Of a stretch of DNA of 64,000 nucleotides, positions 1-64,000 are shown piece after piece. Location: the NCBI GenBank assembly GCA_014238065.1, contig JABABU010000056.1, forward strand, positions 1 to 64,000, read 5' to 3'. Position numbers and translations under genes: made by a program. The DNA comes from Actinomycetota bacterium (lineage in GTDB: Bacteria > Actinomycetota > Acidimicrobiia > Acidimicrobiales > Poriferisodalaceae). Under the pieces are notes generated by a model. The model was given only the letters and a program-made list of their open reading frames with translations. It had not been told where the DNA came from and did not search any database. The number at the start of each line of letters is the position of its first letter. Position 1 is the first letter of the stretch.

Positions 1-2630
1 AGAAGGCCGCAGCCAAGGAGAAGGCCGCAGCCAAGGAGAAGGCCGCAGCCAAGGAGGCTCCTGCCAAGAAGAAGGCAACAGCCAAGAAGGCTCTTGCGGC
101 AAAGACGGCCGCCGAAGGCGAGTCCGAGTCCGAGTCCGACGCCGAAGCCGAAGTTGTTGCCGTCGAGCCAGCACCAGTGCCAGCACCGGTTGTCGAACAG
201 GCCGCCCCAGAGACGCCATCGGCTGCTGAACCAGTCGTCGAAGAGGCGCCAGCCCCCCCGCCGGGTGCTCCCCCGATGCCGCCACCTCGTCCCCTGGTCA
301 CGTCAAGCGGGCAAGAGGGTCTGCGCCCACCACCAGTCGAGGAAGCTCCACGGCGACTAGATGGACCCGCGCCACCAGCAGTGCCGAAGGCTCCACAACC
401 GCCGACGGCTCCACAACCGCCGACGGCACGCGCCGAAGCGCCAAGCGTCAAAGGACTCCCAAAGCCTCCCAGGTCTGCCGGTGGCAAGCCGATCCCACCA
501 CCCCCTGGCCCCCCGAGAAGCTCAAGCGGTAAGCCCATTCCTCCTCCCCCAGGGGCAGGAGGGCGTAGTGCCAGCGCGCCTACTGGACAGCGTCAAGGCG
601 GACGGCCTGCAGCCGGCGGTGGCGCAGCACCAAACTTCAGCGGGCCTCGACGCAGTCCTGGCGGAGGGCCACGCGACGCGGTTCCAGGGGCAGGTCCTGG
701 TGCCGGCCGTCCCGGAGGTGGTCCTGGCGGAGGACGCGGTCCTGGCGGAGGTCCGCCTCGCCGTCCTCGCAGGTCGAAGCGTCGCCGTCGTCAGATGGAC
801 GAGCTTCAGCCACAAGAGCTTCCGTTATATACTCCTGATGACGCCCCTGTCCCGGAGGGCGAGGTCATCATCGAGCGTGGTTCCACCGCCCAGGAGATGG
901 CTCCGAAGTTGAATCGTGGCGCGTCTGATGTCGTCCGATTCCTGCTGCAGCAGGGCGAGATGGTGACGGCCACGCAGTCGCTCACCGACGACATGATCGA
1001 GCTGTTCGCGGTCGAGATCGGCGCAGAGGTCCGACTCGTCAATCCCGGTACAGAACAGGAAGAAGAACTCCAGCGCATTCTGGCCTTTGACGATGCAGAC
1101 GCGGAATCAGAACCTCGAGGTCCTGTCATCACTGTGATGGGTCACGTCGATCACGGCAAGACGCTGTTGCTCGACCGTTTTCGCGGCGCGAACGTCGTCG
1201 AGGGCGAGGCGGGTGGCATCACACAGCACATCGGTGCGTATCAAATCGAGAAGGACGGCAAGGGGATCACGTTCATCGACACGCCTGGTCACGCCGCGTT
1301 CTCCGCGATGCGGGCCAGAGGTGCGGAATCGACCGACATCGTGATCCTCGTGGTCGCTGCCGATGACGGCATCATGCCCCAGACCAAGGAAGCCATCGAT
1401 CACGCGAAGGCCAGCGGTAAGCCGATCGTCGTCGCGATGAACAAGATCGATCGTGACAATGCCGACCCGAACCGTGTGCTCGCGCAACTCGCAGAACACG
1501 AACTCGTTCCAGAGTCCTACGGCGGCGAAACCATCGTCGTCCCTGTGTCGGCGCTGCAGGAGACGGGTCTCGATGATCTGCTCGATCAGGTACTCGTGGT
1601 TGCCGAACTCGAGGAACTCACCGCTGTTCGTACAGGTAGGGCTGCCGGCTCGGTGATCGATGCGCACCTCGACAAGGGCCGCGGTCCAGTGGCAACAGTG
1701 CTGGTTCAGCGAGGCACGCTGAATGTCGGCGACGCGTTGGTCGCCGGAGCGGCATGGGGCCGCGTGAGGGCGCTGATCAACGACAAGGGCGAACAGATCA
1801 AAGCTGCAGGTCCTGGAACTCCTGTCGAGGTACTCGGTCTGTCCGAGGTGGCCCGTGCCGGAGATACCTTCGTCGTTGCTTTCGATGAGAAGACCGCCAA
1901 CCGGGTCGCGGAGACTCGTGGTCACTGGCAACGTCAGGCATCGATGGCCAACACCGTTGCTGCAGCACACGGTGGCGCCAAGCTTGAAGACATCTTCAGC
2001 CAGATTCAGGCCGGCGAGACCGCGACGCTCAATCTCATCTTGAAGGCCGACGTACATGGCTCGCTCGAAGCGGTCACGGACAGCCTGAAGCGCCTCGAAC
2101 GCGACGACGTCAAGCTTGCGTTCGTGAGCCGAGGTGTGGGTGGCGTGACGGAGAACGACATTCACCTCGCGGCGACGTCGAACGCAACGATCCTGGGTTT
2201 CAACGTCAGACCAGATCGCAAGGCACGCCAGTTCGCCGATGCCGAGGGCGTGGAGATCCGTAACTACGAGATCATCTACAAGCTGCTCGAGGACATCGAG
2301 AACGCCATGCTCGGGCTACTCGAACCCGAGTACGAAGAGGTCGTCACCGGTGATGCAGAGGTCAGGGAGATCTTCCGTGTCCCCCGCATCGGCGCGATTG
2401 CCGGTTGCTATGTCACGAATGGTGTCATCACCAGGAACTCCGGCGTTCGATTCCTCCGGGAAGGGGTCATCATCTGGCGTGGCACGGTGCAGTCGCTCAG
2501 GCGCTTCAAAGACGATGCCCGCGAGGTGTCGGCCGGGTACGAGTGCGGTATTGGGCTCAGCGACTTCCAGGATCTTCGTCCTGGCGACATCATCGAGACC
2601 TTCGATCATCGAGAGATCCCTCGGGTCTGA
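1..2630 (+). CDS. infB: Translation initiation factor IF-2 (5' end cut by window)
   Basis: IF-2 is the GTPase that brings initiator fMet-tRNA to the 30S subunit and promotes subunit joining. The reading frame is open from base 3, so the true start lies upstream of the window. The visible N-terminal part is low complexity: three KAAAKE units, then Glu/Ser and Pro/Ala stretches, then a Gly/Arg-rich segment that ends in a basic RRSKRRRR patch. The conserved part follows: an IF2_N-like segment, the G domain with G1 GHVDHGKT (from base 1140), G3 DTPGH and G4 NKID, then the beta-barrel and C-terminal fMet-tRNA-binding domains. The long unstructured N-terminus is normal for actinobacterial IF-2. The gene opens the cluster with ylxP, rbfA and truB. 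A GC-rich hairpin surrounds its stop codon. Confidence 0.97.
3..56 (+). repeat. Three 18-bp tandem repeats coding KAAAKE
   Basis: Three identical 18-bp units (AAGGCCGCAGCCAAGGAG) stand head to tail and encode Lys-Ala-Ala-Ala-Lys-Glu in the IF-2 N-terminal tail. The window starts inside this area, so more copies may lie upstream. Their exact identity suggests recent slippage or homogenisation, and copy number may vary between strains. Confidence 0.9.
389..424 (+). repeat. Two 18-bp tandem repeats in infB linker
   Basis: GGCTCCACAACCGCCGAC occurs twice in direct succession and encodes two Pro/Ala/Thr-rich hexapeptides in the disordered N-terminal linker of IF-2. The repeat keeps the reading frame. 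Confidence 0.85.
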
Positions 2631-2639
2631 TCCCGAGGG
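2618..2639 (+). terminator. GC-rich hairpin enclosing the infB stop codon
   Basis: CCCTCGGG and CCCGAGGG form a perfect 8-bp stem with the 6-base loop TCTGAT, which holds the infB TGA. No T-run follows, and ylxP starts 11 bases later. It is therefore more likely an attenuator, a 3'-end stabiliser or a partial terminator than a full stop signal. Confidence 0.5.
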
Positions 2640-2650
2640 TCAGCGCTTAC

Positions 2651-2944
2651 GTGCACGTTCTTGCCCTCTCGGTCGAATTGCGGCTCCCTGGCTGTACTTC
2701 GTTGAAGGAGAAGCGGTCGATGCTTCGGCCCATTCTGGAAGGCATCAGACATCGGCATCAGTTGTCAGTAGCAGAAACCGATTTCCACGACCAGTGGCAG
2801 CGAGCCGAACTGGGTGTGGCAGTGGTGTCCGGATCGGTGACGCAGGCGAGTGAGATCGCGGACCGCGTCGAGCGGTTTGTCTGGTCGCGGCCTGACATCG
2901 AGGTCACCAACGCACACCGCCAGTGGTTGGAGTTCGACCGATGA
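2651..2944 (+). CDS. ylxP: YlxP-like DUF503 family protein
   Basis: A protein of 97 residues in the DUF503 family, usually found between infB and rbfA. YlxP-type proteins have been linked to ribosome assembly, but their exact task is not settled. Family features seen here are the N-terminal beta strand, the segment SLKEKR followed by an alpha helix (residues about 17-35), and a C-terminal strand. The GTG start was chosen because homology begins there (HVLALSVELRLPG); the frame stays open far into infB, but that upstream part is only overlap. The stop codon overlaps the rbfA start (ATGA), which suggests translational coupling. Confidence 0.85.
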   Translation: MHVLALSVELRLPGCTSLKEKRSMLRPILEGIRHRHQLSVAETDFHDQWQRAELGVAVVSGSVTQASEIADRVERFVWSRPDIEVTNAHRQWLEFDR

Positions 2945-3312
2945 GCCGCCGTGGGAGTGGGCGCGAGTACGAGCGATCGGCTCGTGTTGGCCAACTGATG
3001 CGGGAGATTCTCGCCGGTGAACTCGACGCCATCGACGACGACCGTATCTTTGCGATTGCTCTCACCGGAGTCGACGTCGACAATGAACTCGAGAAGGCAG
3101 TGGTCCACTTCGATGCCGACGACACCGATGATGCCCTCGAGGCGCTCGATGAACACTCGGGTCGTCTTCGCCGTGCTGTGAGTTCTCAAGCTCGGTTACG
3201 AAAGACACCGCGGCTCGAGTTCCGTCTCGATGAGGCCGTTGGCGGCGGAGGCCGCATCGAGGACATCCTCGCCAGGTTGGACATCCCGTCAGAGACGCCT
3301 GAAGACGACTGA
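2941..3312 (+). CDS. rbfA: Ribosome-binding factor A
   Basis: RbfA binds the 30S subunit near the 5' end of 16S rRNA and is needed for late maturation and cold adaptation. The product has 123 residues, close to the usual 110-130. It shows the KH-like fold signature: an N-terminal helix with GQLMREILAGEL, a central strand IFAIALTGVDVDNELEKAVV, and the C-terminal motif with PRLEFRLDEA. The ATG was preferred over an upstream GTG because it lies in a 4-base overlap with ylxP and begins with the usual basic MSRR. The stop overlaps the truB start by one base. Confidence 0.93.
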   Translation: MSRRGSGREYERSARVGQLMREILAGELDAIDDDRIFAIALTGVDVDNELEKAVVHFDADDTDDALEALDEHSGRLRRAVSSQARLRKTPRLEFRLDEAVGGGGRIEDILARLDIPSETPEDD

Positions 3313-4187
3313 TGGCGCGCCGCCGACCCGCAAAGGTTCACGGCCTGCTCGTTGTCGACAAGCCAGCGGGAGTCACCAGTCACGACGTCGTGTCGATGGC
3401 CCGCAAGACGCTTGGCGAGCGAAAGATCGGTCACTCGGGAACGCTTGATCCCGACGCGACCGGCGTGATCCTGCTCGGGGTAGGAAACGCGACTCGGCTA
3501 CTTCGCTTCATCACCATGCTGCCGAAGACCTACGAGACGCAGATCGTGTTCGGGGCATCGACCAGCACGCTCGACGACTCGGGCGAAGTGGTCGAGCGGT
3601 TCGAGATGGGAGGGCTCGCCCCATCGACAGTGATGGCTGAGGCTACGAAGTTGACAGGCGACATCATGCAGATCCCTCCGATGGTGTCGGCCCTCAAGGT
3701 CGAAGGAAAGCGACTGCACGAACTTGCCCGCGAAGGTGTTGAGGTCGAACGCGAGGCGCGACTCGTTACCGTCCACCGGTTCGACGTCATCCCTACGACT
3801 GATCCTCTGGTCTGGAATGCGGAAATCGAATGTGGCTCAGGAACCTACGTCCGGTCACTGGCTGCCGACCTCGGATCAGCGCTCGGCGGAGGTGCTCATA
3901 TTCGTTCGCTTCGCAGAACGAAGAGTGGATCGTTCACCGGTGCAGAAGCAACGTCGGTCGACGCATTCGACCTGCGACCGATGGCCGATGTCATGCGAGA
4001 CCACGCTCGACTTGCTGTCGATGCTGACACGGTCGCCAAGCTCCGGAACGGCGAGTTCCTTCCCACAGATCCAGGGGGAGATGGTCCGTGGGCGGTCTTC
4101 AGCGAGTCCGGGGAACTCGTTGCTGTCCACGAACGTGACGAGCACGGCCGAGTCAGGCCCGGTGTCGTCATCCCGTCCACGGTCTGA
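3312..4187 (+). CDS. truB: tRNA pseudouridine(55) synthase
   Basis: TruB converts uridine 55 in the T-loop of most tRNAs to pseudouridine. The 291-residue protein has the family hallmarks: an N-terminal HGLLVVDKPAGVTSHDVV segment, the catalytic loop GHSGTLDPDATG with Asp46 as the probable nucleophile, and the YxxxI motif (TYETQIVFG). A C-terminal PUA-like part follows (VAKLRNGEFLP). The start overlaps the rbfA stop as TGATG, so the two are probably translated together. The spacing to ribF is 46 bases and contains a separate promoter-like hexamer. Confidence 0.96.
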   Translation: MARRRPAKVHGLLVVDKPAGVTSHDVVSMARKTLGERKIGHSGTLDPDATGVILLGVGNATRLLRFITMLPKTYETQIVFGASTSTLDDSGEVVERFEMGGLAPSTVMAEATKLTGDIMQIPPMVSALKVEGKRLHELAREGVEVEREARLVTVHRFDVIPTTDPLVWNAEIECGSGTYVRSLAADLGSALGGGAHIRSLRRTKSGSFTGAEATSVDAFDLRPMADVMRDHARLAVDADTVAKLRNGEFLPTDPGGDGPWAVFSESGELVAVHERDEHGRVRPGVVIPSTV

Positions 4188-4219
4188 CTCGTGCTTGGTG
4201 GGATCGCGTCGTTGGTTGC

Positions 4220-4233
4220 TACTGTTCCTCGAC
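4220..4233 (+). promoter_or_regulatory. Leaderless-type -10 element before ribF
   Basis: TACTGT lies 8 bases before the GTG start of ribF in the short truB-ribF gap. The spacing fits transcription starting at or next to the start codon, and it supports the GTG choice. Confidence 0.5.
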
Positions 4234-5175
4234 GTGGAAGTTATCCGAGACATGGATTGGTGCCCTCGTCCGAACAACGGCACGGTGGTGACAGTTGGCC
4301 AGTACGACGGGGTACACCGTGGTCACAGGGCTGTCATCGCCGAAATGCATCGTATGGCTGCCGAGCGCGGGTGCAAGACGGCAGTGGTCACCTTCGATGC
4401 TCACCCGGCGTCAATCGTTCGCCCGGATTCGGCGCCTCTGCTGTTGACCACGCTGGAGCATAAGCTGGAACTGCTCGCAGAAACAGGCGTCGACTACACG
4501 CTGGTGGTGCGTTTCGACGAGGCGCAGTCGAAGGTTCCGCCGGAAGAGTTCATTCAGTCGGTACTCATCGAATGCCTCAAGGCCAGAGCCGTCACCGTCG
4601 GAGCAGACTTCCATTTCGGCAACCAGCGTCGAGGCAACATCGAGATGCTCAGGTCGATAGGAGAGGCCGAGGGGTACTCCGTCTATGGCCTCCCGCTGGT
4701 GAAGCAACTCGTAGGCAACAGAGGCGTCATCAGCTCGACCGAGGTCCGGGCTTCACTGGCCGATGGCGACATCGACAAGGCCAACCGCCTTCTCGGCCGC
4801 CCATTCGAGGTGCGCAGCATCGTTTCGCCCGGCGATCGACGGGGGAGGACCATCGGATTTCCCACTGCGAACTTGCCGATGGATTCTCAGTACCAGGTGC
4901 CAGTGGACGGCGTGTACGCGGCCTATTACGAACGACCCGATGGCACGATTCACCCCGCGGCTGTGAACATCGGGCGGCGGCCGACGTTCTATGAGTTCGC
5001 CGAGCGGAGCCTCATCGAGGCGCACCTCATCGGGTTCAGAGGCGATCTGTATGACGAGTCGGCCAAGCTGCGCTTCATCAAGCGACTCAGGGGCGAAAGA
5101 AAGTTCGACGGCATCGATTCGCTGCGAACGCAGCTCGCCATCGACATCGAAGACGCAACATCGGCTCTCAGCTAA
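4234..5175 (+). CDS. ribF: Bifunctional riboflavin kinase / FAD synthetase
   Basis: RibF phosphorylates riboflavin to FMN and adenylylates FMN to FAD in the cytoplasm. The protein has 313 residues, as usual for the two-domain bacterial type. The N-terminal adenylyltransferase domain has the nucleotide-binding motif GQYDGVHRGH and later GADFHFG. The C-terminal kinase domain has GRTIGFPTANLP and NIGRRPTF. The frame is open far upstream inside truB; GTG at 4234 was chosen because EVIRD and the domain begin there and a TACTGT hexamer sits at leaderless distance. An ATG six codons later is an alternative. A ribF next to truB and rpsO is typical of bacteria. Confidence 0.95.
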   Translation: MEVIRDMDWCPRPNNGTVVTVGQYDGVHRGHRAVIAEMHRMAAERGCKTAVVTFDAHPASIVRPDSAPLLLTTLEHKLELLAETGVDYTLVVRFDEAQSKVPPEEFIQSVLIECLKARAVTVGADFHFGNQRRGNIEMLRSIGEAEGYSVYGLPLVKQLVGNRGVISSTEVRASLADGDIDKANRLLGRPFEVRSIVSPGDRRGRTIGFPTANLPMDSQYQVPVDGVYAAYYERPDGTIHPAAVNIGRRPTFYEFAERSLIEAHLIGFRGDLYDESAKLRFIKRLRGERKFDGIDSLRTQLAIDIEDATSALS

Positions 5176-5183
5176 CCCGATCA

Positions 5184-5201
5184 GAGCAGAAAGGCCTGCT
5201 C
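5184..5201 (+). terminator. Weak hairpin after ribF
   Basis: GAGCAG and CTGCTC form a perfect 6-bp stem with a 6-base loop just after the ribF stop. There is no T-run, so it is at best a weak terminator or an mRNA 3'-end structure. Confidence 0.35.
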
Positions 5202-5243
5202 AGCAAACCAGGAGCACGGGGTGGACCGGGCAACTCGAACTGT

Positions 5244-5413
5244 TAGCCTTAGCCACTGCGTGTGTGGACGCCCGGATTGGTCAAGCGCACGTTCAACAGA
5301 GCCGAACGTTTGTTGCTCTGTGAGAGCAATCCGGGTCAGCCGCCCCGCCTCGCGGCAACCAAGCAAGTCCTCACGGACATGGCACTTACACCAAGTACAG
5401 GTACGCACGACGC
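5244..5413 (+). promoter_or_regulatory. rpsO promoter and structured 5' leader
   Basis: TAGCCT at 5244-5249 is a likely -10 element, giving a leader of about 155 bases before rpsO. The leader contains CCCGGATTG (5271-5279), which pairs perfectly with CAATCCGGG (5327-5335). Within it ACAGAGC (5296-5302) can pair with GCTCTGT (5315-5321), and alternatively TTGCTCT (5313-5319) can pair with AGAGCAA (5323-5329). The second inner hairpin competes with both the first and the outer stem. This arrangement resembles an autoregulatory S15 leader RNA, in which S15 protein binds its own mRNA. The pairing is seen directly; the regulatory role is inferred. Confidence 0.6.
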
Positions 5414-5671
5414 ATGTCAGACAAGTCTTCCACCATCGCGGACAACCGCCTCCACGACGCCGATACCGGGTCGCCAGAAGTGCAGATCGCTCTTCTCAGT
5501 GAGCGCATCGATCACCTCACCGAGCACTTCAAGGTGCACAAGAAGGACCACCACGGTCGCCGAGGGCTCCTGATGCTCGTCGGACGCCGTCGTCGTCTTC
5601 TCGACTATCTCGCCGACAACGACGTCGAGCGCTATCGAGCCATCATCGCAAAACTCGGTCTCAGGCGCTGA
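5414..5671 (+). CDS. rpsO: Small ribosomal subunit protein S15
   Basis: S15 is a primary 16S rRNA-binding protein that organises the central domain of the 30S subunit. The 85-residue product has the normal length and the family signature [15 protein letters not shown], then [19 protein letters not shown] and the C-terminal RRRRLLDYL segment. The ATG has only a weak AGG upstream; initiation may depend on the structured leader. Two strong hairpins cover the stop codon and the bases after it. pnp follows, as in many bacteria, where S15 and PNPase are controlled together. Confidence 0.97.
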
Positions 5672-5675
5672 GACC
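5657..5675 (+). terminator. Hairpin across the rpsO stop codon
   Basis: GGTCTCAG and CTGAGACC form a perfect 8-bp stem with a GCG loop, and the stop codon lies inside the stem. With the next hairpin it probably marks the rpsO 3' end or an RNase processing site between rpsO and pnp. Confidence 0.5.
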
Positions 5676-5676
5676 A

Positions 5677-5699
5677 CGGGCGGTCCAAAGGGCCGCTCG
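5677..5699 (+). terminator. rpsO terminator-like hairpin
   Basis: A 10-bp stem containing two G-U pairs with an AAA loop is followed by TTCCGCGTTCT. It is the best terminator candidate between rpsO and pnp, although the T-run is poor. The rest of the 251-base gap up to pnp is A-rich near pnp and holds no gene that I can support. Confidence 0.55.
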
Positions 5700-5922
5700 T
5701 TCCGCGTTCTGGACCCACGGATGTGGTGCACTGGAATGCCGACCTGCGCTGAACCCCGGTCAGCAGGTCACGACGTCAGGTCGATCATCTGGGTCGAACC
5801 GAGGTCGGGTCATGCATGAACCTCACGTCGGTCAACGATCTCCGCAACAACCAGATCTCCACAAAGAAATACAACACAAACAAATCGGACGGGAAGGCCC
5901 CGTCCAAGAAGGAGTATTCCAA

Positions 5923-8361
5923 ATGGCTGAAGCCATCGTAGTGAGCGGTCCCATCAGTGGGACCGACAAAACCATCTCGTTCGAAACCGGCAAGCTCGCC
6001 GGTCTTGCGAACGGGGCAGTGACCGCCCGTATCGGCGACACACAGATTCTCGTGACGGCCACCGCGTCGAAGCGACCACGTGACGGCGCGGACTTCTTTC
6101 CGCTCACCGTCGACATCGAAGAGCGGATGTATGCCGCTGGTCGAATCCCAGGATCGTTCTTCCGTCGTGAAGGCCGTGCCTCTGAGGACGCAATCCTCAC
6201 CTGCCGCTTGATCGACAGGCCCCTCCGCCCGAACTTCCCGAGCGATTACCGCCACGAGACCCATGTGGTCGGCACCATCCTCGGCATCGACGGCGAGAAC
6301 CAATACGACGTGATCGCGTTGAACGGCGCATCGGCAGCCCTCTGGGTGTCCGGCATTCCGTTTGAGTCGCCAGTTGCTGCTGTTCGTATTGCGTACAGCG
6401 TCGAAGGGACCTGGATCCCTTTCCCGACCTATGAAGAGGGCGAAGGGTCGACTTTCGAGATGGTCGTTGCCGGTCGTCAGCTCGACAACGGCGACATCGC
6501 CGTCATGATGGTCGAGGCCGGTGGCACAGAGCGTGCCTTCGAGTTCTACGAAGACGGCGCACCGAAGGTGACCGAGGACGTCCTCGCAGATGGCCTCGAG
6601 GCCTGCAAGGTGTGGATTGACGAGGTCATCGAACTGCAGAAGTCACTTCGTCTTGCCGTCGGCGAGATCACGCCGCTCGACTATGTGTCCTCCGTTGACT
6701 ATTCAGAGGAGATCATCGGCCGGGTCCGTGAGGTAGGCGGCGAACGTCTCGCCGAGGTCATGGCGATCTCGGACAAGGCTAATCGCGACGACGCCCAGGC
6801 CGAGGCAACCGCTGCGATTTCAGCTGAACTCGCCGAAGAGTTCGCCGACACCGACGGTGCCGGCAAACAGATCTCGGCAGCAGTCCGCAGCGTCGTAAAG
6901 GAAACCGTCCGCAAGCGCATCGCCGAAGACGGCTTCCGGATCGACGGACGGGCACTCGACGAGGTTCGCCCGCTGTCGGCTGAGGTCGCCCTTCTTCCCA
7001 CCGCTCACGGCTCAGGCCTGTTCCAGCGTGGAGAGACCCAGGCGCTCAACGTCACCACGCTCGGCATGTCGCGGATGGAACAAATCATCGACACGTTGAA
7101 CCCGAACAATCGCAAGCGTTACATGCATCACTACAACTTCCCGCCGTTCTCGACGGGTGAGGCTGGATTCATGCGTGGCCCGAAGCGCCGCGAGATCGGC
7201 CACGGTGCACTCGCCGAGCGTGCCCTTCTTCCGGTCATTCCGAACAAGGAAGAGTTCCCCTACACGCTCCGTCTCGTGTCCGACGTGCTGTCGTCAAATG
7301 GCTCGACCTCGATGGCATCGGTCTGCTCGTCGTCACTGTCGCTCATGGATGCAGGCGTGCCCATCAAGGGCCCAGTTGCAGGTATCGCGATGGGCCTGGT
7401 GTACGCCGAAGGCAAGTACGTCACCCTCACCGACATCCTCGGTGCCGAGGACGCGTTCGGCGATATGGACTTCAAGGTCGCAGGAACCGAAGACGCCATC
7501 ACCGCGCTGCAACTCGACACCAAGATCGAAGGCATCCCCGCCGACGTTCTCACACAGGCCCTTCAGCAGGCCCGTGCAGCACGCCTTCAAATCCTCGAGG
7601 TCATGAAGGGCGCCATCGATGGCCCCCGTGACGACGTTGGCGCCACCGCACCGAAGATCGTCAGCTTTCAGATCCCGATCGACAAGATCGGTGAGGTCAT
7701 CGGTCCACGCGGCAAGGTGATCAACCAGATCCAGGAAGAGACCGGCGCTGATGTCAACGTCGACGACGACGGCACTGTCGGTGTCGTCAGCATCGGTTCG
7801 ACCGATCGCGACGCGGTGATCGAAGCCGAGCGTCAGATCCGTCTCATCATCAATCCGCCGACCGCCAACGTCGGGGAGAACTACGAAGGCCGCGTGGTGA
7901 ACATCACCAAGTTCGGCGCATTCGTCAACATTCTTCCTGGCACCGACGGCTTGTTGCACATCTCGAAGATCGGTGGCGGCAAGCGCATCGACAAGGTCGA
8001 AGACGTGCTCAGCCTCGGTGACACCGTTGAGGTCCACGTCGACGACATCGACCCGAACGGCAAGCTCTCGCTGTCGCTCGGTCAACCGCTCAGCGCGCCA
8101 GCCGCGTCAGACAGCGATGATGCTGCAAAGCCATCCGGTGATGGCGGAGACGATGAGGAGGCCCAGGGTGCAGAGTCGCCGGCGCGCGAGCCACGTTCGT
8201 CGGCGCCACGACGTTCGAGCAACCGTGGCCTGGGTGATGCAGAGGTCGTGTCTTTCGAGGGCGAGTTCGACAAGATCGCCGAAGCCGAATACGGCGAACT
8301 CGGTCCCTCTGCTGAAGAGGCGCGGAGTCGCGGTCGCGGGCGTCGTCGTTCACGCCGCTAG
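5923..8361 (+). CDS. pnp: Polyribonucleotide nucleotidyltransferase (PNPase)
   Basis: PNPase degrades RNA 3' to 5' by phosphorolysis and can add 3' tails; actinobacterial members were also described as guanosine pentaphosphate synthetases. The 812-residue protein has two RNase PH domains (about residues 10-145 and 330-550) separated by a helical domain. A KH domain follows with IGEVIGPRGKVINQI, then an S1 domain beginning GENYEGRVVNITKFGAFV. The C-terminus is acidic and then Arg-rich, ending RGRGRRRSRR, probably an RNA-binding tail. The ATG was chosen because AAGAAGGAG stands about 8 bases upstream; the frame also extends upstream without homology. dapB starts 9 bases after the stop. Confidence 0.96.
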   Translation: MAEAIVVSGPISGTDKTISFETGKLAGLANGAVTARIGDTQILVTATASKRPRDGADFFPLTVDIEERMYAAGRIPGSFFRREGRASEDAILTCRLIDRPLRPNFPSDYRHETHVVGTILGIDGENQYDVIALNGASAALWVSGIPFESPVAAVRIAYSVEGTWIPFPTYEEGEGSTFEMVVAGRQLDNGDIAVMMVEAGGTERAFEFYEDGAPKVTEDVLADGLEACKVWIDEVIELQKSLRLAVGEITPLDYVSSVDYSEEIIGRVREVGGERLAEVMAISDKANRDDAQAEATAAISAELAEEFADTDGAGKQISAAVRSVVKETVRKRIAEDGFRIDGRALDEVRPLSAEVALLPTAHGSGLFQRGETQALNVTTLGMSRMEQIIDTLNPNNRKRYMHHYNFPPFSTGEAGFMRGPKRREIGHGALAERALLPVIPNKEEFPYTLRLVSDVLSSNGSTSMASVCSSSLSLMDAGVPIKGPVAGIAMGLVYAEGKYVTLTDILGAEDAFGDMDFKVAGTEDAITALQLDTKIEGIPADVLTQALQQARAARLQILEVMKGAIDGPRDDVGATAPKIVSFQIPIDKIGEVIGPRGKVINQIQEETGADVNVDDDGTVGVVSIGSTDRDAVIEAERQIRLIINPPTANVGENYEGRVVNITKFGAFVNILPGTDGLLHISKIGGGKRIDKVEDVLSLGDTVEVHVDDIDPNGKLSLSLGQPLSAPAASDSDDAAKPSGDGGDDEEAQGAESPAREPRSSAPRRSSNRGLGDAEVVSFEGEFDKIAEAEYGELGPSAEEARSRGRGRRRSRR

Positions 8362-8370
8362 CTTCTAGCC
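8359..8370 (+). promoter_or_regulatory. Leaderless-type -10 element before dapB
   Basis: TAGCTT, which includes the pnp TAG stop, is followed by 6 bases and the dapB ATG. This fits a separate dapB promoter that starts transcription at the start codon. Confidence 0.5.
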
Positions 8371-9159
8371 ATGGGTCACAGGGTTTTGGTCGTCGGGGCC
8401 GGCGGGAGGATGGGTCACACCGTCTGTCACGCTGTCCTCGACGATCCAGAACTCGACCTGGTTGCCGCCGTCGATCCTTCGTGTGAAGACGCTGCGCTTT
8501 CCGAACTGCTCGGCAGGACCGACACCGACGTCACCGTCGCCGGTGCTGTCACGTCGATCGGCGAGTCGGTGGATGTGGCTGTCGATTTCACCGTGGTCGC
8601 CGCTGCCCGCGAAACGCTGGCGTGGTGTGCGGCCAACGCCGTTCATGCCGTCGTCGGCACCACCGGTTTCGACGATGCCGATCTTGGGCGCTTCGATGCC
8701 GATTTCTCCTCCAGCAACATCCTGATCGCGCCGAATTTCGCGATCGGCGCCGTGTTGATGATGCGATTCGCGGAGCTCGCTGCTCCGTTCTTCGAGACCG
8801 CAGAGGTCATCGAGTTGCACCACGAGAACAAGATCGACGCACCATCTGGCACTGCCAGGAGGACGCTCGAGCGCATGGCAGCAGCATCCCACGACTGGCT
8901 GCCCGATCCGACTCAGGACGAAGTCATCAGTGGTGCACGTGGTGGGGTTGGGCCAGGAAACATTCCCGTCCACTCGGTTCGCCTACGTGGCATGGTTGCG
9001 CATCAGGAGGTACTTCTCGGCACGACCGGGCAGTCCCTCACGGTGAGGCATGATTCGTACGATAGAAGTTCGTTCATGCCGGGGGTGATTCACGCATGCA
9101 AGGTGATCGGCGAGCATCCAGGTCTCACAGTCGGCCTCGACAGCTATCTGGGATTGTGA
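8371..9159 (+). CDS. dapB: 4-hydroxy-tetrahydrodipicolinate reductase
   Basis: DapB reduces the DapA product with NAD(P)H in the lysine/diaminopimelate pathway. The 262-residue protein has the N-terminal Rossmann motif VLVVGAGGRMGHTV, the VGTTGF motif, and the catalytic segment IELHHENKIDAPSGTA with the conserved His-His and Lys. The sequence ends SFMPGVIHACK and a short tail, as in the family. dapA is about 6 kb downstream in a different unit. The ATG has no clear Shine-Dalgarno; a TAGCTT hexamer ends 6 bases before it. Confidence 0.95.
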   Translation: MGHRVLVVGAGGRMGHTVCHAVLDDPELDLVAAVDPSCEDAALSELLGRTDTDVTVAGAVTSIGESVDVAVDFTVVAAARETLAWCAANAVHAVVGTTGFDDADLGRFDADFSSSNILIAPNFAIGAVLMMRFAELAAPFFETAEVIELHHENKIDAPSGTARRTLERMAAASHDWLPDPTQDEVISGARGGVGPGNIPVHSVRLRGMVAHQEVLLGTTGQSLTVRHDSYDRSSFMPGVIHACKVIGEHPGLTVGLDSYLGL

Positions 9160-9162
9160 CCA

Positions 9163-10038
9163 GTGACTGCTGACGGCCGTCCACCGAAGGTCGTGTGCGT
9201 TGGCAGCATGAACCACGACATCACTGTGTGGGTCGATCGACCGCCGATGCCAGACGAGACGCTGCATGGCGATCGAGTTGCGGAGTTCAGGGGTGGAAAG
9301 GGTGCGAATCAGATCGTGGCCGCTTCGAGGCTTGGGGCGACCACAGCGATGATTGCCTGCGTCGGCACCGACCCTCGCGGCCAGTTTCTGATCGAAGGGC
9401 TCGATCTCGACGCTGTCGATGTCTCTGGCGTCAGCAGGATCGAAACGCCGACCGGCGTTGCATTGATCACCGTCGATCCGGGGGACGTGTCGATCATCGT
9501 GGTTGCCGGCGCGAACGGCGATGTCACGGCTGATCATGTCGACACATGGGCCTCACTCATCTCGGACGCCGATGTGCTGTTACTCCAGGGCGAGATTCCG
9601 GCCGCCCCTGCGAGGCGTGCAGCTGAGATCGCCAAAGGCTCCGGCTGTGTCGTCGTGTTCAACCCGGCGCCGTTCAACGAGGTGGCCGAAGCCGTAGCTC
9701 CGCTGGCCGATGTCATCATCGTGAACCGTAACGAGGCCATCCAGCTTGGTGGCATTTCCGCTGGACTGGTCATCACGACGCTCGGCCAGGGCGGGTCCGA
9801 CGTGACCACGGTGGACGGCACCGTTCACATCGCACCATTCGATGCTGATGTCGTTGATCCCACCGGCGCAGGCGATGCCTTCGCTGCTGCTCTCGCTGTG
9901 GGTCTGGCCGAGGGGCTTCCGCCTGTCGAAGCGGCCAGGTTCGCCAACGCAGCAGGATCGTTGGCGGTTGGTGTTGCCGGTGCGCAGCCGTCGCTGCCGA
10001 CGAGATCTCAGGTCGAGGAGCGCCTCGCTTCGGAGTGA
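9163..10038 (+). CDS. Ribokinase-like PfkB family sugar kinase
   Basis: A 291-residue PfkB-family kinase most similar in pattern to ribokinase, which phosphorylates D-ribose at O5 for entry into nucleotide and pentose metabolism. Visible motifs are GSMNHDITVWVDRPP at the N-terminus, the substrate loop GGKGANQIVAASRLGA and the C-terminal ATP/anion-hole motif DPTGAGDAFAAAL with the catalytic Asp. Both PfkB signatures are intact. The GTG start lies 3 bases after dapB, so the pair is likely one transcript. No ribose transporter is nearby, so the substrate is inferred; another sugar or nucleoside is possible. Confidence 0.85.
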   Translation: MTADGRPPKVVCVGSMNHDITVWVDRPPMPDETLHGDRVAEFRGGKGANQIVAASRLGATTAMIACVGTDPRGQFLIEGLDLDAVDVSGVSRIETPTGVALITVDPGDVSIIVVAGANGDVTADHVDTWASLISDADVLLLQGEIPAAPARRAAEIAKGSGCVVVFNPAPFNEVAEAVAPLADVIIVNRNEAIQLGGISAGLVITTLGQGGSDVTTVDGTVHIAPFDADVVDPTGAGDAFAAALAVGLAEGLPPVEAARFANAAGSLAVGVAGAQPSLPTRSQVEERLASE

Positions 10039-10059
10039 TGCCGGCGCTCGAGAATTTGG

Positions 10060-10692
10060 TCACTCGTCGGTTTTGTTGTTCCTGACTTGCCAGACGACGA
10101 TGCCGATCATGACGACGGTGAAGGGGATCTGGTAGCGCGTCACGAACTCGAGCACGCGCTCGACCGGGCCGGCAAACACCTTCCCGACGCGCCAGATCAC
10201 GTACAGGCGGGTTGCTGTGCCTGCTGCGTTGAGCAGCGCGAAGCTCGCGAAACGCATCTTCGTGATGCCCGCCAGCAGACACACCGGATAGTTCGGAAGG
10301 ACAAACACGAAGAACGCCCCGATGCGCGGGAACCAGCGGTCGAGCGCGTTCACTGCTCGTGTGATGCCGCTGTTTGTGCCCAACTCGGTGTCGAGGTAGG
10401 TCTTTGCCGCAGGACCGAACTCGAATCCGATCCTCCACAGCAGTGGATCGGGGAGGGTGAGTCGGATGAATCCGACGGTGAAGAACGCCCATGTCGGCAT
10501 CTCGTTCACGGTGAGGATCAGGAACGGATCGGCCGGAATCATCGCGATCAGCCCCACGGGCGCACGGCTCGCCAGTGTTGCCGAGAGGATCTGGCCCGCG
10601 TATGCCAACAACGCCAAGGACAGGGGGAGGGCGACGAGAACCCAGAATCGGCGCTGCTCGCCTTCGGTCAGTAGCGCCGATCGGTCACTCAT
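10060..10692 (-). CDS. DedA/VTT-like membrane protein
   Basis: A 210-residue integral membrane protein with about five hydrophobic segments, for example around residues 17-35, 40-60, 115-135 and 185-203. The segment RWFPRIGAFFVFVLPNYPVC followed by a Gly and an Asn-Ala-Ala-Gly helix resembles the core of DedA/SNARE-associated (VTT) proteins, a family of membrane lipid and proton-linked transporters or scramblases. The match is by pattern only. The gene is convergent with the ribokinase and divergent from a TetR regulator that begins 58 bases away. A TACCCT hexamer lies 8 bases before its ATG. Confidence 0.65.
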   Translation of the reverse strand: MSDRSALLTEGEQRRFWVLVALPLSLALLAYAGQILSATLASRAPVGLIAMIPADPFLILTVNEMPTWAFFTVGFIRLTLPDPLLWRIGFEFGPAAKTYLDTELGTNSGITRAVNALDRWFPRIGAFFVFVLPNYPVCLLAGITKMRFASFALLNAAGTATRLYVIWRVGKVFAGPVERVLEFVTRYQIPFTVVMIGIVVWQVRNNKTDE

Positions 10693-10706
10693 CGTCGGTG
10701 AGGGTA
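10693..10706 (-). promoter_or_regulatory. Leaderless-type -10 element of the DedA-like gene
   Basis: On the minus strand TACCCT is followed by 8 bases and the ATG. It shares a 58-base divergent region with the TetR promoter. Confidence 0.45.
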
Positions 10707-10736
10707 CCCACCCGATGGGCTCTGCCGACCTCCGTG

Positions 10737-10750
10737 TACCGTTTGAGTCG
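10737..10750 (+). promoter_or_regulatory. Leaderless-type -10 element of the TetR gene
   Basis: TACCGT stands 8 bases before the ATG at 10751. This favours that start over an in-frame ATG 36 bases upstream. Confidence 0.45.
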
Positions 10751-11305
10751 ATGGACGAAGTCCGCAGACGCGTGCTTGACGCAACGGTTCGGTGCGCGAT
10801 GGAGTACTCCCTTCAGCGCACGACGGTCGAGGAAATCTCGATCGAGTCCGGCGTCAGCCGAGCCACGATCTACCGTCACTTTCCGGCTGGGCGCGAGGCC
10901 ATTGTCGGGGCAACTGTCGCCGACCAGGTCGACGCCTTCTTGATCGCTCTCGCCGAAGACGTCAGCGAAGCCACATCGACCCAAGAACTGCTTGTCACAG
11001 GACTCATGGCCGCGCACCGGCGGCTGAAGTCGCACCAGTTGTTCGCGAGGGTCATGGCTGTGGAACCTGAGCTCGTCCTCCCTTCCTTGACGACCGAGTC
11101 GAACCGGGTCGTCGGGGTGATTGGCAGGTTCATGGCTCCGTTCGTCAGTGCAGATGAGCCCGAGACGCCCGAAGTGCAGATCTTGGCGCAATGCGACCAC
11201 CTCGCACGGCTGTTCCTCAGTCACGTCGAATCGCCAGGCAGCTGGGATCTCACCTCCCCCGACGATGTCCGTGAGCTGGTCGAGACCCAGTTCCTGATCA
11301 GGTGA
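10751..11305 (+). CDS. TetR family transcriptional regulator
   Basis: A 184-residue one-domain-plus-ligand-domain repressor. The N-terminal helix-turn-helix is clear: an entry helix RRRVLDATVRCAMEY, then TTVEEISIESGVSRATIYRHF. The C-terminal part is a helical dimerisation and ligand domain without a recognisable ligand signature. Two starts are possible; the ATG at 10751 is preferred because TACCGT is placed 8 bases before it and the helix-turn-helix domain starts right there. The other start, 36 bases upstream, adds 12 non-conserved residues. manA follows after 7 bases, so they are one operon; the divergent DedA-like gene may be the regulated target. Confidence 0.88.
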   Translation: MDEVRRRVLDATVRCAMEYSLQRTTVEEISIESGVSRATIYRHFPAGREAIVGATVADQVDAFLIALAEDVSEATSTQELLVTGLMAAHRRLKSHQLFARVMAVEPELVLPSLTTESNRVVGVIGRFMAPFVSADEPETPEVQILAQCDHLARLFLSHVESPGSWDLTSPDDVRELVETQFLIR

Positions 11306-11312
11306 GGTCAAA

Positions 11313-12521
11313 GTGAGCGATACCGACCGGACCGGAGTGGATGCGCGCGTGTGGAAGCTCGAGAACGTCATCCAATCGTACGCGTGGGGATCGACGACGC
11401 TGCTCGCCGGCATGCGCGGCATGAAGGATTCTTCGGGGCCCGAGGCGGAGGTGTGGATGGGCGCGCATGCAGTGGCACCTTCGCAGTGTCATCTCGATGG
11501 CCAGCTCGTCGGTCTCGACCGTGTCATCGCGGCTGATCCCTCGATCCTTGGTCCTGCGGGGCGGGTGTCGAGCGGAAAGTTGCCGTACCTGATGAAGCTG
11601 CTTGCCGCCGGTGCGCCGCTGTCGCTTCAGGCTCACCCGACAAAGGCGGGCGCCGAGGCTGGATTCGCGCGGGAGAACGTCCTTGGCATTGCCCTCGACA
11701 ACCCGCGGCGCTCGTACAAGGACGACAACCACAAGCCGGAGCTCATCTGCGCGTTGACGCCATTTCGAGCACTCAGCGGGTTTCGGGCGACGACCTCAAC
11801 TGTCGAGTTCTTCGTCTCGCTCGGCTGTAGCGGACTCGACGAGATCGTCGAACGTATCGAGGGCGGCGGCGAGCGAACGTTGATCGACATCGTGCAGCAT
11901 CTGCTCACGCTGAGCGCAGAAGAAGGACGGGTGCTTGCCGAGCAGGTCGCCGGCGCCGTCGCAGAGCCCGGCGACCATGAACTCGAGCGCTCGATCGGCA
12001 GACGGATTGCCGAGGTCTGTCCAGGTGATCCCGGCATCGTCATCGCGTTGATGCTCGAGGCGGTCACGCTGCAACCTGGTGAAGCGATCTATCTCGGCGC
12101 CGGCCGTCTGCACGCGTATGTAGATGGTCTTGGCGTTGAGATCATGGCCGCGTCCGACAATGTTCTCCGGGGTGGTCTTACGCCGAAGCACGTCGATGTG
12201 CCTGAGCTGGTATCGGTACTCAGACCGGAGATCGAACCGATCACGGTGCTCGGGGGAGTCGAGACGGACACTGGCGAGTTCGAGTACCCGACACCGGCTC
12301 CCGAGTTCCTTCTCAGTCGAATTGAGCTGGAGGGCCGAGTCGAACGGGTCGCTGAGGGCCCCGAGATCGTGATGGTGACCTCTGGGGCGGCCGACTTCGG
12401 CGATGAGTCACTCGGACCGGCAGATTCGGTGTTCGTTCCAGCAGGCGTCAGATGGTCGGCTGCCGGCTCCGGCCAGCTGTTCAGGGCGCGGGTTGCGGCT
12501 CTCGGCGATGGTCAGGGCTGA
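11313..12521 (+). CDS. manA: Mannose-6-phosphate isomerase, class I
   Basis: ManA interconverts fructose 6-phosphate and mannose 6-phosphate, feeding GDP-mannose and mannose-containing glycans. The 402-residue product shows type I features: the N-terminal IQSYAWGS, a zinc-site region EVWMGAHAVAPSQC, PLSLQAHPTKAGAEAGF and YKDDNHKPELICALT. The C-terminal part holds the second cupin half (IYLGAGRLHAYVDG). The canonical QxH zinc motif appears as QAH, so it is preserved. The GTG start is 7 bases after the TetR gene. Reduced similarity in the last 80 residues is common in this family. Confidence 0.93.
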   Translation: MSDTDRTGVDARVWKLENVIQSYAWGSTTLLAGMRGMKDSSGPEAEVWMGAHAVAPSQCHLDGQLVGLDRVIAADPSILGPAGRVSSGKLPYLMKLLAAGAPLSLQAHPTKAGAEAGFARENVLGIALDNPRRSYKDDNHKPELICALTPFRALSGFRATTSTVEFFVSLGCSGLDEIVERIEGGGERTLIDIVQHLLTLSAEEGRVLAEQVAGAVAEPGDHELERSIGRRIAEVCPGDPGIVIALMLEAVTLQPGEAIYLGAGRLHAYVDGLGVEIMAASDNVLRGGLTPKHVDVPELVSVLRPEIEPITVLGGVETDTGEFEYPTPAPEFLLSRIELEGRVERVAEGPEIVMVTSGAADFGDESLGPADSVFVPAGVRWSAAGSGQLFRARVAALGDGQG

Positions 12522-12529
12522 TTTCGTAC

Positions 12530-12567
12530 TTGACAATGAGACAACTTGTCACTATTTGTCTCATTGT
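12530..12567 (+). promoter_or_regulatory. TetR-type operator over a -35/-10 promoter
   Basis: ACAATGAGACAA (12533-12544) and TTGTCTCATTGT (12556-12567) are perfect 12-bp inverted arms separated by 11 bases. The spacer contains a further TTGTC next to GACAA, so several half-sites overlap. A TTGACA -35 box (12530-12535) starts the element and a TATTTG -10-like box lies 17 bases on. The operator ends directly at the ATG of the TetR gene, so binding would block transcription. Autoregulation is inferred. Confidence 0.8.
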
Positions 12568-13224
12568 ATGTTTCTCGCCGAACATCCACAGCCCCGACTG
12601 TGGTCAAGTTTCGAACTCGGCGATCCCGACTCCTTAGAGCGCAGCGTTGTCGATGCGGCTGACGTGTGTGTGTGCCGGTGGGGTTGGTCTAAGACCACCA
12701 TGGCCGACATCGCATCCGAGGCAGGCATCAGCAGAACCACCGTGTACCGCACCTATCCCGGCGGGCGAGATGTCATCTTCGAAACTCTCAGGCGTCACCG
12801 ACAACTGCGCTTCTTCCACGATCTCCTCGAGCCGCTCGCCACTGGGACCAGCCTCGAATCGACGATGGTCGACACCATGGTCCTTGCCTCTGTACTGCTC
12901 CGCGACGACGAAGGGTTCCGTACAGAACTCGTCCGCGAGCCCGGGCTACTCCTGAAGCAGCTCACGTTCGAAGGACTCGAGCAGATTCTGGGTATCTCCC
13001 GGCTTGTTGTGGTGCCCCAGCTGACGCGGTTCGTAGACCGGCGTGAAGCCAACCGGCTCGCCGAATGGGCAACGCGCATCGTCATCTCGCACGCGCTCGA
13101 TCCGAGCCAACATGTCGATCTCACGAATCGGGACCACGTCGAGGAACTCGTCAGCCGTCGACGGCGACGGGCCTCGCCTGATCTCCAGCAATCGAACATT
13201 CGCATCTCTGAGTCGAAGGACTGA
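12568..13224 (+). CDS. TetR family transcriptional regulator, autoregulated
   Basis: A 218-residue TetR-type regulator. The helix-turn-helix covers about residues 29-62: a helix with VVDAADVCVCRWGWSKTTMADIA, then SEAGISRTTVYRTYPGGRD. The remaining helical domain would bind a ligand; VVVPQLTRFVDR is near the C-terminus, with a basic RRRRRASP tail. The ATG directly abuts a 35-bp perfect palindromic operator, which argues strongly for this start. The next gene, a diiron ferritin-like protein, starts 2 bases after the stop, so it is the obvious regulated target. Confidence 0.88.
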   Translation: MFLAEHPQPRLWSSFELGDPDSLERSVVDAADVCVCRWGWSKTTMADIASEAGISRTTVYRTYPGGRDVIFETLRRHRQLRFFHDLLEPLATGTSLESTMVDTMVLASVLLRDDEGFRTELVREPGLLLKQLTFEGLEQILGISRLVVVPQLTRFVDRREANRLAEWATRIVISHALDPSQHVDLTNRDHVEELVSRRRRRASPDLQQSNIRISESKD

Positions 13225-13226
13225 AC

Positions 13227-14363
13227 ATGACCAGCACCGAGGACATCATCGGCAGGGCCGACGCCAATGACATAGAGGCGATTCTGGCCGTCACCAACAC
13301 TGACGTTGACTCGGTGCTTCATGCGGTGAAGGACAACGCCGATTGTCTCTACACCTGGGACTACTCGAAGGGTGCTCGTCCTCAACTCGAGAAACTGTAC
13401 GAGAAGGCCAAGCTCGGTCAATGGAACGGCGAGACCGACCTCCCGTGGGACACCGTCGTCGATCCGCTGCAAGAGGCAACGCAGCTCTACAGCCAGGCTG
13501 CCGGATTGGATCAGATGATCGACTTCACCGGTACCGGCCTCGAGAGCTGGGGCGAGAAGGAGTGGATCGAATTCAACCTCGAGTCCCAGGCATGGACGAT
13601 GAGTCAGTTCATGCATGGAGAGCAGGGTGCGCTGGTGTGCACGGCGAAGATCGTCGAGACGGTGCCTTGGATCGACGCCAAGTACTACGCGGCGACACAG
13701 GTGATGGACGAGGCCCGTCATGTCGAGGTGTTCGCTAAATACCTCGACACCAAGCTCGATCGTCGCTACCCGGTGAACGCGCATCTTCGGATGCTCCTCG
13801 ACGACATTGTCGAGGATTCCCGTTGGGACATGACCTATCTCGGCATGCAGATCATGGTCGAAGGTCTTGCCCTGGCTGCTTTCGGGTTCATGTATCAGCA
13901 GACAGAAGAACCATTGCTCAAGAAGTTGCTTCGCTACGTGATGAGCGATGAGGCCAGGCACGTGGCCTTCGGCGTGCTTTCGCTCAGGGAGGTCTACGCC
14001 GACCTCACTCAGGCAGAGTTGAGAGAGCGGCAAGAGTTCGCGTTCGAAGCCGCACTACGGATGCGCGACCGGTTCTTGCAGCAGGAAGTCTGGGAACGGA
14101 TGGGGGCCGATGTGTCAAAGGTGCTCCCGGTGATCTTCGACAACGAGGACCGCCGAGAGTTCCAACACCTCTTGTTCACGAAGATCGTTCCGAACTGCAA
14201 GAAACTCGGCTTGCTGGACGGCGGCGACGGTTGGCTCCGCAAACGTTTCGAAGAGATAAACGTCATTCAATACGAGGACTGGATCGACACAGCTGAAGAG
14301 GTCGACTCTTTCGCCATTCAACGTGAACTCGAGGGCGAGGACAACCCTCTCGTCGCTCGTTGA
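13227..14363 (+). CDS. Ferritin-like diiron protein, possible oxygenase
   Basis: A 378-residue protein with a ferritin-like four-helix bundle and a complete set of diiron ligands: Glu in FMHGEQGALV, ExxH in MDEARHVEVF, Glu in MVEGLALAAF and ExxH in SDEARHVAFG. This pattern is found in AurF-type N-oxygenases and other ribonucleotide-reductase-like diiron oxidases. The substrate cannot be read from the sequence. It is cotranscribed with the upstream TetR regulator (2-base gap), so expression is probably induced by a ligand of that regulator. The high number of Trp and Tyr in the N-terminal third may line a substrate pocket. Confidence is good for fold and cofactor, low for reaction. Confidence 0.78.
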   Translation: MTSTEDIIGRADANDIEAILAVTNTDVDSVLHAVKDNADCLYTWDYSKGARPQLEKLYEKAKLGQWNGETDLPWDTVVDPLQEATQLYSQAAGLDQMIDFTGTGLESWGEKEWIEFNLESQAWTMSQFMHGEQGALVCTAKIVETVPWIDAKYYAATQVMDEARHVEVFAKYLDTKLDRRYPVNAHLRMLLDDIVEDSRWDMTYLGMQIMVEGLALAAFGFMYQQTEEPLLKKLLRYVMSDEARHVAFGVLSLREVYADLTQAELRERQEFAFEAALRMRDRFLQQEVWERMGADVSKVLPVIFDNEDRREFQHLLFTKIVPNCKKLGLLDGGDGWLRKRFEEINVIQYEDWIDTAEEVDSFAIQRELEGEDNPLVAR

Positions 14364-14380
14364 CCCCGGTTTTCGCCAGC

Positions 14381-14392
14381 TACGGTAGCTGC
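14381..14392 (+). promoter_or_regulatory. Leaderless-type -10 element
   Basis: TACGGT is followed by 6 bases and the ATG of the winged-helix-like gene. It decides this start over an in-frame ATG 33 bases upstream. Confidence 0.55.
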
Positions 14393-15028
14393 ATGGCGGA
14401 TTCGGCTGACGACAGACTTCTTGCACTTCTCGGGCTCAGGTTGAAGGGGTTTGCCGCGGCGGCGGGTGTCGGTGAGGTCGTCGGGCTCAACGAGGACGCG
14501 ACCGCCGCAGCGCTCGACGCCCTTGTAGCCGATGGGCTCGTGAACTACAACGAGGCGAGGGACGTCTACCTCCTCAACCCTGCGACGGGGCGTCCAGAGG
14601 GTGAGCGAATTCTCGGCGCTCAGCTCGACGCTGCCGGCGCGCGATCAGCGGTCCAAGCGGTGTACGACGAGTTCCTGGGCCTCAACATGTCGATGTTGAA
14701 GCTGTGTACGGACTGGCAGATCAGGGCCGACGGTGACGGGAAGACTCTCAACGATCACAGCGATGAGGATTATGACCAAGATGTGATTGGCCGCCTGGTC
14801 GACCTCGACGACGATCTGCGGAAGATACTGACGAAGCTGCGTGGGCTACTTGAGCGATACGGTGCGTATGTACCGCGGTTTCGCGGTGCGCTCGATCGGC
14901 TTCTTTCTGGAGAGATCGAGTACTTCACCAAACCCATCATCCCCAGCTATCACACGGTCTGGTTCGAGTTGCACGAGGATCTCCTCGCCACGCTTGGCAT
15001 CGATCGGGCGAGCGAAGGAAGCATCTGA
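14393..15028 (+). CDS. Uncharacterised protein with winged-helix-like N-terminus
   Basis: A 211-residue protein that I do not recognise. Residues about 4-55 look like a winged helix (LLALLGLRLKGFAAAAG, then DATAAALDALVADGLVNY), the pattern of MarR-like DNA-binding domains. The rest is mostly helical and rich in Asp, with a conserved-looking C-terminal IPSYHTVWFELHEDLLATLG. No membrane segment or signal peptide is visible. It is followed without a gap by dapA, so it is expressed with lysine biosynthesis genes, which may be coincidence. A regulator or a small enzyme-binding protein are both possible. Confidence 0.7.
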   Translation: MADSADDRLLALLGLRLKGFAAAAGVGEVVGLNEDATAAALDALVADGLVNYNEARDVYLLNPATGRPEGERILGAQLDAAGARSAVQAVYDEFLGLNMSMLKLCTDWQIRADGDGKTLNDHSDEDYDQDVIGRLVDLDDDLRKILTKLRGLLERYGAYVPRFRGALDRLLSGEIEYFTKPIIPSYHTVWFELHEDLLATLGIDRASEGSI

Positions 15029-15919
15029 ATGTCAGCACGGTTCGGCCGGATCCTTCCGGCGATGATCACCCCGTTCGATGAGAGCGGAGACGTCGACGTC
15101 GACATGGCGGTGACGCTGGCGAAGCGGCTCATCGGCGAGGGCAGTGAAGGTCTGGTGCTCACCGGGACGACGGGGGAGGGTCCGACGATCACCGACGAGG
15201 AAGACTGGGAGCTCTGGCGGACGGTCAAAGAGTCGGTCACGGTGCCCGTCATCGCCGGCGCAGGTACTAACGACACCGCTCACTCCATCGAGCAGGTGAA
15301 GATGGCCGAGGAGTGTGGCGTAGACGGCGTACTCGTGGTTACGCCGTACTACAACCGCCCGAGTCAGGCCGGTATCTACGCCCACTTCGAGGCCGTGGCT
15401 GGGGCGACCTCGCTCCCTGTGATGGTCTACGACATCCAGAGCAGAACATCGAAGAACATCGAGACGCCGACGCTTGTTGCTATGGCGAACGAGATCTCGA
15501 ATGTCGCCGCCCTGAAGGATGCTGCAGGGTCACCGGACGAAACGGCAAGAGTGATTGCCGAAACCGGCGACGACTTCGAGGTGTACAGCGGTGACGACTC
15601 GCTGACGTTGCCGCTAATTGCGATCGGAGCTGTCGGCGTGGTCAGTGTTTGCGCCCACTGGACATCGCCGGAGTTCGTGAAGATGTTCGACGCGTGCGCT
15701 GCTGGCGACTTGGCAGAAGCCAGGTCCGCCAACGCTTCGATGCTCGACTCGTACGACTTCGAGGGAAGCCCCGAAATTCCGAATCCGGTCCCCAGCAAGG
15801 CAATGTTGCGGATGTTGGGACTCGCCGTCGGTGAGCCACGACTCCCGATGGGGCCCACCCCTGAGGGTGTCGAGGACGAGGCAAAGAGGATCTACGCCGA
15901 CCTTCTGAGTCGGCGCTGA
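15029..15919 (+). CDS. dapA: 4-hydroxy-tetrahydrodipicolinate synthase
   Basis: DapA condenses pyruvate with aspartate semialdehyde, the first committed step to diaminopimelate and lysine. The 296-residue TIM-barrel protein has the N-terminal GRILPAMITPF, the GTTGEGPT motif, VTPYYNRPSQ with the catalytic-triad Tyr, YDIQSRT and the Schiff-base Lys in AALKDAAGS. YDIQSRT departs from the commoner YNVPGRT but keeps the Tyr, Arg and Thr. The ATG directly follows the previous stop. The stop overlaps the RNase J start by one base, an arrangement (dapA before RNase J) common in actinobacteria. Confidence 0.95.
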   Translation: MSARFGRILPAMITPFDESGDVDVDMAVTLAKRLIGEGSEGLVLTGTTGEGPTITDEEDWELWRTVKESVTVPVIAGAGTNDTAHSIEQVKMAEECGVDGVLVVTPYYNRPSQAGIYAHFEAVAGATSLPVMVYDIQSRTSKNIETPTLVAMANEISNVAALKDAAGSPDETARVIAETGDDFEVYSGDDSLTLPLIAIGAVGVVSVCAHWTSPEFVKMFDACAAGDLAEARSANASMLDSYDFEGSPEIPNPVPSKAMLRMLGLAVGEPRLPMGPTPEGVEDEAKRIYADLLSRR

Positions 15920-17583
15920 TGTCGAGCCCGGTCACGGTCACATTTCTCGGCGGCCTCGGCGAAGTCGGTCGAAACTGCACAGCAATCGAGTCAGACGGCA
16001 AGGTCCTGGTCATCGACTTCGGACTTATGTTCCCTGACGAGTCGATGCCGGGAGTCGACGTCATTCTCCCGGACGATCGCTACCTCCGCGAGCGTGCCGA
16101 TTCCATCGAGGCGCTCATCGTCACTCATGGCCACGAAGATCATGTTGGCGGTGTGTCTCACTTTCTGAAGGAGTTCGAGGCACCGCTCTATGGCTCGGCG
16201 CTGACCATGGGTATCGCCTCACACAAGGTCGGTGAGGCCGGGCTTGGGTCGCGCACATCGATCAATGTGGTCGCCGACGGCGAACGTCGAAGGATCGGAC
16301 CATTCGACGTCGAGTTCCTTCCCATCACCCACTCGGTCCCCCAGTCGATGTGCGTGGTTGTTCACAGCAAACAGGGCGTTTTGGTGCACACCGGCGACTT
16401 CAAGCTCGACTTCACTCCGGTCGACGACCGACTCACCGACCTTGGACGGCTCGGTGAGCTCAGTCGCGACGCCGGCATCAGATTGCTGATGGCTGACTCG
16501 ACGAACGCCGATGCGCCCGGTTTCTCGGCGAGCGAGACGACGGTCGGCGAGACGCTTCGTCGTTTGTTCCCCGAACTTCGAGGTCGAAGGATCATCGCCT
16601 CGTGCTTTGCCAGCCACCTGCACCGGGTCCAGCAGATCGTCGATGTCGCGATCGACGAGGGACGCGTCATCTTTCCTCTCGGCCGCTCGATGGTGAACAA
16701 CATCCGGATCGCCCGCGACCTGGGTGTTCTCGACCTACCGGAGCGGCATGTTCGCTCCATCGAGGAAGTCAACGATCACGATCCCGCGAAGGTGTGCGTG
16801 TTGTGCACCGGCTCGCAGGGCGAGCAGTTTGCAGCGTTGTCGCTGATGGCCAAAGGTGATCACCGCGACATCAGTATCGGCGACAACGACACCGTGATCA
16901 TGAGCTCACACCCGATTCCTGGTAACGAGCACCCGGTGTTCGTGGTGATGAACGCGCTCGTTCGGCGAGGGGCCGAGGTGATTCACTCCGGACAGGACCA
17001 CGTACACACGACGGGTCACGCCAAACGAGATGAACTCCGAATCCTCCAATCCATCGCCAAGCCTGAATATTTCTGCCCGATTGAAGGCGAGTACAGGATG
17101 TTGCGGCGACACGCTGATCTCGCCGTCGACCTCGGTCTCGCTGACGATCACGCTCTTGTCGCGGTCGATGGCAACCAGATCGTGCTGACCGACCACGATG
17201 TGTCGCTGGCAAAGGGTGTCCCTCACGAGTATCGGTATGTCCACGGGAACGGCGAGAACCTTGATCCAGCCGTTCTCGGGGAACGTCTCAACCTCGCCGA
17301 TGGTGGGGTTGTGGTGGTGTCGATCACGGTCGACATGGACGCACGCGACATTGTCGCTGGACCCAGGATCGCCTCGAGGGGTTGGGCCACCGATGCCGAA
17401 CTCGATGAACTCGTCCCTGCCCTCGAGAAGGAGCTGGCTCGATCGATCGGCGGAGCGCTCACCGACAAGTCGGTCGACATCGATGGACTCGAGCAGATTG
17501 CGCGCCGGGCCACGGGACGATTTGTCAGTAACAGGACTCGCCGCCGGCCCCCGATTCTCGCCGTGGTGCAGTCGACTGTCTGA
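15919..17583 (+). CDS. rnj: Ribonuclease J
   Basis: RNase J is a zinc-dependent endonuclease and 5'-3' exonuclease for mRNA decay and rRNA maturation. The 554-residue protein starts with VTFLGGLGEVGRNC and has the metallo-beta-lactamase motif THGHEDHVGG. The beta-CASP part follows with HTGDFKLD, LMADSTNA, ASCFASHLHRVQQ, CTGSQGEQFAAL and HTTGHAKRDEL. A C-terminal domain closes the protein. Length and motifs are canonical. It overlaps dapA by one base. Together with PNPase in this window it supplies much of the RNA-decay machinery. Confidence 0.95.
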   Translation: MSSPVTVTFLGGLGEVGRNCTAIESDGKVLVIDFGLMFPDESMPGVDVILPDDRYLRERADSIEALIVTHGHEDHVGGVSHFLKEFEAPLYGSALTMGIASHKVGEAGLGSRTSINVVADGERRRIGPFDVEFLPITHSVPQSMCVVVHSKQGVLVHTGDFKLDFTPVDDRLTDLGRLGELSRDAGIRLLMADSTNADAPGFSASETTVGETLRRLFPELRGRRIIASCFASHLHRVQQIVDVAIDEGRVIFPLGRSMVNNIRIARDLGVLDLPERHVRSIEEVNDHDPAKVCVLCTGSQGEQFAALSLMAKGDHRDISIGDNDTVIMSSHPIPGNEHPVFVVMNALVRRGAEVIHSGQDHVHTTGHAKRDELRILQSIAKPEYFCPIEGEYRMLRRHADLAVDLGLADDHALVAVDGNQIVLTDHDVSLAKGVPHEYRYVHGNGENLDPAVLGERLNLADGGVVVVSITVDMDARDIVAGPRIASRGWATDAELDELVPALEKELARSIGGALTDKSVDIDGLEQIARRATGRFVSNRTRRRPPILAVVQSTV

Positions 17584-17615
17584 GTAGGCGGAGCCACCTC
17601 TGCTCTCGATTTCGG

Positions 17616-17627
17616 TACCGTGGCTAC
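17616..17627 (+). promoter_or_regulatory. Leaderless-type -10 element of ftsK
   Basis: TACCGT is followed by 6 bases and the GTG start of ftsK, in the 44-base gap after RNase J. Confidence 0.55.
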
Positions 17628-20057
17628 GTGGCCACCACGCGGCGTCCAAGCCCAACTACGAAGCGTCGAACATCTTCCGGCGCGTACAACCGATCGAAAT
17701 CGTCACCATCGAAGTCGTCGTCCAAAAGCTCCCGTCGTAGCGCAAGCACGCGATCGAACGCGCGCTCGTCGACAAAACGCGCTCCGAAGAAGGGGGTGTC
17801 GGATCGCTCTTCACCTACGGCGCTCGCCATCGCCGAGCGTCGAGGCGACATTGCGGCCCTCGTGCTGTTCGCGCTGGCTGCCATCAGCCTCTTGGGAATC
17901 GTCGGGGACCTCACCGGTCCTGTCGGTCGTGGCCTCCGCGACGCCATCGGGTTGGCCGTCGGACTCTTCCAATACCTCGTCCCGGTCGTGTTCGTGTGGT
18001 GGGGCGCCACGCTGCTGCGAACCGAGCGGGTCGAGCGGAACGTGCGCGTTGGACTCGGTCTCGTTCTGCTCACGCTCAGCGGGGCCGCGATGGCCCACCT
18101 CGCCAGGGGCCCAGGGACGTTTGATGCGCCAGCCGATGAGCTTCGCGATGGGGGCGGCCTCATTGGCGCAGTGATCGCCGAGCCATTGCAGGCACTCACC
18201 GCGACGCCAGGTGCGTGGCTCCTCGTGGTCATCGCTGGATTCTTTTCGTTGCTCGTGATCTTCGACATTCCGCTCGCTGTTGTTGCGGAGTTCCTCGGCG
18301 CCGGTCTTCGAATGGCCGGGGAGCGGTTCGCCGACTGGACTCGTTCTCTCGTGTACGTGGGTCAGGAGGTCGACCGCGATCCGGTGATCCGCACAGGTAC
18401 CACCGAATCGGTCGTCGATCTCACCGACGAAGAACCGCCGGCGGTTCTCGATGACGGTGATGGCGATGGCGGCGAACCAGACGAAATGCAGCCAGAGCCG
18501 ATGGTCCAGCTTCCAGACGAGCCGCAGGAGGCGAAGCAACTCGAGATCGACCTCACGGGCCAAGCCGCTCGTGGAGCTTGGAAGCTTCCCAAGCTGAGCC
18601 TGCTCAGGCGCAGCGGTGCTCAGAGCGTCGATGAGCGCGCCGTGCACGCAGGTGGGCGCGCGCTCGAGCAGGCTCTAGCCAGTCACGGTGTCGAAACCAA
18701 GGTCGTCGGCATGACGGTCGGCCCGACGGTCACCCGCTACGAACTCGAGCTGGCTCCAGGGGTGAAGGTGTCGCGGGTGACCAGTCTCAACCGCGACATC
18801 GCGTACGCCATGGCGACGCCAGACGTCCGTATTCTTGCTCCGATCCCTGGCCGCTCCGCCATTGGCATCGAAGTACCGAACAGTGCGCGTCACCTGGTGG
18901 CGCTCGGAGACATTCTGTCCAGTCAGGTCGCCACCGAAGCCGATCATCCGCTCGAGGTTGCACTGGGCCAAGACATCGCCGGACGACCGGTCATGGCCAA
19001 CTTGGCGACCATGCCGCACGTGCTCATCGCCGGCGCGACTGGCGCCGGCAAGTCCTCGTGCATCAACAGCATTCTCACTTCACTTCTGGTGAGAGCCACA
19101 CCAGACCAGGTCAGGATGATTCTTGTCGACCCGAAACGGGTCGAAATGGGCCAGTACGACCGTCTTCCACATCTGCTCACCCAGGTGGTCACAGATCCGA
19201 AGAAGGCAGCCAACGCGCTGTCCTGGGCGGTCAAGGAGATGGAGCGTCGTTACGACCTCCTCTCCGAAGTCGGGTTCAGAGACATCACCGGTTACAACGA
19301 AGCCTTCGACCGGGGTGAAGTCCAGGCCGCTCCTGGCGAGGAACGCCAGTACGAGCGTCTTCCGTTCATCGTCATCGTCATCGACGAACTCAACGACCTC
19401 ATGATGGTGGCTGCCCGTGACGTCGAAGAGTCGATCACCCGGCTCGCGCAGATGGCGAGGGCTGTCGGCATCCATTTGGTCGTCGCAACACAGCGTCCCT
19501 CGGTCAATGTCATCACCGGCATCATCAAGGCGAACATCCCGTCGCGGCTGGCCTTTGCCGTGTCGTCGCTGGCTGACAGCCGCGTGATTCTCGATCAGCC
19601 GGGCGCGGAACGGCTCATCGGGCAAGGCGACATGCTGTTGCTCACCGCCAACTCGAGCATCGCCCAGCGGATCCAGGGCTGTTGGGTGACCGAGGCCGAG
19701 GTCGGCAAGGTCGTTGCCGCGTGGAAGCGCCAGGCGCCCGACGTCGAGTATGTCCCAGGTGTCGAAGGCGAACAGAGCCAATCGGCTGGCCTCATTCCCG
19801 GGGGAAGCACCGGCGACGAAGGCGACGATGAGCTGATGGTCCAGGCCATGAAGCTCGTCGTCGAAACGCAGCTCGGATCGACATCGATGCTGCAGCGGAA
19901 GCTGAAGGTCGGTTTCGCCCGCGCCGGTCGTCTCATGGATCTGCTCGAGCAGCGAGGTGTCGTCGGACCGTCGATCGGGTCCAAGGCTCGCGACGTGATG
20001 ATGTCGCCGGAGGAGCTCGCTCTCATTGTCGACGGTGGTGTCGCGGGTCAGGAGTGA
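17628..20057 (+). CDS. ftsK: DNA translocase FtsK
   Basis: FtsK pumps DNA at the septum and helps resolve chromosomes during division. The 809-residue protein has a very basic, Ser/Lys/Arg-rich N-terminal tail of about 60 residues, then four membrane segments (about residues 75-220). An acidic linker and the alpha-beta motor domain follow, with Walker A GATGAGKSSC (near residue 469) and Walker B VIVIDELNDLMM. The C-terminal gamma winged helix has STSMLQRKLKVGFARAGRLMD. Walker B carries Asn where Ala is usual (DELADLM), a small oddity. The open frame continues about 105 codons past the stop. Confidence 0.95.
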   Translation: MATTRRPSPTTKRRTSSGAYNRSKSSPSKSSSKSSRRSASTRSNARSSTKRAPKKGVSDRSSPTALAIAERRGDIAALVLFALAAISLLGIVGDLTGPVGRGLRDAIGLAVGLFQYLVPVVFVWWGATLLRTERVERNVRVGLGLVLLTLSGAAMAHLARGPGTFDAPADELRDGGGLIGAVIAEPLQALTATPGAWLLVVIAGFFSLLVIFDIPLAVVAEFLGAGLRMAGERFADWTRSLVYVGQEVDRDPVIRTGTTESVVDLTDEEPPAVLDDGDGDGGEPDEMQPEPMVQLPDEPQEAKQLEIDLTGQAARGAWKLPKLSLLRRSGAQSVDERAVHAGGRALEQALASHGVETKVVGMTVGPTVTRYELELAPGVKVSRVTSLNRDIAYAMATPDVRILAPIPGRSAIGIEVPNSARHLVALGDILSSQVATEADHPLEVALGQDIAGRPVMANLATMPHVLIAGATGAGKSSCINSILTSLLVRATPDQVRMILVDPKRVEMGQYDRLPHLLTQVVTDPKKAANALSWAVKEMERRYDLLSEVGFRDITGYNEAFDRGEVQAAPGEERQYERLPFIVIVIDELNDLMMVAARDVEESITRLAQMARAVGIHLVVATQRPSVNVITGIIKANIPSRLAFAVSSLADSRVILDQPGAERLIGQGDMLLLTANSSIAQRIQGCWVTEAEVGKVVAAWKRQAPDVEYVPGVEGEQSQSAGLIPGGSTGDEGDDELMVQAMKLVVETQLGSTSMLQRKLKVGFARAGRLMDLLEQRGVVGPSIGSKARDVMMSPEELALIVDGGVAGQE

Positions 20058-20311
20058 TCCTCGGGATTCATTACCCTCGTCATCGCGATAGTCGTGCCGA
20101 CCGGGGCCGCGGATCGGTTCGACACTTCGCTGCCAGAACTCGTGGCTGCTTTCGGGGCTGCGTGTCGAGTCGAGACCGACCCCGGTGTCGGCAACCTGTT
20201 CGGACCGAGCATCTTCAACCGCATGGACATCGACGGCATGGTCCACCTCTCTTGGCCGCATTCTTCGCGTTCCCCCGTTTCCTGCGTCGTTGACCCGGTA
20301 GAAATGGCGCT
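20058..20311. other. Gap after ftsK with coding-like composition
   Basis: This 254-base stretch has no gene that I can support. It stays open in the ftsK frame as far as 20375 with GC-rich third positions, and the opposite strand is open too, so strand cannot be told from composition. No recognisable protein results and no tRNA, terminator or repeat is clear. It may be the eroded end of a lost gene. Confidence 0.4.
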
Positions 20312-21676
20312 ATGGACGATGTGGCGCTGTGGCCGGCAACTGAGCAAGCGAGGGCGATCAAGCAGGGCGACCTGAAGAGCAGAGAGCTGCTCGAGGTCTT
20401 CATCTCGCGCATTGATCGGATCAATCCGACAGTGAACGCGGTCGTGACGACGGATTTCGAATCAGCTCGGAACGCGGCCGATGCGGCCGACGTGGCGGTT
20501 GCGGAGGGCCGCGATCTCGGCGCGCTGCACGGACTGCCTGTGACGATCAAGGACGCTCTCGAGACGAACGGCATGCGGTCGACGGGAGGCGCAACCGAGT
20601 TGGCCCACAACGTCCCCAACCGTGATGCACCTGTCGTCGGGGCGGTGAAGAACGAGGGAGCGATCGTCTTCGGAAAGACCAACTTGCCCCGCTGGTCTGG
20701 CGACATTCAGTCGTTCAATGACATCTTCGGTACGACGACGAACCCTTGGGATGCTGATCGCGTTCCGGGGGGATCATCGGGCGGGGCTGCTGCTGCGGTG
20801 TCTTGTGGATTGACCGCGTTCGAGATCGGCACCGACATCGGCGGATCGATCAGATTTCCGGCAGCGTTCAACGGGATCTTCGGACACAAGCCCTCCTTCG
20901 GGATCGTTCCGAGCACCGGGTATCTCGACCACGTCGCAGGCGGCACGACCGAAGCTGACGTGAACGTCATCGGGCCGCTGACCCGCTCGGCAGATGATCT
21001 GACGCTGCTCATGAGGATCCTGAGTCGGAAGAGTCCGACGTGGACGGCCGACCTCGGGTCACCTCCGGATGCGCCCAAGCACATGCGTGTCGCTGCGTGG
21101 CTCGACGATGACTTCTGCGAGGTCGACGCCGAGGTGCTCGCTGTTCTGGATGCCGTCGTTGCTCGAATGGAAGCTGATGGAATGTCCGTCGACCGGTCGG
21201 CTCGACCTGATCTCGACGCAGCACGCGCTGCGAAGCTCGGTGGCATGTTGGTGAGTTCTGCCACGAGCCGCCCCGGCGACACCGATGGTCCGAGCCATCG
21301 GGAGTGGTGCGACTGGGATGTCGAGCGTGAAGAGTTGAGGACCGCGTGGGCGAGCTTTTTCGGGAACTTCGACGCCGTCGTGATGCCCGTCGGGTTCGTC
21401 CCACCATTTCCCCACATTCACGAGGGCGACTTCGCCTCGCGAACGCTGGAATGCAACGGTCAAAAGAGACCGTATCTCGATGTCATCGCGTGGACGTTGT
21501 TGACGGGGATGGCATATCTCCCGTCGTCGGTGCCGCCAGTCGGTCTTACCCCCGGTGGACTTCCGGTCGGCATGCAGGTCGTCGGGCCATACGGATCCGA
21601 CCTGTCGACGATTGCCCTCGCCGGGCATATCGCATCGCTTGGCGACGGGTTTGTGGCCCCACCCATTGCTCGGTGA
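20312..21676 (+). CDS. Amidase-signature family amidase
   Basis: A 454-residue member of the amidase signature family, which hydrolyses carboxamides to acids and ammonia. The Ser-cisSer-Lys catalytic set can be read: Lys in LPVTIKDAL, the cis-Ser in PGGSSGGAAAAV and the Ser in GTDIGGSIRFPA. Substrate class cannot be read; acyl amides, aryl amides and carbamates are all handled by this family. The ATG has no clear Shine-Dalgarno; a TAGAAA hexamer stands 7 bases before it, close to the TANNNT pattern seen elsewhere. A sulfatase follows on the same strand after 128 bases. Confidence 0.88.
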   Translation: MDDVALWPATEQARAIKQGDLKSRELLEVFISRIDRINPTVNAVVTTDFESARNAADAADVAVAEGRDLGALHGLPVTIKDALETNGMRSTGGATELAHNVPNRDAPVVGAVKNEGAIVFGKTNLPRWSGDIQSFNDIFGTTTNPWDADRVPGGSSGGAAAAVSCGLTAFEIGTDIGGSIRFPAAFNGIFGHKPSFGIVPSTGYLDHVAGGTTEADVNVIGPLTRSADDLTLLMRILSRKSPTWTADLGSPPDAPKHMRVAAWLDDDFCEVDAEVLAVLDAVVARMEADGMSVDRSARPDLDAARAAKLGGMLVSSATSRPGDTDGPSHREWCDWDVEREELRTAWASFFGNFDAVVMPVGFVPPFPHIHEGDFASRTLECNGQKRPYLDVIAWTLLTGMAYLPSSVPPVGLTPGGLPVGMQVVGPYGSDLSTIALAGHIASLGDGFVAPPIAR

Positions 21677-21792
21677 CCGGAGTCAGGTGTTGGTGAACTA
21701 CCAGCCCCGCAACCGCAGATAGCGGCCGTCAGCGGTGTCGAAGTCGACGAATGCCGCGACCTCGCCAAGCCGGACGGCGTCGATTCTCGACG

Positions 21793-21804
21793 TACCATTC
21801 GCGC
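21793..21804 (+). promoter_or_regulatory. Leaderless-type -10 element of the sulfatase gene
   Basis: TACCAT is followed by 6 bases and a GTG codon where sulfatase homology begins. This sets the start at 21805 rather than an in-frame upstream codon. Confidence 0.5.
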
Positions 21805-23226
21805 GTGGCCACCGGAGAGAACGTTCTGATCATCATGTCGGACGAACACCAGGCCAGAGCGCTCGGCGCCGCCGGCGATGTCATGGTCCACACGCCGAAT
21901 CTCGACAGGCTTGCCGAGAGAGGCGCTCGGTTCACCAGGTGTTGGACGCCATCTCCGATCTGTGTCTCGGCCAGGGGATCTTTTGCCACTGGTCGGTGGG
22001 TCCACGAGATCGGAACCTGGCACTCGGCCCAACCGTACGACGGTGACATTCGTGGATGGGCGCACGAGGCGAGAGATGCCGGTCGCGAGGTGGTCAGCAT
22101 CGGCAAGCTGCATTACAGCGGACCGAGGGACGACCACGGCTTCACCGAGACCATCGCTCCGATGTGGGTTGCTGGAGGCATTGGGTGGGTGCAGGGGCTT
22201 CCCCGCCGAAACCCGCTGCCGTATCCAGAGGCAGCGGAGATGGCCGAAGGAGTTGGTGTCGGTCACACCTCCTACACGCGCTACGACGAACGAGTGACCG
22301 CGCACGCGGTCGAGTGGCTCCACCGTCGCGAGCGTGCCGAAGATCCATGGGTGCTGTTCGTGTCGTTCGTCGCACCGCACTACCCGTTGTCGGCGCCGGA
22401 GGAGTTCGCGTCGTTGACGAAGAACTCGGACCTTCCTGACCCTGACATTGCAAAGCAGTCGATCGAGCACCCTGCTGTTCGCGCCATGGCTGATTTCTTC
22501 GCCTACCACCGGTATTTCGACAGCGAAGGCACCGACGCAGGTCGACGTGCGTACCGGGCCCTGATCGCCTTCCTGGACTCCAATGTCGGCAAGGTGCTTG
22601 ATGCCCTCGACGAAATCGGGGCGACGTCGTCCACACGTGTCATCTACACCTCCGACCATGGAGAGATGGAAGGGAACCGAGGCCTCTGGGGCAAGTCGTA
22701 CATGTACAGAGACTCGGTGGGGGTGCCACTGATCGTCGCCGGTCCTGATGTGGCGGCTGGGGCGACTGTTGACACGCACGCGAACCTCGTCGACATCTGC
22801 GCCACAGTGCGTGACACGTTGCCGCCCGGCCGTCAAGATGACACCGGCACCGGCCAGGGAGTGTCGTTGTGGGAACAAATGGACATCGGACTCGACCGGC
22901 CCGCGTTCTCCGAGTATCACGATGGAGGGTCCATCACCGGAAGCTTCTGCGTTCGCGTTGGTGACACGAAACTGGTTCACCATGAAGGCGAACGGCCGGA
23001 GTTGTTCGACCTCGCGACCGATCCTGACGAACTCACCGACGTCAGCGACGACCCGGACCGCCAACACGACCTACAGGTAGGTTACGAGGCGCTGGGAACG
23101 CTGGTCGACACCACAGCCGCCAACGCGGCGGCATTCGCGAGTCAGGAAGAGCTCATCGCCCGCCTTGGTGGCCGATCTTCTCTCGCCAACTTTCTGCGTT
23201 TCAATCACACACCAGTGCCCGAGTGA
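21805..23226 (+). CDS. Sulfatase family hydrolase, atypical CVSAR site
   Basis: A 473-residue member of the alkaline-phosphatase superfamily, sulfatase branch, which cleaves sulfate or related esters through a formylglycine residue. The N-terminal metal motif ENVLIIMSDEHQARALG, the active-site region TPSPICVSARGSFATGR, a second metal site YTSDHGEMEGNRGLWGK and a C-terminal domain are present. The formylglycine position is Cys53, but the +2 residue is Ser instead of Pro or Ala (CVSAR against C-x-P-x-R). It may still be converted, or the enzyme may act on phosphonate or phosphodiester substrates. No signal peptide is visible, so it is probably cytoplasmic. No sulfatase-maturing enzyme is in the window. 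Confidence 0.85.
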   Translation: MATGENVLIIMSDEHQARALGAAGDVMVHTPNLDRLAERGARFTRCWTPSPICVSARGSFATGRWVHEIGTWHSAQPYDGDIRGWAHEARDAGREVVSIGKLHYSGPRDDHGFTETIAPMWVAGGIGWVQGLPRRNPLPYPEAAEMAEGVGVGHTSYTRYDERVTAHAVEWLHRRERAEDPWVLFVSFVAPHYPLSAPEEFASLTKNSDLPDPDIAKQSIEHPAVRAMADFFAYHRYFDSEGTDAGRRAYRALIAFLDSNVGKVLDALDEIGATSSTRVIYTSDHGEMEGNRGLWGKSYMYRDSVGVPLIVAGPDVAAGATVDTHANLVDICATVRDTLPPGRQDDTGTGQGVSLWEQMDIGLDRPAFSEYHDGGSITGSFCVRVGDTKLVHHEGERPELFDLATDPDELTDVSDDPDRQHDLQVGYEALGTLVDTTAANAAAFASQEELIARLGGRSSLANFLRFNHTPVPE

Positions 23227-23304
23227 GTTTGGCCGGACATGAGACAGGGCCCCGTCTTGACAGGTATCGTCATCGTTGGACGGTGCTTGAAACGAAGCGT
23301 GGGG

Positions 23305-24567
23305 ATGGGTTTGCAACGCTGTCACATCGGGATGGGTCTGGCGGCAATCTTGCTCGCTTCGGCGTGCGGTAGCGCGTCGCCTGATGCTTTGACGACCCCA
23401 GACGGTGTCATCGAACCGATCAGTGCCGCGGACCCCACTGCCTCGTCCTCACCAGGCTCCACGACCAGGGATTCTGGACCAACCGTTTCACTGCCACCGG
23501 CTTCAACGACAATCGCCCCTTCGTCGTCGACAACGATGCCTGTCAGTACGACGGTGACCCAATCGATCGACACAAGACTGTCGGCGGTGGCCGATGCCGT
23601 TCAGTTCGACCTCGCCGAGATCCCTGAACTGCTCGCCGATCTCGACGGTTCGGTTGCTTCGGGCATTCCAGCGCCACTGGTCATCGCGCAGCGTGTCGCT
23701 GGGTTTCCGATTCCTGTCGGCGTTCCCGCCGAGAGCAGCCTCTTCCGGCTAGAGGTCTCGACGTTCGTTGCGGACGAAGTGACTGAATGGCGATGGCTGT
23801 ACGAGGCATTTGCCGCTGACGACGTCGGCGACATCGACATCAGCCTTCCGGGGCAAGGTTCCGGAGCGGTCGCCCTCGCCGAGTTGTATGACCCGATCTT
23901 GAGCGAACTCGGATTCGGGAGGAACGGCTCGACCGGAAGTGACCCCGGCGAGTCGGGAGGACCCAACTCCTTGAACCACGTCTATCCGCCGGATGGGGCC
24001 GTGTTCATCGCCGGCGTGTCGGCTGATGTCGCCAACATCAAGGTGTGGGCATCAGAGGATCTGCTGTTCCCAGAAGACACGCTCGAACCCGGCTATCGGA
24101 TCGATCTCGACGCGGGCCTTCCGAATGGCGTCGAGCCGGTACCGCTGCTCGCTGCGCTGGGGGCGTCGATTTCTTTGCCCGCCGACACCGTCATGCGCGG
24201 ATCGACCCTGCGCCTGTGGAATCGGTCAGAGGATTCCGTCGATGCTGCTCTTGGCCAGAACTACCTGGATGTTTCGCTTCTGTGGGGGACTTCGCTGAGC
24301 CTCGAAGATGTCATCGAGTTGTATTCCGTCGACGTTCCCGTCTTCGAACCGTGGCTGGCGGCTGAGCCGTCCTTCTTCAACGAGGGCGAATTCGAGTTGG
24401 AGACTGTCGGACAGACCTTCGACGCGAGCTTTGAACTGCCGGTGCTGTTGTTGCTTCGGTATCCAGGCAGACTCCGATTCACCCCGGCTGAAGCTGGAGG
24501 TTCCTTGATCGAGCTCGAACTTCGACTGGAATCTGGCCGCCAAGAGCTGCTTCCTCCTGCAGATTGA
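23305..24567 (+). CDS. Predicted lipoprotein of unknown function
   Basis: A protein of about 420 residues with a short signal peptide and a lipobox-like ASAC at the end of the hydrophobic stretch GLAAILLASAC, so it is probably anchored to the outer face of the cell membrane. A Thr/Ser/Pro-rich linker follows (to about residue 85), typical of a flexible wall-spanning spacer. The remaining 330 residues are acidic, Leu-rich and contain two similar halves of beta character, unknown to me. The start is uncertain: GTG at 23299, ATG at 23305 and ATG at 23332 are all possible, and an upstream ATG at 23239 would make an unusually long signal. It converges on the TauD-type gene. Confidence 0.7.
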   Translation: MGLQRCHIGMGLAAILLASACGSASPDALTTPDGVIEPISAADPTASSSPGSTTRDSGPTVSLPPASTTIAPSSSTTMPVSTTVTQSIDTRLSAVADAVQFDLAEIPELLADLDGSVASGIPAPLVIAQRVAGFPIPVGVPAESSLFRLEVSTFVADEVTEWRWLYEAFAADDVGDIDISLPGQGSGAVALAELYDPILSELGFGRNGSTGSDPGESGGPNSLNHVYPPDGAVFIAGVSADVANIKVWASEDLLFPEDTLEPGYRIDLDAGLPNGVEPVPLLAALGASISLPADTVMRGSTLRLWNRSEDSVDAALGQNYLDVSLLWGTSLSLEDVIELYSVDVPVFEPWLAAEPSFFNEGEFELETVGQTFDASFELPVLLLLRYPGRLRFTPAEAGGSLIELELRLESGRQELLPPAD

Positions 24568-24580
24568 GTCCGCCGAGGTT

Positions 24581-25624
24581 TCAGTTCGATTCGATGTTGT
24601 GCTGATACGACGGAATGCGCCCCGGCTGAGGAGGAATGCCGGGTTCTCCCTCGTACATCGTCATCGTCGGTTGTATCGGCCGCGCATCGTGAGCGGCGAT
24701 CCACAGTCGGAGGAGGTGGCGTTTCTTTGTGGGATCGGCGTCGTCTTCGAATCCCGATCGAGCGTGAAGGACCGTGAAGTTGTTCGCGAAGATCGCTTCG
24801 CCCTTCTGGAGGGTGAAGTCGACGGCTAAGCCGGGCTCGGCGACAATGCTCTCGAACAGGTCGAGAGCTTCGACGTCCCCTCGCGAGAGAACGATGTCGT
24901 CGAATTCGTCCGCCGCGATCTCGATGTACTGGCGCAGATAACGGCAGCTGACACGGCCGTCGCGTTCGCTGAAAACGGGCAGGAAGTGGGGCGTGACCTG
25001 CGGAAGCCCATCGGCTTGTTCGCCGAAGCGGTGGTACCTGAAACCTCGGTACAGGTTCTCGAGCAGGTCTGGTCGGCGCCGCGCAATCTCCTCGTGGACG
25101 GTCATCGAACTGGCGAACCTGCTCATGCCGCCTGACTTGGCGGGATGGAGGCAGAGGAACGACAGGATGTCTGCTGGGTCCGTGTGGGGTGTGAGTTCGT
25201 TCGCGTTCCGGTAGGCCCTGGCGTGCGGGTCCTTGCCAGACACGTCGATGACGTGACCGAGGCGATCACCCATCACGCTCTGAGACACGGGCCGGCCGAG
25301 GTGGAGACCTACGGCCCAGAAGACGATGGCCGCTTCTTCCACAGAGAGGTCTTCGACCGGAAAGCCTCGAAGCAGCACGAATCCCGTGCCGTTCAGAAGT
25401 TGGTCGGCCAAAGCGTCGATCGAGCGTGCCAGCGGACCGAGCGGCAACTGTTCTGGCGTGAGATCGACGACGTCATGACCGGTGGAGGCCAGCGAACGGG
25501 CCACTTCGACGAGAGAGCCAAAGTCGGCAGCGTCGAGGTTGACCGCGGCGCCATCGACTGAGCCGAGAGTGTCGCCACGCCACAGCGTGGCCGGTTCGAC
25601 GAACTGGCTGAGAACGTCAGGCAT
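24581..25624 (-). CDS. TauD/TfdA family Fe(II)/2-oxoglutarate dioxygenase
   Basis: A 347-residue enzyme of the TauD/TfdA clan, which uses iron, oxygen and 2-oxoglutarate to hydroxylate a substrate, often releasing sulfite or cleaving a bond. The iron triad can be read: HxD in ELTPHTDPADILSF and the distal His in NFTVLHARSGFED. The 2-oxoglutarate-binding Arg follows in RHLLRLW. The substrate is not evident; taurine, carnitine-like or aryl-oxy compounds are possible. The ATG lies 6 bases after TAGTGT, so it is a leaderless start. It is the last gene in a minus-strand run with the DsbA-like and mycothiol genes, but with its own promoter. Confidence 0.88.
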   Translation of the reverse strand: MPDVLSQFVEPATLWRGDTLGSVDGAAVNLDAADFGSLVEVARSLASTGHDVVDLTPEQLPLGPLARSIDALADQLLNGTGFVLLRGFPVEDLSVEEAAIVFWAVGLHLGRPVSQSVMGDRLGHVIDVSGKDPHARAYRNANELTPHTDPADILSFLCLHPAKSGGMSRFASSMTVHEEIARRRPDLLENLYRGFRYHRFGEQADGLPQVTPHFLPVFSERDGRVSCRYLRQYIEIAADEFDDIVLSRGDVEALDLFESIVAEPGLAVDFTLQKGEAIFANNFTVLHARSGFEDDADPTKKRHLLRLWIAAHDARPIQPTMTMYEGEPGIPPQPGRIPSYQHNIESN

Positions 25625-25636
25625 GTGCGAACACTA
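25625..25636 (-). promoter_or_regulatory. Leaderless-type -10 element of the TauD-type gene
   Basis: On the minus strand TAGTGT is followed by 6 bases and the ATG. Confidence 0.55.
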
Positions 25637-25687
25637 CTGCTGGGTTCGAATCTGGTGTACGGGACGTTCGGGCCTGGATGTTGATCG

Positions 25688-26401
25688 TTAGGAGGTCGGT
25701 GGCGACTTCATCTCGACGACTTTGCCTCTGTTGATGCTCACCCAGTCTCTGGCCTCGATGTAGGGCCGGAACACCTCACCGATCGCTAGCTCGTCGTCCA
25801 CCGACTTGGGGCGTTGGATCTCATACATGTGTGGGAACTCGAGCCAGCCGATGAGGTTGTTCCACAGTCGCACCGCAGCATCGCCGCGTGGCGGATCGAT
25901 GAGCACAGGTCCGAAGATGTTCTGGCCGTCGGGAAAGAACAGGGTTGGTACACCGAAGCCGCCATGATCGACAACCTTGTCGTGCTCGGCCTTCACCTCG
26001 TCGTGAGTGCTCTGATCGGCGATGGCCTCGTCCACGAGGGCTGGATCGAGCCCGATCTCCTCGAGCAGATGCCGAGCGACGTCCGGCTCGTGTGGGCGTC
26101 GACCTTCTTCGTGAAGTGCGCGACCTGCTCGTTCGTACCAGTGGTCAAGGTCGTCCATCGAGTTGCGACGAAGCAGGGCGCCGATGCGCATCATCGACCA
26201 CCCATAGGACCACTCGCGCTCCCATGGATGTTTCTTGCCTTCGCGGAGGTTGACTTCCTCGAGGGAGAAGAAACACCAGTTGACCGTGAGGTCGAGTTGA
26301 TCTCTCGCGTCTCGCATCCATTTCGATGTCTGGTAGGCCCAAGGGCACATGACGTCGAAATGGAAATCGACCGTGGTTGGTGCTTCGAATACATCGTTCA
26401 T
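25688..26401 (-). CDS. DsbA-family protein, mycothiol-linked type
   Basis: A 237-residue thioredoxin-fold protein of the DsbA family, resembling mycobacterial Rv2466c (mycothiol-dependent oxidoreductase). The active-site region is [18 protein letters not shown] with Cys19, then Pro-Trp-Ala where a second Cys is typical. A helical insertion and the cis-Pro loop [10 protein letters not shown] follow. With one active-site Cys it would work by a monothiol mechanism, as glutathione S-transferase kappa or HCCA isomerase relatives do. It has no signal peptide. The maleylpyruvate-isomerase-like gene lies just upstream on the same strand, which fits a mycothiol function. Confidence 0.8.
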
Positions 26402-26431
26402 GGTTGATCCCTGGTTCTCGGACTCCGGAAC

Positions 26432-27220
26432 TCACATGGTGAATGCGAGGTTTCGAGCAGCTCTCTCTCCGTACTCGGCGTTTCCACGCCACGAAACTCT
26501 TCCTGCGTCGATCTCGATCTGCGGATCGATTCGGCCGCACGCCATCATGATGAAGCTCGTCGAATGGCAGTCGACTTCGACGTCAGGTGATTCGAGCGAA
26601 TCGACAACAGCGGCTCTGCCGTCGACGTTCACATGGAGGTCCCTCGTCAGCGGCCCGTTCAGATGGAAGGTGATGCTGTGCCGGTCGGGAAGGCCGATCT
26701 TTTTTCCGACGATGTATCCCAGCGACAGGTGAATCTCTTGGAGGGCGAGTTCTGCCACCGCTCCTCCGTCGTCGCCCGGCCTGGCCAGCGGCATGCGGAC
26801 ATCGCGTTCGTGAACCCAGAAGTCGAACGCTCGGATGGCGAGGAAGCGTCCATAGGTCTGCGGACCGACGGGTGTCATTGATGGACGATCGATGTCCTCT
26901 TGGGTAAGGCCGGCAAGCTCTTCGGTTCGTGCCCCGCACACCGAGTTGTAGGCATCGAGCAGTTCGGTGTTCGACATCGATTCTGCGGCTGCGATGAACT
27001 CGCCGGCTTTGGTGAAGGGAATCGGATCCTCGACCGAATCCGGCAGCCAACCGGACAGGACCGACTCGACCGACGCGAGGTGGATGAGAACGCCACGTGC
27101 GGTCCAGTCGGGACACAGTGACTGGACCTCGAAGTCGTCCTCAGAGAGGCCACCGAAGAACCCGCCAGCGTTCGAGTAGCTCTGCGTCATTGCTTCGACG
27201 AGACGATCACGGTTGCTCAC
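26432..27220 (-). CDS. Mycothiol-dependent maleylpyruvate-isomerase-like protein
   Basis: A 262-residue protein of the DinB-like superfamily that includes mycothiol-dependent maleylpyruvate isomerase. The N-terminal bundle has the typical CPDWTARGVLIHLASVE motif with the metal-binding His, and later DFWVHERDVRMP with another His. The C-terminal part resembles the SCP2-like domain ending WRGNAEYGERAARNLAF. Whether it isomerises maleylpyruvate is not shown. A GTG was chosen because GGAG lies 5 bases upstream and the conserved part begins there; a further upstream codon is possible. It precedes the DsbA-like gene by 30 bases, likely one operon. Confidence 0.82.
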   Translation of the reverse strand: MSNRDRLVEAMTQSYSNAGGFFGGLSEDDFEVQSLCPDWTARGVLIHLASVESVLSGWLPDSVEDPIPFTKAGEFIAAAESMSNTELLDAYNSVCGARTEELAGLTQEDIDRPSMTPVGPQTYGRFLAIRAFDFWVHERDVRMPLARPGDDGGAVAELALQEIHLSLGYIVGKKIGLPDRHSITFHLNGPLTRDLHVNVDGRAAVVDSLESPDVEVDCHSTSFIMMACGRIDPQIEIDAGRVSWRGNAEYGERAARNLAFTM

Positions 27221-27296
27221 GGTTGCTCCAAAGTCTGTCGATGGCGGTGACTGCAACGGTACCCATCTCGCTTCACTCGACCCAAGCTGGCGTGGT

Positions 27297-27309
27297 TACG
27301 CTGTCCGCC
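27297..27309 (+). promoter_or_regulatory. Leaderless-type -10 element of the dehydrogenase gene
   Basis: TACGCT is followed by 7 bases and the ATG of the zinc-dependent dehydrogenase; it decides that start against a long upstream open frame. Confidence 0.55.
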
Positions 27310-28305
27310 ATGACCGAGACGATGAAGGCTGGCCGAATGCTCGATGTGGGGCAGATGGTGTGCGAAGAAGCTCCGATCCCCGACATTTCGGATTCGCAGA
27401 TCCTGGTGAAGACCGAATTCGCCTCCATCTGCGGTAGCGATCTCCACATCGTCATGCAAGGCGCGGCTATGGCCATTCCGGAACAGTGCCCGCATGGATT
27501 TCCAGGGCATGAGGGTGTCGGTCACGTCGTCGCGAGCAACGATCCGTCGGTACCAACCGGGATCGACGTGTTGACCTTTCCGAACACCGCAATCGCCGAA
27601 GGCTTCTCCGGGTACCAAAGGCTGAGCTCAGGGCAGTACTGCCTCCCGCTACCAGCTTCGGACCTCCCGAACCAGCAGCTGATGATGGCCCAGCAACTCG
27701 GCACCGTGATCTTCGCCCACAACCAGCGGCTCCGCGATGTGACAGGGGAGACGGTCGCCATCCTGGGGCAGGGTTCGGCCGGGCTGTTCTGGACATGGCT
27801 GTTGAAGCGAGCTGGCGCAGCCCAGGTGATTGTTTCCGATCGCTCGAACACGCGTATTTCGGTTGCGAAGAAGTTCGGCGCCGACATCGCCGTCAACGCG
27901 AACGATGCCGACATCGGCGAGGTCGTTCTCGACATGACCGACGGCAAGGGTGCTGACTACGTCGTCGAGGCCGTCGGCAGCAGCGCCGCCCATGACCAGA
28001 GCATCGACATATCGCGTGTTGGCGGCGGGCTGATGTGGTTCGGTCTGCCTGATACCAACGCAGGTATCGAGATGAGCTTCGCCAAGTTCTTCCGAAAGAA
28101 ACTGTCGGCAACGTCCGTCTACGGCGCCCAGGACGAGGCTGACGCGGTCTCATTCCAAGCCGCGATGGATCACATCGTGAATGGCGACATCGACGTGATG
28201 CCGTTGTGCAGCCACACCTACGACATCGAGCAGATCGACCAGGCCATGGCCACCGCCTTCGATCCCGTGGATGCAGCAGCAACCAAGGTTTCGGTGTCCT
28301 TCTAG
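27310..28305 (+). CDS. Medium-chain zinc-dependent dehydrogenase
   Basis: A 331-residue MDR-family dehydrogenase that would oxidise an alcohol or polyol with NAD(P). The catalytic zinc site has Cys in SICGSDLH and His-Glu in PGHEGVGHV. The nucleotide fold is VAILGQGSAGLFWTWLLKRAGA, followed by VIVSDRS. The four-Cys structural zinc loop of classical alcohol dehydrogenases is absent; residues about 80-110 have no Cys cluster, which makes it closer to short MDR types. The gene stands alone on the plus strand, divergent from the mycothiol-type genes, with a 261-base gap after it. Confidence 0.85.
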   Translation: MTETMKAGRMLDVGQMVCEEAPIPDISDSQILVKTEFASICGSDLHIVMQGAAMAIPEQCPHGFPGHEGVGHVVASNDPSVPTGIDVLTFPNTAIAEGFSGYQRLSSGQYCLPLPASDLPNQQLMMAQQLGTVIFAHNQRLRDVTGETVAILGQGSAGLFWTWLLKRAGAAQVIVSDRSNTRISVAKKFGADIAVNANDADIGEVVLDMTDGKGADYVVEAVGSSAAHDQSIDISRVGGGLMWFGLPDTNAGIEMSFAKFFRKKLSATSVYGAQDEADAVSFQAAMDHIVNGDIDVMPLCSHTYDIEQIDQAMATAFDPVDAAATKVSVSF

Positions 28306-28325
28306 AGTCGTCTGGTTGGGGTAGC

Positions 28326-28347
28326 CCTGCTGCGCTGGAGCGGCAGG
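28326..28347 (+). terminator. Hairpin after the dehydrogenase gene
   Basis: CCTGC and GCAGG enclose a CGCT/AGCG inner arm, and the hairpin is followed by a T-rich TTCTCCGTCTT. A terminator is plausible. The rest of the 261-base gap has a TACGGT -10-like box at 28530 and no gene that I can support. Confidence 0.4.
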
Positions 28348-28566
28348 TTCTCCGTCTTGGGCCTTCCGGGCGAAGCGAAAGCAGCAGCGCCAGTCCGAGA
28401 GACAGGCGAGGAAGAATTTGGAGAGTGATGAGACCGGCCGTCGAGGGATGCTGCGAGATCGGATCTCCTCCTCGGCCACCACGGCGCGATTCTGGTCGCT
28501 CTGCCTTCGTCTGCACGACGCGACGGCAGTACGGTGGAGGTATCCCATTGGGGAAAGGGGAGCACG

Positions 28567-30291
28567 ATGAGTGAGCATGATCTCGTCATCCGAGGCGGCA
28601 CCGTCATTGACGGAACAGGCGCCGATCGCAGGACTGCTGATGTCGCTGTCACCGGCGGGATTGTCGCCGAAGTCGGAAAGGTCGCCGGCGCCGGGCATCG
28701 GGAGATTGAAGCTGACGGCAGACTCGTCCAGCCCGGCTTCGTCGACATCCACACCCACTACGACGGTCAGGCCACATGGGACAGCCAACTTGCACCATCG
28801 AGTTGGCACGGTGTCACCACCATCGTGATGGGCAACTGTGGCGTCGGGTTTGCTCCTGTTCGCCCTTCGGATCACCAACGTTTGATCGAGCTCATGGAAG
28901 GTGTGGAGGACATTCCGGGCACCGCACTTCACGAGGGGCTCCCGTGGACGTGGGAGACGTTCGAGGAGTACCTCGACTTCCTCGATGCCCGTCACTACGA
29001 CATCGACCTTGGCGCGCAGCTTCCCCATGCTGCCGTTCGGTTGAACGTGATGGGCCAGCGGGGCGCTGATCGTGAGCCGGCGACGCCTGACGACATCGCA
29101 CAGATGGCCGACATTGCTCGACGCGCCGTCGAGGCCGGCGCCATCGGTTTCACGTCGTCCAGGTCGCTGAACCACAGGGCCTCCACCGGCGAATACACAC
29201 CGACGCTGCAGGCCGAGTTCGACGAGATGATCGGTATTGCAGAAGCCCTCGGTGCTGCTGGCAAAGGTGTCATCCAGATCATCAGTGACTTCATCGACTT
29301 CGAAGGAGAGTTCGAACTCGTGAAGGCGATGGGAGCCAGGTCGGGTCGCCCGGTTTCGATGTCGATCGCGCAGGCGGGGCGGCGGAAGGATCAGTGGAAG
29401 AAGACGCTCGATCTGATGTCGCAGGCCACGAGTGAGGGCGTCGTGATGCGCGGCCAGGTCGCAGCAAGAGCCATCGGACTGGTGATGGGCCACCAAGGGA
29501 CCCTGAATCCATTCATGCACTCCGAGGCGTACAAGCGCATCGCCCGTCTGCCTCTGGCCGAGCGCGTCGAGGAGATGAAACGAGACGAGGTTCGCTCCGC
29601 CATCCTCGGCAACATGGAGGTCGACAAGGATCTGCCTGTTCTCGGATCACGGCTCGTCACGAAGTGGCACCTGATGTACCCCCTTGGCGATCCTCCCGAT
29701 TACGAGCCCGATCAGGCGACCTCGCTGGGGGCGGTGTGCGAGCGCGAAGGCACCGACCCGGCTGAGATGGCCTACGACATGCTCCTCGAACGCGACGGCA
29801 CCGCCATGATCTACATGCCGACCGTGAACTACGGCGACGGCAATCTCGACAGCGTTCGCGAGCAGTTGCTCCACGACGCAGCGGTGCCGGGCCTCTCCGA
29901 TGGTGGCGCTCACGTCGGCACGATCTGCGACGTCAGCTTCCCGACCACGCTTATGCAGTGGTGGGGACGCGATCGTCCTCACGGCAAGATTCCTCTCGAG
30001 ACCATTGTCGCCAAGCAGGCGCGAGCGACTGCAGAGGCGGTTGGATTCATGGACAGGGGAGTGCTCGCGCCTGGCTACAAGGCCGACGTCAACGTCATCG
30101 ACTTCGAAGCGCTGACGCTGCACGCTCCGACGATCGCCGGTGATCTGCCTGCCGGTGGGAATCGGCTGCTGCAGAAGGTCACCGGCATCGATCACACCTT
30201 CGTGAACGGGGTCGAGGTCGCGAGCAACAGTGAGTCGACAGGAGACACTCCCGGTCGCCTCGTCAGGGGCGCTCAGAGGCTGGGACGCTGA
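28567..30291 (+). CDS. D-aminoacylase-like amidohydrolase
   Basis: A 574-residue amidohydrolase related to N-acyl-D-amino-acid deacylases (D-aminoacylase), which release D-amino acids from N-acyl derivatives. Features are an N-terminal beta sandwich (HDLVIRGGTVIDGTGAD), the metal motif FVDIHTHYDGQ, the Cys ligand in MGNCGVGFAP, and the catalytic Asp in SDGGAHVG. The C-terminal strand has FVNGVEVASN. The ATG has AAAGGGGAG just upstream and a TACGGT box about 30 bases earlier, so it has a real leader. The amidohydrolase-2 gene follows directly (1-base gap). The exact substrate is inferred. Confidence 0.85.
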   Translation: MSEHDLVIRGGTVIDGTGADRRTADVAVTGGIVAEVGKVAGAGHREIEADGRLVQPGFVDIHTHYDGQATWDSQLAPSSWHGVTTIVMGNCGVGFAPVRPSDHQRLIELMEGVEDIPGTALHEGLPWTWETFEEYLDFLDARHYDIDLGAQLPHAAVRLNVMGQRGADREPATPDDIAQMADIARRAVEAGAIGFTSSRSLNHRASTGEYTPTLQAEFDEMIGIAEALGAAGKGVIQIISDFIDFEGEFELVKAMGARSGRPVSMSIAQAGRRKDQWKKTLDLMSQATSEGVVMRGQVAARAIGLVMGHQGTLNPFMHSEAYKRIARLPLAERVEEMKRDEVRSAILGNMEVDKDLPVLGSRLVTKWHLMYPLGDPPDYEPDQATSLGAVCEREGTDPAEMAYDMLLERDGTAMIYMPTVNYGDGNLDSVREQLLHDAAVPGLSDGGAHVGTICDVSFPTTLMQWWGRDRPHGKIPLETIVAKQARATAEAVGFMDRGVLAPGYKADVNVIDFEALTLHAPTIAGDLPAGGNRLLQKVTGIDHTFVNGVEVASNSESTGDTPGRLVRGAQRLGR

Positions 30292-30292
30292 C

Positions 30293-31411
30293 ATGGGTTT
30301 CTCGTATCCGGTCATCAGCGCCGACAGCCACATCACCGAACCGCCGAACTGTTACGTCGATCACATCGATCCTGCGTACCGCGACATCGCGCCCCGGATC
30401 GTGCACGACGAAGAACGTGGCGATGTTTATCAGGTCGATGGAATGAAGAGCACCATTGCGATGGGCCTCGTCGCTGCGGCCGGCAAACCTGCTGAAGAAC
30501 TCACCAGGAACGGAGCGAAGTTCGAGGAACTGCACCGGTCTGGATGGGATTCGACGGCACGACTGTCGGACCAGGACCGAGACGGAGTGTCGGCCGAGAT
30601 CATCTACCCGACCATTGGCATGGTGCTGTGCAACCACTCCGACGTCGACTACAAGAAGGCTTGCTTCGACGCGTACAACCGCTGGATCAGCAGCTACTGC
30701 GAGGTTGCGCCCCATCGGCTGCTCGGGTGCGGCCAGACGGCGCTACGAACTGTTGAGGAAGGTATCGCCGACCTCGAACGGATCCAGTCGATGGGCCTCC
30801 GCGGGGTCATGATGCCCGGCGATCCGGGACTCGGAACAGATTTCGACGACGAGGTTTGGGGCCCGTTCTGGGATGCTGCCATCGACATGGGTATTCCCCT
30901 CAGCTTCCATATCCTGACGACACGAGGTGGACGTACCCGCGGTCCGCGGTTGAACACGTTCCTGTCGATTGTCCGAGGCGTGCAGGACATCATGGGCACC
31001 CTGGTGTTCGGAGGTGTGTTCGAACGGCACCCCGATCTTCGAGTCGTGTGTGTCGAGGCCGATGCCGGCTGGGTTCCGCACTACATGTATCGAATGGATC
31101 ACGCCTACAAACGTCACCGCAACTGGTTACAGCCCGGGGTGAATCTCTCGAAGCTTCCCTCGGAGTACTTTGCCGAGAACATCTACATGACGTTCCAGGA
31201 CGACTGGACTGCATTCGCCCAGGCCGACCACATGAACTGGGAGCGGCTCATGTGGGCCAACGACTTCCCGCACAGCGACAGTACCTGGCCATGGAGCCAA
31301 GAGATGCTCGCCGAGCAGACCCAGCAACTCACCGGCGAACAGTGCGAGGCCATCCTCAGCAGCAACGTCGCCGATCTCTACAACATCGATCGGGCCAGCC
31401 TGGCTGTATAG
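30293..31411 (+). CDS. Amidohydrolase-2 family metal-dependent hydrolase
   Basis: A 372-residue TIM-barrel hydrolase of the amidohydrolase-2 family (decarboxylases and ring-cleavage hydrolases such as ACMSD relatives). The metal-binding N-terminal motif is ISADSHITEP. The middle has FHILTTRGG, then VCVEADAGWVPHYMYRMD, and the C-terminal catalytic Asp and His lie in MWANDFPHSDSTWPWS. The last motif is typical of the group. The substrate is unknown. The gene begins one base after the D-aminoacylase-like gene, so both enzymes may act in one catabolic path. It converges on glnD across a 140-base gap in which I see nothing. Confidence 0.85.
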   Translation: MGFSYPVISADSHITEPPNCYVDHIDPAYRDIAPRIVHDEERGDVYQVDGMKSTIAMGLVAAAGKPAEELTRNGAKFEELHRSGWDSTARLSDQDRDGVSAEIIYPTIGMVLCNHSDVDYKKACFDAYNRWISSYCEVAPHRLLGCGQTALRTVEEGIADLERIQSMGLRGVMMPGDPGLGTDFDDEVWGPFWDAAIDMGIPLSFHILTTRGGRTRGPRLNTFLSIVRGVQDIMGTLVFGGVFERHPDLRVVCVEADAGWVPHYMYRMDHAYKRHRNWLQPGVNLSKLPSEYFAENIYMTFQDDWTAFAQADHMNWERLMWANDFPHSDSTWPWSQEMLAEQTQQLTGEQCEAILSSNVADLYNIDRASLAV

Positions 31412-31551
31412 GGGCGTTACTTGGGGCAAACCGACTGCAATGGCTTGCGGCCGCCCATCGGAACTTGGGTGGTGCTTGCCGTTCTGCGCTGACTCAAGAC
31501 CATCGGATGCGCCCTTGCCCAGTGCGGTTCGGTTCTCCGGGCCGAGACCGA

Positions 31552-33969
31552 CTACTTCGGTATCGCAGCGGCAGCGAGGAGTCTGGCGGTGAGGTCGGAA
31601 TGGTCGATCGTGTCCGGGAGGTGAACGTGGAAGGTGTCGACTACCCGGCCTCCTTGCGTGTCGATCTTCGCGAAATGTACGTCGATGTCGAGGTCGTGAA
31701 GCACTCGTGACACATCGTGTAATAGGCCCACTCGGTCCGGTCCCCTGAGCTCGAGTCGGTGTGTGCCATGGTCTGCGCCGGTGATGATCTTGATCTCGGG
31801 GGCGAACGTCGCATCCACGCGCGATCGGTAATGCATGTGTTTCGACGCCAACTGCTCGTCGAGTTCGAGGTGACCGCGCAGTGCCCTGCGAAGATTCGCC
31901 ATCACCTTCGGCCATCGGTCTCCGTCGATAGGGCCACTCTTGAGCGAGTCGACCACCTGAAGTCGGTCGACGACGACGCCGTCGCCACGGGTGGCGAGTC
32001 TCGCTTCCACGATGGAGATGTTCGAGAGCGCGAGGACACCGGACACGATAGCGAGCAGACCGGTGCGGTCGGCAGCCACCAGTGCGATGTCCGACCAGTC
32101 GGTCGAGTCGACGACGTCGATGCGGGCTTCGTCGGTCGAAGGGGGAGGGTCGAGCATTGTCATGTGGCGGCGTACCTCCGTCGCGGGAGTTCGCAGCGCG
32201 TAGGCCTCCGGCATGGCTTTCAGATGACCCTGGATTCGTCCCGCCGGGAACTCGCCACTCCAACGTTCTGCCACTTCGGCAATGCGCGCCGTGCGGACCG
32301 GCGTTGAGATTGTGGCCCCTGACGTGATTGCGTTCATCGTTCTGATGTAGAGCGTGCGCACCAGTGAGCCTCGCCAGTTGCTCCATACGTCAGGTCCGGT
32401 TGCGGTGGCGTCGGCGATGGTGAGTAAGTAGAGCATTCGCAAGACGTCAGGCTCACCGATGCGATCGGCGACGTTTGTGATCACCGCGGGATCGTCCAGA
32501 TCGTGACGGGTTGCGATCTCAGGCAAGAGCAGATGCTCTCGAATGAGCAACGCGACCGTCTCCATCGTCACCTGATCGAATCCGGCCCGTTTCGCGAAGG
32601 TCTCGAACATCTCGGCGCCCGCGAACGAGTGATCCCTGCCCGTTCCTTTGCCGATGTCGTGGAACAGCGCAGCGAGCAAGACTTCGTCGAGGCCGCCGAG
32701 CTCGTCTGCGACATCGAGGGCGAACGGCTCGTCGGTGTTGCGGCTGGGATCTGCGAGCGCGGCTGCATTGGCCGCGGTTCGGAGGAGGTGGTCGTCGACC
32801 GGGTGTAGGTGAAAGGGATCGAGCTGGGCCTGCGACACGACATGGTCCCACTCGGGGAGGACCTGCTGACGGAATCCGACTTCGGCCAGGTCGTCCATGA
32901 TGAGTCTGGCCGGGGCTCCCGAGCTGATGAATGCGATGAACGATGACCGCCCTGCTTCGGTCCATGCATCTGAGGCTGCGCCCTGAAACACTGAGCGTTC
33001 TTTCTCGGTGAGTCGCTGGCGGCTGTCGCCCCGACTGGCGGCCTCGGCAGCGATCGACCACGGGTTCGCGGTGGCATGTGGCTGAGAAGAGCCTCGCCTG
33101 GAACGAACGAGCCGCAACAGTCCAGCTGACCGAGGTGAGTTGCCTGCCGTCGAGAGAAGCTCTGCGAAAGCATCCGTCGCGGCAAGGTCGATTGTGCGCG
33201 CCGATTGGTAAATCTGGCCCAGAAACTCCTTAGCGTCGAGTCCTACAGCGGCAGCAGCGGGGCGGCGAAGACTGAAATCCATGACGTCGTGCTCTCGGCC
33301 TGCGCAACGATGGAGCGCCTGGCGAGCTCGCAGCAGTCGCTCCTCGTCGGCGTCGAGGGCACCTGATCCGCGATCGCACCAGCGCATCCTGTGGATTGTC
33401 CTGAGTCCTCCGCGACCGTTCTTGAGATCGATGGCCTGGAGATGATGGGGCTCTCGTGCTCGGCGGTCCGCTTCCTCTGATGCGAGCGCTACCGTCAGCG
33501 ACGAACGGCGTACGGTTCGATCTACCTCTGTTTGCAGGTTCTGGAACAGCGCGGCGTCGCCACACACGAGCCGAGCATCGAGAAGTGAGCAGAGTGTGTC
33601 GGTTCGCTCGCCTGCTGCGGTGCCGGCTTCGGCTGGCGTCCTGACTGCGTGACCAACAGTGAGCCCTGCGTCCCACAGCGCCCTGAATACTGCAGGGGCG
33701 GTGTCTACGGGCTCCTCGACGAGGATCATCAGGTCGATGTCGGAGTGAATGCACAGCTGACGACGTCCATAGCTCCCGAGCGCGACCGCTGCCATCCTCG
33801 CCGGGCCGAAGTCTTCAACCTGCTGGGAGAGGGCCTGTACACCTCGATCCATCGCTGTGGTCAGCCGGACCCACGATCCATCGAGATCAGCTGTGCCATC
33901 GATGAGTTGTCGACGAAGGTTGAGGTAGGACTCGAGCGGATGATCGCCGGCACCCGTGACCTCTTCCAT
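31552..33969 (-). CDS. glnD: [Protein-PII] nucleotidyltransferase / removing enzyme
   Basis: GlnD modifies and demodifies the PII protein in response to glutamine; in actinobacteria the group added to GlnK is AMP. The 805-residue protein has the nucleotidyltransferase motif VALGSYGRRQLCIHSDIDL, a helical linker, the HD phosphohydrolase motif LFHDIGKGTGRDH and two ACT domains at the C-terminus (DRTGLLAIVSGVL and PDRVGLLHDVSRVL). All domains are in order and nothing seems lost. The ATG lies 5 bases after the glnK stop in the amtB-glnK-glnD operon, the standard actinobacterial arrangement. Confidence 0.94.
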   Translation of the reverse strand: MEEVTGAGDHPLESYLNLRRQLIDGTADLDGSWVRLTTAMDRGVQALSQQVEDFGPARMAAVALGSYGRRQLCIHSDIDLMILVEEPVDTAPAVFRALWDAGLTVGHAVRTPAEAGTAAGERTDTLCSLLDARLVCGDAALFQNLQTEVDRTVRRSSLTVALASEEADRRAREPHHLQAIDLKNGRGGLRTIHRMRWCDRGSGALDADEERLLRARQALHRCAGREHDVMDFSLRRPAAAAVGLDAKEFLGQIYQSARTIDLAATDAFAELLSTAGNSPRSAGLLRLVRSRRGSSQPHATANPWSIAAEAASRGDSRQRLTEKERSVFQGAASDAWTEAGRSSFIAFISSGAPARLIMDDLAEVGFRQQVLPEWDHVVSQAQLDPFHLHPVDDHLLRTAANAAALADPSRNTDEPFALDVADELGGLDEVLLAALFHDIGKGTGRDHSFAGAEMFETFAKRAGFDQVTMETVALLIREHLLLPEIATRHDLDDPAVITNVADRIGEPDVLRMLYLLTIADATATGPDVWSNWRGSLVRTLYIRTMNAITSGATISTPVRTARIAEVAERWSGEFPAGRIQGHLKAMPEAYALRTPATEVRRHMTMLDPPPSTDEARIDVVDSTDWSDIALVAADRTGLLAIVSGVLALSNISIVEARLATRGDGVVVDRLQVVDSLKSGPIDGDRWPKVMANLRRALRGHLELDEQLASKHMHYRSRVDATFAPEIKIITGADHGTHRLELRGPDRVGLLHDVSRVLHDLDIDVHFAKIDTQGGRVVDTFHVHLPDTIDHSDLTARLLAAAAIPK

Positions 33970-33974
33970 CCTGC

Positions 33975-35535
<1,561 letters not shown>

Positions 35536-35559
35536 GCGCCCTCCTCCCGGTCGGGTTCG

Positions 35560-35596
35560 GAGCAACATTGCTCGACCAGTGTTTCGGGCGTGTTTC
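35560..35596 (-). promoter_or_regulatory. Possible nitrogen-regulator box before amtB
   Basis: On the minus strand GAAAC-N6-GAAAC occurs 46-61 bases before amtB, the same 11-base spacing as the half-sites of actinobacterial GlnR boxes (GTNAC-N6-GAAAC). A perfect GAGCAA-CA-TTGCTC palindrome lies between it and the start codon. GlnR control is inferred; no GlnR gene is in the window. Confidence 0.5.
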
Positions 35597-35621
35597 GCGC
35601 CAGTGAAGCGTTCGTGCTCGG

Positions 35622-36410
35622 CTAGGACGCTTTGGTGAGGAACCACGCTTGTTCGCTCGGCCAGTTCTTGCTCCACTCGGCAGAGAAACCGAACATGGTT
35701 CCTGTCGCCGATACCGGAGCCCGCGGCTCTCGGTAGTCGTCGACGCGGAAGCCTGTCTGTCGAAACAGCGCGAACCACTTCGAGATCGGTCGGGTGAACT
35801 CGATGCCACCGGGGTCGGCTTCGACTGTCGTCCAGTCGAGCACGCCGAGGTCGAAGTACGGACGGTGCAGAGCGGCGTCCACGTGCTCGCCTTTCCACGG
35901 CGTGCACACGGCGCTGAGCGGCGAGTGGCCGAGGAAAACGAGGCGCCCTCCGGGGCGTAACAATCGATGTGCTTCAGGGAGCCACAGTTCGGGGTCGCAC
36001 CAGATCGCGGCGCCGTATTCGCTCACCGCGAAGTCGAAGGAGGCGTCGGGCCGCGGCACCGTCTCTGCGTTCCCGTGTATCAAGGTGAGGTTGATCCTGT
36101 GCTCAGCAGCGAGCCGGGCGGCGGTCGCCAGTTGGCGTTCGGAGTTGTCGATTCCGGTCACCTTCGCGCCGCGCCGCGCCATCCAAGCCGAGACGTACCC
36201 GGTTCCACAGCCCAACTCGATGGCGTCCATGCCTGACATGTCATCAGGAAGCATCGGGCACTCGTCGTCAGGAACACCCCACTGGCCCCATCGGGGTTCG
36301 CTGGCCCACAACCGCTCTCCGGCGGCCACCCACTCGTCGGCCATGGCGTCCCAATGGGCGCGGTTTACGGCCACATGGACGGGGAGCTGGTGCGTTCCTT
36401 TTTCTGTCAC
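35622..36410 (-). CDS. SAM-dependent methyltransferase, class I
   Basis: A 262-residue class I methyltransferase. Motif I is IELGCGTGYVSAWMARRGAK followed by the acidic residue of VTGID; post-I and motif II-like segments are LTLIHGNAETVP and SFDFAVSEYG, and a RLLRPGGRLVFLG strand closes the core. The C-terminal third (TRPISKWFALFRQTGF) is a cap domain common in UbiE/Coq5-like enzymes. The substrate is not evident. The GTG start lies 14 bases downstream of the acyl-CoA dehydrogenase stop, so the two are likely cotranscribed. Confidence 0.85.
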   Translation of the reverse strand: MTEKGTHQLPVHVAVNRAHWDAMADEWVAAGERLWASEPRWGQWGVPDDECPMLPDDMSGMDAIELGCGTGYVSAWMARRGAKVTGIDNSERQLATAARLAAEHRINLTLIHGNAETVPRPDASFDFAVSEYGAAIWCDPELWLPEAHRLLRPGGRLVFLGHSPLSAVCTPWKGEHVDAALHRPYFDLGVLDWTTVEADPGGIEFTRPISKWFALFRQTGFRVDDYREPRAPVSATGTMFGFSAEWSKNWPSEQAWFLTKAS

Positions 36411-36424
36411 GCGACAAGTCTGGT

Positions 36425-37615
36425 TCAGCGGCCGGGACGAGTCTTCATGATTTCGTTGAACGGGACGTCCTTGTCGACCGCCGGTTCCCGAGGGAGCCCG
36501 AGTGCTTTCTCGCCGATGGTGTTCCGTTGGATCTCGTCAGTGCCGCCGCCAAGGCTCATCCCTCTGCAATTGAGGACGTGGTAGGCGTAATAGTCGAGTT
36601 CTTCGTCATCCTCGATCCACGCGGGCGAGCCTGGGAAGGCGATCCGGGCTGCGAACTCGGCTGCGGCGCGGCCTTGCCGTGTTCGCCAGAGCTTTCCGAT
36701 GGATGGATGCGATCCGCCTCGGTCTCTGATGAAGCCGATGACCCGCTCACCTGCGTAGAGCGAAGCGAGGTCTTGTCGAACCACCGGATCATTCAGGCGG
36801 CCTCGGTCTCTTGCCAGCTCGGTGAGGAATCGAACCGGAATCGGGGCACGGCCGGCCTTGGTCTTTTCGTTCGTCCGATCGACCGAAGCTACGCCGGTCT
36901 GGACGCGTTCGTGAGCAAGAAGGGCGACGGCCATACGCCAGCCGTTGTTGACCTCGCCGACGACGAAGTCCTTCGGGAGTCGGGCCTCGTCCATGAAGAC
37001 TTCGTTGAATTCGTCGGCGCCGGTCATCTGCTTCAGGGGCCGAACGGTGACGTCCTTCTGACGCATCGGCAAAACGAACATCGTGATGCCGCGATGTTTC
37101 GGAGCATCGGGGTCTGTCCTCGCGAGCAGGATGGCGACGTCTGCGTTGTGTGCGCCCGAGGTCCACACTTTCTGTCCTGTGACGACCCATTCGTCACCGT
37201 CGAGAACTGCCTTCGTCGACAGCGATGCGAGATCAGACCCCGATCCTGGTTCCGAGTACAGCTGGCACCAGATCGCCCGGCCGGCAAGACCTTCAGGGAG
37301 CATCTGCGCCCTCAAGTCATCTGACCCGTGGTCTCTGATGACAGGCAGGACCATGCCGATGCCAATGCCGAACACAGATTCTTCGGGTGGGATCCGGCCG
37401 GCTGCTGCCCTCTGGAACACGCCCTTGAATGAGGGGCCGAGGCCGCGTCCGCCGAACTCACGGGGATAGTCCAGTCCGGCGAGACCAGCGTCGAAGAGTG
37501 CACCGCGCCACGCTCGGGCTCTGTCCAATGAGCCTCGCACGTCTTCGAGCACTCCCGGGAGGGTGTCGGTGAAGAAGGCGTCGACGTCGGCGCTGAACTC
37601 GGCTTCGGTGATCAT
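36425..37615 (-). CDS. Acyl-CoA dehydrogenase family protein
   Basis: A 396-residue flavoprotein of the acyl-CoA dehydrogenase family, which introduces a trans-2 double bond into an acyl-CoA. The FAD and substrate regions are visible: CQLYSEPGSGSDLASLSTKA, VTGQKVWTSGAHNADVAIL and the C-terminal GMSLGGGTDEIQRNTIGEKA. The usual catalytic Glu of the EGT loop is Gly here (GGGTDEIQ), so the active base may be elsewhere or the subunit may work in a heteromer. The ATG lies 6 bases after TAATCT, a leaderless start. It is followed by the methyltransferase after 14 bases. Confidence 0.88.
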   Translation of the reverse strand: MITEAEFSADVDAFFTDTLPGVLEDVRGSLDRARAWRGALFDAGLAGLDYPREFGGRGLGPSFKGVFQRAAAGRIPPEESVFGIGIGMVLPVIRDHGSDDLRAQMLPEGLAGRAIWCQLYSEPGSGSDLASLSTKAVLDGDEWVVTGQKVWTSGAHNADVAILLARTDPDAPKHRGITMFVLPMRQKDVTVRPLKQMTGADEFNEVFMDEARLPKDFVVGEVNNGWRMAVALLAHERVQTGVASVDRTNEKTKAGRAPIPVRFLTELARDRGRLNDPVVRQDLASLYAGERVIGFIRDRGGSHPSIGKLWRTRQGRAAAEFAARIAFPGSPAWIEDDEELDYYAYHVLNCRGMSLGGGTDEIQRNTIGEKALGLPREPAVDKDVPFNEIMKTRPGR

Positions 37616-37627
37616 CGCCCCAGATTA
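37616..37627 (-). promoter_or_regulatory. Leaderless-type -10 element of the acyl-CoA dehydrogenase gene
   Basis: On the minus strand TAATCT is followed by 6 bases and the ATG. Confidence 0.55.
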
Positions 37628-37674
37628 CGTAGGTCATATCGGCCATCCAATACGGGGCTCGCAGAGCCGGGCGG

Positions 37675-38604
37675 TCAGCGCTTCAGCAGGTGGACCCTTT
37701 CGATGCGGTGGTCTGCTCCCTTGCGCAAGATCAACTCGGCCCGCTCCCTGGTGGGAGCGATGTGATCGGACAGGTTCAGCCCGTTGATCCTGTCCCAGAT
37801 CGACGTTGCCGTCGCACGCGCTTCGTCGTCGTTCAGATGGGCATATTTCGCAAAGTAGCTGTCCGGGTCTTGAAACACCGATCCGCGGAGGGTGAAGAAT
37901 CGTTCGATGTACCAGCGCCTCACGTCTGCTTCGTCAGCGTCGAGGTAGATCGAGAAGTCGAAGTAGTCGCTGACGAAGTCCGACGAACTGGTGCCGACCT
38001 GCAGCACGTTCAGCCCTTCGACGATGACGATGTCAGGACGGGAGATGGTGACCAGTTGGTCAGGGACGATGTCGTACACCACGTGGCTGTAGATCGGTGC
38101 GGTGACCTCGGGTTCGCCGCTCTTCACGGCCCTGAGGAACCGCAGGAGGTTCGCGGTGTCGTAGCTCTCCGGGAACCCCTTCCGCTCCATGAGGCCTCGT
38201 GACTCGAGCGTTGAGTTCGGGTGCAGGAATCCGTCGGTGGTTATGAGGGCAACTGCTGGATGTTCTGGCCAGCGGGCAAGTAGCGCCCTCAGCAACCTCG
38301 CGAACGTGCTCTTGCCGACGGCGACGCTCCCAGCAACACCGATGACGTACGGGACGCGTGGCATGTTGGTTCCGAGGAAGTTCGCCGTTTCCCGGCGGAG
38401 ATCCAAGGTCATCTGAACGTCGAGGTTGAGGAGGCGGCTGACAGGAAGGTGGATGGTGGCGACTTCGTGAAGATCGATCGGATCATTGAGACCGCCGAGT
38501 CGGTCGAGGTCAGCTTCGTTCAGTGTCAGTGGTGCCGACGCGCGGAGCTGTGCCCACTCTTCTCTGTCGAAGTGTCGGTAGCGGTCCGACGTGATCGGCA
38601 TCAT
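37675..38604 (-). CDS. coaA: Pantothenate kinase, type I
   Basis: CoaA phosphorylates pantothenate, the first and controlling step of coenzyme A synthesis. The 309-residue protein matches the usual length of about 310. It starts with [20 protein letters not shown], has the P-loop [17 protein letters not shown], the segment TTDGFLHPN with a catalytic Asp, and [12 protein letters not shown]. The start at 38604 was selected over an in-frame ATG 42 bases upstream because TACCCT lies 8 bases before it and homology starts there. Neighbours are a lone acyl-CoA synthetase upstream and an acyl-CoA dehydrogenase downstream. Confidence 0.94.
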
Positions 38605-38618
38605 CTTGGTCGAGGGTA
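38605..38618 (-). promoter_or_regulatory. Leaderless-type -10 element of coaA
   Basis: On the minus strand TACCCT is followed by 8 bases and the first of two adjacent ATG codons. Confidence 0.5.
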
Positions 38619-38703
38619 GGGGCGTGTGGTCGTCGTGGACAAGCATGCGACCATCTATCGGATCTACCTGCCATGGACGAAGCTGCTCTCGCCGGCTGAA
38701 CGG

Positions 38704-40224
38704 TCAGCGGGTCAGACCCTCCCAATACGGGTCGCGCAAGAATCTCTTCTTCAGCTTGCCGGACTCTTCGCGTGGCAGGGAGTCGGTGACATCGACGGTC
38801 TTCGGGACCTTGTACTTCGCCATGCGCTCTGCGGCCCATGTGATGACCTCGGCCCCATCGACGATTTGACCCGGGACGGCCTCGACGACGGCCTTGATCT
38901 CCTGACCCATGTCGGCGTGGGGAATGCCGAACACCGCCACGTCGGCAATATCGGGGTGCTGACTGAGGGTGCCTTCGATTTCGGCCGAGTACACGTTGCT
39001 ACCTCCGACGAGGATCAGATCGACTCGACGATCGGCGAGAAAGAGGTAGCCGTCATCGTCGAGCCATCCGACATCGCCAACGGTGAATCGGCCGTCGGGT
39101 AACCGCATCGCTGCGGTTTTCTCCGGATCACCTTCGTACTCGGGAGCACCTTCCTGTCGCCTGGCATAGATCGTGCCGATCTCACCGGGAGGAAGATCGT
39201 TCCCCTCGTCATCGACTATCGAGATGTCCACGGCCGCGGAAGCCTTGCCGACGGTGCCTGGCTTGTCGAGGAAGTCTTGTGACGTCGAGATGACGGGCCC
39301 GACGCCTTCGGAAGCTCCGTAGAGCTCGACGATCGCCGGTCCGAACCAGTCGATCATTCCGCGCTTCGCCCACCTGGGACATGGCGCCGCCGTGTGCAGA
39401 ACCCACTCGATGCTCGACACATCGTGAGCGGCCTTGACGTCGTCGTCGAGCTTCAGCAGGCGGATGAACTGCGTAGGAACCATCGCCGTGGTGGTGATCG
39501 ATTGTTCGCTGATCGTCCTGATCGTCGTCTCGGGGTCGAATCGCTCGAGAATCGTCAGCGGGTGTCGTCTTGCCAGCGTCGACTGGATCACGGCGTTGCC
39601 AAGTGCGTGATATGCCGGCGTCGTGAGCATCGCCACGCCGGAACGGGGCATCTTCGTGAGCTCGCCCCACATGCTGTAAGTGGTTGCAAAGGAACTCGCC
39701 GGCCGGTTCTGATCAGAGCGGGTCACGCCCTTCGATCGCCCTGTCGTGCCTCCGGTGTACATGAGGGGAGCGCCGCACTTGTGGTCGGGGAGCACGTCGT
39801 CCCGCGCTGACCCGATCCAGTCCTCGTACTCGTCGCCGAACACGACGATGCGCTCGACAGAGGTTCCGCCAGCGGCCTCTTTCGCGACCGCCTCATTGGC
39901 GTCGTCGACGACGATGATGGGGCAGCCGGAGTCGATGAGCAGCTCGCGGATCTCAGCGGCTTTGAGGTGCCAGTTCAGCATCACGAGCCTGCTTCCAGCA
40001 CGGGCGGTTCCCACGTACAGTTCTGGCCATTCGAGACGGTTGAAGGCCAACACCCCGCAGCGCTCTTCATCTCTGATACCGAGGTCGTAGAGCGCTGTCG
40101 CCAGCTTCCGAGCCCGACGTTCGAGTTCGGACCAGGTCAGCATCGTGTCGCCGAATCTCACAGCGGTCGTGTCCGGCATCTCGTTGGTGGCTTGCAGGAT
40201 GTTGACGGGCTGGAGTTCTGTCAC
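38704..40224 (-). CDS. Acyl-CoA synthetase (AMP-forming ligase)
   Basis: A 506-residue ANL-superfamily ligase that activates a carboxylic acid as acyl-AMP and then acyl-CoA. Motifs are the P-loop-like YTGGTTGRSKGVTRS, GASEGVGPVIS, GDVGWLDDDGYLFLADR with the hinge Asp, and the C-terminal PREESGKLKKRFL with the catalytic Lys. The GTG was selected because TACTGT lies 7 bases upstream and the domain starts at TELQPVNI; the frame extends a further 15 codons upstream without homology. The substrate is unknown. It is divergent from the amidase and nitrile hydratase operon, whose acid product it could activate. Confidence 0.88.
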   Translation of the reverse strand: MTELQPVNILQATNEMPDTTAVRFGDTMLTWSELERRARKLATALYDLGIRDEERCGVLAFNRLEWPELYVGTARAGSRLVMLNWHLKAAEIRELLIDSGCPIIVVDDANEAVAKEAAGGTSVERIVVFGDEYEDWIGSARDDVLPDHKCGAPLMYTGGTTGRSKGVTRSDQNRPASSFATTYSMWGELTKMPRSGVAMLTTPAYHALGNAVIQSTLARRHPLTILERFDPETTIRTISEQSITTTAMVPTQFIRLLKLDDDVKAAHDVSSIEWVLHTAAPCPRWAKRGMIDWFGPAIVELYGASEGVGPVISTSQDFLDKPGTVGKASAAVDISIVDDEGNDLPPGEIGTIYARRQEGAPEYEGDPEKTAAMRLPDGRFTVGDVGWLDDDGYLFLADRRVDLILVGGSNVYSAEIEGTLSQHPDIADVAVFGIPHADMGQEIKAVVEAVPGQIVDGAEVITWAAERMAKYKVPKTVDVTDSLPREESGKLKKRFLRDPYWEGLTR

Positions 40225-40237
40225 GGGTGTGACAGTA
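40225..40237 (-). promoter_or_regulatory. Leaderless-type -10 element of the acyl-CoA synthetase gene
   Basis: On the minus strand TACTGT is followed by 7 bases and the GTG. A second TACTGT faces the other way 34 bases further, giving a compact divergent promoter pair. Confidence 0.55.
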
Positions 40238-40270
40238 CCGGTGGCGCTTCGCAGAGAAGAAGTCCGCAAC

Positions 40271-40282
40271 TACTGTCGTCAC
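40271..40282 (+). promoter_or_regulatory. Leaderless-type -10 element of the nitrile operon
   Basis: TACTGT is followed by 6 bases and the ATG of the amidase gene that opens the nitrile operon. Confidence 0.55.
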
Positions 40283-41680
40283 ATGGACTTCAGGTCAGAT
40301 TCGGTTGCCGCTGTTGCCGAACGAGTGCGGTCGGGTGAGCAGCCCGCACGAGAGGTGGTGGAGACGGCGTTGGCGAGGATCGACGCGGTCGACGGTGTGA
40401 TAAACGCGTTCACATCCATCGACTCTGAGCGTGCGCTTGTCGCAGCTGATGCGATCGACGCCGCGGTACGCGACGGCAGGGATCCAGGGACGCTGGCCGG
40501 TGTCCCGATCGGGGTCAAGGATCTCGAACCCGCCGAAGGATTTGTGACGTCGTTCGGGTCTGCAGGTCGGGTCGACGATGCTCCCGCAGATGCCGACTCG
40601 GTGCTCGTCGGTCGACTTCGCTCTGCCGGAGCGATCATCGTCGGCAAGACGAACACCCCCGAGTACGGTCACAAAGGCGCGACCGACAACGTTCCGTTCG
40701 GTGCCACACACAACCCGTGGAACATTGACTATTCGCCCGGTGGGTCCAGCGGCGGCACAGCAGCAGCAGTTGCAGCAGGAATGATCCCGCTCGGCACAGG
40801 ATCTGACGGCGGCGGTTCGATCCGAATTCCGGCGTCGCTGTGTGGTCTCACTGGTTTGAAGACAGAGACAGGCCGAGTGCCGATCGTAGGCCGGGCCATG
40901 CCGGGTTCGGGACTGCTGAGTTGTAACGGACCCATGGGCCGCACCGCGATGGACAGTGCCATCGCTCTCGATGCGGTGTCGGGTCATGATGGCCGTGACC
41001 CGCTGAGTCATGTCGCTCCTGTTGTGTCGTTCGTCGAGTCGGTCGAGCGAGCGGAGCCCCCGACGAGGGTCATCTGGTGCCCGACGTTTGGTTTCGCCGA
41101 ACTCGATTCGCAGACTCTGGGAGTGTGCTCTTCGGCGGTCGATGCGCTCGCAGCAGCGGGAACAGAGGTGATCGAGATCGATTCGGTCTGGGACGAAGAT
41201 CCCGTTCAACAGTGGTTGGTGCTCTGGGTCGTCAGCCGATTTAAATCCCAGGGCAATCTCATGGGCACCCCGGCTTGGGACCAGCTCAGCGATTCGATCA
41301 GGCCGCAGATCGAGGCTGGCGCCAAGCGATCAGGCGAACAGTACGCACGAGCCCAGGACTACGCCTTCGAGCTGAACTGGAAGCTCGAGGAGGCCTTCGA
41401 AACGGCGCCCTACATCCTGTGCCCAACCAACGCGGGGCTGGTGCCACGCATGGGTCACGACGGGACGATCAACGGGGTCGACACACCGGGCTGGGTCCAG
41501 CTGACCATGGGCCTCAACATGACGAGGAACCCCGCAGGATCGGTGTGTGCAGGCCTGAACACCGAAGGGCTGCCCGTGGGACTGCAGGTCATCGGCCGAC
41601 ACCATGAGGATCCTGCGGTGCTCGGCGTCATGAAGTCGCTCGAGGACGTGATCGGTTTCTCCGACACGGCTCCGACGTGA
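40283..41680 (+). CDS. Amidase of the nitrile-degrading operon
   Basis: A 465-residue amidase signature enzyme that would convert the amide made by nitrile hydratase to the acid plus ammonia. The catalytic Lys is in [10 protein letters not shown], the Ser-Gly-rich loop is [15 protein letters not shown], and the catalytic Ser is in [13 protein letters not shown]. The C-terminal [10 protein letters not shown] is typical. nthA follows 16 bases later, so the three steps nitrile, amide, acid are encoded together. The ATG is leaderless, with TACTGT 6 bases before it. Amidases of this type are standard partners of nitrile hydratase. Confidence 0.92.
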
Positions 41681-41696
41681 ACAAGGAGAGACAACA

Positions 41697-42323
41697 ATGA
41701 GTCGCGACCATCATCACGATCATGACCATGGCGAGTACAGCGAGCTGAGTGACGTGGAACTGCGCGTTCGCGCCCTCGAGTCGCTGCTGACCGAGAAGGG
41801 CTACGTCGACCCGGCCACGCTCGATGCCCTTGTGCAGTATCACGAAGAGAAGATCGGACCGAGGAACGGTGCCGCAGTCGTGGCCAGAGCCTGGTCGGAT
41901 AACGATTACAAGCAGTGGCTTTTGTCGGACGCGACGGCTGCGATCGCTTCGGTCGGGTTCGAGGGACGCCAGGGGGAGGACATGCTGGTCCTCGAGAACA
42001 CCGATGATGTGCACAACATGGTCGTCTGTACGTTGTGCTCCTGCTACCCGTGGCCTGTTCTCGGTCTTCCACCGGTTTGGTACAAGTCGGCGCCCTACCG
42101 GTCACGCGCGGTGAGCGAGCCCCGTTCGGTGCTTGCCGAGTTCGGCACACAGCTTGGACAGGACGTCGAGGTCCGGGTCTGGGACTCAACCGCTGAGCTT
42201 CGTTACATGGTGCTGCCCAAACGTCCTGCTGGCACCGAAGGATGGTCCGAGGAGCAGTTGGCTGAAATCGTGAGTCGGAACTCGATGATCGGCACCGAGG
42301 TCGTGGCGGGGCCAGCCTCATGA
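41697..42323 (+). CDS. nthA: Nitrile hydratase alpha subunit, cobalt type
   Basis: The alpha subunit carries the metal that hydrates nitriles to amides. The 208-residue protein contains the metal cluster [11 protein letters not shown] with Cys111, Cys114, Ser115 and Cys116; two of these Cys are oxidised in mature enzyme. Thr after the first Cys marks the cobalt type (iron enzymes have Ser). The N-terminus is His-rich ([12 protein letters not shown]), which may help cobalt loading. GAGAGACAAC precedes the ATG. The stop overlaps the beta-subunit start (ATGA), so the subunits are made in equal amounts. Confidence 0.95.
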
Positions 42324-42976
42324 ACGGAGCTCAGGACATGGGCGGGAGCCACGGTTTCGGTCCTGTGGTCGAGGAGATCGACGAGCCTCAGTTCCACGCC
42401 GACTGGGAGGGGCGCGTCCTCGCGCTGAACCTCAGCGCCGGCGGCGGCCGCTGGAGCATCGACACCGGGCGTTTCGCGCGTGAGGACACGCCCCCTGCCG
42501 ACTACTTGTCTCGGAGCTACTACGAGATGTGGCTGTACGGCCTCGAGAAGCTCGTCGTCGAGTACGACATGGTGACGGTTGACGAGCTTGCGGCCGCCGG
42601 GAATGGCGCCTCCTTCGACGAAGTCACCGATCGACGTCTGCGGCCAGAAGTTGTCGAGCGGGTCATGAGAAGCGGAGGAAGTGCCCGTGTGGATGTTGAA
42701 GTCGATGCGCTCTTCGGTGTCGGCGACCGAGTGCGGGCCAAAGTCGGAGCACCAAGGACGCACACTCGTTGTCCGCAGTATGTCCGCGGCAGGATCGGCA
42801 CGATTGAGATCGATCACGGGGTGTTCGTTTTTCCCGACACCAACGCCCACGAACTCGGCGAGAAACCGCAGCACGTGTACGCCGTTCGTTTCGAAGCCGA
42901 AGAACTGTGGGGGCACGATTCCGAAGGCGGCGCCGTGTACGTCGACCTGTGGGACGACTACCTGGAAACGGCGTGA
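42320..42976 (+). CDS. nthB: Nitrile hydratase beta subunit
   Basis: The beta subunit forms half of the active-site channel and holds two Arg that stabilise the oxidised Cys of the alpha subunit. The 218-residue protein begins [16 protein letters not shown], the classical beta-subunit start, and has an SH3-like C-terminal domain ([29 protein letters not shown]). Length is near the usual 210-235. The start overlaps the nthA stop by 4 bases and the stop overlaps the accessory gene in the same way, so alpha, beta and accessory genes are coupled. Confidence 0.95.
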
Positions 42977-43347
42977 CGATGGACAAGTCAGTGACAAGCG
43001 GAGACCCGGGACCGGAGGTTCTCGGTTCGCTTCCACGCGACGAGGAAGGTCCGGTGTTCGCAGAGCCGTGGCAAGCGCAGGCGTTCGCCATGACGGTGAG
43101 GCTGTACGAGCAGGGCCACTTCACGTGGCTCGAGTGGGCTGCCGCGCTCAGCGACACGATCGCCGCGGCCGGTCAGGGTGACACCACCGACTATTACCAG
43201 CACTGGCTTGCCACCCTCGAGATCGTCGTGTCCAGAATCGGACTCACCAGCGATCCGGAGCTCAGAGCTCGCAGGGATGCGTGGCAGCGAGCGGCTGAGG
43301 TCACCCCTCATGGTCAGCCCATCGAACTCGGCGCTGAACTGGCCTGA
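42973..43347 (+). CDS. Nitrile hydratase accessory protein
   Basis: A 124-residue protein related to the N-terminal part of the beta subunit and to the p14K-type activator of cobalt nitrile hydratase. Such activators bind the alpha subunit and insert cobalt by exchanging subunits. The signature EGPVFAEPWQAQAFAMTV and HFTWLEWAAALS are visible. The GTG at 42973 overlaps the nthB stop as GTGA and was chosen for coupling; an ATG two codons later is an alternative. No cobalt transporter is nearby. The operon ends here, 28 bases before the convergent LLM gene. Confidence 0.88.
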   Translation: MTMDKSVTSGDPGPEVLGSLPRDEEGPVFAEPWQAQAFAMTVRLYEQGHFTWLEWAAALSDTIAAAGQGDTTDYYQHWLATLEIVVSRIGLTSDPELRARRDAWQRAAEVTPHGQPIELGAELA

Positions 43348-43375
43348 AGTCGAGACCCGCCGGCACACTTTCGCG

Positions 43376-44287
43376 TCAGTTGTCGAGGAGGGTGAGGACG
43401 TCGGCCATGAAGTCGATGCTGGCGTCGGTGATCGGGTCGAGCACGAGCTGGACATGGCCCGCGCCGACTTCGGCGAAGGCGGCGATCTCATCTGCGATTT
43501 TGGTCGGTGATCCGCTGATCGGTTCCGGTCGACGGCCGAGGTAACTGCCCATCTGGCGACCTTTGCCGCCTGCTAGCTGGACCAAGATGGCGCAGGTTCG
43601 CTCGACCTCGGCCGGGTCACGGCCGACGTCCTCACAGGCGGCATCGACGTCACGGCTGAGATCGGCGAATCCGGCTGCGGAGTTGCCCATGTGGGACCAC
43701 CACGTGTTCCACGAGTCGGCGTGGGCCATGGTGAGGCGAAGCATGCGTGGACCGTTAGAGCCGATCATGATCGGGGGGCCGTCTTCGCGAGGGCCGCGCG
43801 GGTGGATGATGCAGTTGTCGACGCAATTGAACTCTCCGTCGAACGTGCAGCTGCCGGTGCGGGCCAACTCACGAATGATGGTGAACGACTCCGCGAACCG
43901 GTCGACCCTGCGGTCGAATGCGCAATCGAAAGCTGAGAACTCGCGTGCGTTCCAGCCAGCACCGAGACCGAGGATCAAACGACCATCCGACACTGCTTCG
44001 ACGGTTGCGGCCTGCTTGGCGATCATGGCGGGGGAGTGGAACGCGGTCGACGCTACGAGGGGTCCGAGGTCGACTCGGTCCGTCACTGTGGCCAGGACCG
44101 ACAGCGACGTCCAGACCTCCCACGGCCCGCGGGGTCCGACATCGAGGTCGTACAGCAGATGATCACCAAGCCAGATCGAGTCGAACCCGACAGCTTCGGC
44201 TCGTTGCGCCATCGAGATGAGTTCGGGCCACGAGACCTCCCACTCGACCTCGGGCAACTGGACTCCGACTTTGAGTGGGCGCGTCAT
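43376..44287 (-). CDS. LLM-class F420-dependent oxidoreductase (1)
   Basis: A 303-residue luciferase-like TIM-barrel oxidoreductase, of the type that usually uses coenzyme F420 in actinobacteria. The N-terminal part is VGVQLPEVEWEVSWPELISM, then AVGFDSIWLGDHLLYDLD, and the GLGAGWNAREFSAFD motif follows. The ATG begins the conserved part; the frame is open into the next gene, but that part overlaps and is not conserved. The reaction is not evident from the sequence. It lies 13 bases downstream of the large FAD enzyme on the same strand, so the two may be cotranscribed. Confidence 0.85.
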   Translation of the reverse strand: MTRPLKVGVQLPEVEWEVSWPELISMAQRAEAVGFDSIWLGDHLLYDLDVGPRGPWEVWTSLSVLATVTDRVDLGPLVASTAFHSPAMIAKQAATVEAVSDGRLILGLGAGWNAREFSAFDCAFDRRVDRFAESFTIIRELARTGSCTFDGEFNCVDNCIIHPRGPREDGPPIMIGSNGPRMLRLTMAHADSWNTWWSHMGNSAAGFADLSRDVDAACEDVGRDPAEVERTCAILVQLAGGKGRQMGSYLGRRPEPISGSPTKIADEIAAFAEVGAGHVQLVLDPITDASIDFMADVLTLLDN

Positions 44288-44300
44288 GGGCCCGAGTTTG

Positions 44301-46838
44301 TCAGCCGCGCATCCGTGTTGCTTCGGTGTCCCAGAGGCAGCCGTCGACGCGGTTCGCCACGCGGTTGACGCCCACGATCTCGACCTCCCATGGTCCATCG
44401 GACTCAGCGAGCGCAGCTGGCACGTAGCCCATCGCCACAGAAGTCTCGCTGTGGTGGGCGTAGCCGCCAGACGTGATCCACCCCACGACCTCTCCACCGT
44501 GCCAGATCGGTTCATCGCCGATCACGTCGACACCGTCGCGACCCCCGTCGCTCTCGACTGTGAACGTCAGCAGCGCATGGGTCGCACCTGGGCCGTCGTC
44601 GGCGTACTTCGCGGCGAGGGCGTCGCGTCCGATGAAGTCCTTCTTCATCTGGACGAAGCGGTCGAGGTTGGCTTCGAACGGGTCGTAGATCGGACGGTAC
44701 TCACGGGCCCACGAACCGAAGCCTTTCTCCAGCCGCAACGAGTTCAGGGCATGCAATCCGAACAGTCTCAGTTCGAACTCCTCACCGGCTTCCCGCAGCA
44801 GTTCGTACACGTAGCGCTGGTAACGAGCCGGCATCCAGAACTCGTAGCCGAGATCGCCTGTGAAGGTGACTCGACCGCACCACACGGGTGCCAGCCCGAT
44901 GTTGATCTCTTTGAAGGCCATGAACCGCATTCCGTGCCGGCTGACGTCGGTGTCGGTGACCTTTTCGAGAAGCGCTCTGGAGTTCGGGCCTGCGATCGAC
45001 AGACCGGTCAGCTCGAACCCGAGGGTTTCGTACTGCACTGAACCGTTGGCCGGCAGGTTCATGTCGAACCAGCGCTCGTAGTAGCGCTCGGCGATACCGG
45101 AGCCAAACAAAATGAATTCCTCGCCTCGGCGGATGTTGCCCGTCGCTCCCCCGGTGACCGAGGTCTCAGGACCTCGGGGCTCGCCGTGGGCGGCGCCTAG
45201 CGCTGCGACGGTGAGATCACCGATGAGCATGCCGTTGTGGTTCGTCATCGGGGTGAGCGCCATTCGCCCCTTGTCAGGGATACGGCCCGCGAGCAGATGG
45301 TCGAGGTAGGCCCGGGCTCCGGTTCCGGTGAAACGGAACTTCGAGAAACCGGTGGTCTCCCACATGCCGACGCTGCCGCGTACGGCCAGCACCTCGTCTC
45401 GGACCTGTTCCCACGCGTTCGATCGGCCGAAGGTGACCTCTTCGACCGGCTCGTGGCCTTCGGCCTGAAACCACAATGCAGCTTCGAGGCCGAAGCCGTC
45501 GCCGAACACAGCGTTCTCATCGACGAGTCGGTCGTGGATCGGGGACGTCTGGACATTGCGGCCCATGGGGAGGAACTCGTTCGGGAACTGGATCCGGAAC
45601 CGCCGGGAGTAGTTCTCACGCACCTTCTCGTTGGTGTAGGCCATCGTGGCGTAGTCGCCGTACCTGCTGATGTCCATGCCCCAGATGTCGGCGCCTGGGT
45701 CGCCATCGACGATCCAGCTGGCGAGCGACAGCCCCACACCACCTGACTGCGACAGACCGGCCATCACTGCGCATGCCGACCAGTAGCCGGGGAGTCCCCT
45801 GACGGGGCCGACGAGCGGATTGCCGTCGGGCGCGAAGGTGAAGGGGCCGTTGATGACCTGTTTGATGCCGGCCTCGGCGAAGACCGGGAAGTGCTCGAAG
45901 CCTGTGTCCAGCGACTCCGCGATGCGATCCAGGTCTGGGGTGAGCAGCCTGGCACCGAAGTCCCACGGGGTCTGTTTCGGCGACCATGGCTTGCCTGCCG
46001 TCTCGTATGTGCCCATCAAGAGACCGTTGCCCTCCTGGCGTAGGTAGATCTCGCCGCCGAAGTCGACGGCGTGGATGATCTGCTTGCCGGTGTCCTTGTT
46101 GTACTGAACGACCTCCGGGATCTCCTCAGTGAGGAGGTACATGTGCTCCATGGCCAGCAGCGGCAACTCGAGGCCGACCATGCGGCCGACCTCGCGGGCC
46201 CACAACCCGCCGGCGTTGACGACGTGTTCGCAGTGGACGACGGCGTTGTCCTCATCGGTGTTGGTGTCATAGACGGCAAGGTCCCAGCCCCCGTCGGCGG
46301 CCCGGTTGATGTCGCGTACCCACGAGTGGCGGTAGGTCTCTGCTCCAGCCTTACGGGCGCACTCCAGATAGGCGTGAGTGATCTGTGACGGGTCGAGGTG
46401 GCCTTCGTGGGCGTCCCACATGGCTCCGACGAAGTGCCGCTCGTCCAGAATCGGCAGCAACTCCTTGGCTTCCTTCGCAGAGATGAGTTCGGTCTCCATC
46501 CCGAGATAGCGCCCGCGGGCGTGGGTCATACGGAGCCAGTCCATGCGGGTTGCCGTGTCGGCGAGCGCGACACCGCCGGTGATGTGCATCGAAGCGTCGA
46601 TGCCAGATTCTTCCTGAACGTCGGCGTACAGATTGATCGTGTACTGCTGAAGCTTGGCGACGTTGGGGTCGCCGTTGAGGGTGTGCATGCCTCCAGCCGA
46701 GTGCCACGTCGAACCCGCCGTGTATTCGGTGCGTTCCAACAGGACCACGTCGGTCCAGCCAGCTTTCGTGAGGTGATACAGCACGCTGGCGCCGACTACG
46801 CCACCACCGATCACCACGACCTGAGCACTCGTCTTCAT
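44301..46838 (-). CDS. Dimethylglycine/sarcosine dehydrogenase-like FAD-GcvT fusion
   Basis: An 845-residue two-part enzyme. The N-terminal DAO-type FAD domain (about residues 1-400) has the dinucleotide motif VVVIGGGVVGASVLYHL and TAGSTWHSAGG, whose His is the covalent FAD attachment site in dimethylglycine and sarcosine dehydrogenases. The C-terminal GcvT-like domains (about 440-845) would bind tetrahydrofolate; SLRLEKGFGSWAREY is characteristic. The enzyme would oxidise an N-methyl amine and pass the methyl group to folate. The start has a GAAGG site 10 bases upstream and a TACATT box before that, so it has a short leader. The LLM gene follows. Confidence 0.88.
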   Translation of the reverse strand: MKTSAQVVVIGGGVVGASVLYHLTKAGWTDVVLLERTEYTAGSTWHSAGGMHTLNGDPNVAKLQQYTINLYADVQEESGIDASMHITGGVALADTATRMDWLRMTHARGRYLGMETELISAKEAKELLPILDERHFVGAMWDAHEGHLDPSQITHAYLECARKAGAETYRHSWVRDINRAADGGWDLAVYDTNTDEDNAVVHCEHVVNAGGLWAREVGRMVGLELPLLAMEHMYLLTEEIPEVVQYNKDTGKQIIHAVDFGGEIYLRQEGNGLLMGTYETAGKPWSPKQTPWDFGARLLTPDLDRIAESLDTGFEHFPVFAEAGIKQVINGPFTFAPDGNPLVGPVRGLPGYWSACAVMAGLSQSGGVGLSLASWIVDGDPGADIWGMDISRYGDYATMAYTNEKVRENYSRRFRIQFPNEFLPMGRNVQTSPIHDRLVDENAVFGDGFGLEAALWFQAEGHEPVEEVTFGRSNAWEQVRDEVLAVRGSVGMWETTGFSKFRFTGTGARAYLDHLLAGRIPDKGRMALTPMTNHNGMLIGDLTVAALGAAHGEPRGPETSVTGGATGNIRRGEEFILFGSGIAERYYERWFDMNLPANGSVQYETLGFELTGLSIAGPNSRALLEKVTDTDVSRHGMRFMAFKEINIGLAPVWCGRVTFTGDLGYEFWMPARYQRYVYELLREAGEEFELRLFGLHALNSLRLEKGFGSWAREYRPIYDPFEANLDRFVQMKKDFIGRDALAAKYADDGPGATHALLTFTVESDGGRDGVDVIGDEPIWHGGEVVGWITSGGYAHHSETSVAMGYVPAALAESDGPWEVEIVGVNRVANRVDGCLWDTEATRMRG

Positions 46839-47083
46839 GCTGTCTCGACCTTCGCTGAATGTAGCCGAGCCCCATGACGCGGCCTGTCGAATCTCGCACA
46901 CGGTAGATGACGCGTAGAACCAGTGAGACACCAACTTTCCTGAGCGCCGGCAGAACCGATTGACGAGCTGAGCCCGATGTGTTGCGTTCGACTTCCGGAT
47001 CTTCTTGAGAGCTCGCGCACAGCCCAGCGGTCGAAGAGTGGACCTGCTGCGATCACCTTGGAGGCCACATCACGGGCGAACAG

Positions 47084-47096
47084 TATTCTCATCGAC
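47084..47096 (+). promoter_or_regulatory. Leaderless-type -10 element of the SDR gene
   Basis: TATTCT is followed by 7 bases and the ATG. Confidence 0.5.
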
Positions 47097-47876
47097 ATGG
47101 CTGACACACCACCTCACCCGTTGTCACTCGATGGTCGTACGGTGCTCGTCACTGGCGGGAACGGTGGTATTGGTTTGGGCATGGCTTCGGCTTGCGCGGC
47201 CGCCGGCGCACAGATCGTCATCTGGGGTCGAAAGGCCGACAAGAACGCCGAGGCCGTTGCCCGACTCGAGTCCGAGGGAGCGACTGCTCACGCGTTCGTG
47301 TGCGATGTAGCGAACGAGGACGAGACGATCGAGATGTTCGCCCGATCGGTCGATGCGGCTGGAGGCAAGATCGATTCGGTGTTCGCCAACGCCGGTCGGG
47401 GAGGCCCTGGCGTCAGGTTCCAGGACATGTCTCTCGAACAGTGGCGAGACGTGATGGCGGTCAACCTCGATGGTGTGTTCCTCACCTTGCGAACGGCGGC
47501 GCAACACATGATCGACACGGATGGTGGCTCACTGGTCGCGATTTCGTCGACATCGGCGATCCACGGCGCGGCCGGCAATGAGGCCTATGGAACGGCCAAG
47601 ACCGGGCTGCTCGGCTTGGTTCGAGCCCTGTCGGTGGCACTGGCGCGTCATCAGATCAGGGTCAATGCGCTGCTGCCGGGCTGGACCATCACCGATCTGG
47701 CGTCCGGCGGCTATCACAGTGACGTTTTCCGGACCGCGACGACGAAGCGGACACCGGTGCGCCGCTGGGCCGACCCTGACGAAATGGGTGCTGCCGCCGT
47801 CTTCCTCGCCGACCCCACCCAGACCTTTCACACCGGCGATCACCTCACAGTCGACGGTGGGTACACGGTCTTCTAA
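47097..47876 (+). CDS. Short-chain dehydrogenase/reductase
   Basis: A 259-residue classical SDR that would oxidise or reduce an alcohol or ketone with NAD(P). The cofactor motif is TVLVTGGNGGIGLG, then VFANAGRGGPG (the NAG-like motif), the catalytic Ser in AISSTSAIHG and the Tyr-Lys pair in YGTAKTGLLG. The C-terminal GDHLTVDGGYTVF is the family ending. The ATG is placed 7 bases after TATTCT. Its stop overlaps the convergent acyl-CoA dehydrogenase gene by 4 bases, so antisense interference between the 3' ends is possible. Confidence 0.9.
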   Translation: MADTPPHPLSLDGRTVLVTGGNGGIGLGMASACAAAGAQIVIWGRKADKNAEAVARLESEGATAHAFVCDVANEDETIEMFARSVDAAGGKIDSVFANAGRGGPGVRFQDMSLEQWRDVMAVNLDGVFLTLRTAAQHMIDTDGGSLVAISSTSAIHGAAGNEAYGTAKTGLLGLVRALSVALARHQIRVNALLPGWTITDLASGGYHSDVFRTATTKRTPVRRWADPDEMGAAAVFLADPTQTFHTGDHLTVDGGYTVF

Positions 47877-49090
47877 CGGAGGTAGCCGTCGCGAGATTGA
47901 GGGAGCTTCTGCTCGAGGATGCGGCTTGCGACCACGGTGCGGAGGATCTGCGCCGTTCCGCCGCCGATGGTGAACATTCTGACATCGCGGTACATGCGCT
48001 CCAGTTCGTTGCGGCGGCTGTAGCCGGCTGCACCGAACACTTGGAGAGCATCGCTCACGACCTTGATCGATGCCTCAGCGGTGAAGATCTTCGCTTGTGC
48101 CGCGAGATTCGCATCGGGGAACGGACTCGTGCCGGGGCCGTCGGGGCCGGCGCCACGTGAGCATGCAGCGCGATAAGTGAGAGAGCGCGCGGCCTCGAGT
48201 TGCACACTCATGTCGGCCAGCATCCATTGGAGCCCCTGGAACTCGGCGATCGGTCGACCGAATTGTTCCCGCTCCTTTGCGAAGGCGACGGCACGCTCGT
48301 AGGCGCCGGAAGCGATGCCGAGGGCAACGGTTCCTGCGCCGACCCGCTGCGAGTTGTACGCGTTCATGAGATCCGCGAAACCGCGACGGAGTCCCGACGG
48401 TGGCAGGACGACCATTTCGGGCCCGACTTCCATGTCGTCGAACAGCACTTCCATCTCCGGGATGCCGCGGAGGCCGAGTGTGGGTTCTCTGAGCCCATAG
48501 CTGAGGCCAGGCGTGACGTCACGGATGGCAAGGAATCCACCGATGCCGAGTTCTTCGCCTTGCTCGTCGAAGACTCTTGCGAAGATGAGGTGAAGCTTCG
48601 AGACCGACCCGCCGGTTATCCAGTGCTTCATGCCGTTGATGATGTAGGAGTCACCTCGCCTGTCGGCGCGTGTGGTCATCAGCGATGCGGCACTGCCGGC
48701 GTCGGGCTCGGTGATGCAGATCGCGGGCTTGTCCCCACCAAGTACGAACTCGGCCGCCATCTTGCGCTGCTCATCAGAGCCGTACGACAGTACGGCTGAG
48801 ATGGCGCCCATGTTGGCTTCGACGGCAATGCGGCCGGTGACCCCACAGACCTTCGCCATCTGCTCGACGACGAGGACGGCTTCGAGGAGCGAGTGGCCTG
48901 GCCCGCCGAGGTCCTTGGGTACCGTCATGCCTGTGAAGCCGTTCTGCTGGAGCGCTTCGACGTTGTCCCAGGGGTATTGCTCACTGCGATCGACCTCGGC
49001 TGCCCGCGGAGCGACGACTTCCTCAGCAAGGGCGCGAGCTTTCGACTGGAGCTTGAGCTGATCGTCGGTGAGTTGCCATTGATTCGTCAT
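47873..49090 (-). CDS. Acyl-CoA dehydrogenase family protein (2)
   Basis: A 405-residue acyl-CoA dehydrogenase family flavoprotein. FAD-binding motifs CITEPDAGSAASLMTTRADR and the segment GMKHWITGGSVSKLH are visible, with the family C-terminus QVFGAAGYSRRNELERMYRD. The loop that carries the catalytic Glu in medium-chain enzymes reads TIGGGTAQI, so that Glu is absent; the base may be elsewhere as in isovaleryl-CoA type enzymes. The start overlaps the TPR gene upstream by 4 bases (ATGA), so the two are translationally coupled. It is convergent with the SDR gene. Confidence 0.88.
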   Translation of the reverse strand: MTNQWQLTDDQLKLQSKARALAEEVVAPRAAEVDRSEQYPWDNVEALQQNGFTGMTVPKDLGGPGHSLLEAVLVVEQMAKVCGVTGRIAVEANMGAISAVLSYGSDEQRKMAAEFVLGGDKPAICITEPDAGSAASLMTTRADRRGDSYIINGMKHWITGGSVSKLHLIFARVFDEQGEELGIGGFLAIRDVTPGLSYGLREPTLGLRGIPEMEVLFDDMEVGPEMVVLPPSGLRRGFADLMNAYNSQRVGAGTVALGIASGAYERAVAFAKEREQFGRPIAEFQGLQWMLADMSVQLEAARSLTYRAACSRGAGPDGPGTSPFPDANLAAQAKIFTAEASIKVVSDALQVFGAAGYSRRNELERMYRDVRMFTIGGGTAQILRTVVASRILEQKLPQSRDGYLR

Positions 49091-50478
49091 CGGGAGATCT
49101 CCAATGCGGTGCTCGCTGCGAGTTGCGCAGCTTCAGTGTGGCCTGTTTCGCCGAGCACCCGCGAATAGCGCTGCCACGTCGGAACCGAGTTCGGCCACCG
49201 ACGTGTGCGCGCTCGAAGGAGGTGCAGGGCCATTGCCGCGTCTCCGGCCAACTCGGTCGCCGAGATCAGGATGAGGTCGAAGATGTCGCGCTGCGCGTGG
49301 CTCCCGCCGATCGGAGCAAGGTCGCCGCGCACCCGAGCCATCGTCGTAGCGGCTGCAGCGAACTCCTGGTGAGCGATGTGCCAGAAGCCGCGCCCAAGTT
49401 CAAGAGCGAGGTCGATGCCGGTTGTCGAGATGCCAGGCGGGCGTGACGATCTGTGTTGCGAGAGCGAGGCGAGAAATTGTTCGAGTTCGTCTGTTCGTCC
49501 AGTCCTGGCCAGCGTCATTGCCGCGTGGACATCGGTGAACGTCAGGACATGGTCGCCGATGCGTTGCGCCGCATAGTCCGCCAGTTCGTCCCATCGGTCG
49601 CCGACATCGACGCCGCTGAGGTCGAGCCGGATGAGGAGTGAACTCAGGTTCTGGAGATCGAGAAAGAACTCGGTGCTCGCCGGTCGAAGACGCTGGTCGT
49701 AGATGTCGAGCACGGCGTCATATGCGCCTTTGTTCCACGGGAACAGCGCTGAGTGCCACCAGATGTGTCCGATGAATGGATTCTTCCCTGACCAGATATC
49801 GGGATCGACATCGAAGAACTCGATACCAGCGTCGAGCGAGCCCTGCATCTCGAGCGCGTGGGCGATGGCGTGGACCGACCAGAGATCGTCCGAATTGATG
49901 GCCACCGCGTCACGTCCGACGCGTTCGGCGTCCTCGAAGCGCCCGCACTCGTTGAGCGCGAATGCGTTCATCCCAAGCACGTGGTCGTAGCCGGGAGTCG
50001 AAGGATCCCACGCGTCGATCACACCCTCGACGGTGGCCCTCAACACCTGGGCCCGACCTGTCCAGAACGTTGTGTAGTGATGCAGCTTCAGGGCGAGAAG
50101 GTCAGTGGGGTGATCGGCGAGGATCCGATCCCACATCTCTGCCGCGGCAATGACGTCCCCACCCCCGGCCCAACGGGCGAGCGCGGCGAGATGGAGTCGC
50201 TCTCTGTTGTTCGCATGGTCGGCCGTTTCGAGAAGACCTGTCGCCGTCGCAGCCACCTTGTCCTGCACGCCGACTGACTCGAGCATCAGCACCGAGTAGC
50301 CACGGAGCACCGCACCCATGACCGAAGTCGGGTGATCGGCGAGCAACTGCTTGACCGCGGCCCCGGTCGAGAGCTGGTAGTTGCAATACAGCTCGAGCGC
50401 GGCATCGAACGCAGCCACCTCGGCCTTGTCGGACGCGCTCGTCGGGCAACCTCGGCAGTCGTTCAACATCAGAGACAT
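49087..50478 (-). CDS. TPR protein related to the TTC38 family
   Basis: A 463-residue all-helical protein built of tetratricopeptide-like repeats, with a pattern like the TTC38 family (GYDHVLGMNAFALNECGRFEDAERVG and VHAIAHALEMQGSLDAGIEFF). These proteins are soluble and their role is unknown. It has a Cys-x-x-Cys in NDCRGCP near the N-terminus, possibly metal-binding. Coupling to the acyl-CoA dehydrogenase stop/start overlap suggests a joint pathway in which the TPR protein may be a scaffold or a lyase-like partner. No promoter of the TANNNT type precedes it. Confidence 0.7.
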   Translation of the reverse strand: MSLMLNDCRGCPTSASDKAEVAAFDAALELYCNYQLSTGAAVKQLLADHPTSVMGAVLRGYSVLMLESVGVQDKVAATATGLLETADHANNRERLHLAALARWAGGGDVIAAAEMWDRILADHPTDLLALKLHHYTTFWTGRAQVLRATVEGVIDAWDPSTPGYDHVLGMNAFALNECGRFEDAERVGRDAVAINSDDLWSVHAIAHALEMQGSLDAGIEFFDVDPDIWSGKNPFIGHIWWHSALFPWNKGAYDAVLDIYDQRLRPASTEFFLDLQNLSSLLIRLDLSGVDVGDRWDELADYAAQRIGDHVLTFTDVHAAMTLARTGRTDELEQFLASLSQHRSSRPPGISTTGIDLALELGRGFWHIAHQEFAAAATTMARVRGDLAPIGGSHAQRDIFDLILISATELAGDAAMALHLLRARTRRWPNSVPTWQRYSRVLGETGHTEAAQLAASTALEISR

Positions 50479-50576
50479 TCTGGCATTGCTGTCGCTCTGA
50501 GGACCGGTCAGATGCCACGGAGGCTTGCCCGGCGTCGTTGCACTCTGTTGACAGGAGAGAATCGTGCTCTGCTGCG

Positions 50577-51770
50577 TTAGCTCAACGATGCCCGGTAGAT
50601 CTCGGCCAGCCTCGCGACGCCGGTGTTGATCGCGGCCGGGGTGGCGTCACCGAAGCAGAGACGCAGGCGACTCTTGCCCCATTCGGGATGCGCCGACCAG
50701 CCGGCTCCTGGGTTGAACAGGATTCCGTCCTCTGCGGCTTCTGCGGCGAACGATCCTGTGTCGACGTCGGCGGGGAATGTCAGCCACACGTAGATGCCGC
50801 CTTTGGGGCGGGTCACATGTATGTCGGGTCCGAACTCGCGCTCGACGGCTTCGACCATGACGTCTCGTTTCGCCTTCAAGGCAGTCATGAGCCGCTCGAC
50901 GTGATCGTCGAAGTGGGTCGGGGCGAACTCGGCCAACGTCAACTGTTCGAGGGCACCTGTTCCTGCATCGGTCTTCAGAGTCGAGAGCTGAAGGATCACG
51001 TGTTCGTCAGCAACGATGTAGCCGACCCGAAGAGCGGGTGCGATCGATTTCGAGAACGATCCGCAGTAGATGACTGCGCCCCCGACCTCGTCGAGCGCCC
51101 TCAGGGTCGGTGGCCTGGTTCCGTCCCACACGAGGTCGGCATAACAGTCGTCCTCGAAGATCGGCACTTGGTACTCGTGAGCGAGCCGCACGATTTCCCG
51201 TCGACGATCGGCGGGCATGACCGACCCAGTCGGGTTTTGCACCGTCGGAATCGTGTAGATGTACTTCGGTGTCACGCCTTCGACGGCCAGACTTTGGAGG
51301 AGCTGTTCGAGATGGGCCGGGACGATGCCGTCTTCGTCGAGATCGACTCCGAGCCAGTTCACCCCGAGACCAGCGAGCTTGCTGACCATTCCGCCGTATG
51401 TCGCCTGCTCGATGATGACGGTGTCACCCCGGGTCAACAGCGCCTTGTTCACGAGGTCGAGCGCCTGGAGCGACCCGGAGGTCACCAGGATCTCGTTGGG
51501 ATCGACGGCCATCGAAGCCCGGGAGCCGAGCGCATCGACGAGGAACTCGCGAAGTGGTAGGTAACCGAGTGGCGAGCCACCGAGATTGTAGGTGGCAAGG
51601 GACTTGCCTTCTCGCTTGAGCACGTTGACAGCGGCTTCGGCGAGGCTGCCGAACGGGATGCTGTCGGCGTCGTTGTTGCCGCCGACGAACGCGTAGTCGG
51701 GCGGTTCCTCCCACGGCGTGGCGGCTGGCGGAAGGTTAGGACGGAACATCGTCGTCATGTCGAAAGCCAT
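50577..51770 (-). CDS. PLP-dependent aminotransferase (class I/II)
   Basis: A 397-residue fold-type I aminotransferase of the 2-aminoadipate/MocR-aminotransferase group. Visible are TYNLGGSPLGYLPLREFL, the cofactor Asp segment VPIFEDDCYADLVWD, and the Schiff-base Lys in YCGSFSKSIAPALRVGY. The C-terminal GGIYVWLTFP and SRLRLCFGD agree. No N-terminal winged helix is present, so this is an enzyme, not a MocR regulator. The ATG was chosen because AAGGGATCAAA precedes it; another ATG 24 bases upstream is possible. Its substrate, perhaps aminoadipate or an aromatic amino acid, is not decided. It is divergent from the metallo-hydrolase. Confidence 0.88.
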   Translation of the reverse strand: MAFDMTTMFRPNLPPAATPWEEPPDYAFVGGNNDADSIPFGSLAEAAVNVLKREGKSLATYNLGGSPLGYLPLREFLVDALGSRASMAVDPNEILVTSGSLQALDLVNKALLTRGDTVIIEQATYGGMVSKLAGLGVNWLGVDLDEDGIVPAHLEQLLQSLAVEGVTPKYIYTIPTVQNPTGSVMPADRRREIVRLAHEYQVPIFEDDCYADLVWDGTRPPTLRALDEVGGAVIYCGSFSKSIAPALRVGYIVADEHVILQLSTLKTDAGTGALEQLTLAEFAPTHFDDHVERLMTALKAKRDVMVEAVEREFGPDIHVTRPKGGIYVWLTFPADVDTGSFAAEAAEDGILFNPGAGWSAHPEWGKSRLRLCFGDATPAAINTGVARLAEIYRASLS

Positions 51771-51871
51771 TTTGATCCCTTGGTCTCGGCTCATGATGTG
51801 TCTCGAGTCATGAGCAGATCTTGGTCAATGAACATAGTGTCCGCCTCCGCCATGGCTTGCGCCCGTCGGGA

Positions 51872-51883
51872 TACTGTCCGTCC
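51872..51883 (+). promoter_or_regulatory. Leaderless-type -10 element of the metallo-hydrolase gene
   Basis: TACTGT is followed by 6 bases and the ATG, and it decides that start against the longer open frame. Confidence 0.55.
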
Positions 51884-52642
51884 ATGCGCATCGCAGACAA
51901 GTGGTTCGTGCGGCATTCGGTCGACGGCGGGATCACGCTGCTCGTCGAGCAGCACATACACCCGGTCTTCAGGTGCAACATCTGGGTGGTCGAGGGTCGT
52001 GACGGCAACATGCTGGTCGACTCTGGCATGGGCGTCGTATCGCTTCGGGACGAGATCCAGGACTTCATGGACAAACCCCTCACCGCGGTGGCAACGCACT
52101 ATCACTCTGATCACGTGGGCTCGTTTCACGAGTTCGACGAGCGAGTGATTCATCAGGCCGAGGCCGACTTCATGTCGCCGTATGACTTCACGGTTCCGCT
52201 TCGGGTGACCGAGGCCTACCGCGACGACTTCACCGGCACGGGCTACACGCTCGATTGGGACGTGTTGATCGACGCCGTCCCGTACGACGGCTATGACATC
52301 GAGTCGTACGCGGTCCCGGGTGCAGAACCGACCCGCATCGTTGACGACGGCGACCGCATCGATCTTGGCGATCGAAACTTCGAGATCATTCACCTGCCTG
52401 GCCACAGCCCAGGAAATCTCGGGTTGTGGGAGGAGTCGACAGGCATTCTCTTCACGGGCGACTCCATCTACGACGGGCCGCTGCTCGACAACCTTGATGG
52501 CAGCAACGTGACCGACTACATCACCACCATGGAACGCCTCAAGAAGATTCCCGTGTCGGTGGTCCACGGTGGCCACGACCCGTCATTCGGCCATGAACGA
52601 CTCGTCGAGTTGGCGGACGCGTACATCACATCGCGGAGTTGA
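51884..52642 (+). CDS. Metallo-beta-lactamase fold hydrolase
   Basis: A 252-residue MBL-fold hydrolase. The zinc motif is THYHSDHVGSFHEF (HxHxDH), the second His is in LPGHSPGNLGLW, and the bridging Asp is in LFTGDSIYDGP; a final His is in VVHGGHDPSFG. The fold would hydrolyse an ester, thioester or lactone; the substrate cannot be told. Family members close to this length include glyoxalase-II-like and quorum-quenching lactonase-like enzymes. It is divergent from the aminotransferase and converges on the TauE-type gene with 8 bases between. Confidence 0.85.
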   Translation: MRIADKWFVRHSVDGGITLLVEQHIHPVFRCNIWVVEGRDGNMLVDSGMGVVSLRDEIQDFMDKPLTAVATHYHSDHVGSFHEFDERVIHQAEADFMSPYDFTVPLRVTEAYRDDFTGTGYTLDWDVLIDAVPYDGYDIESYAVPGAEPTRIVDDGDRIDLGDRNFEIIHLPGHSPGNLGLWEESTGILFTGDSIYDGPLLDNLDGSNVTDYITTMERLKKIPVSVVHGGHDPSFGHERLVELADAYITSRS

Positions 52643-52650
52643 GCACTCGG

Positions 52651-53370
52651 TCAGAACAGCAGGATTCCGAGGCGGATGGTGTAGCCGGCCATCACCGTCC
52701 AGAACAAGATCGCGAACATGTGCTCGCCGAGCTTGTCGTTGAGCCAAGAGCCTGTGTAGGTGCCTGCGGCCATCAGCGGGACTGATGCGAGGGCGATGAG
52801 GAACGCTGATCTCCCGAGCAGTTCGGCGTCACTGAAGATCGCCGTCTTGGTCGCGTCTCCAGCGAAGGAAGCGAGAGAGGCAGCTCCTACGAAGTGACGA
52901 CGATCGAGATCGAGGTTCCTGATGGCGACACCTTTGAGGGGTCCTGATGTTCCCGAAAAACCGCTCGAAGCGCCGGAGACGAACGCCAGCAGCGGCGCGA
53001 ATCCGGTCCGGAGTTTGCCGAGCCCGAGTCGTTCAGCGAGCAGCGAGGCACAGAACATGGCAACGATGGCCGTCGTCACCGTCCAGGTCGGAGCCTCGAC
53101 GAGCAAGGTCGCTCCGACTGCGGCTCCGATCACGATCAGCGCCGTGATCAGTGCCGCTGCCTTGAAGGGCAGCGTCTTGCGATAGGCGATGATCTTCATG
53201 ACGTTGTTCGATGCGAGGAGCAACGCCGCCAGCGCGATGCCTTCCTTGGAGCCGAGAAAAAGGGCCAGCGTAGGGACGAGCAACAGCGAGCCGCCGAGCC
53301 CGGCAGAAGCCGAGATCGCGAACGACATGAACACGAGCGCCAACACTCCTATCGTTGCAAACGCCTCCAC
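52651..53370 (-). CDS. TauE/SafE (TSUP) family membrane transporter
   Basis: A 239-residue membrane protein with about seven to eight hydrophobic segments and the two internally related halves of TauE/SafE transporters: SASAGLGGSLLLVPTLALFLG near the N-terminus and FVSGASSGFSGTSGPLKGV in the second half. The family exports sulfite and organosulfonates or moves related anions. GTG at 53370 was chosen because GAGGAG lies about 12 bases upstream and the first helix begins there; an upstream TTG would add a basic segment. A TTGGCACG inverted repeat flanks the -10 region, and a winged-helix regulator gene lies upstream. Confidence 0.85.
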   Translation of the reverse strand: MEAFATIGVLALVFMSFAISASAGLGGSLLLVPTLALFLGSKEGIALAALLLASNNVMKIIAYRKTLPFKAAALITALIVIGAAVGATLLVEAPTWTVTTAIVAMFCASLLAERLGLGKLRTGFAPLLAFVSGASSGFSGTSGPLKGVAIRNLDLDRRHFVGAASLASFAGDATKTAIFSDAELLGRSAFLIALASVPLMAAGTYTGSWLNDKLGEHMFAILFWTVMAGYTIRLGILLF

Positions 53371-53398
53371 GAGTCCTGCCAAGCTCCTCGGTCGGAAA

Positions 53399-53430
53399 CG
53401 TGCCAACCTACTCCGTCGTCAATTGGCACG
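53399..53430 (-). promoter_or_regulatory. TTGGCACG inverted repeat at the TauE-type promoter
   Basis: CGTGCCAA (53399-53406) and TTGGCACG (53423-53430) are perfect 8-bp arms separated by 16 bases. On the minus strand a TAGGTT -10-like box lies between or at the arms, so a bound protein would cover the promoter. The adjacent winged-helix protein is a candidate ligand. Confidence 0.55.
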
Positions 53431-53495
53431 ACAGCGCACGATGCTTGCTCGCCTACCTGCCAACCGAACGCTCGACCTTGCAGTAACGACCGTGA

Positions 53496-53807
53496 TCATT
53501 GCTGGTCTTCGTGATGGCGAGACATGGAGGCCAGTCGCTGGAGTTCCGATACATGTGCGTCGAAGGCTTTGCGTCCTGACCGTGTGAGTCGTGCCCAGGT
53601 TCGCCTTCGACCATCGAAGTTGCTCTTTCGGACCTTCACATGGCCAGCCTCGACCAGTTGTCTGATGTGTTTGGACAGCACCGAGTCGCTGATGTCCATC
53701 TCCTCACGAAGCAGCTGAAATTCGGCTTCTTCCAGCAGCACAAGCAGGGCGCAGAGTTCGAGCCGCTTTGGGGCGTGAATGACCGGGTCAAATCGGGGAT
53801 TCGTCAT
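53496..53807 (-). CDS. Winged-helix DNA-binding protein
   Basis: A 103-residue single-domain regulator of the winged-helix type that resembles the HTH_34/ArsR-like group. The helix-turn-helix is LLREEMDISDSVLSKHIRQL, preceded by a dimerisation helix RLELCALLVLLEEAEF and followed by a wing with GHVKVRKSNFDGRRRTWARLT. No Cys-based metal site is seen. Such genes usually lie next to a small membrane protein gene, as here (the frameshifted gene at 53820-54243). It may bind the TTGGCACG elements that flank both neighbours; this is inferred from position only. Confidence 0.85.
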   Translation of the reverse strand: MTNPRFDPVIHAPKRLELCALLVLLEEAEFQLLREEMDISDSVLSKHIRQLVEAGHVKVRKSNFDGRRRTWARLTRSGRKAFDAHVSELQRLASMSRHHEDQQ

Positions 53808-53819
53808 GTATGGCGCACG

Positions 53820-54243
53820 TCAGCCGAGCTGCAACCTGCGGTCAGACTCGCTGACGAGAAAGAGTGCGATAGCGGCCACCGCTCCTGTGGCAACCGGTCC
53901 CCACGCCACGTCGTAGGCATTTCTGAGGATGATGCCGCCGGCGAAGAGCGCGAGGAAGACCAGGACGACAAGGATGAGAGCGACACTGCTCTTCGCGCCT
54001 CGTGTTGGGAAGACTGCCGGCGATGCGCCTGATCGTCTGCGTTGCTGATCGATGATGATCGCCAGCGCCAAGATGAGCATGACCGTCACCGTTGTTCAGC
54101 ATCGGCGAGGCGACCAAGCAGCTGGCGACGACCGAGACTGCGACGCCGAACCAGACCGACGGCGCAGCGCGCCGTGACGCGGCGCTCTGCATCTCATCGA
54201 TCGAAGCGGTCGCTTCGAGTGCTTGCTGTGGATCAACTCTCAC
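53820..54243 (-). pseudogene. Small four-helix membrane protein, frameshifted
   Basis: Two overlapping reading frames together encode one plausible membrane protein of about 140 residues. The first frame (from GTG at 54243) gives a soluble N-terminus, a first membrane helix VWFGVAVSVVASCLVA and then SPMLNN; after that it runs into an Arg-rich nonsense tail. The second frame opens at 54089 and continues VTVMLILALAIIID, a third helix VALILVVLVFLALFAGG and a fourth VAWGPVATGAVAAIALF. Removing one base near 54087-54098 joins them. It may be a true pseudogene, a programmed frameshift or an assembly error. The winged-helix gene follows after 12 bases. Confidence 0.65.
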
Positions 54244-54285
54244 CTGGACGGCCGGCCGTCTTCAACCAGTCCGGTGGTTGGCACG

Positions 54286-54298
54286 TAGCCTCAACGGC
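54286..54298 (+). promoter_or_regulatory. Leaderless-type -10 element of rimO, next to a TTGGCACG site
   Basis: TAGCCT is followed by 7 bases and the GTG start. A TTGGCACG octamer at 54278-54285 abuts the hexamer, the same octamer as in the TauE-type operator. Confidence 0.55.
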
Positions 54299-55561
54299 GT
54301 GTCAGTCCGGCAGCAGCGATTTCACATCCACACACTTGGGTGTCCGAAGAACGATGTCGACAGTGACAAGCTCGTCGGCACGCTCGTGGCCGACGGCATG
54401 ATCGCGGTCGACAACGCTGAAGATGCAGATCTCGTTGTCGTCAACACCTGTGCCTTCATCGAGGAAGCTCGCCAGGAGTCGATCGACACTGTGCTTGCCC
54501 TCGACGAAGCTCGCCGCGACGGCGCGAGGCTCGTTGTCACCGGTTGCATGGCGGAACGGTACGGAGACGAGTTGGCAGCGGCTCTTCCCGAGATCGACGC
54601 TGTCGCCGGGTTCGGCGTGCCGGTGCAGCTCGGGGTGAAGCCAGTCGGTTTGTCGATCTCTTCGGAGCCTCTTCCGAGCTTCGACTTGCTGAACTTGCCT
54701 CGACCCGCGTCAAGTCGCCCGTGGGCGTACATCAAGATCGCAGAGGGATGTGACCGCAAATGCGGCTTCTGCGCGATTCCCTCGTTCAGGGGTAAGCAGC
54801 GGAGTCGTACCGTCGAGTCGATCCTCACCGAGGTCGACCAGCTCGATACCAAAGAGATCGTCCTTGTCGCCCAGGATTTGGCCAGCTACGGCAACGACGA
54901 TGACCGTCGAGGGGCCATTGTTCCGCTCGTGAAGTCTGTTCGCGAGCATGTCGAACGGGTCAGGTTGCTGTACCTCTATCCGACCGACCTGACTGACGGA
55001 CTCATCGACACGATCTGCGACACCGGCCTTCCGTACTTCGACCTCTCGCTCCAGCACGTTTCCGCTCCACTGGTGCGACGCATGCGGCGCTGGGGCAACG
55101 GCCAGAAGTTCCTCGACCGCATCGCCGACATTCGCGGACGCGAAGCAGGCGCAGCATTTCGATCGAACTTCATTGTCGGGTATCCCGGCGAGACCGAAGA
55201 CGATCATGCTGAGCTCGTGCACTTCGTCGAGCAAGCCCAGCTCGACTGGTGTGGTTTCTTCACCTACAGCAAGGAAGAAGGCACATATGCCGCCGATCTC
55301 GACGGCGAGGTTCCGAAGGCGCTCATGAACGAACGCATCCGAGAGCTGACCGAACTCCAAGATCGCATCACTGCTGAGCGGCGTACGGCCCTGATCGGGA
55401 CCGAGATGTCCGTACTGGTCGACGAGCCTGGGGTTGCCCGGTCGTTCCGCGAGGCACCGGAGATCGACGGAATCATCACCGTTCCCGCCGACTTCGCCGC
55501 GGGCGAGTTCCGTACCGTGACCGTCACCGACTCGATGGGCCCCGATCTCGAAGCTGAATGA
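54299..55561 (+). CDS. rimO: Ribosomal protein uS12 methylthiotransferase
   Basis: RimO adds a methylthio group to an Asp of ribosomal protein S12 by radical SAM chemistry. The 420-residue protein has the N-terminal cluster-binding Cys residues in HTLGCPKND, VVNTCAFIEEA and VTGCMAERYG, the radical SAM motif GCDRKCGFCAIPSFRG, and a short TRAM-like C-terminus. The second cluster ligands agree with the methylthiotransferase family; length is close to 430. The GTG start follows TAGCCT at leaderless distance. The frame is open upstream, but this overlaps the divergent gene and is not conserved. Confidence 0.94.
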   Translation: MSVRQQRFHIHTLGCPKNDVDSDKLVGTLVADGMIAVDNAEDADLVVVNTCAFIEEARQESIDTVLALDEARRDGARLVVTGCMAERYGDELAAALPEIDAVAGFGVPVQLGVKPVGLSISSEPLPSFDLLNLPRPASSRPWAYIKIAEGCDRKCGFCAIPSFRGKQRSRTVESILTEVDQLDTKEIVLVAQDLASYGNDDDRRGAIVPLVKSVREHVERVRLLYLYPTDLTDGLIDTICDTGLPYFDLSLQHVSAPLVRRMRRWGNGQKFLDRIADIRGREAGAAFRSNFIVGYPGETEDDHAELVHFVEQAQLDWCGFFTYSKEEGTYAADLDGEVPKALMNERIRELTELQDRITAERRTALIGTEMSVLVDEPGVARSFREAPEIDGIITVPADFAAGEFRTVTVTDSMGPDLEAE

Positions 55562-55567
55562 GGCCTG

Positions 55568-55578
55568 GGGTCAGACCC
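55568..55578. repeat. GGGTCAGACCC palindrome
   Basis: An 11-bp palindrome GGGTC-A-GACCC lies 6 bases after the rimO stop. A near twin (GGGTC-T-GACCC) lies at 57477-57487, and one more lies inside the acyl-CoA synthetase end at 38709. It may be a REP-like element or a terminator stem. Confidence 0.4.
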
Positions 55579-55796
55579 ACGGGCTCAAACAGGCCAGGCG
55601 GGGTGCCAGCTGGACAAGATGCTGATTCGTCCCCGGCGGGAGTGGTTGCTCGTGGTTCGCAGTTCGGTGACCGAGCACCTGTCGTTTCCTCGCGCCGTCG
55701 CCGCGATTCGACCGACCGGTCATTCAGCGAAGGTGCTCCTCGGTGCCGCGTGGTCGGCAGCGCTTGCCCACCCTCCTTCACTGCAACACTGGTCCG

Positions 55797-56459
55797 ATGT
55801 CCAACAGCGGCCCGATCGATCTCGTCATCTTCGATTGTGACGGCGTGCTCGTGGATTCCGAGCGGCTCCTCGTGAACGTGGAAGTCGAGATGTTCGCCGA
55901 GATGGGGTTGGCGCTGACGGTGGACGACATTGTCCGTGACTTCGTTGGAAGGTCGGACGAGTTCGTCCGCTTCGAGGTTGGCAGACGTCTCGGACGCGAA
56001 CTCGCGCCCGACTGGGATGCTGCCTACGCCGATCGGTATCGCGAGATTCTCGACCGCGATCTCGAGGCTGTCGACGGCATCGTCGATGCGCTCGACAGCA
56101 TCACGCTCCCGATGTGTGTCGCCTCGAGCGGTTCGCACGAGAAGATGAGCTTCACCCTCGGCAAGACCGGCCTCTTCGAGCGTTTCGAGGGTCGGATTTT
56201 CAGCGCCACCGAGGTCGAGCGTGGCAAGCCGTTCCCCGACCTCTTCCTCCACGCGGCCGCCAGAATGAACACCGAGCCATCCAGCTGCGTTGTCGTCGAA
56301 GACAGTGTTCCCGGGGTCGAGGCCGCTATCGCGGCGGGAATGCGTGTGTTCGCCTACGGCGGGGGAGTGACCCCACCGGAGCGATTGGCACGCGACGATG
56401 CAGTTGTGTTCACCGACATGGGAGATCTTCCCGGTCTTGTTGCCTCGGTCGGCGGTTGA
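55797..56459 (+). CDS. HAD-superfamily phosphatase or phosphomutase
   Basis: A 220-residue HAD hydrolase of subfamily IA. The nucleophile motif is IFDCDGVLVDSE (DxDG with the catalytic Asp), the second motif SSG is in CVASSGSH, the Lys in ERGKPFPDLF and the acidic motif in VVVEDSVPGVEAA. Close relatives are beta-phosphoglucomutase and phosphoglycolate phosphatase; which one is not decided. The cap domain is the alpha-helical type 1 (about residues 20-90). The ATG was taken as the start of the conserved part; no clear promoter is seen. A 235-base gap before it contains the palindrome described above and nothing else clear. Confidence 0.88.
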   Translation: MSNSGPIDLVIFDCDGVLVDSERLLVNVEVEMFAEMGLALTVDDIVRDFVGRSDEFVRFEVGRRLGRELAPDWDAAYADRYREILDRDLEAVDGIVDALDSITLPMCVASSGSHEKMSFTLGKTGLFERFEGRIFSATEVERGKPFPDLFLHAAARMNTEPSSCVVVEDSVPGVEAAIAAGMRVFAYGGGVTPPERLARDDAVVFTDMGDLPGLVASVGG

Positions 56460-56512
56460 ACCACGGCACACAAGACCTGAGTTGAGCTTCGACACGTCGA
56501 GCGTCAGCCTTC

Positions 56513-56528
56513 GCGCCGCCGACGGCGT
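56513..56528. terminator. Hairpin between convergent genes
   Basis: GCGCCG and CGGCGT form a 6-bp stem (one G-T pair) with a CCGA loop in the 75-base gap between the HAD and DsbA-like genes. It could end transcription on both strands. Confidence 0.3.
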
Positions 56529-56534
56529 AGGGGG

Positions 56535-57263
56535 TCAGGCCGGTTTGTTGGCCTTGATCGAGCCAGCTTCCCAGTCCTGCATCGCCGGCGCCACGTCGAG
56601 GGTGCCGGCGATGTTCAGCTGAGGGGCTTCGCGCATCGACCGCTTCATCTCCGAGAATCCGGGAAAGCTGGCCAACTCGACAACGGCATTCCACAACGGC
56701 ACCGCCTGCTCGTCACTCGGCACGCGAGAGATCACGGGACCGAAGAACGACAGCCCGTCGGGTGGCTTGAACGAGATGATCGGCGTGCCGACGTCGCGGC
56801 CGGTCCTGGTCAGAGCAAGCTCGGTCTCGGCGTCGACGATGGCGTCCCACGATTCGTCGTCGGCGGCAACGGCGTACTCGACGGGAAGTTCGGCTTCGGC
56901 GAGTGCCAGCCCGATGTGCTCCACCGTCCCGAGATGCGCCCTGTCGAAGGACCCTTTCGGCAGCTCCCAGTAGTTCGCTCCGTATGCGGCGTAGAGCGGG
57001 CCCATCTTGTCTCTGCCCAGGTCTTCTCTCACCTTCGCTGCGACGCGAAGCATGCGCAGTCCCGCAGTGTGACCCTGCTCGTATCCGGCCGGGAAATCGG
57101 TGTCGTAGTTCTTTGCCTTGTTGAGGAGACGGAGCGAAATGAATCGCCAGTCGACCTTGTAGCCCGTCTGCTTCTCGACCTTCACGATCCAGCGTGAGGT
57201 GATCCATGCAAACGGACAGACCGGATCCCAGAAGAACTCGATGTCGTACGTGTCGTCGTCCAT
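56535..57263 (-). CDS. DsbA-family protein, mycothiol-linked type (2)
   Basis: A 242-residue thioredoxin-fold protein of the DsbA family like the one at 25688. The active site is FFWDPVCPFAWITSRW with Cys16 followed by Pro-Phe-Ala, so again only one active-site Cys. The cis-Pro loop is in VGTPIISFKPP. A helical insertion lies between. Monothiol chemistry with mycothiol or a GST-kappa-like isomerase role are both possible. The ATG lies 6 bases after TATCGT. Similarity with the first copy in length and pattern suggests two members of one family in this genome. Confidence 0.8.
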   Translation of the reverse strand: MDDDTYDIEFFWDPVCPFAWITSRWIVKVEKQTGYKVDWRFISLRLLNKAKNYDTDFPAGYEQGHTAGLRMLRVAAKVREDLGRDKMGPLYAAYGANYWELPKGSFDRAHLGTVEHIGLALAEAELPVEYAVAADDESWDAIVDAETELALTRTGRDVGTPIISFKPPDGLSFFGPVISRVPSDEQAVPLWNAVVELASFPGFSEMKRSMREAPQLNIAGTLDVAPAMQDWEAGSIKANKPA

Positions 57264-57275
57264 CCTTGAACGATA
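57264..57275 (-). promoter_or_regulatory. Leaderless-type -10 element of the second DsbA-like gene
   Basis: On the minus strand TATCGT is followed by 6 bases and the ATG, deciding that start against a longer open frame. Confidence 0.55.
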
Positions 57276-57472
57276 CGTCTCGACTCGGACCGGCCAGGTA
57301 TCTGCCGTCCGCGCTGGTGACTGAGGATCTCGGCGATCTTGTTTCCGGCGGTCCTCGGCTGCCAAAGGCATGCGGTGTCGATGCCTGCAACCCGTGCTGC
57401 ATCTCTCCCGAGTTTTTCAGGAACTACGGCCGCGCCACCTGGCTGCGCTGATCGACGCTGGCGGTGGATGTA

Positions 57473-57491
57473 ACAAGGGTCTGACCCTTGT
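57473..57491 (-). terminator. Terminator-like palindrome after the LLM gene
   Basis: ACAAGGGT and ACCCTTGT form a perfect 8-bp stem with a CTG loop, 17 bases after the LLM stop on the minus strand, with no long T-run. The core is GGGTCTGACCC, a near copy of the palindrome after rimO. The remaining 244-base gap up to the DsbA-like gene has nothing else clear. Confidence 0.5.
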
Positions 57492-57507
57492 GGCAGATCT
57501 TGAGCGG

Positions 57508-58815
57508 TCAGATCTGGGTTTCGCGGTCGACTTGGTCGACGACTTCGCGCAGTTGGCGCATGCGGAGTGCACGCTGGCGCTGGGCTTCCGGGAGCGAGTC
57601 GATGTCGATCTCGGCCACCGAATTGCCATAGGCAGGAAAGACGGGGATGTCCTCGAGGCTGAGTTCTTCCATGTAGCGCTTTCGCTTGAAAGCAGCCTCC
57701 ACATGCGGCGCCAGTTCCTCGTCCTTGCGGGCCTGCCGGTCGACTTCGTTGATCGCGAACGGTTCCATCACCTGATCGGCGAACAGTTCGAGGCCCTCAC
57801 AGATGTGCTCGTGCCGGTTCTTGCCACCCTGTTGGATGAATACGGTCTGGTCGACCCCGGCCTCCTGGAACGCTCGAAGGTGTTTCGACTGCTCGGATGG
57901 TGTTCCAATGCCGCCTGTTCCGCCGCCGAGAAAGTCGAGGCCGACCTTGTCGCGCACCTGGGTGTAGTGGTTCCAGATGTTGGTGCGGCCAGGAACGTGG
58001 TTGCCGAAGGAGTAGTGGTGGCCGAGCGCGAACTGGAAAAACCTGAACCCGTCCATGCCTCGGAGGACCGCCTCGTCGTGGTCTTCGTGGACCGAGAAGC
58101 TGGTGACCATCGCGATGTTCGGGTTCACGACGTGGCCGACAGGCACGCATTCACGTTTGAACGTCTCGTAGTAGTCGTCGACCCAGTGCTTCGCTTCTGC
58201 AGGGTCGACGAAGGCGAACGTGAGAGCTCCGAGTCCGAGTTGCGCGGCGAGGTGGATGGTCTCCCGATTCGAGCACGCGACCCACATCGGAGGGTGCGGG
58301 CGCTGTACGGGCTTTGGCACGACGTTGCGTGTCGGCATCGAGAAGAACTCGCCCTGGAACCCCGGGTATGGGTCCATGGCCATCATGTTGGCCACTTGCT
58401 CGATGGTCTCTCGCCACATGGCGCGCCGTTGCGTGGGATCGATGTCGAAGCCCTCGAGCTCGGCGCGGCTTGCCGATTCGCCGGTGCCCCATTCGACGCG
58501 TCCGTTCGAGACGAGGTCGAGGGTGGCGATGCGTTCCGCGATGCGGGCCGGGTGGTTGTATCCAGGTGGCATCAGCACGATGCCGTGACCGAGGCGAATG
58601 CGTTCGGTGCGCTGACTCGCAGCAGCCAGGAACACTTCTGGCGCCGAGGAGTGTGAGTACTCCTCAAGAAAGTGGTGCTCGACTTCCCACGCATGGTCGA
58701 TGCCGAGCTTGTCGGCCAATTCGACCTGCGAGAGGGCGTCCTGGAACAGCCGTTGCTCGGACCCCTCTTCCCATGGACGAGGCAACTGGTGCTCGTAGAA
58801 GATGCCGAACTTCAC
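57508..58815 (-). CDS. LLM-class flavin-dependent oxidoreductase (2)
   Basis: A 435-residue luciferase-like monooxygenase-fold protein, longer than the F420 type and closer to bacterial-luciferase-like flavin monooxygenases. The start of the fold is VKFGIFYEHQLPRPWEEGSE, with HAWEVEHHFLEEYSHSSAPE containing the acidic and His residues near the flavin. The segment GRVEWGTGESASRAELEGF follows. The reaction is unknown. The GTG was chosen because homology starts there and a GGGGG stretch stands 8-12 bases upstream; a longer frame exists upstream. It is divergent from the gene of unknown function. Confidence 0.85.
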   Translation of the reverse strand: MKFGIFYEHQLPRPWEEGSEQRLFQDALSQVELADKLGIDHAWEVEHHFLEEYSHSSAPEVFLAAASQRTERIRLGHGIVLMPPGYNHPARIAERIATLDLVSNGRVEWGTGESASRAELEGFDIDPTQRRAMWRETIEQVANMMAMDPYPGFQGEFFSMPTRNVVPKPVQRPHPPMWVACSNRETIHLAAQLGLGALTFAFVDPAEAKHWVDDYYETFKRECVPVGHVVNPNIAMVTSFSVHEDHDEAVLRGMDGFRFFQFALGHHYSFGNHVPGRTNIWNHYTQVRDKVGLDFLGGGTGGIGTPSEQSKHLRAFQEAGVDQTVFIQQGGKNRHEHICEGLELFADQVMEPFAINEVDRQARKDEELAPHVEAAFKRKRYMEELSLEDIPVFPAYGNSVAEIDIDSLPEAQRQRALRMRQLREVVDQVDRETQI

Positions 58816-58919
58816 GTGTGACCCCCGAGAGAGGTTGCTGTCGGTGTGCAAACAAGCTGCCCGCAAGGTAGCTCGCGGAGCCGATGTGTCACTAGCTTGA
58901 AAGCGAGGGAGAACATCAC

Positions 58920-59972
58920 ATGACGACAGCTGAGACCTCGGACACAGACCTCGGAAGCCCCCAGTTGGTGTTCACCGAAGACGAACTGATGCGCGAGCAT
59001 GAGTACGCATCGCCTCACCTCGTCGGTAGCGAGCGGTTGCATGGCGGGTTCCTCGCCGACGGCGCCTACCAGCCACCACGGGCGCTTGTCAGAGAAGCCG
59101 CTTTCGACGCATGGGAAGCCCAGCTCGCAGATGGCGGCGGAGCACCGCTCGACGCCGATTCGTCGCTGCTCGACGGAATCAGGATGCCAACGGTCGAGCA
59201 GCAGCGAGTTCTGCTTCGCAACGATCTCGGCCAGACCTTCTGGAATGGACTCACCATCATCGGCAAGATCGAAGCTCGGGGGCGCCTTCTCGCCCAGATC
59301 GACTTTCCCGAACTCCAGCCCGCCATCGTCGAGGACATCTCCGAGATGGCCATCGGTCACCTGAACAAGGGCTTGCTGGTCGCCCACGGCCTCGACGAAG
59401 GCGGCCAGCCCGAAGCCGGTATCGGAGGCCACGACGCCATGTGGTTCGTCGCCCGCGACATCGCGTTCGGTAAGGGAGCGTTCCCTGATGTGGATCCACC
59501 GGACAACATTTCACGTCCCGACTCTGGTGAGCGACTCTGCCCGGAGATCACTCCTGAAATCGAGAGCCTCGTCTCGTTCCTCGCGAATCTGCTCATCATC
59601 GAGTTCCGCGCCGAGATCGGGTTCCGTGATACCCAGGAAGTGTTCCGTACCCCGGATCTGTTCGTTCACAGGCGGCCCGGAGCCGAGGAAGCCGCCGAAA
59701 TCGTCGGTCGAATCCGCACCGACGAGGAGATCCACGTCCGGTCGTTATGCCTGTATCTCGGCGAGCTGCAGTCGGTGACATTCAAGATGGTCGACGGTGG
59801 AAGTATCCCCGGTCGCGAGCTCATCGACCGCTTCTGGCTCGGGCTCGTCCGGTGGGCCACCGTGGAGCAGCCCGAACTCCAAGCCGAGCGAAGCCGCCAT
59901 GACATCGAGCGGCGAATTCTCGTCCACGCCGAAGCCGAGCGCGTGCTTTCCGAGTTCGACGCGGCAGGGTGA
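58920..59972 (+). CDS. Protein of unknown function with ExxH motifs
   Basis: A 350-residue acidic soluble protein that I do not recognise. It is predicted largely helical. Two segments look like metal-binding helices: EDISEMAIGHLNKGLLV and RTDEEIHVRSLCLYLGEL, the second with an ExxH. FLANLLIIEFRAEIGF lies between. This could be a ferritin-like diiron fold, but the spacing is unusual. AGCGAGGGAG precedes the ATG by about 7 bases, so it has a true ribosome site, and a TAGCTT box stands about 23 bases before. pgsA follows after 12 bases, so it is likely cotranscribed with pgsA-cinA. Confidence 0.7.
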   Translation: MTTAETSDTDLGSPQLVFTEDELMREHEYASPHLVGSERLHGGFLADGAYQPPRALVREAAFDAWEAQLADGGGAPLDADSSLLDGIRMPTVEQQRVLLRNDLGQTFWNGLTIIGKIEARGRLLAQIDFPELQPAIVEDISEMAIGHLNKGLLVAHGLDEGGQPEAGIGGHDAMWFVARDIAFGKGAFPDVDPPDNISRPDSGERLCPEITPEIESLVSFLANLLIIEFRAEIGFRDTQEVFRTPDLFVHRRPGAEEAAEIVGRIRTDEEIHVRSLCLYLGELQSVTFKMVDGGSIPGRELIDRFWLGLVRWATVEQPELQAERSRHDIERRILVHAEAERVLSEFDAAG

Positions 59973-59984
59973 CAAACTACGACC

Positions 59985-60560
59985 GTGGTTGACCCGAACT
60001 CTGTCGCGAACCTCGCCAATGTCCTCACGCTGACCCGACTCTTCGCGTCGCCGGTCTTCATCGTGATGATCGTGCAAGAGGGTCCGAGTTGGATCACGTT
60101 CTTCGTCGGAGCCGTCATCGCCTTGACCGACGCTGTCGACGGGTGGATCGCGCGCCGCCACGGCACCACCACATCGGGCGCATTCCTCGATCCGTTGGTC
60201 GACAAGGTCTTCGTGCTCGGCGGTATGTATGCCTTCGTGGAGATCGGTCAGTTTCATTGGGTACCGGTGTCGATCATTGCCGCACGCGAGATCGCGATGA
60301 GCCTCTACCGGATGACCGTTGGTCGCAATGGTGTCTCCGTCCCGGCAACGGTCGCGGCGAAAGTCAAAGTGACGGTTCAGATCTGGGCGCTCGGGTTCGC
60401 CCTGATCCCTCCGATTGCCGAGGAAGCCCACTGGATCGTGACGACGACGCTTTGGGTCGCGGTGGCGCTCACGCTGTGGACCGGTTTCGAGTACTTCGTC
60501 GATGCCAAGCGGATCTCGGCCGGCGGGGCCATGTCGACATCGGAAGAGACCTCATCGTGA
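59985..60560 (+). CDS. pgsA: CDP-alcohol phosphatidyltransferase (PgsA-like)
   Basis: A 191-residue membrane enzyme that would make phosphatidylglycerol phosphate from CDP-diacylglycerol. The CDP-alcohol signature is DAVDGWIARRHG then GAFLDPLVDK, with all four Asp of the D-x2-D-G-x2-A-R-x8-G-x3-D-x3-D pattern. Several membrane segments surround it. The GTG start is 12 bases after the previous gene. The cinA start overlaps the stop by 4 bases, the pgsA-cinA pairing common in actinobacteria. A phosphatidylinositol-type role cannot be excluded. Confidence 0.9.
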   Translation: MVDPNSVANLANVLTLTRLFASPVFIVMIVQEGPSWITFFVGAVIALTDAVDGWIARRHGTTTSGAFLDPLVDKVFVLGGMYAFVEIGQFHWVPVSIIAAREIAMSLYRMTVGRNGVSVPATVAAKVKVTVQIWALGFALIPPIAEEAHWIVTTTLWVAVALTLWTGFEYFVDAKRISAGGAMSTSEETSS

Positions 60561-61768
60561 GATGCGAAGTCATCGCCGTCGGCACTGAGTTGCTGCTCGG
60601 CCAGATCGTCGACACCAACTCGTCGTGGATCGGCGAACAGTTGGCGCTTGCCGGCATCGACACGCACTACCAGACGAAGGTCGGCGACAACACCGACCGG
60701 ATCGCAGCGTCGATCGAGCTCGCGTTGAGTCGATCCGACGCCATCATCATGTGTGGCGGACTCGGACCCACACAGGACGACATCACCCGCGACGTGATCG
60801 CTGCGGTGATGGGCGTCGAACTGGTTCGTGACGACATGATCGCAGAGCGAATTCGGGCCATGTTCGAGACGCGCGGCCGCAAGATGCCGCAGAACAATCT
60901 TCGCCAAGCCGACGTTCCCGAGGGAGTTTCGACGATCGCGCAGATGCCTGGCACCGCACCTGGGCTGGTGTGTCCGGTGGGCGATCAGGTGATCTACGCC
61001 GTGCCGGGCGTTCCGTCCGAGATGCGCACGATGATGAAAGGAACCATCATCCCCGACCTCCAAGCTCGTTCGGGCGAGACCGCGGTCATCGGCAGCCGGG
61101 TGCTGCGTACGTGGGGCCACAGCGAGTCCGGCCTGGCGGAAATGCTTGGCCCCCGAATCGCCGAACTCGACGAGGGCGGCCACGCAACGCTGGCCTTTCT
61201 CGCCAGCGGGGCCGAAGGGCTGAAGGTGCGCGTCACCGCGAAGGCCGAGGACGATGCCGCTCTGCTCGCGATTCTCGATGCCGAAGAAATCCTGCTCAGA
61301 GACGTACTCGGCGACCTCGTCTTCGGCCTCGACGACGACACGATGGAGTCGGTCACGCTCCAACTCCTCGCCGACAAGGACATGACGCTCGGTGTATTCG
61401 AGCAAGCGACGGGCGGGTATCTCTCGTCGCGCCTTGCTGGACAAGCGGCATCCGACACGGTGTTCCTTGGATCGCTCATCGCAGGAAACCCCGCTCTTGC
61501 CGACCAACTCATCGGCGGCGGCCCCGCCGACCCGGAGGAAGCGGCCGATCTCTACGCCGAGGCGGCAAGGAGCCAACTCGGCGCCGACGTCGGTCTCGCT
61601 GTCGGCGCGGCAACACCCGGCGATCGGGGTGGGCTCAACGTGGCCGTTGCGTGGGTCATGGGCGATCGCGGCAAATCCTGGTCGCTGTCGTTGCCGGGCG
61701 ATCTCGACCGCATGCGCCAGTTCAGCGGCATCACCCTATTGAACGATCTGCGTCTTCATCTGACCTAG
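60557..61768 (+). CDS. cinA: CinA-family protein
   Basis: A 403-residue CinA-like protein. The N-terminal molybdopterin-binding-like domain has EVIAVGTELLLGQIVDTNSSW, MCGGLGPTQDDITRDV and PGTAPGL. The C-terminal half corresponds to the nicotinamide-nucleotide amidase (PncC) domain, but the usual Ser-rich catalytic motif TAESCTGG appears as EQATGGYLSSRL, so Cys and a Ser are replaced. The deamidase activity may therefore be lost, although the TGG part is kept. The GTG overlaps the pgsA stop as GTGA. A weak hairpin (61788-61801) separates it from the convergent aminotransferase. Confidence 0.88.
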   Translation: MRCEVIAVGTELLLGQIVDTNSSWIGEQLALAGIDTHYQTKVGDNTDRIAASIELALSRSDAIIMCGGLGPTQDDITRDVIAAVMGVELVRDDMIAERIRAMFETRGRKMPQNNLRQADVPEGVSTIAQMPGTAPGLVCPVGDQVIYAVPGVPSEMRTMMKGTIIPDLQARSGETAVIGSRVLRTWGHSESGLAEMLGPRIAELDEGGHATLAFLASGAEGLKVRVTAKAEDDAALLAILDAEEILLRDVLGDLVFGLDDDTMESVTLQLLADKDMTLGVFEQATGGYLSSRLAGQAASDTVFLGSLIAGNPALADQLIGGGPADPEEAADLYAEAARSQLGADVGLAVGAATPGDRGGLNVAVAWVMGDRGKSWSLSLPGDLDRMRQFSGITLLNDLRLHLT

Positions 61769-61787
61769 CCCCGGCACGCCGACGCCA

Positions 61788-61801
61788 AGAACGAGCGTTC
61801 T
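61788..61801. terminator. Short palindrome between convergent cinA and aminotransferase
   Basis: AGAACG-AG-CGTTCT is a perfect palindrome in a 50-base gap between convergent genes. It could act as a two-way terminator, but there are no T-runs. Confidence 0.3.
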
Positions 61802-61818
61802 GAAGCGCGAAGTCAGCG

Positions 61819-62994
61819 TCAGTCGAGACCGCTGGCGAAGTCGGCGATGCGACGGGCAGCCTCGGTGACGATGTCATCGGCGACGGTCATGCTGATACGT
61901 ATGTGACCCGAGCCGCCACGGCCGAACGACTCACCTGGCATGACGCCGACGTTGGTGGCCTCGAGGAGTTGCTTCGCAAAGGCTTGGCCGGTCATTCCGG
62001 TGGCCCTGACATCGGCCATCACGAACATCCCGGCCTCTGGCATGGGCGCTCTCACGGGCCCGACCCCATCGATCATCCTGCACATGACTTCGGCCCGACG
62101 TCTGAATGTTTCGCGCATGTTCTTCGTGATGGTCATGTCGTCGCGCAGCGCAGCGGCTGCGGCGTCCTGAAGGAACGGCTGGGTACCGAAGAGCATCGAT
62201 TCGGCGACAGGAAGCAACGCGTTGACCGTTTCCTCGCTGGCCACCATCCATCCGGTTCGGAATCCCGGCATTGCGTGTGACTTCGACAGGCTCCCCGTCA
62301 CGATGGAGCGTTCAGCCATCCCGGGAACGTCGAGCATCGATGGCGCCGGTACACCGTCGTAGGTGTGGTCGGCGTACACCTCGTCGGCCACGACCCACAG
62401 GTCGTGCTCGACACACACCTCGGCGATGGCTTCGATCTCGTCAAGACGAAGCGTGGCTCCGGTCGGGTTGTGCGGCGTGTTGAGCAGCAGCACCCTCGAC
62501 GCAGGAGTGACGCGGTTCCGAAGCACGTCGACGTTGAGATGGAAAGCCTCGTCGGGGTCGAGTCGTACCGGGACGATGGTTCCGCCAGCAGCCTGGATCA
62601 CACCCTCGTACGTTGCGTAGTAGGGGTCTGGCACGAGCACGTCGTCGTCAGGGTCGACGGTGCCGTACATCGCGATCGACAGGCCGTTCTGGGTGCCTGA
62701 CACGACAATTACCTGCTCGCGGGTGATCGGCCGGCCGTAGTGGTGCGTGAACTTGTCGACGATCGCGTCGAGTATCCCTCCCTCGCCACGGCCGCTGGTA
62801 TAGCCGGTTCGGCCGGCATGGAGGCTGGCAATGGCTGTGTCGATCACGTGTTTCGGCGCTGGGAAATCGGGTTCGCCGATCGTCAACATCAGAACGTCGT
62901 GTCCGTCAGCGCTTCGTTGTTGGGCGAGCCAATGCAGCTGCCACTTGTCGGATCCTGAGCCGGCCATCCGTTCGGCCATGGTCGAGTGACGCAT
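61819..62994 (-). CDS. Pyridoxal-phosphate aminotransferase, class I
   Basis: A 391-residue class I/II aminotransferase, aspartate/kynurenine-like. Motifs are LMLTIGEPDFPAPKHV, SGTQNGLSIAMYG, the NPTG motif in LLLNTPHNPTGATLR, the cofactor Asp in WVVADEVYADHTYDG and the Lys in TGSLSKSHAMPGFRTGW. The family ending GHIRISMTV follows. The substrate is not evident. The ATG at 62994 was chosen because TAGCCT lies 7 bases before it; a further 25 upstream codons lack homology. It is divergent from the last LLM gene. Confidence 0.88.
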   Translation of the reverse strand: MRHSTMAERMAGSGSDKWQLHWLAQQRSADGHDVLMLTIGEPDFPAPKHVIDTAIASLHAGRTGYTSGRGEGGILDAIVDKFTHHYGRPITREQVIVVSGTQNGLSIAMYGTVDPDDDVLVPDPYYATYEGVIQAAGGTIVPVRLDPDEAFHLNVDVLRNRVTPASRVLLLNTPHNPTGATLRLDEIEAIAEVCVEHDLWVVADEVYADHTYDGVPAPSMLDVPGMAERSIVTGSLSKSHAMPGFRTGWMVASEETVNALLPVAESMLFGTQPFLQDAAAAALRDDMTITKNMRETFRRRAEVMCRMIDGVGPVRAPMPEAGMFVMADVRATGMTGQAFAKQLLEATNVGVMPGESFGRGGSGHIRISMTVADDIVTEAARRIADFASGLD

Positions 62995-63007
62995 CAAACC
63001 GAGGCTA
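62995..63007 (-). promoter_or_regulatory. Leaderless-type -10 element of the aminotransferase gene
   Basis: On the minus strand TAGCCT is followed by 7 bases and the ATG. A TAACTT hexamer of the divergent gene lies 50 bases further. Confidence 0.5.
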
Positions 63008-63056
63008 TCGGCGATGGGTTCACCCGATCGTCTCGTCCGTTCTGGATGCTTCGGGA

Positions 63057-63068
63057 TAACTTCAGGCA
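63057..63068 (+). promoter_or_regulatory. Leaderless-type -10 element of the last LLM gene
   Basis: TAACTT is followed by 6 bases and the ATG. Confidence 0.5.
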
Positions 63069-63971
63069 ATGCGCTTCAGCTTCTGGACAGGTAACGCTCA
63101 CCCGTGGTCGGAGATTCTCGACGGCTGCTCTCATGCGGAGGCAACAGGTTGGGATGGCATTTGGATTGCCGACCACTTTCTTCCGTTCATGGGCGAGGAC
63201 ATGGGTGACATGCACGAGGCATGGTCGATTCTGGCTGGCGTCGCGGCAGCTGTTCCTCGGGTGCGGGTCGGCCCGCTCGTCACCGGCAACACCTACCGCA
63301 ACCCTGCGGTCCTCGCCAAGATCGCGACCACAGTCGACCACATCAGCGGTGGACGTTGCGTCCTCGGCATCGGATCGGGGTGGCAGGAGAACGAACACAT
63401 CGCGTACGGCATCGAATACGGGACTGTCGGCAGCCGACTCGACATGCTCGAGGAGGCTCTTCAGGTGATCCGGAGTCTGTTGCACAACGAGCGCACGTCG
63501 CTCAGCGGCGAGTACTACGACATTTCGAATGCTCCGCTCCAACCGAAACCGGTTCAGGAAACGATGCCGATTCTCGTTGGCGGTGGTGGTGAGAAGCGGA
63601 CGTTGCCCATGACCGCCAAGTTCGCCGACGAGTGGAATGTGTGGGCAACGCCCGAGATCATGCAACACAAGAACAACGTTCTCGATGGCTGGTGCAACGA
63701 CATTGGTCGAGACCCTTCCGAGATTCAGCGCTCGGCTGTAGCGCTCTTGTTGCCTGGCATGACTGAGGAACAGGTCGATGCGATGGGCGAGTTCATGGTG
63801 GGTCGTCCAAAGGTTCTCGGCACTCCGGAGCAGATGATCGACACGATCGGTCAGTACGCCGATTCTGGCACCGACGAGTTCATCGTCCCCGACTTCACCC
63901 TCGGCCCGCTCGAGCAGCGAAAGACCTCGATGGACATGTTCATCAACGAGGTCGCGCCGAGCTTCAGGTAG
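63069..63971 (+). CDS. LLM-class F420-dependent oxidoreductase (3)
   Basis: A 300-residue luciferase-like oxidoreductase of the F420 type. It begins MRFSFWTGNAHPWSEILDG; the segment GWDGIWIADHFLPFMGE and the flavin motif LGIGSGWQENEHIAYGIEYG follow, then PILVGGGGEKRTLPMTA. The C-terminal LGTPEQMIDTIGQYADSGTD is typical of this family. The reaction is not evident. It ends 29 bases before the window end; nothing further is visible there. Confidence 0.87.
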   Translation: MRFSFWTGNAHPWSEILDGCSHAEATGWDGIWIADHFLPFMGEDMGDMHEAWSILAGVAAAVPRVRVGPLVTGNTYRNPAVLAKIATTVDHISGGRCVLGIGSGWQENEHIAYGIEYGTVGSRLDMLEEALQVIRSLLHNERTSLSGEYYDISNAPLQPKPVQETMPILVGGGGEKRTLPMTAKFADEWNVWATPEIMQHKNNVLDGWCNDIGRDPSEIQRSAVALLLPGMTEEQVDAMGEFMVGRPKVLGTPEQMIDTIGQYADSGTDEFIVPDFTLGPLEQRKTSMDMFINEVAPSFR

Positions 63972-64000
63972 CTCGCGGCCGATTTCGGATCGGACCGGTC

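Follow-up and report, generated by a model that had tools for sequence, protein, structure and literature searches.

A candidate S15-responsive pseudoknot in the rpsO leader of an uncultured member of the Acidimicrobiales

The 5′ leader of rpsO in the genome of an uncultured actinobacterium of the order Acidimicrobiales is most likely an S15-responsive autoregulatory RNA built around an H-type pseudoknot, a reading to which we give about an even chance. The support for the pseudoknot itself is moderate. The leader is most likely a variant of the kind of rpsO pseudoknot known from other actinobacteria and from E. coli, and the suggestion that it forms a class of its own is not shown. The better-supported novelty is found in relatives rather than in this leader, namely a nested leader type designated here R1. 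S15 is the textbook example of a single protein under the control of many unrelated RNA folds.

The rpsO locus and the stems of its leader

The host genome is 3.9 Mb in size and contains just one S15 gene. In the window, which is the whole 64-kb stretch of DNA that was analysed, the genes are arranged on the plus strand in the order ribF (ending at 5175), the rpsO 5′ leader, rpsO and pnp. The original prediction was right to assign the leader to rpsO, since the encoded protein matches PF00312 with an E-value of 2e-35 and its start codon, AUG at 5414, lines up with the MSDK, MADK and MPDK starts of relatives. An extended -10 promoter element of the form TGnTAnnnT precedes every rpsO gene of the family, 81–164 nt before the AUG and as the sole match within 230 nt; no -35 consensus was identified upstream of the rpsO gene of the window. 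Transcription of rpsO probably starts at about position 5256, a few bases 5′ of the first helix. The reading of this stretch as an rpsO leader is borne out; it has its own conserved promoter, and structured rpsO leaders recur in the family and in the order. The features of the locus are as follows.

5241–5249, plus strand: extended -10 promoter element, TGTTAGCCT
5258–5265, plus strand: 5′ arm of helix P1, GCGUGUGU, forming eight pairs with 5285–5292, three of which are G.U or U.G
5270–5279, plus strand: 5′ arm of helix P2, GCCCGGAUUG, within the P1 loop, forming ten pairs with 5327–5336
5285–5292, plus strand: 3′ arm of P1, GCGCACGU, paired with 5258–5265
5296–5302, plus strand: 5′ arm of hairpin H2 (inner stem 1 of the original prediction), in the linker between P1 and the 3′ arm of P2, recognised from relatives and shuffles
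5313–5329, plus strand: inner stem 2 (5313–5319 with 5323–5329), present in the window as an alternative to H2 and the 3′ end of P2
5315–5321, plus strand: 3′ arm of H2, GCUCUGU, paired with 5296–5302
5327–5336, plus strand: 3′ arm of P2, CAAUCCGGGU, paired with 5270–5279
5339–5356, plus strand: hairpin P3, GCCGC-CCCGCCUC-GCGGC, with the arm sequences of the second hairpin of model R2
5367–5378, plus strand: small hairpin GUCC-UCAC-GGAC, read from the sequence and present in predicted folds
5399–5402, plus strand: AGGU, a possible weak Shine-Dalgarno sequence 11 nt before the AUG, judged from the sequence
5414–5671, plus strand: rpsO, ribosomal protein uS15, 85 aa

The three stems named in the original prediction are exact. 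The 9-bp outer stem joins 5271–5279 (CCCGGATTG) to 5327–5335 (CAATCCGGG) by perfect pairing, inner stem 1 joins ACAGAGC (5296–5302) to GCTCTGT (5315–5321), and inner stem 2 joins TTGCTCT (5313–5319) to AGAGCAA (5323–5329). The competition claimed among them is also real, inner stem 2 having bases in common with both inner stem 1 and the outer stem. By themselves these stems exceed chance only modestly: in the window, perfect 9-bp stems enclosing up to 60 nt occur at about 0.48 per kb (31 distinct), and the folding energy of the leader has a z of -1.55, with 19 of 200 shuffles equally stable.

No terminator-like site, i.e. a GC-rich stem followed by a U run as expected of a transcription attenuator, was found on the plus strand between 5160 and 5480. 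At 5379–5381 the leader contains an out-of-frame ATG; the codons after it spell ALTPS, which resembles the usual MALT start of S15, and the frame that it opens overlaps and runs into rpsO. Going by the frame and by the relatives, this resemblance is probably a coincidence. Downstream of rpsO, positions 5672–5923 contain a long pnp leader, the second half of which is A-rich, with ATGGCTGAAGCC near 5924.

Evidence for the pseudoknot and its conservation

Helix P1, which includes G.U pairs, was absent from the original prediction and crosses the outer stem. The 5′ strand of the outer stem lies inside the P1 loop and its 3′ strand lies past P1; therefore P1 and P2 together would constitute an H-type pseudoknot. 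The outer stem, proposed originally as a closing stem, is thus more likely one helix of this pseudoknot, P2, which consists of the outer stem and one additional G.U pair. Hairpin H2, for which 4 of 500 shuffles were as good or better, fits in the 34-nt connecting strand, and P1, P2 and H2 can coexist without overlapping bases.

A pseudoknot search in which P1 had to lie within the first 25 nt downstream of the promoter was performed over 134 rpsO leaders, with 150 dinucleotide shuffles each. The leader of the window scored -30.5 kcal/mol, and none of its 150 shuffles was as good, a result obtained for two of the 134 leaders, the other being the mycobacterial leader L233. Outside the mycobacteria and the group of the window, few clear cases were found; low counts were also obtained for two relatives, L003 and L012 (1 and 4 of 150). 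The mycobacterial leaders L231–L234, from genomes whose S15 is identical to that of M. smegmatis at 65–71 of 73 residues, served as the positive control, and three of the four show the topology seen in the window, with 0–2 of 150 shuffles as good. In a stricter test, shuffles were as good in 5 of 1000 cases for the window, and in 12, 14, 42 and 76 of 1000 for the relatives L012, L003, L002 and L006, respectively. In a harder control, 3% of arbitrary 161-nt windows in the 64-kb region reached the pseudoknot score of the leader. When no penalty is charged for pseudoknotting, the nested minimum free energy fold and the pseudoknot are of roughly equal stability.

P2 is likely, not proven, because its pairing, given P1, is better than with shuffled downstream sequence in the window (p = 0.012) and close to this in L012 (p about 0.06), is not significant in L002, L003 and L006, and in this comparison gives a Fisher p of 0.05, with the cognate pairing of loop and downstream sequence ranking fifth of 120 permutations. 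The databases searched contained five comparable leaders in all, two of which are near-related to each other.

Conservation of the helices was assessed with an alignment built without regard to structure. P1 retains 7 of 8 pairs in both L002 and L006, and in the more distant L012 and L003 its CGUG/CACG core is retained. H2 retains 6 of 7 pairs in L006 and 4 of 7 in L002, several of them being altered on both sides. Of the covariation looked for in the originally proposed stems, inner stem 1 thus shows compensatory changes in two relatives, while inner stem 2, the proposed switch stem, is retained in none of the four; nor is P3 retained at the aligned positions. The P2 sequences of L003 and L012 differ from that of the window, being GGGGUG/CACCCC and GGGGCG/CGCCCC, respectively.

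Other rpsO leaders and S15 contact residues in the order

The genera g5–g10 of the family, with the exception of g6, have a two-hairpin leader, R2, comprising a covarying promoter-proximal hairpin and a GCCGC/GCGGC hairpin. It is located upstream of rpsO in L004–L023, L025, L064 and L066, except L006 and L012. Both a promoter-proximal hairpin and a GCCGC/GCGGC hairpin are also present in the window, but the P1 loop of R2 is 7 nt long and R2 forms no convincing pseudoknot. The best match of the R2 model in the window covers P3 alone and scores -1.2 bits, which is not significant. For these sister genera, pairings of the P2 type involving the short P1 loop were inspected by eye and rejected as inconsistent. 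In genus g6 (L024, L026–L030, L061–L063, L065 and L067) the start of rpsO is shifted to MSAKRSSP, and its leader is of another type with a GGCUGG/CCGGCC hairpin. In another family of the order (L035, L038 and L049), a promoter-proximal hairpin GCGCC(U/A)...(A/U)GGCGC with GCGACCG in its loop is located upstream of rpsO.

R1, found in other Acidimicrobiales, is composed of a stem GGCUUC...GAGGCC (stem A) with an inner CGC/GCG helix, followed directly by a hairpin GGGUC-N-ACCC (hairpin B) close to the start codon; examples are L146:1429–1483, L053:1380–1457 and L077:315–369 on the minus strand. Among 22 sequences, 7 of 16 pairs are altered on both sides, and all five measures of covariation were reached by 0–3 of 500 shuffles. 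A model search extended the set to 64 sequences, in which 103 doubly changed cells were counted against 24.5 expected, in an alignment fitted to the model. In a strict whole-genome search covering 198 genomes of the order, 36 had matches, at 37 places; 31 of these are directly upstream of the S15 gene, one is elsewhere and five have no listed rpsO for comparison. In a sample of the phylum, the sole match falls within the Acidimicrobiales. The R1 members L053 and L137 match no Rfam family, and a literature search found no description of R1, which thus appears undescribed. Its stem A often has a 5′-CU-3′/5′-GG-3′ step like the GU/GC motif of rRNA recognised by S15; examined by eye, P1, P2, H2 and P3 of the window leader contain no such step in that orientation.

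In E. coli, the S15 residues that contact the U-G/C-G motif include Ser51, His41 and Asp48 (PMC4684408; PMC8470358). This serine is present in E. coli and mycobacteria, whereas the S15 of the window has glycine at the position, within the codons for DHHGRRG at 5546–5566. The same replacement is found in L002, L006 and L012 but not in L003, and glycine at this position is uncommon, occurring at 14 of 250 loci in a count that ignores relatedness. Most genomes carrying R1 retain the serine. The position of Arg57 of E. coli is occupied by methionine in the window, and arginine is absent there in mycobacteria as well. The association of Gly51 with the leader may be regarded as a lead.

Proposed regulation and comparison with known rpsO leaders

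In the proposed mechanism, P1 would fold first, immediately after transcription start; folding predictions for the nascent RNA give it as the initial structure up to about position 5330. The P1 loop would later pair with 5327–5336 to form P2, P1 staying closed, with H2 accommodated in the connecting strand and P3 formed next. At saturation of ribosomal RNA, unbound S15 would attach to the pseudoknot and stabilise it, and translation of rpsO would be reduced as in mycobacteria and E. coli. The formation of the pseudoknot, the binding of S15 and repression upon binding are each inferred. The weak point of this model is the distance of 78 nt between the end of P2 (5336) and the AUG.

Several other readings of the leader have to be weighed against the S15-responsive pseudoknot. 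The leader could adopt a nested fold, with the 9-bp stem closing alternative inner hairpins and with about 5255–5266 paired to about 5402–5416 so that the AUG is hidden, and S15 could bind this fold. It corresponds to the minimum free energy structure, and for L002 and L006 the pairing between 5′ end and start region is also better than in shuffled sequence (p 0.01–0.03). In the window, however, the same pairing is no better than in shuffles (p 0.5), inner stem 2 is not conserved, and P1, which forms first during transcription, competes with the nested fold; on these grounds we consider it unlikely. It is rather unlikely that the leader is structured without responding to S15, its hairpins serving to stabilise the transcript or its pairing being due to chance in GC-rich sequence. 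The low folding z-value, the genomic windows that match the pseudoknot score and the weak comparative support for P2 are all consistent with such a leader, but P1 and H2 are retained in relatives despite sequence changes, structure and covariation are found in rpsO leaders throughout the order, and S15 feedback is widespread in bacteria (PMC4137082, PMC8470358).

The leader could also be a decayed member of R1, the outer stem representing stem A and GGGUCAG (5333–5339) a remnant of hairpin B. In keeping with this, CCGGGUCAG (5331–5339) comes directly after the stem, an arrangement also seen in R1, but the R1 model gives only 4.5 bits on the window leader and has no matches in the genome of the window or in the 37 loci of the family, which makes such an origin very unlikely. 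The S15-responsive pseudoknot is the preferred reading. A bolder form of it, in which the leader would represent an S15-responsive RNA type of its own, found in a few Acidimicrobiales genera, with a hairpin in the linker of a pseudoknot remote from the AUG, co-evolved with the loss of Ser51 and existing beside the unrelated and undescribed R1, is doubtful. If it were true, one order would contain several types of rpsO leader, one of them associated with an altered S15 contact residue, so that the co-evolution of protein and leader would be testable inside a single order. The gain from the leader of the window itself is modest, as it would add a further pseudoknot to a kind already known, on thin comparative evidence, and be a small, local version of the S15 pseudoknot.

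Searches of Rfam families, including the E. coli-type S15 leaders, gave no match at the gathering score in the window, and at a relaxed threshold the window leader had just one spurious weak match (E 4); the mycobacterial rpsO leaders are likewise without a matching family. R1 and the window leader belong to the same gene in the same order and share a stem followed by GGGUC, but R1 is a nested two-hairpin fold 9–47 nt before the AUG, and the window leader does not match its model.

The pseudoknot of actinobacterial and mycobacterial rpsO leaders is already known (Slinger 2014, PMC4137082; Aseev 2021, PMC8470358). In M. smegmatis, a mutation that breaks it leads to loss of S15 repression and to lower expression, and the leaders of both M. 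smegmatis and E. coli involve a choice between two hairpins and a pseudoknot, which in E. coli takes in the start of the coding sequence (Aseev 2021, PMC8470358). The window leader resembles its mycobacterial counterparts in having an extended -10 promoter and a promoter-proximal hairpin whose loop would pair with a downstream strand, in front of the same gene in the same phylum, and the topology was recovered in both by the same search. There is no evident sequence similarity between them, and the mycobacterial linker is roughly 10–14 nt long, while that of the window is 34 nt and contains an extra hairpin. P2 of the mycobacterial leaders L232–L234 ends right before the Shine-Dalgarno sequence, unlike the more remote P2 of the window. 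Like the E. coli operator, the window leader would choose between a fold of several hairpins and a pseudoknot, and it too has U.G pairs beside G-C pairs, here in P1; the E. coli pseudoknot reaches into the coding sequence, whereas the candidate pseudoknot of the window lies well upstream of it.
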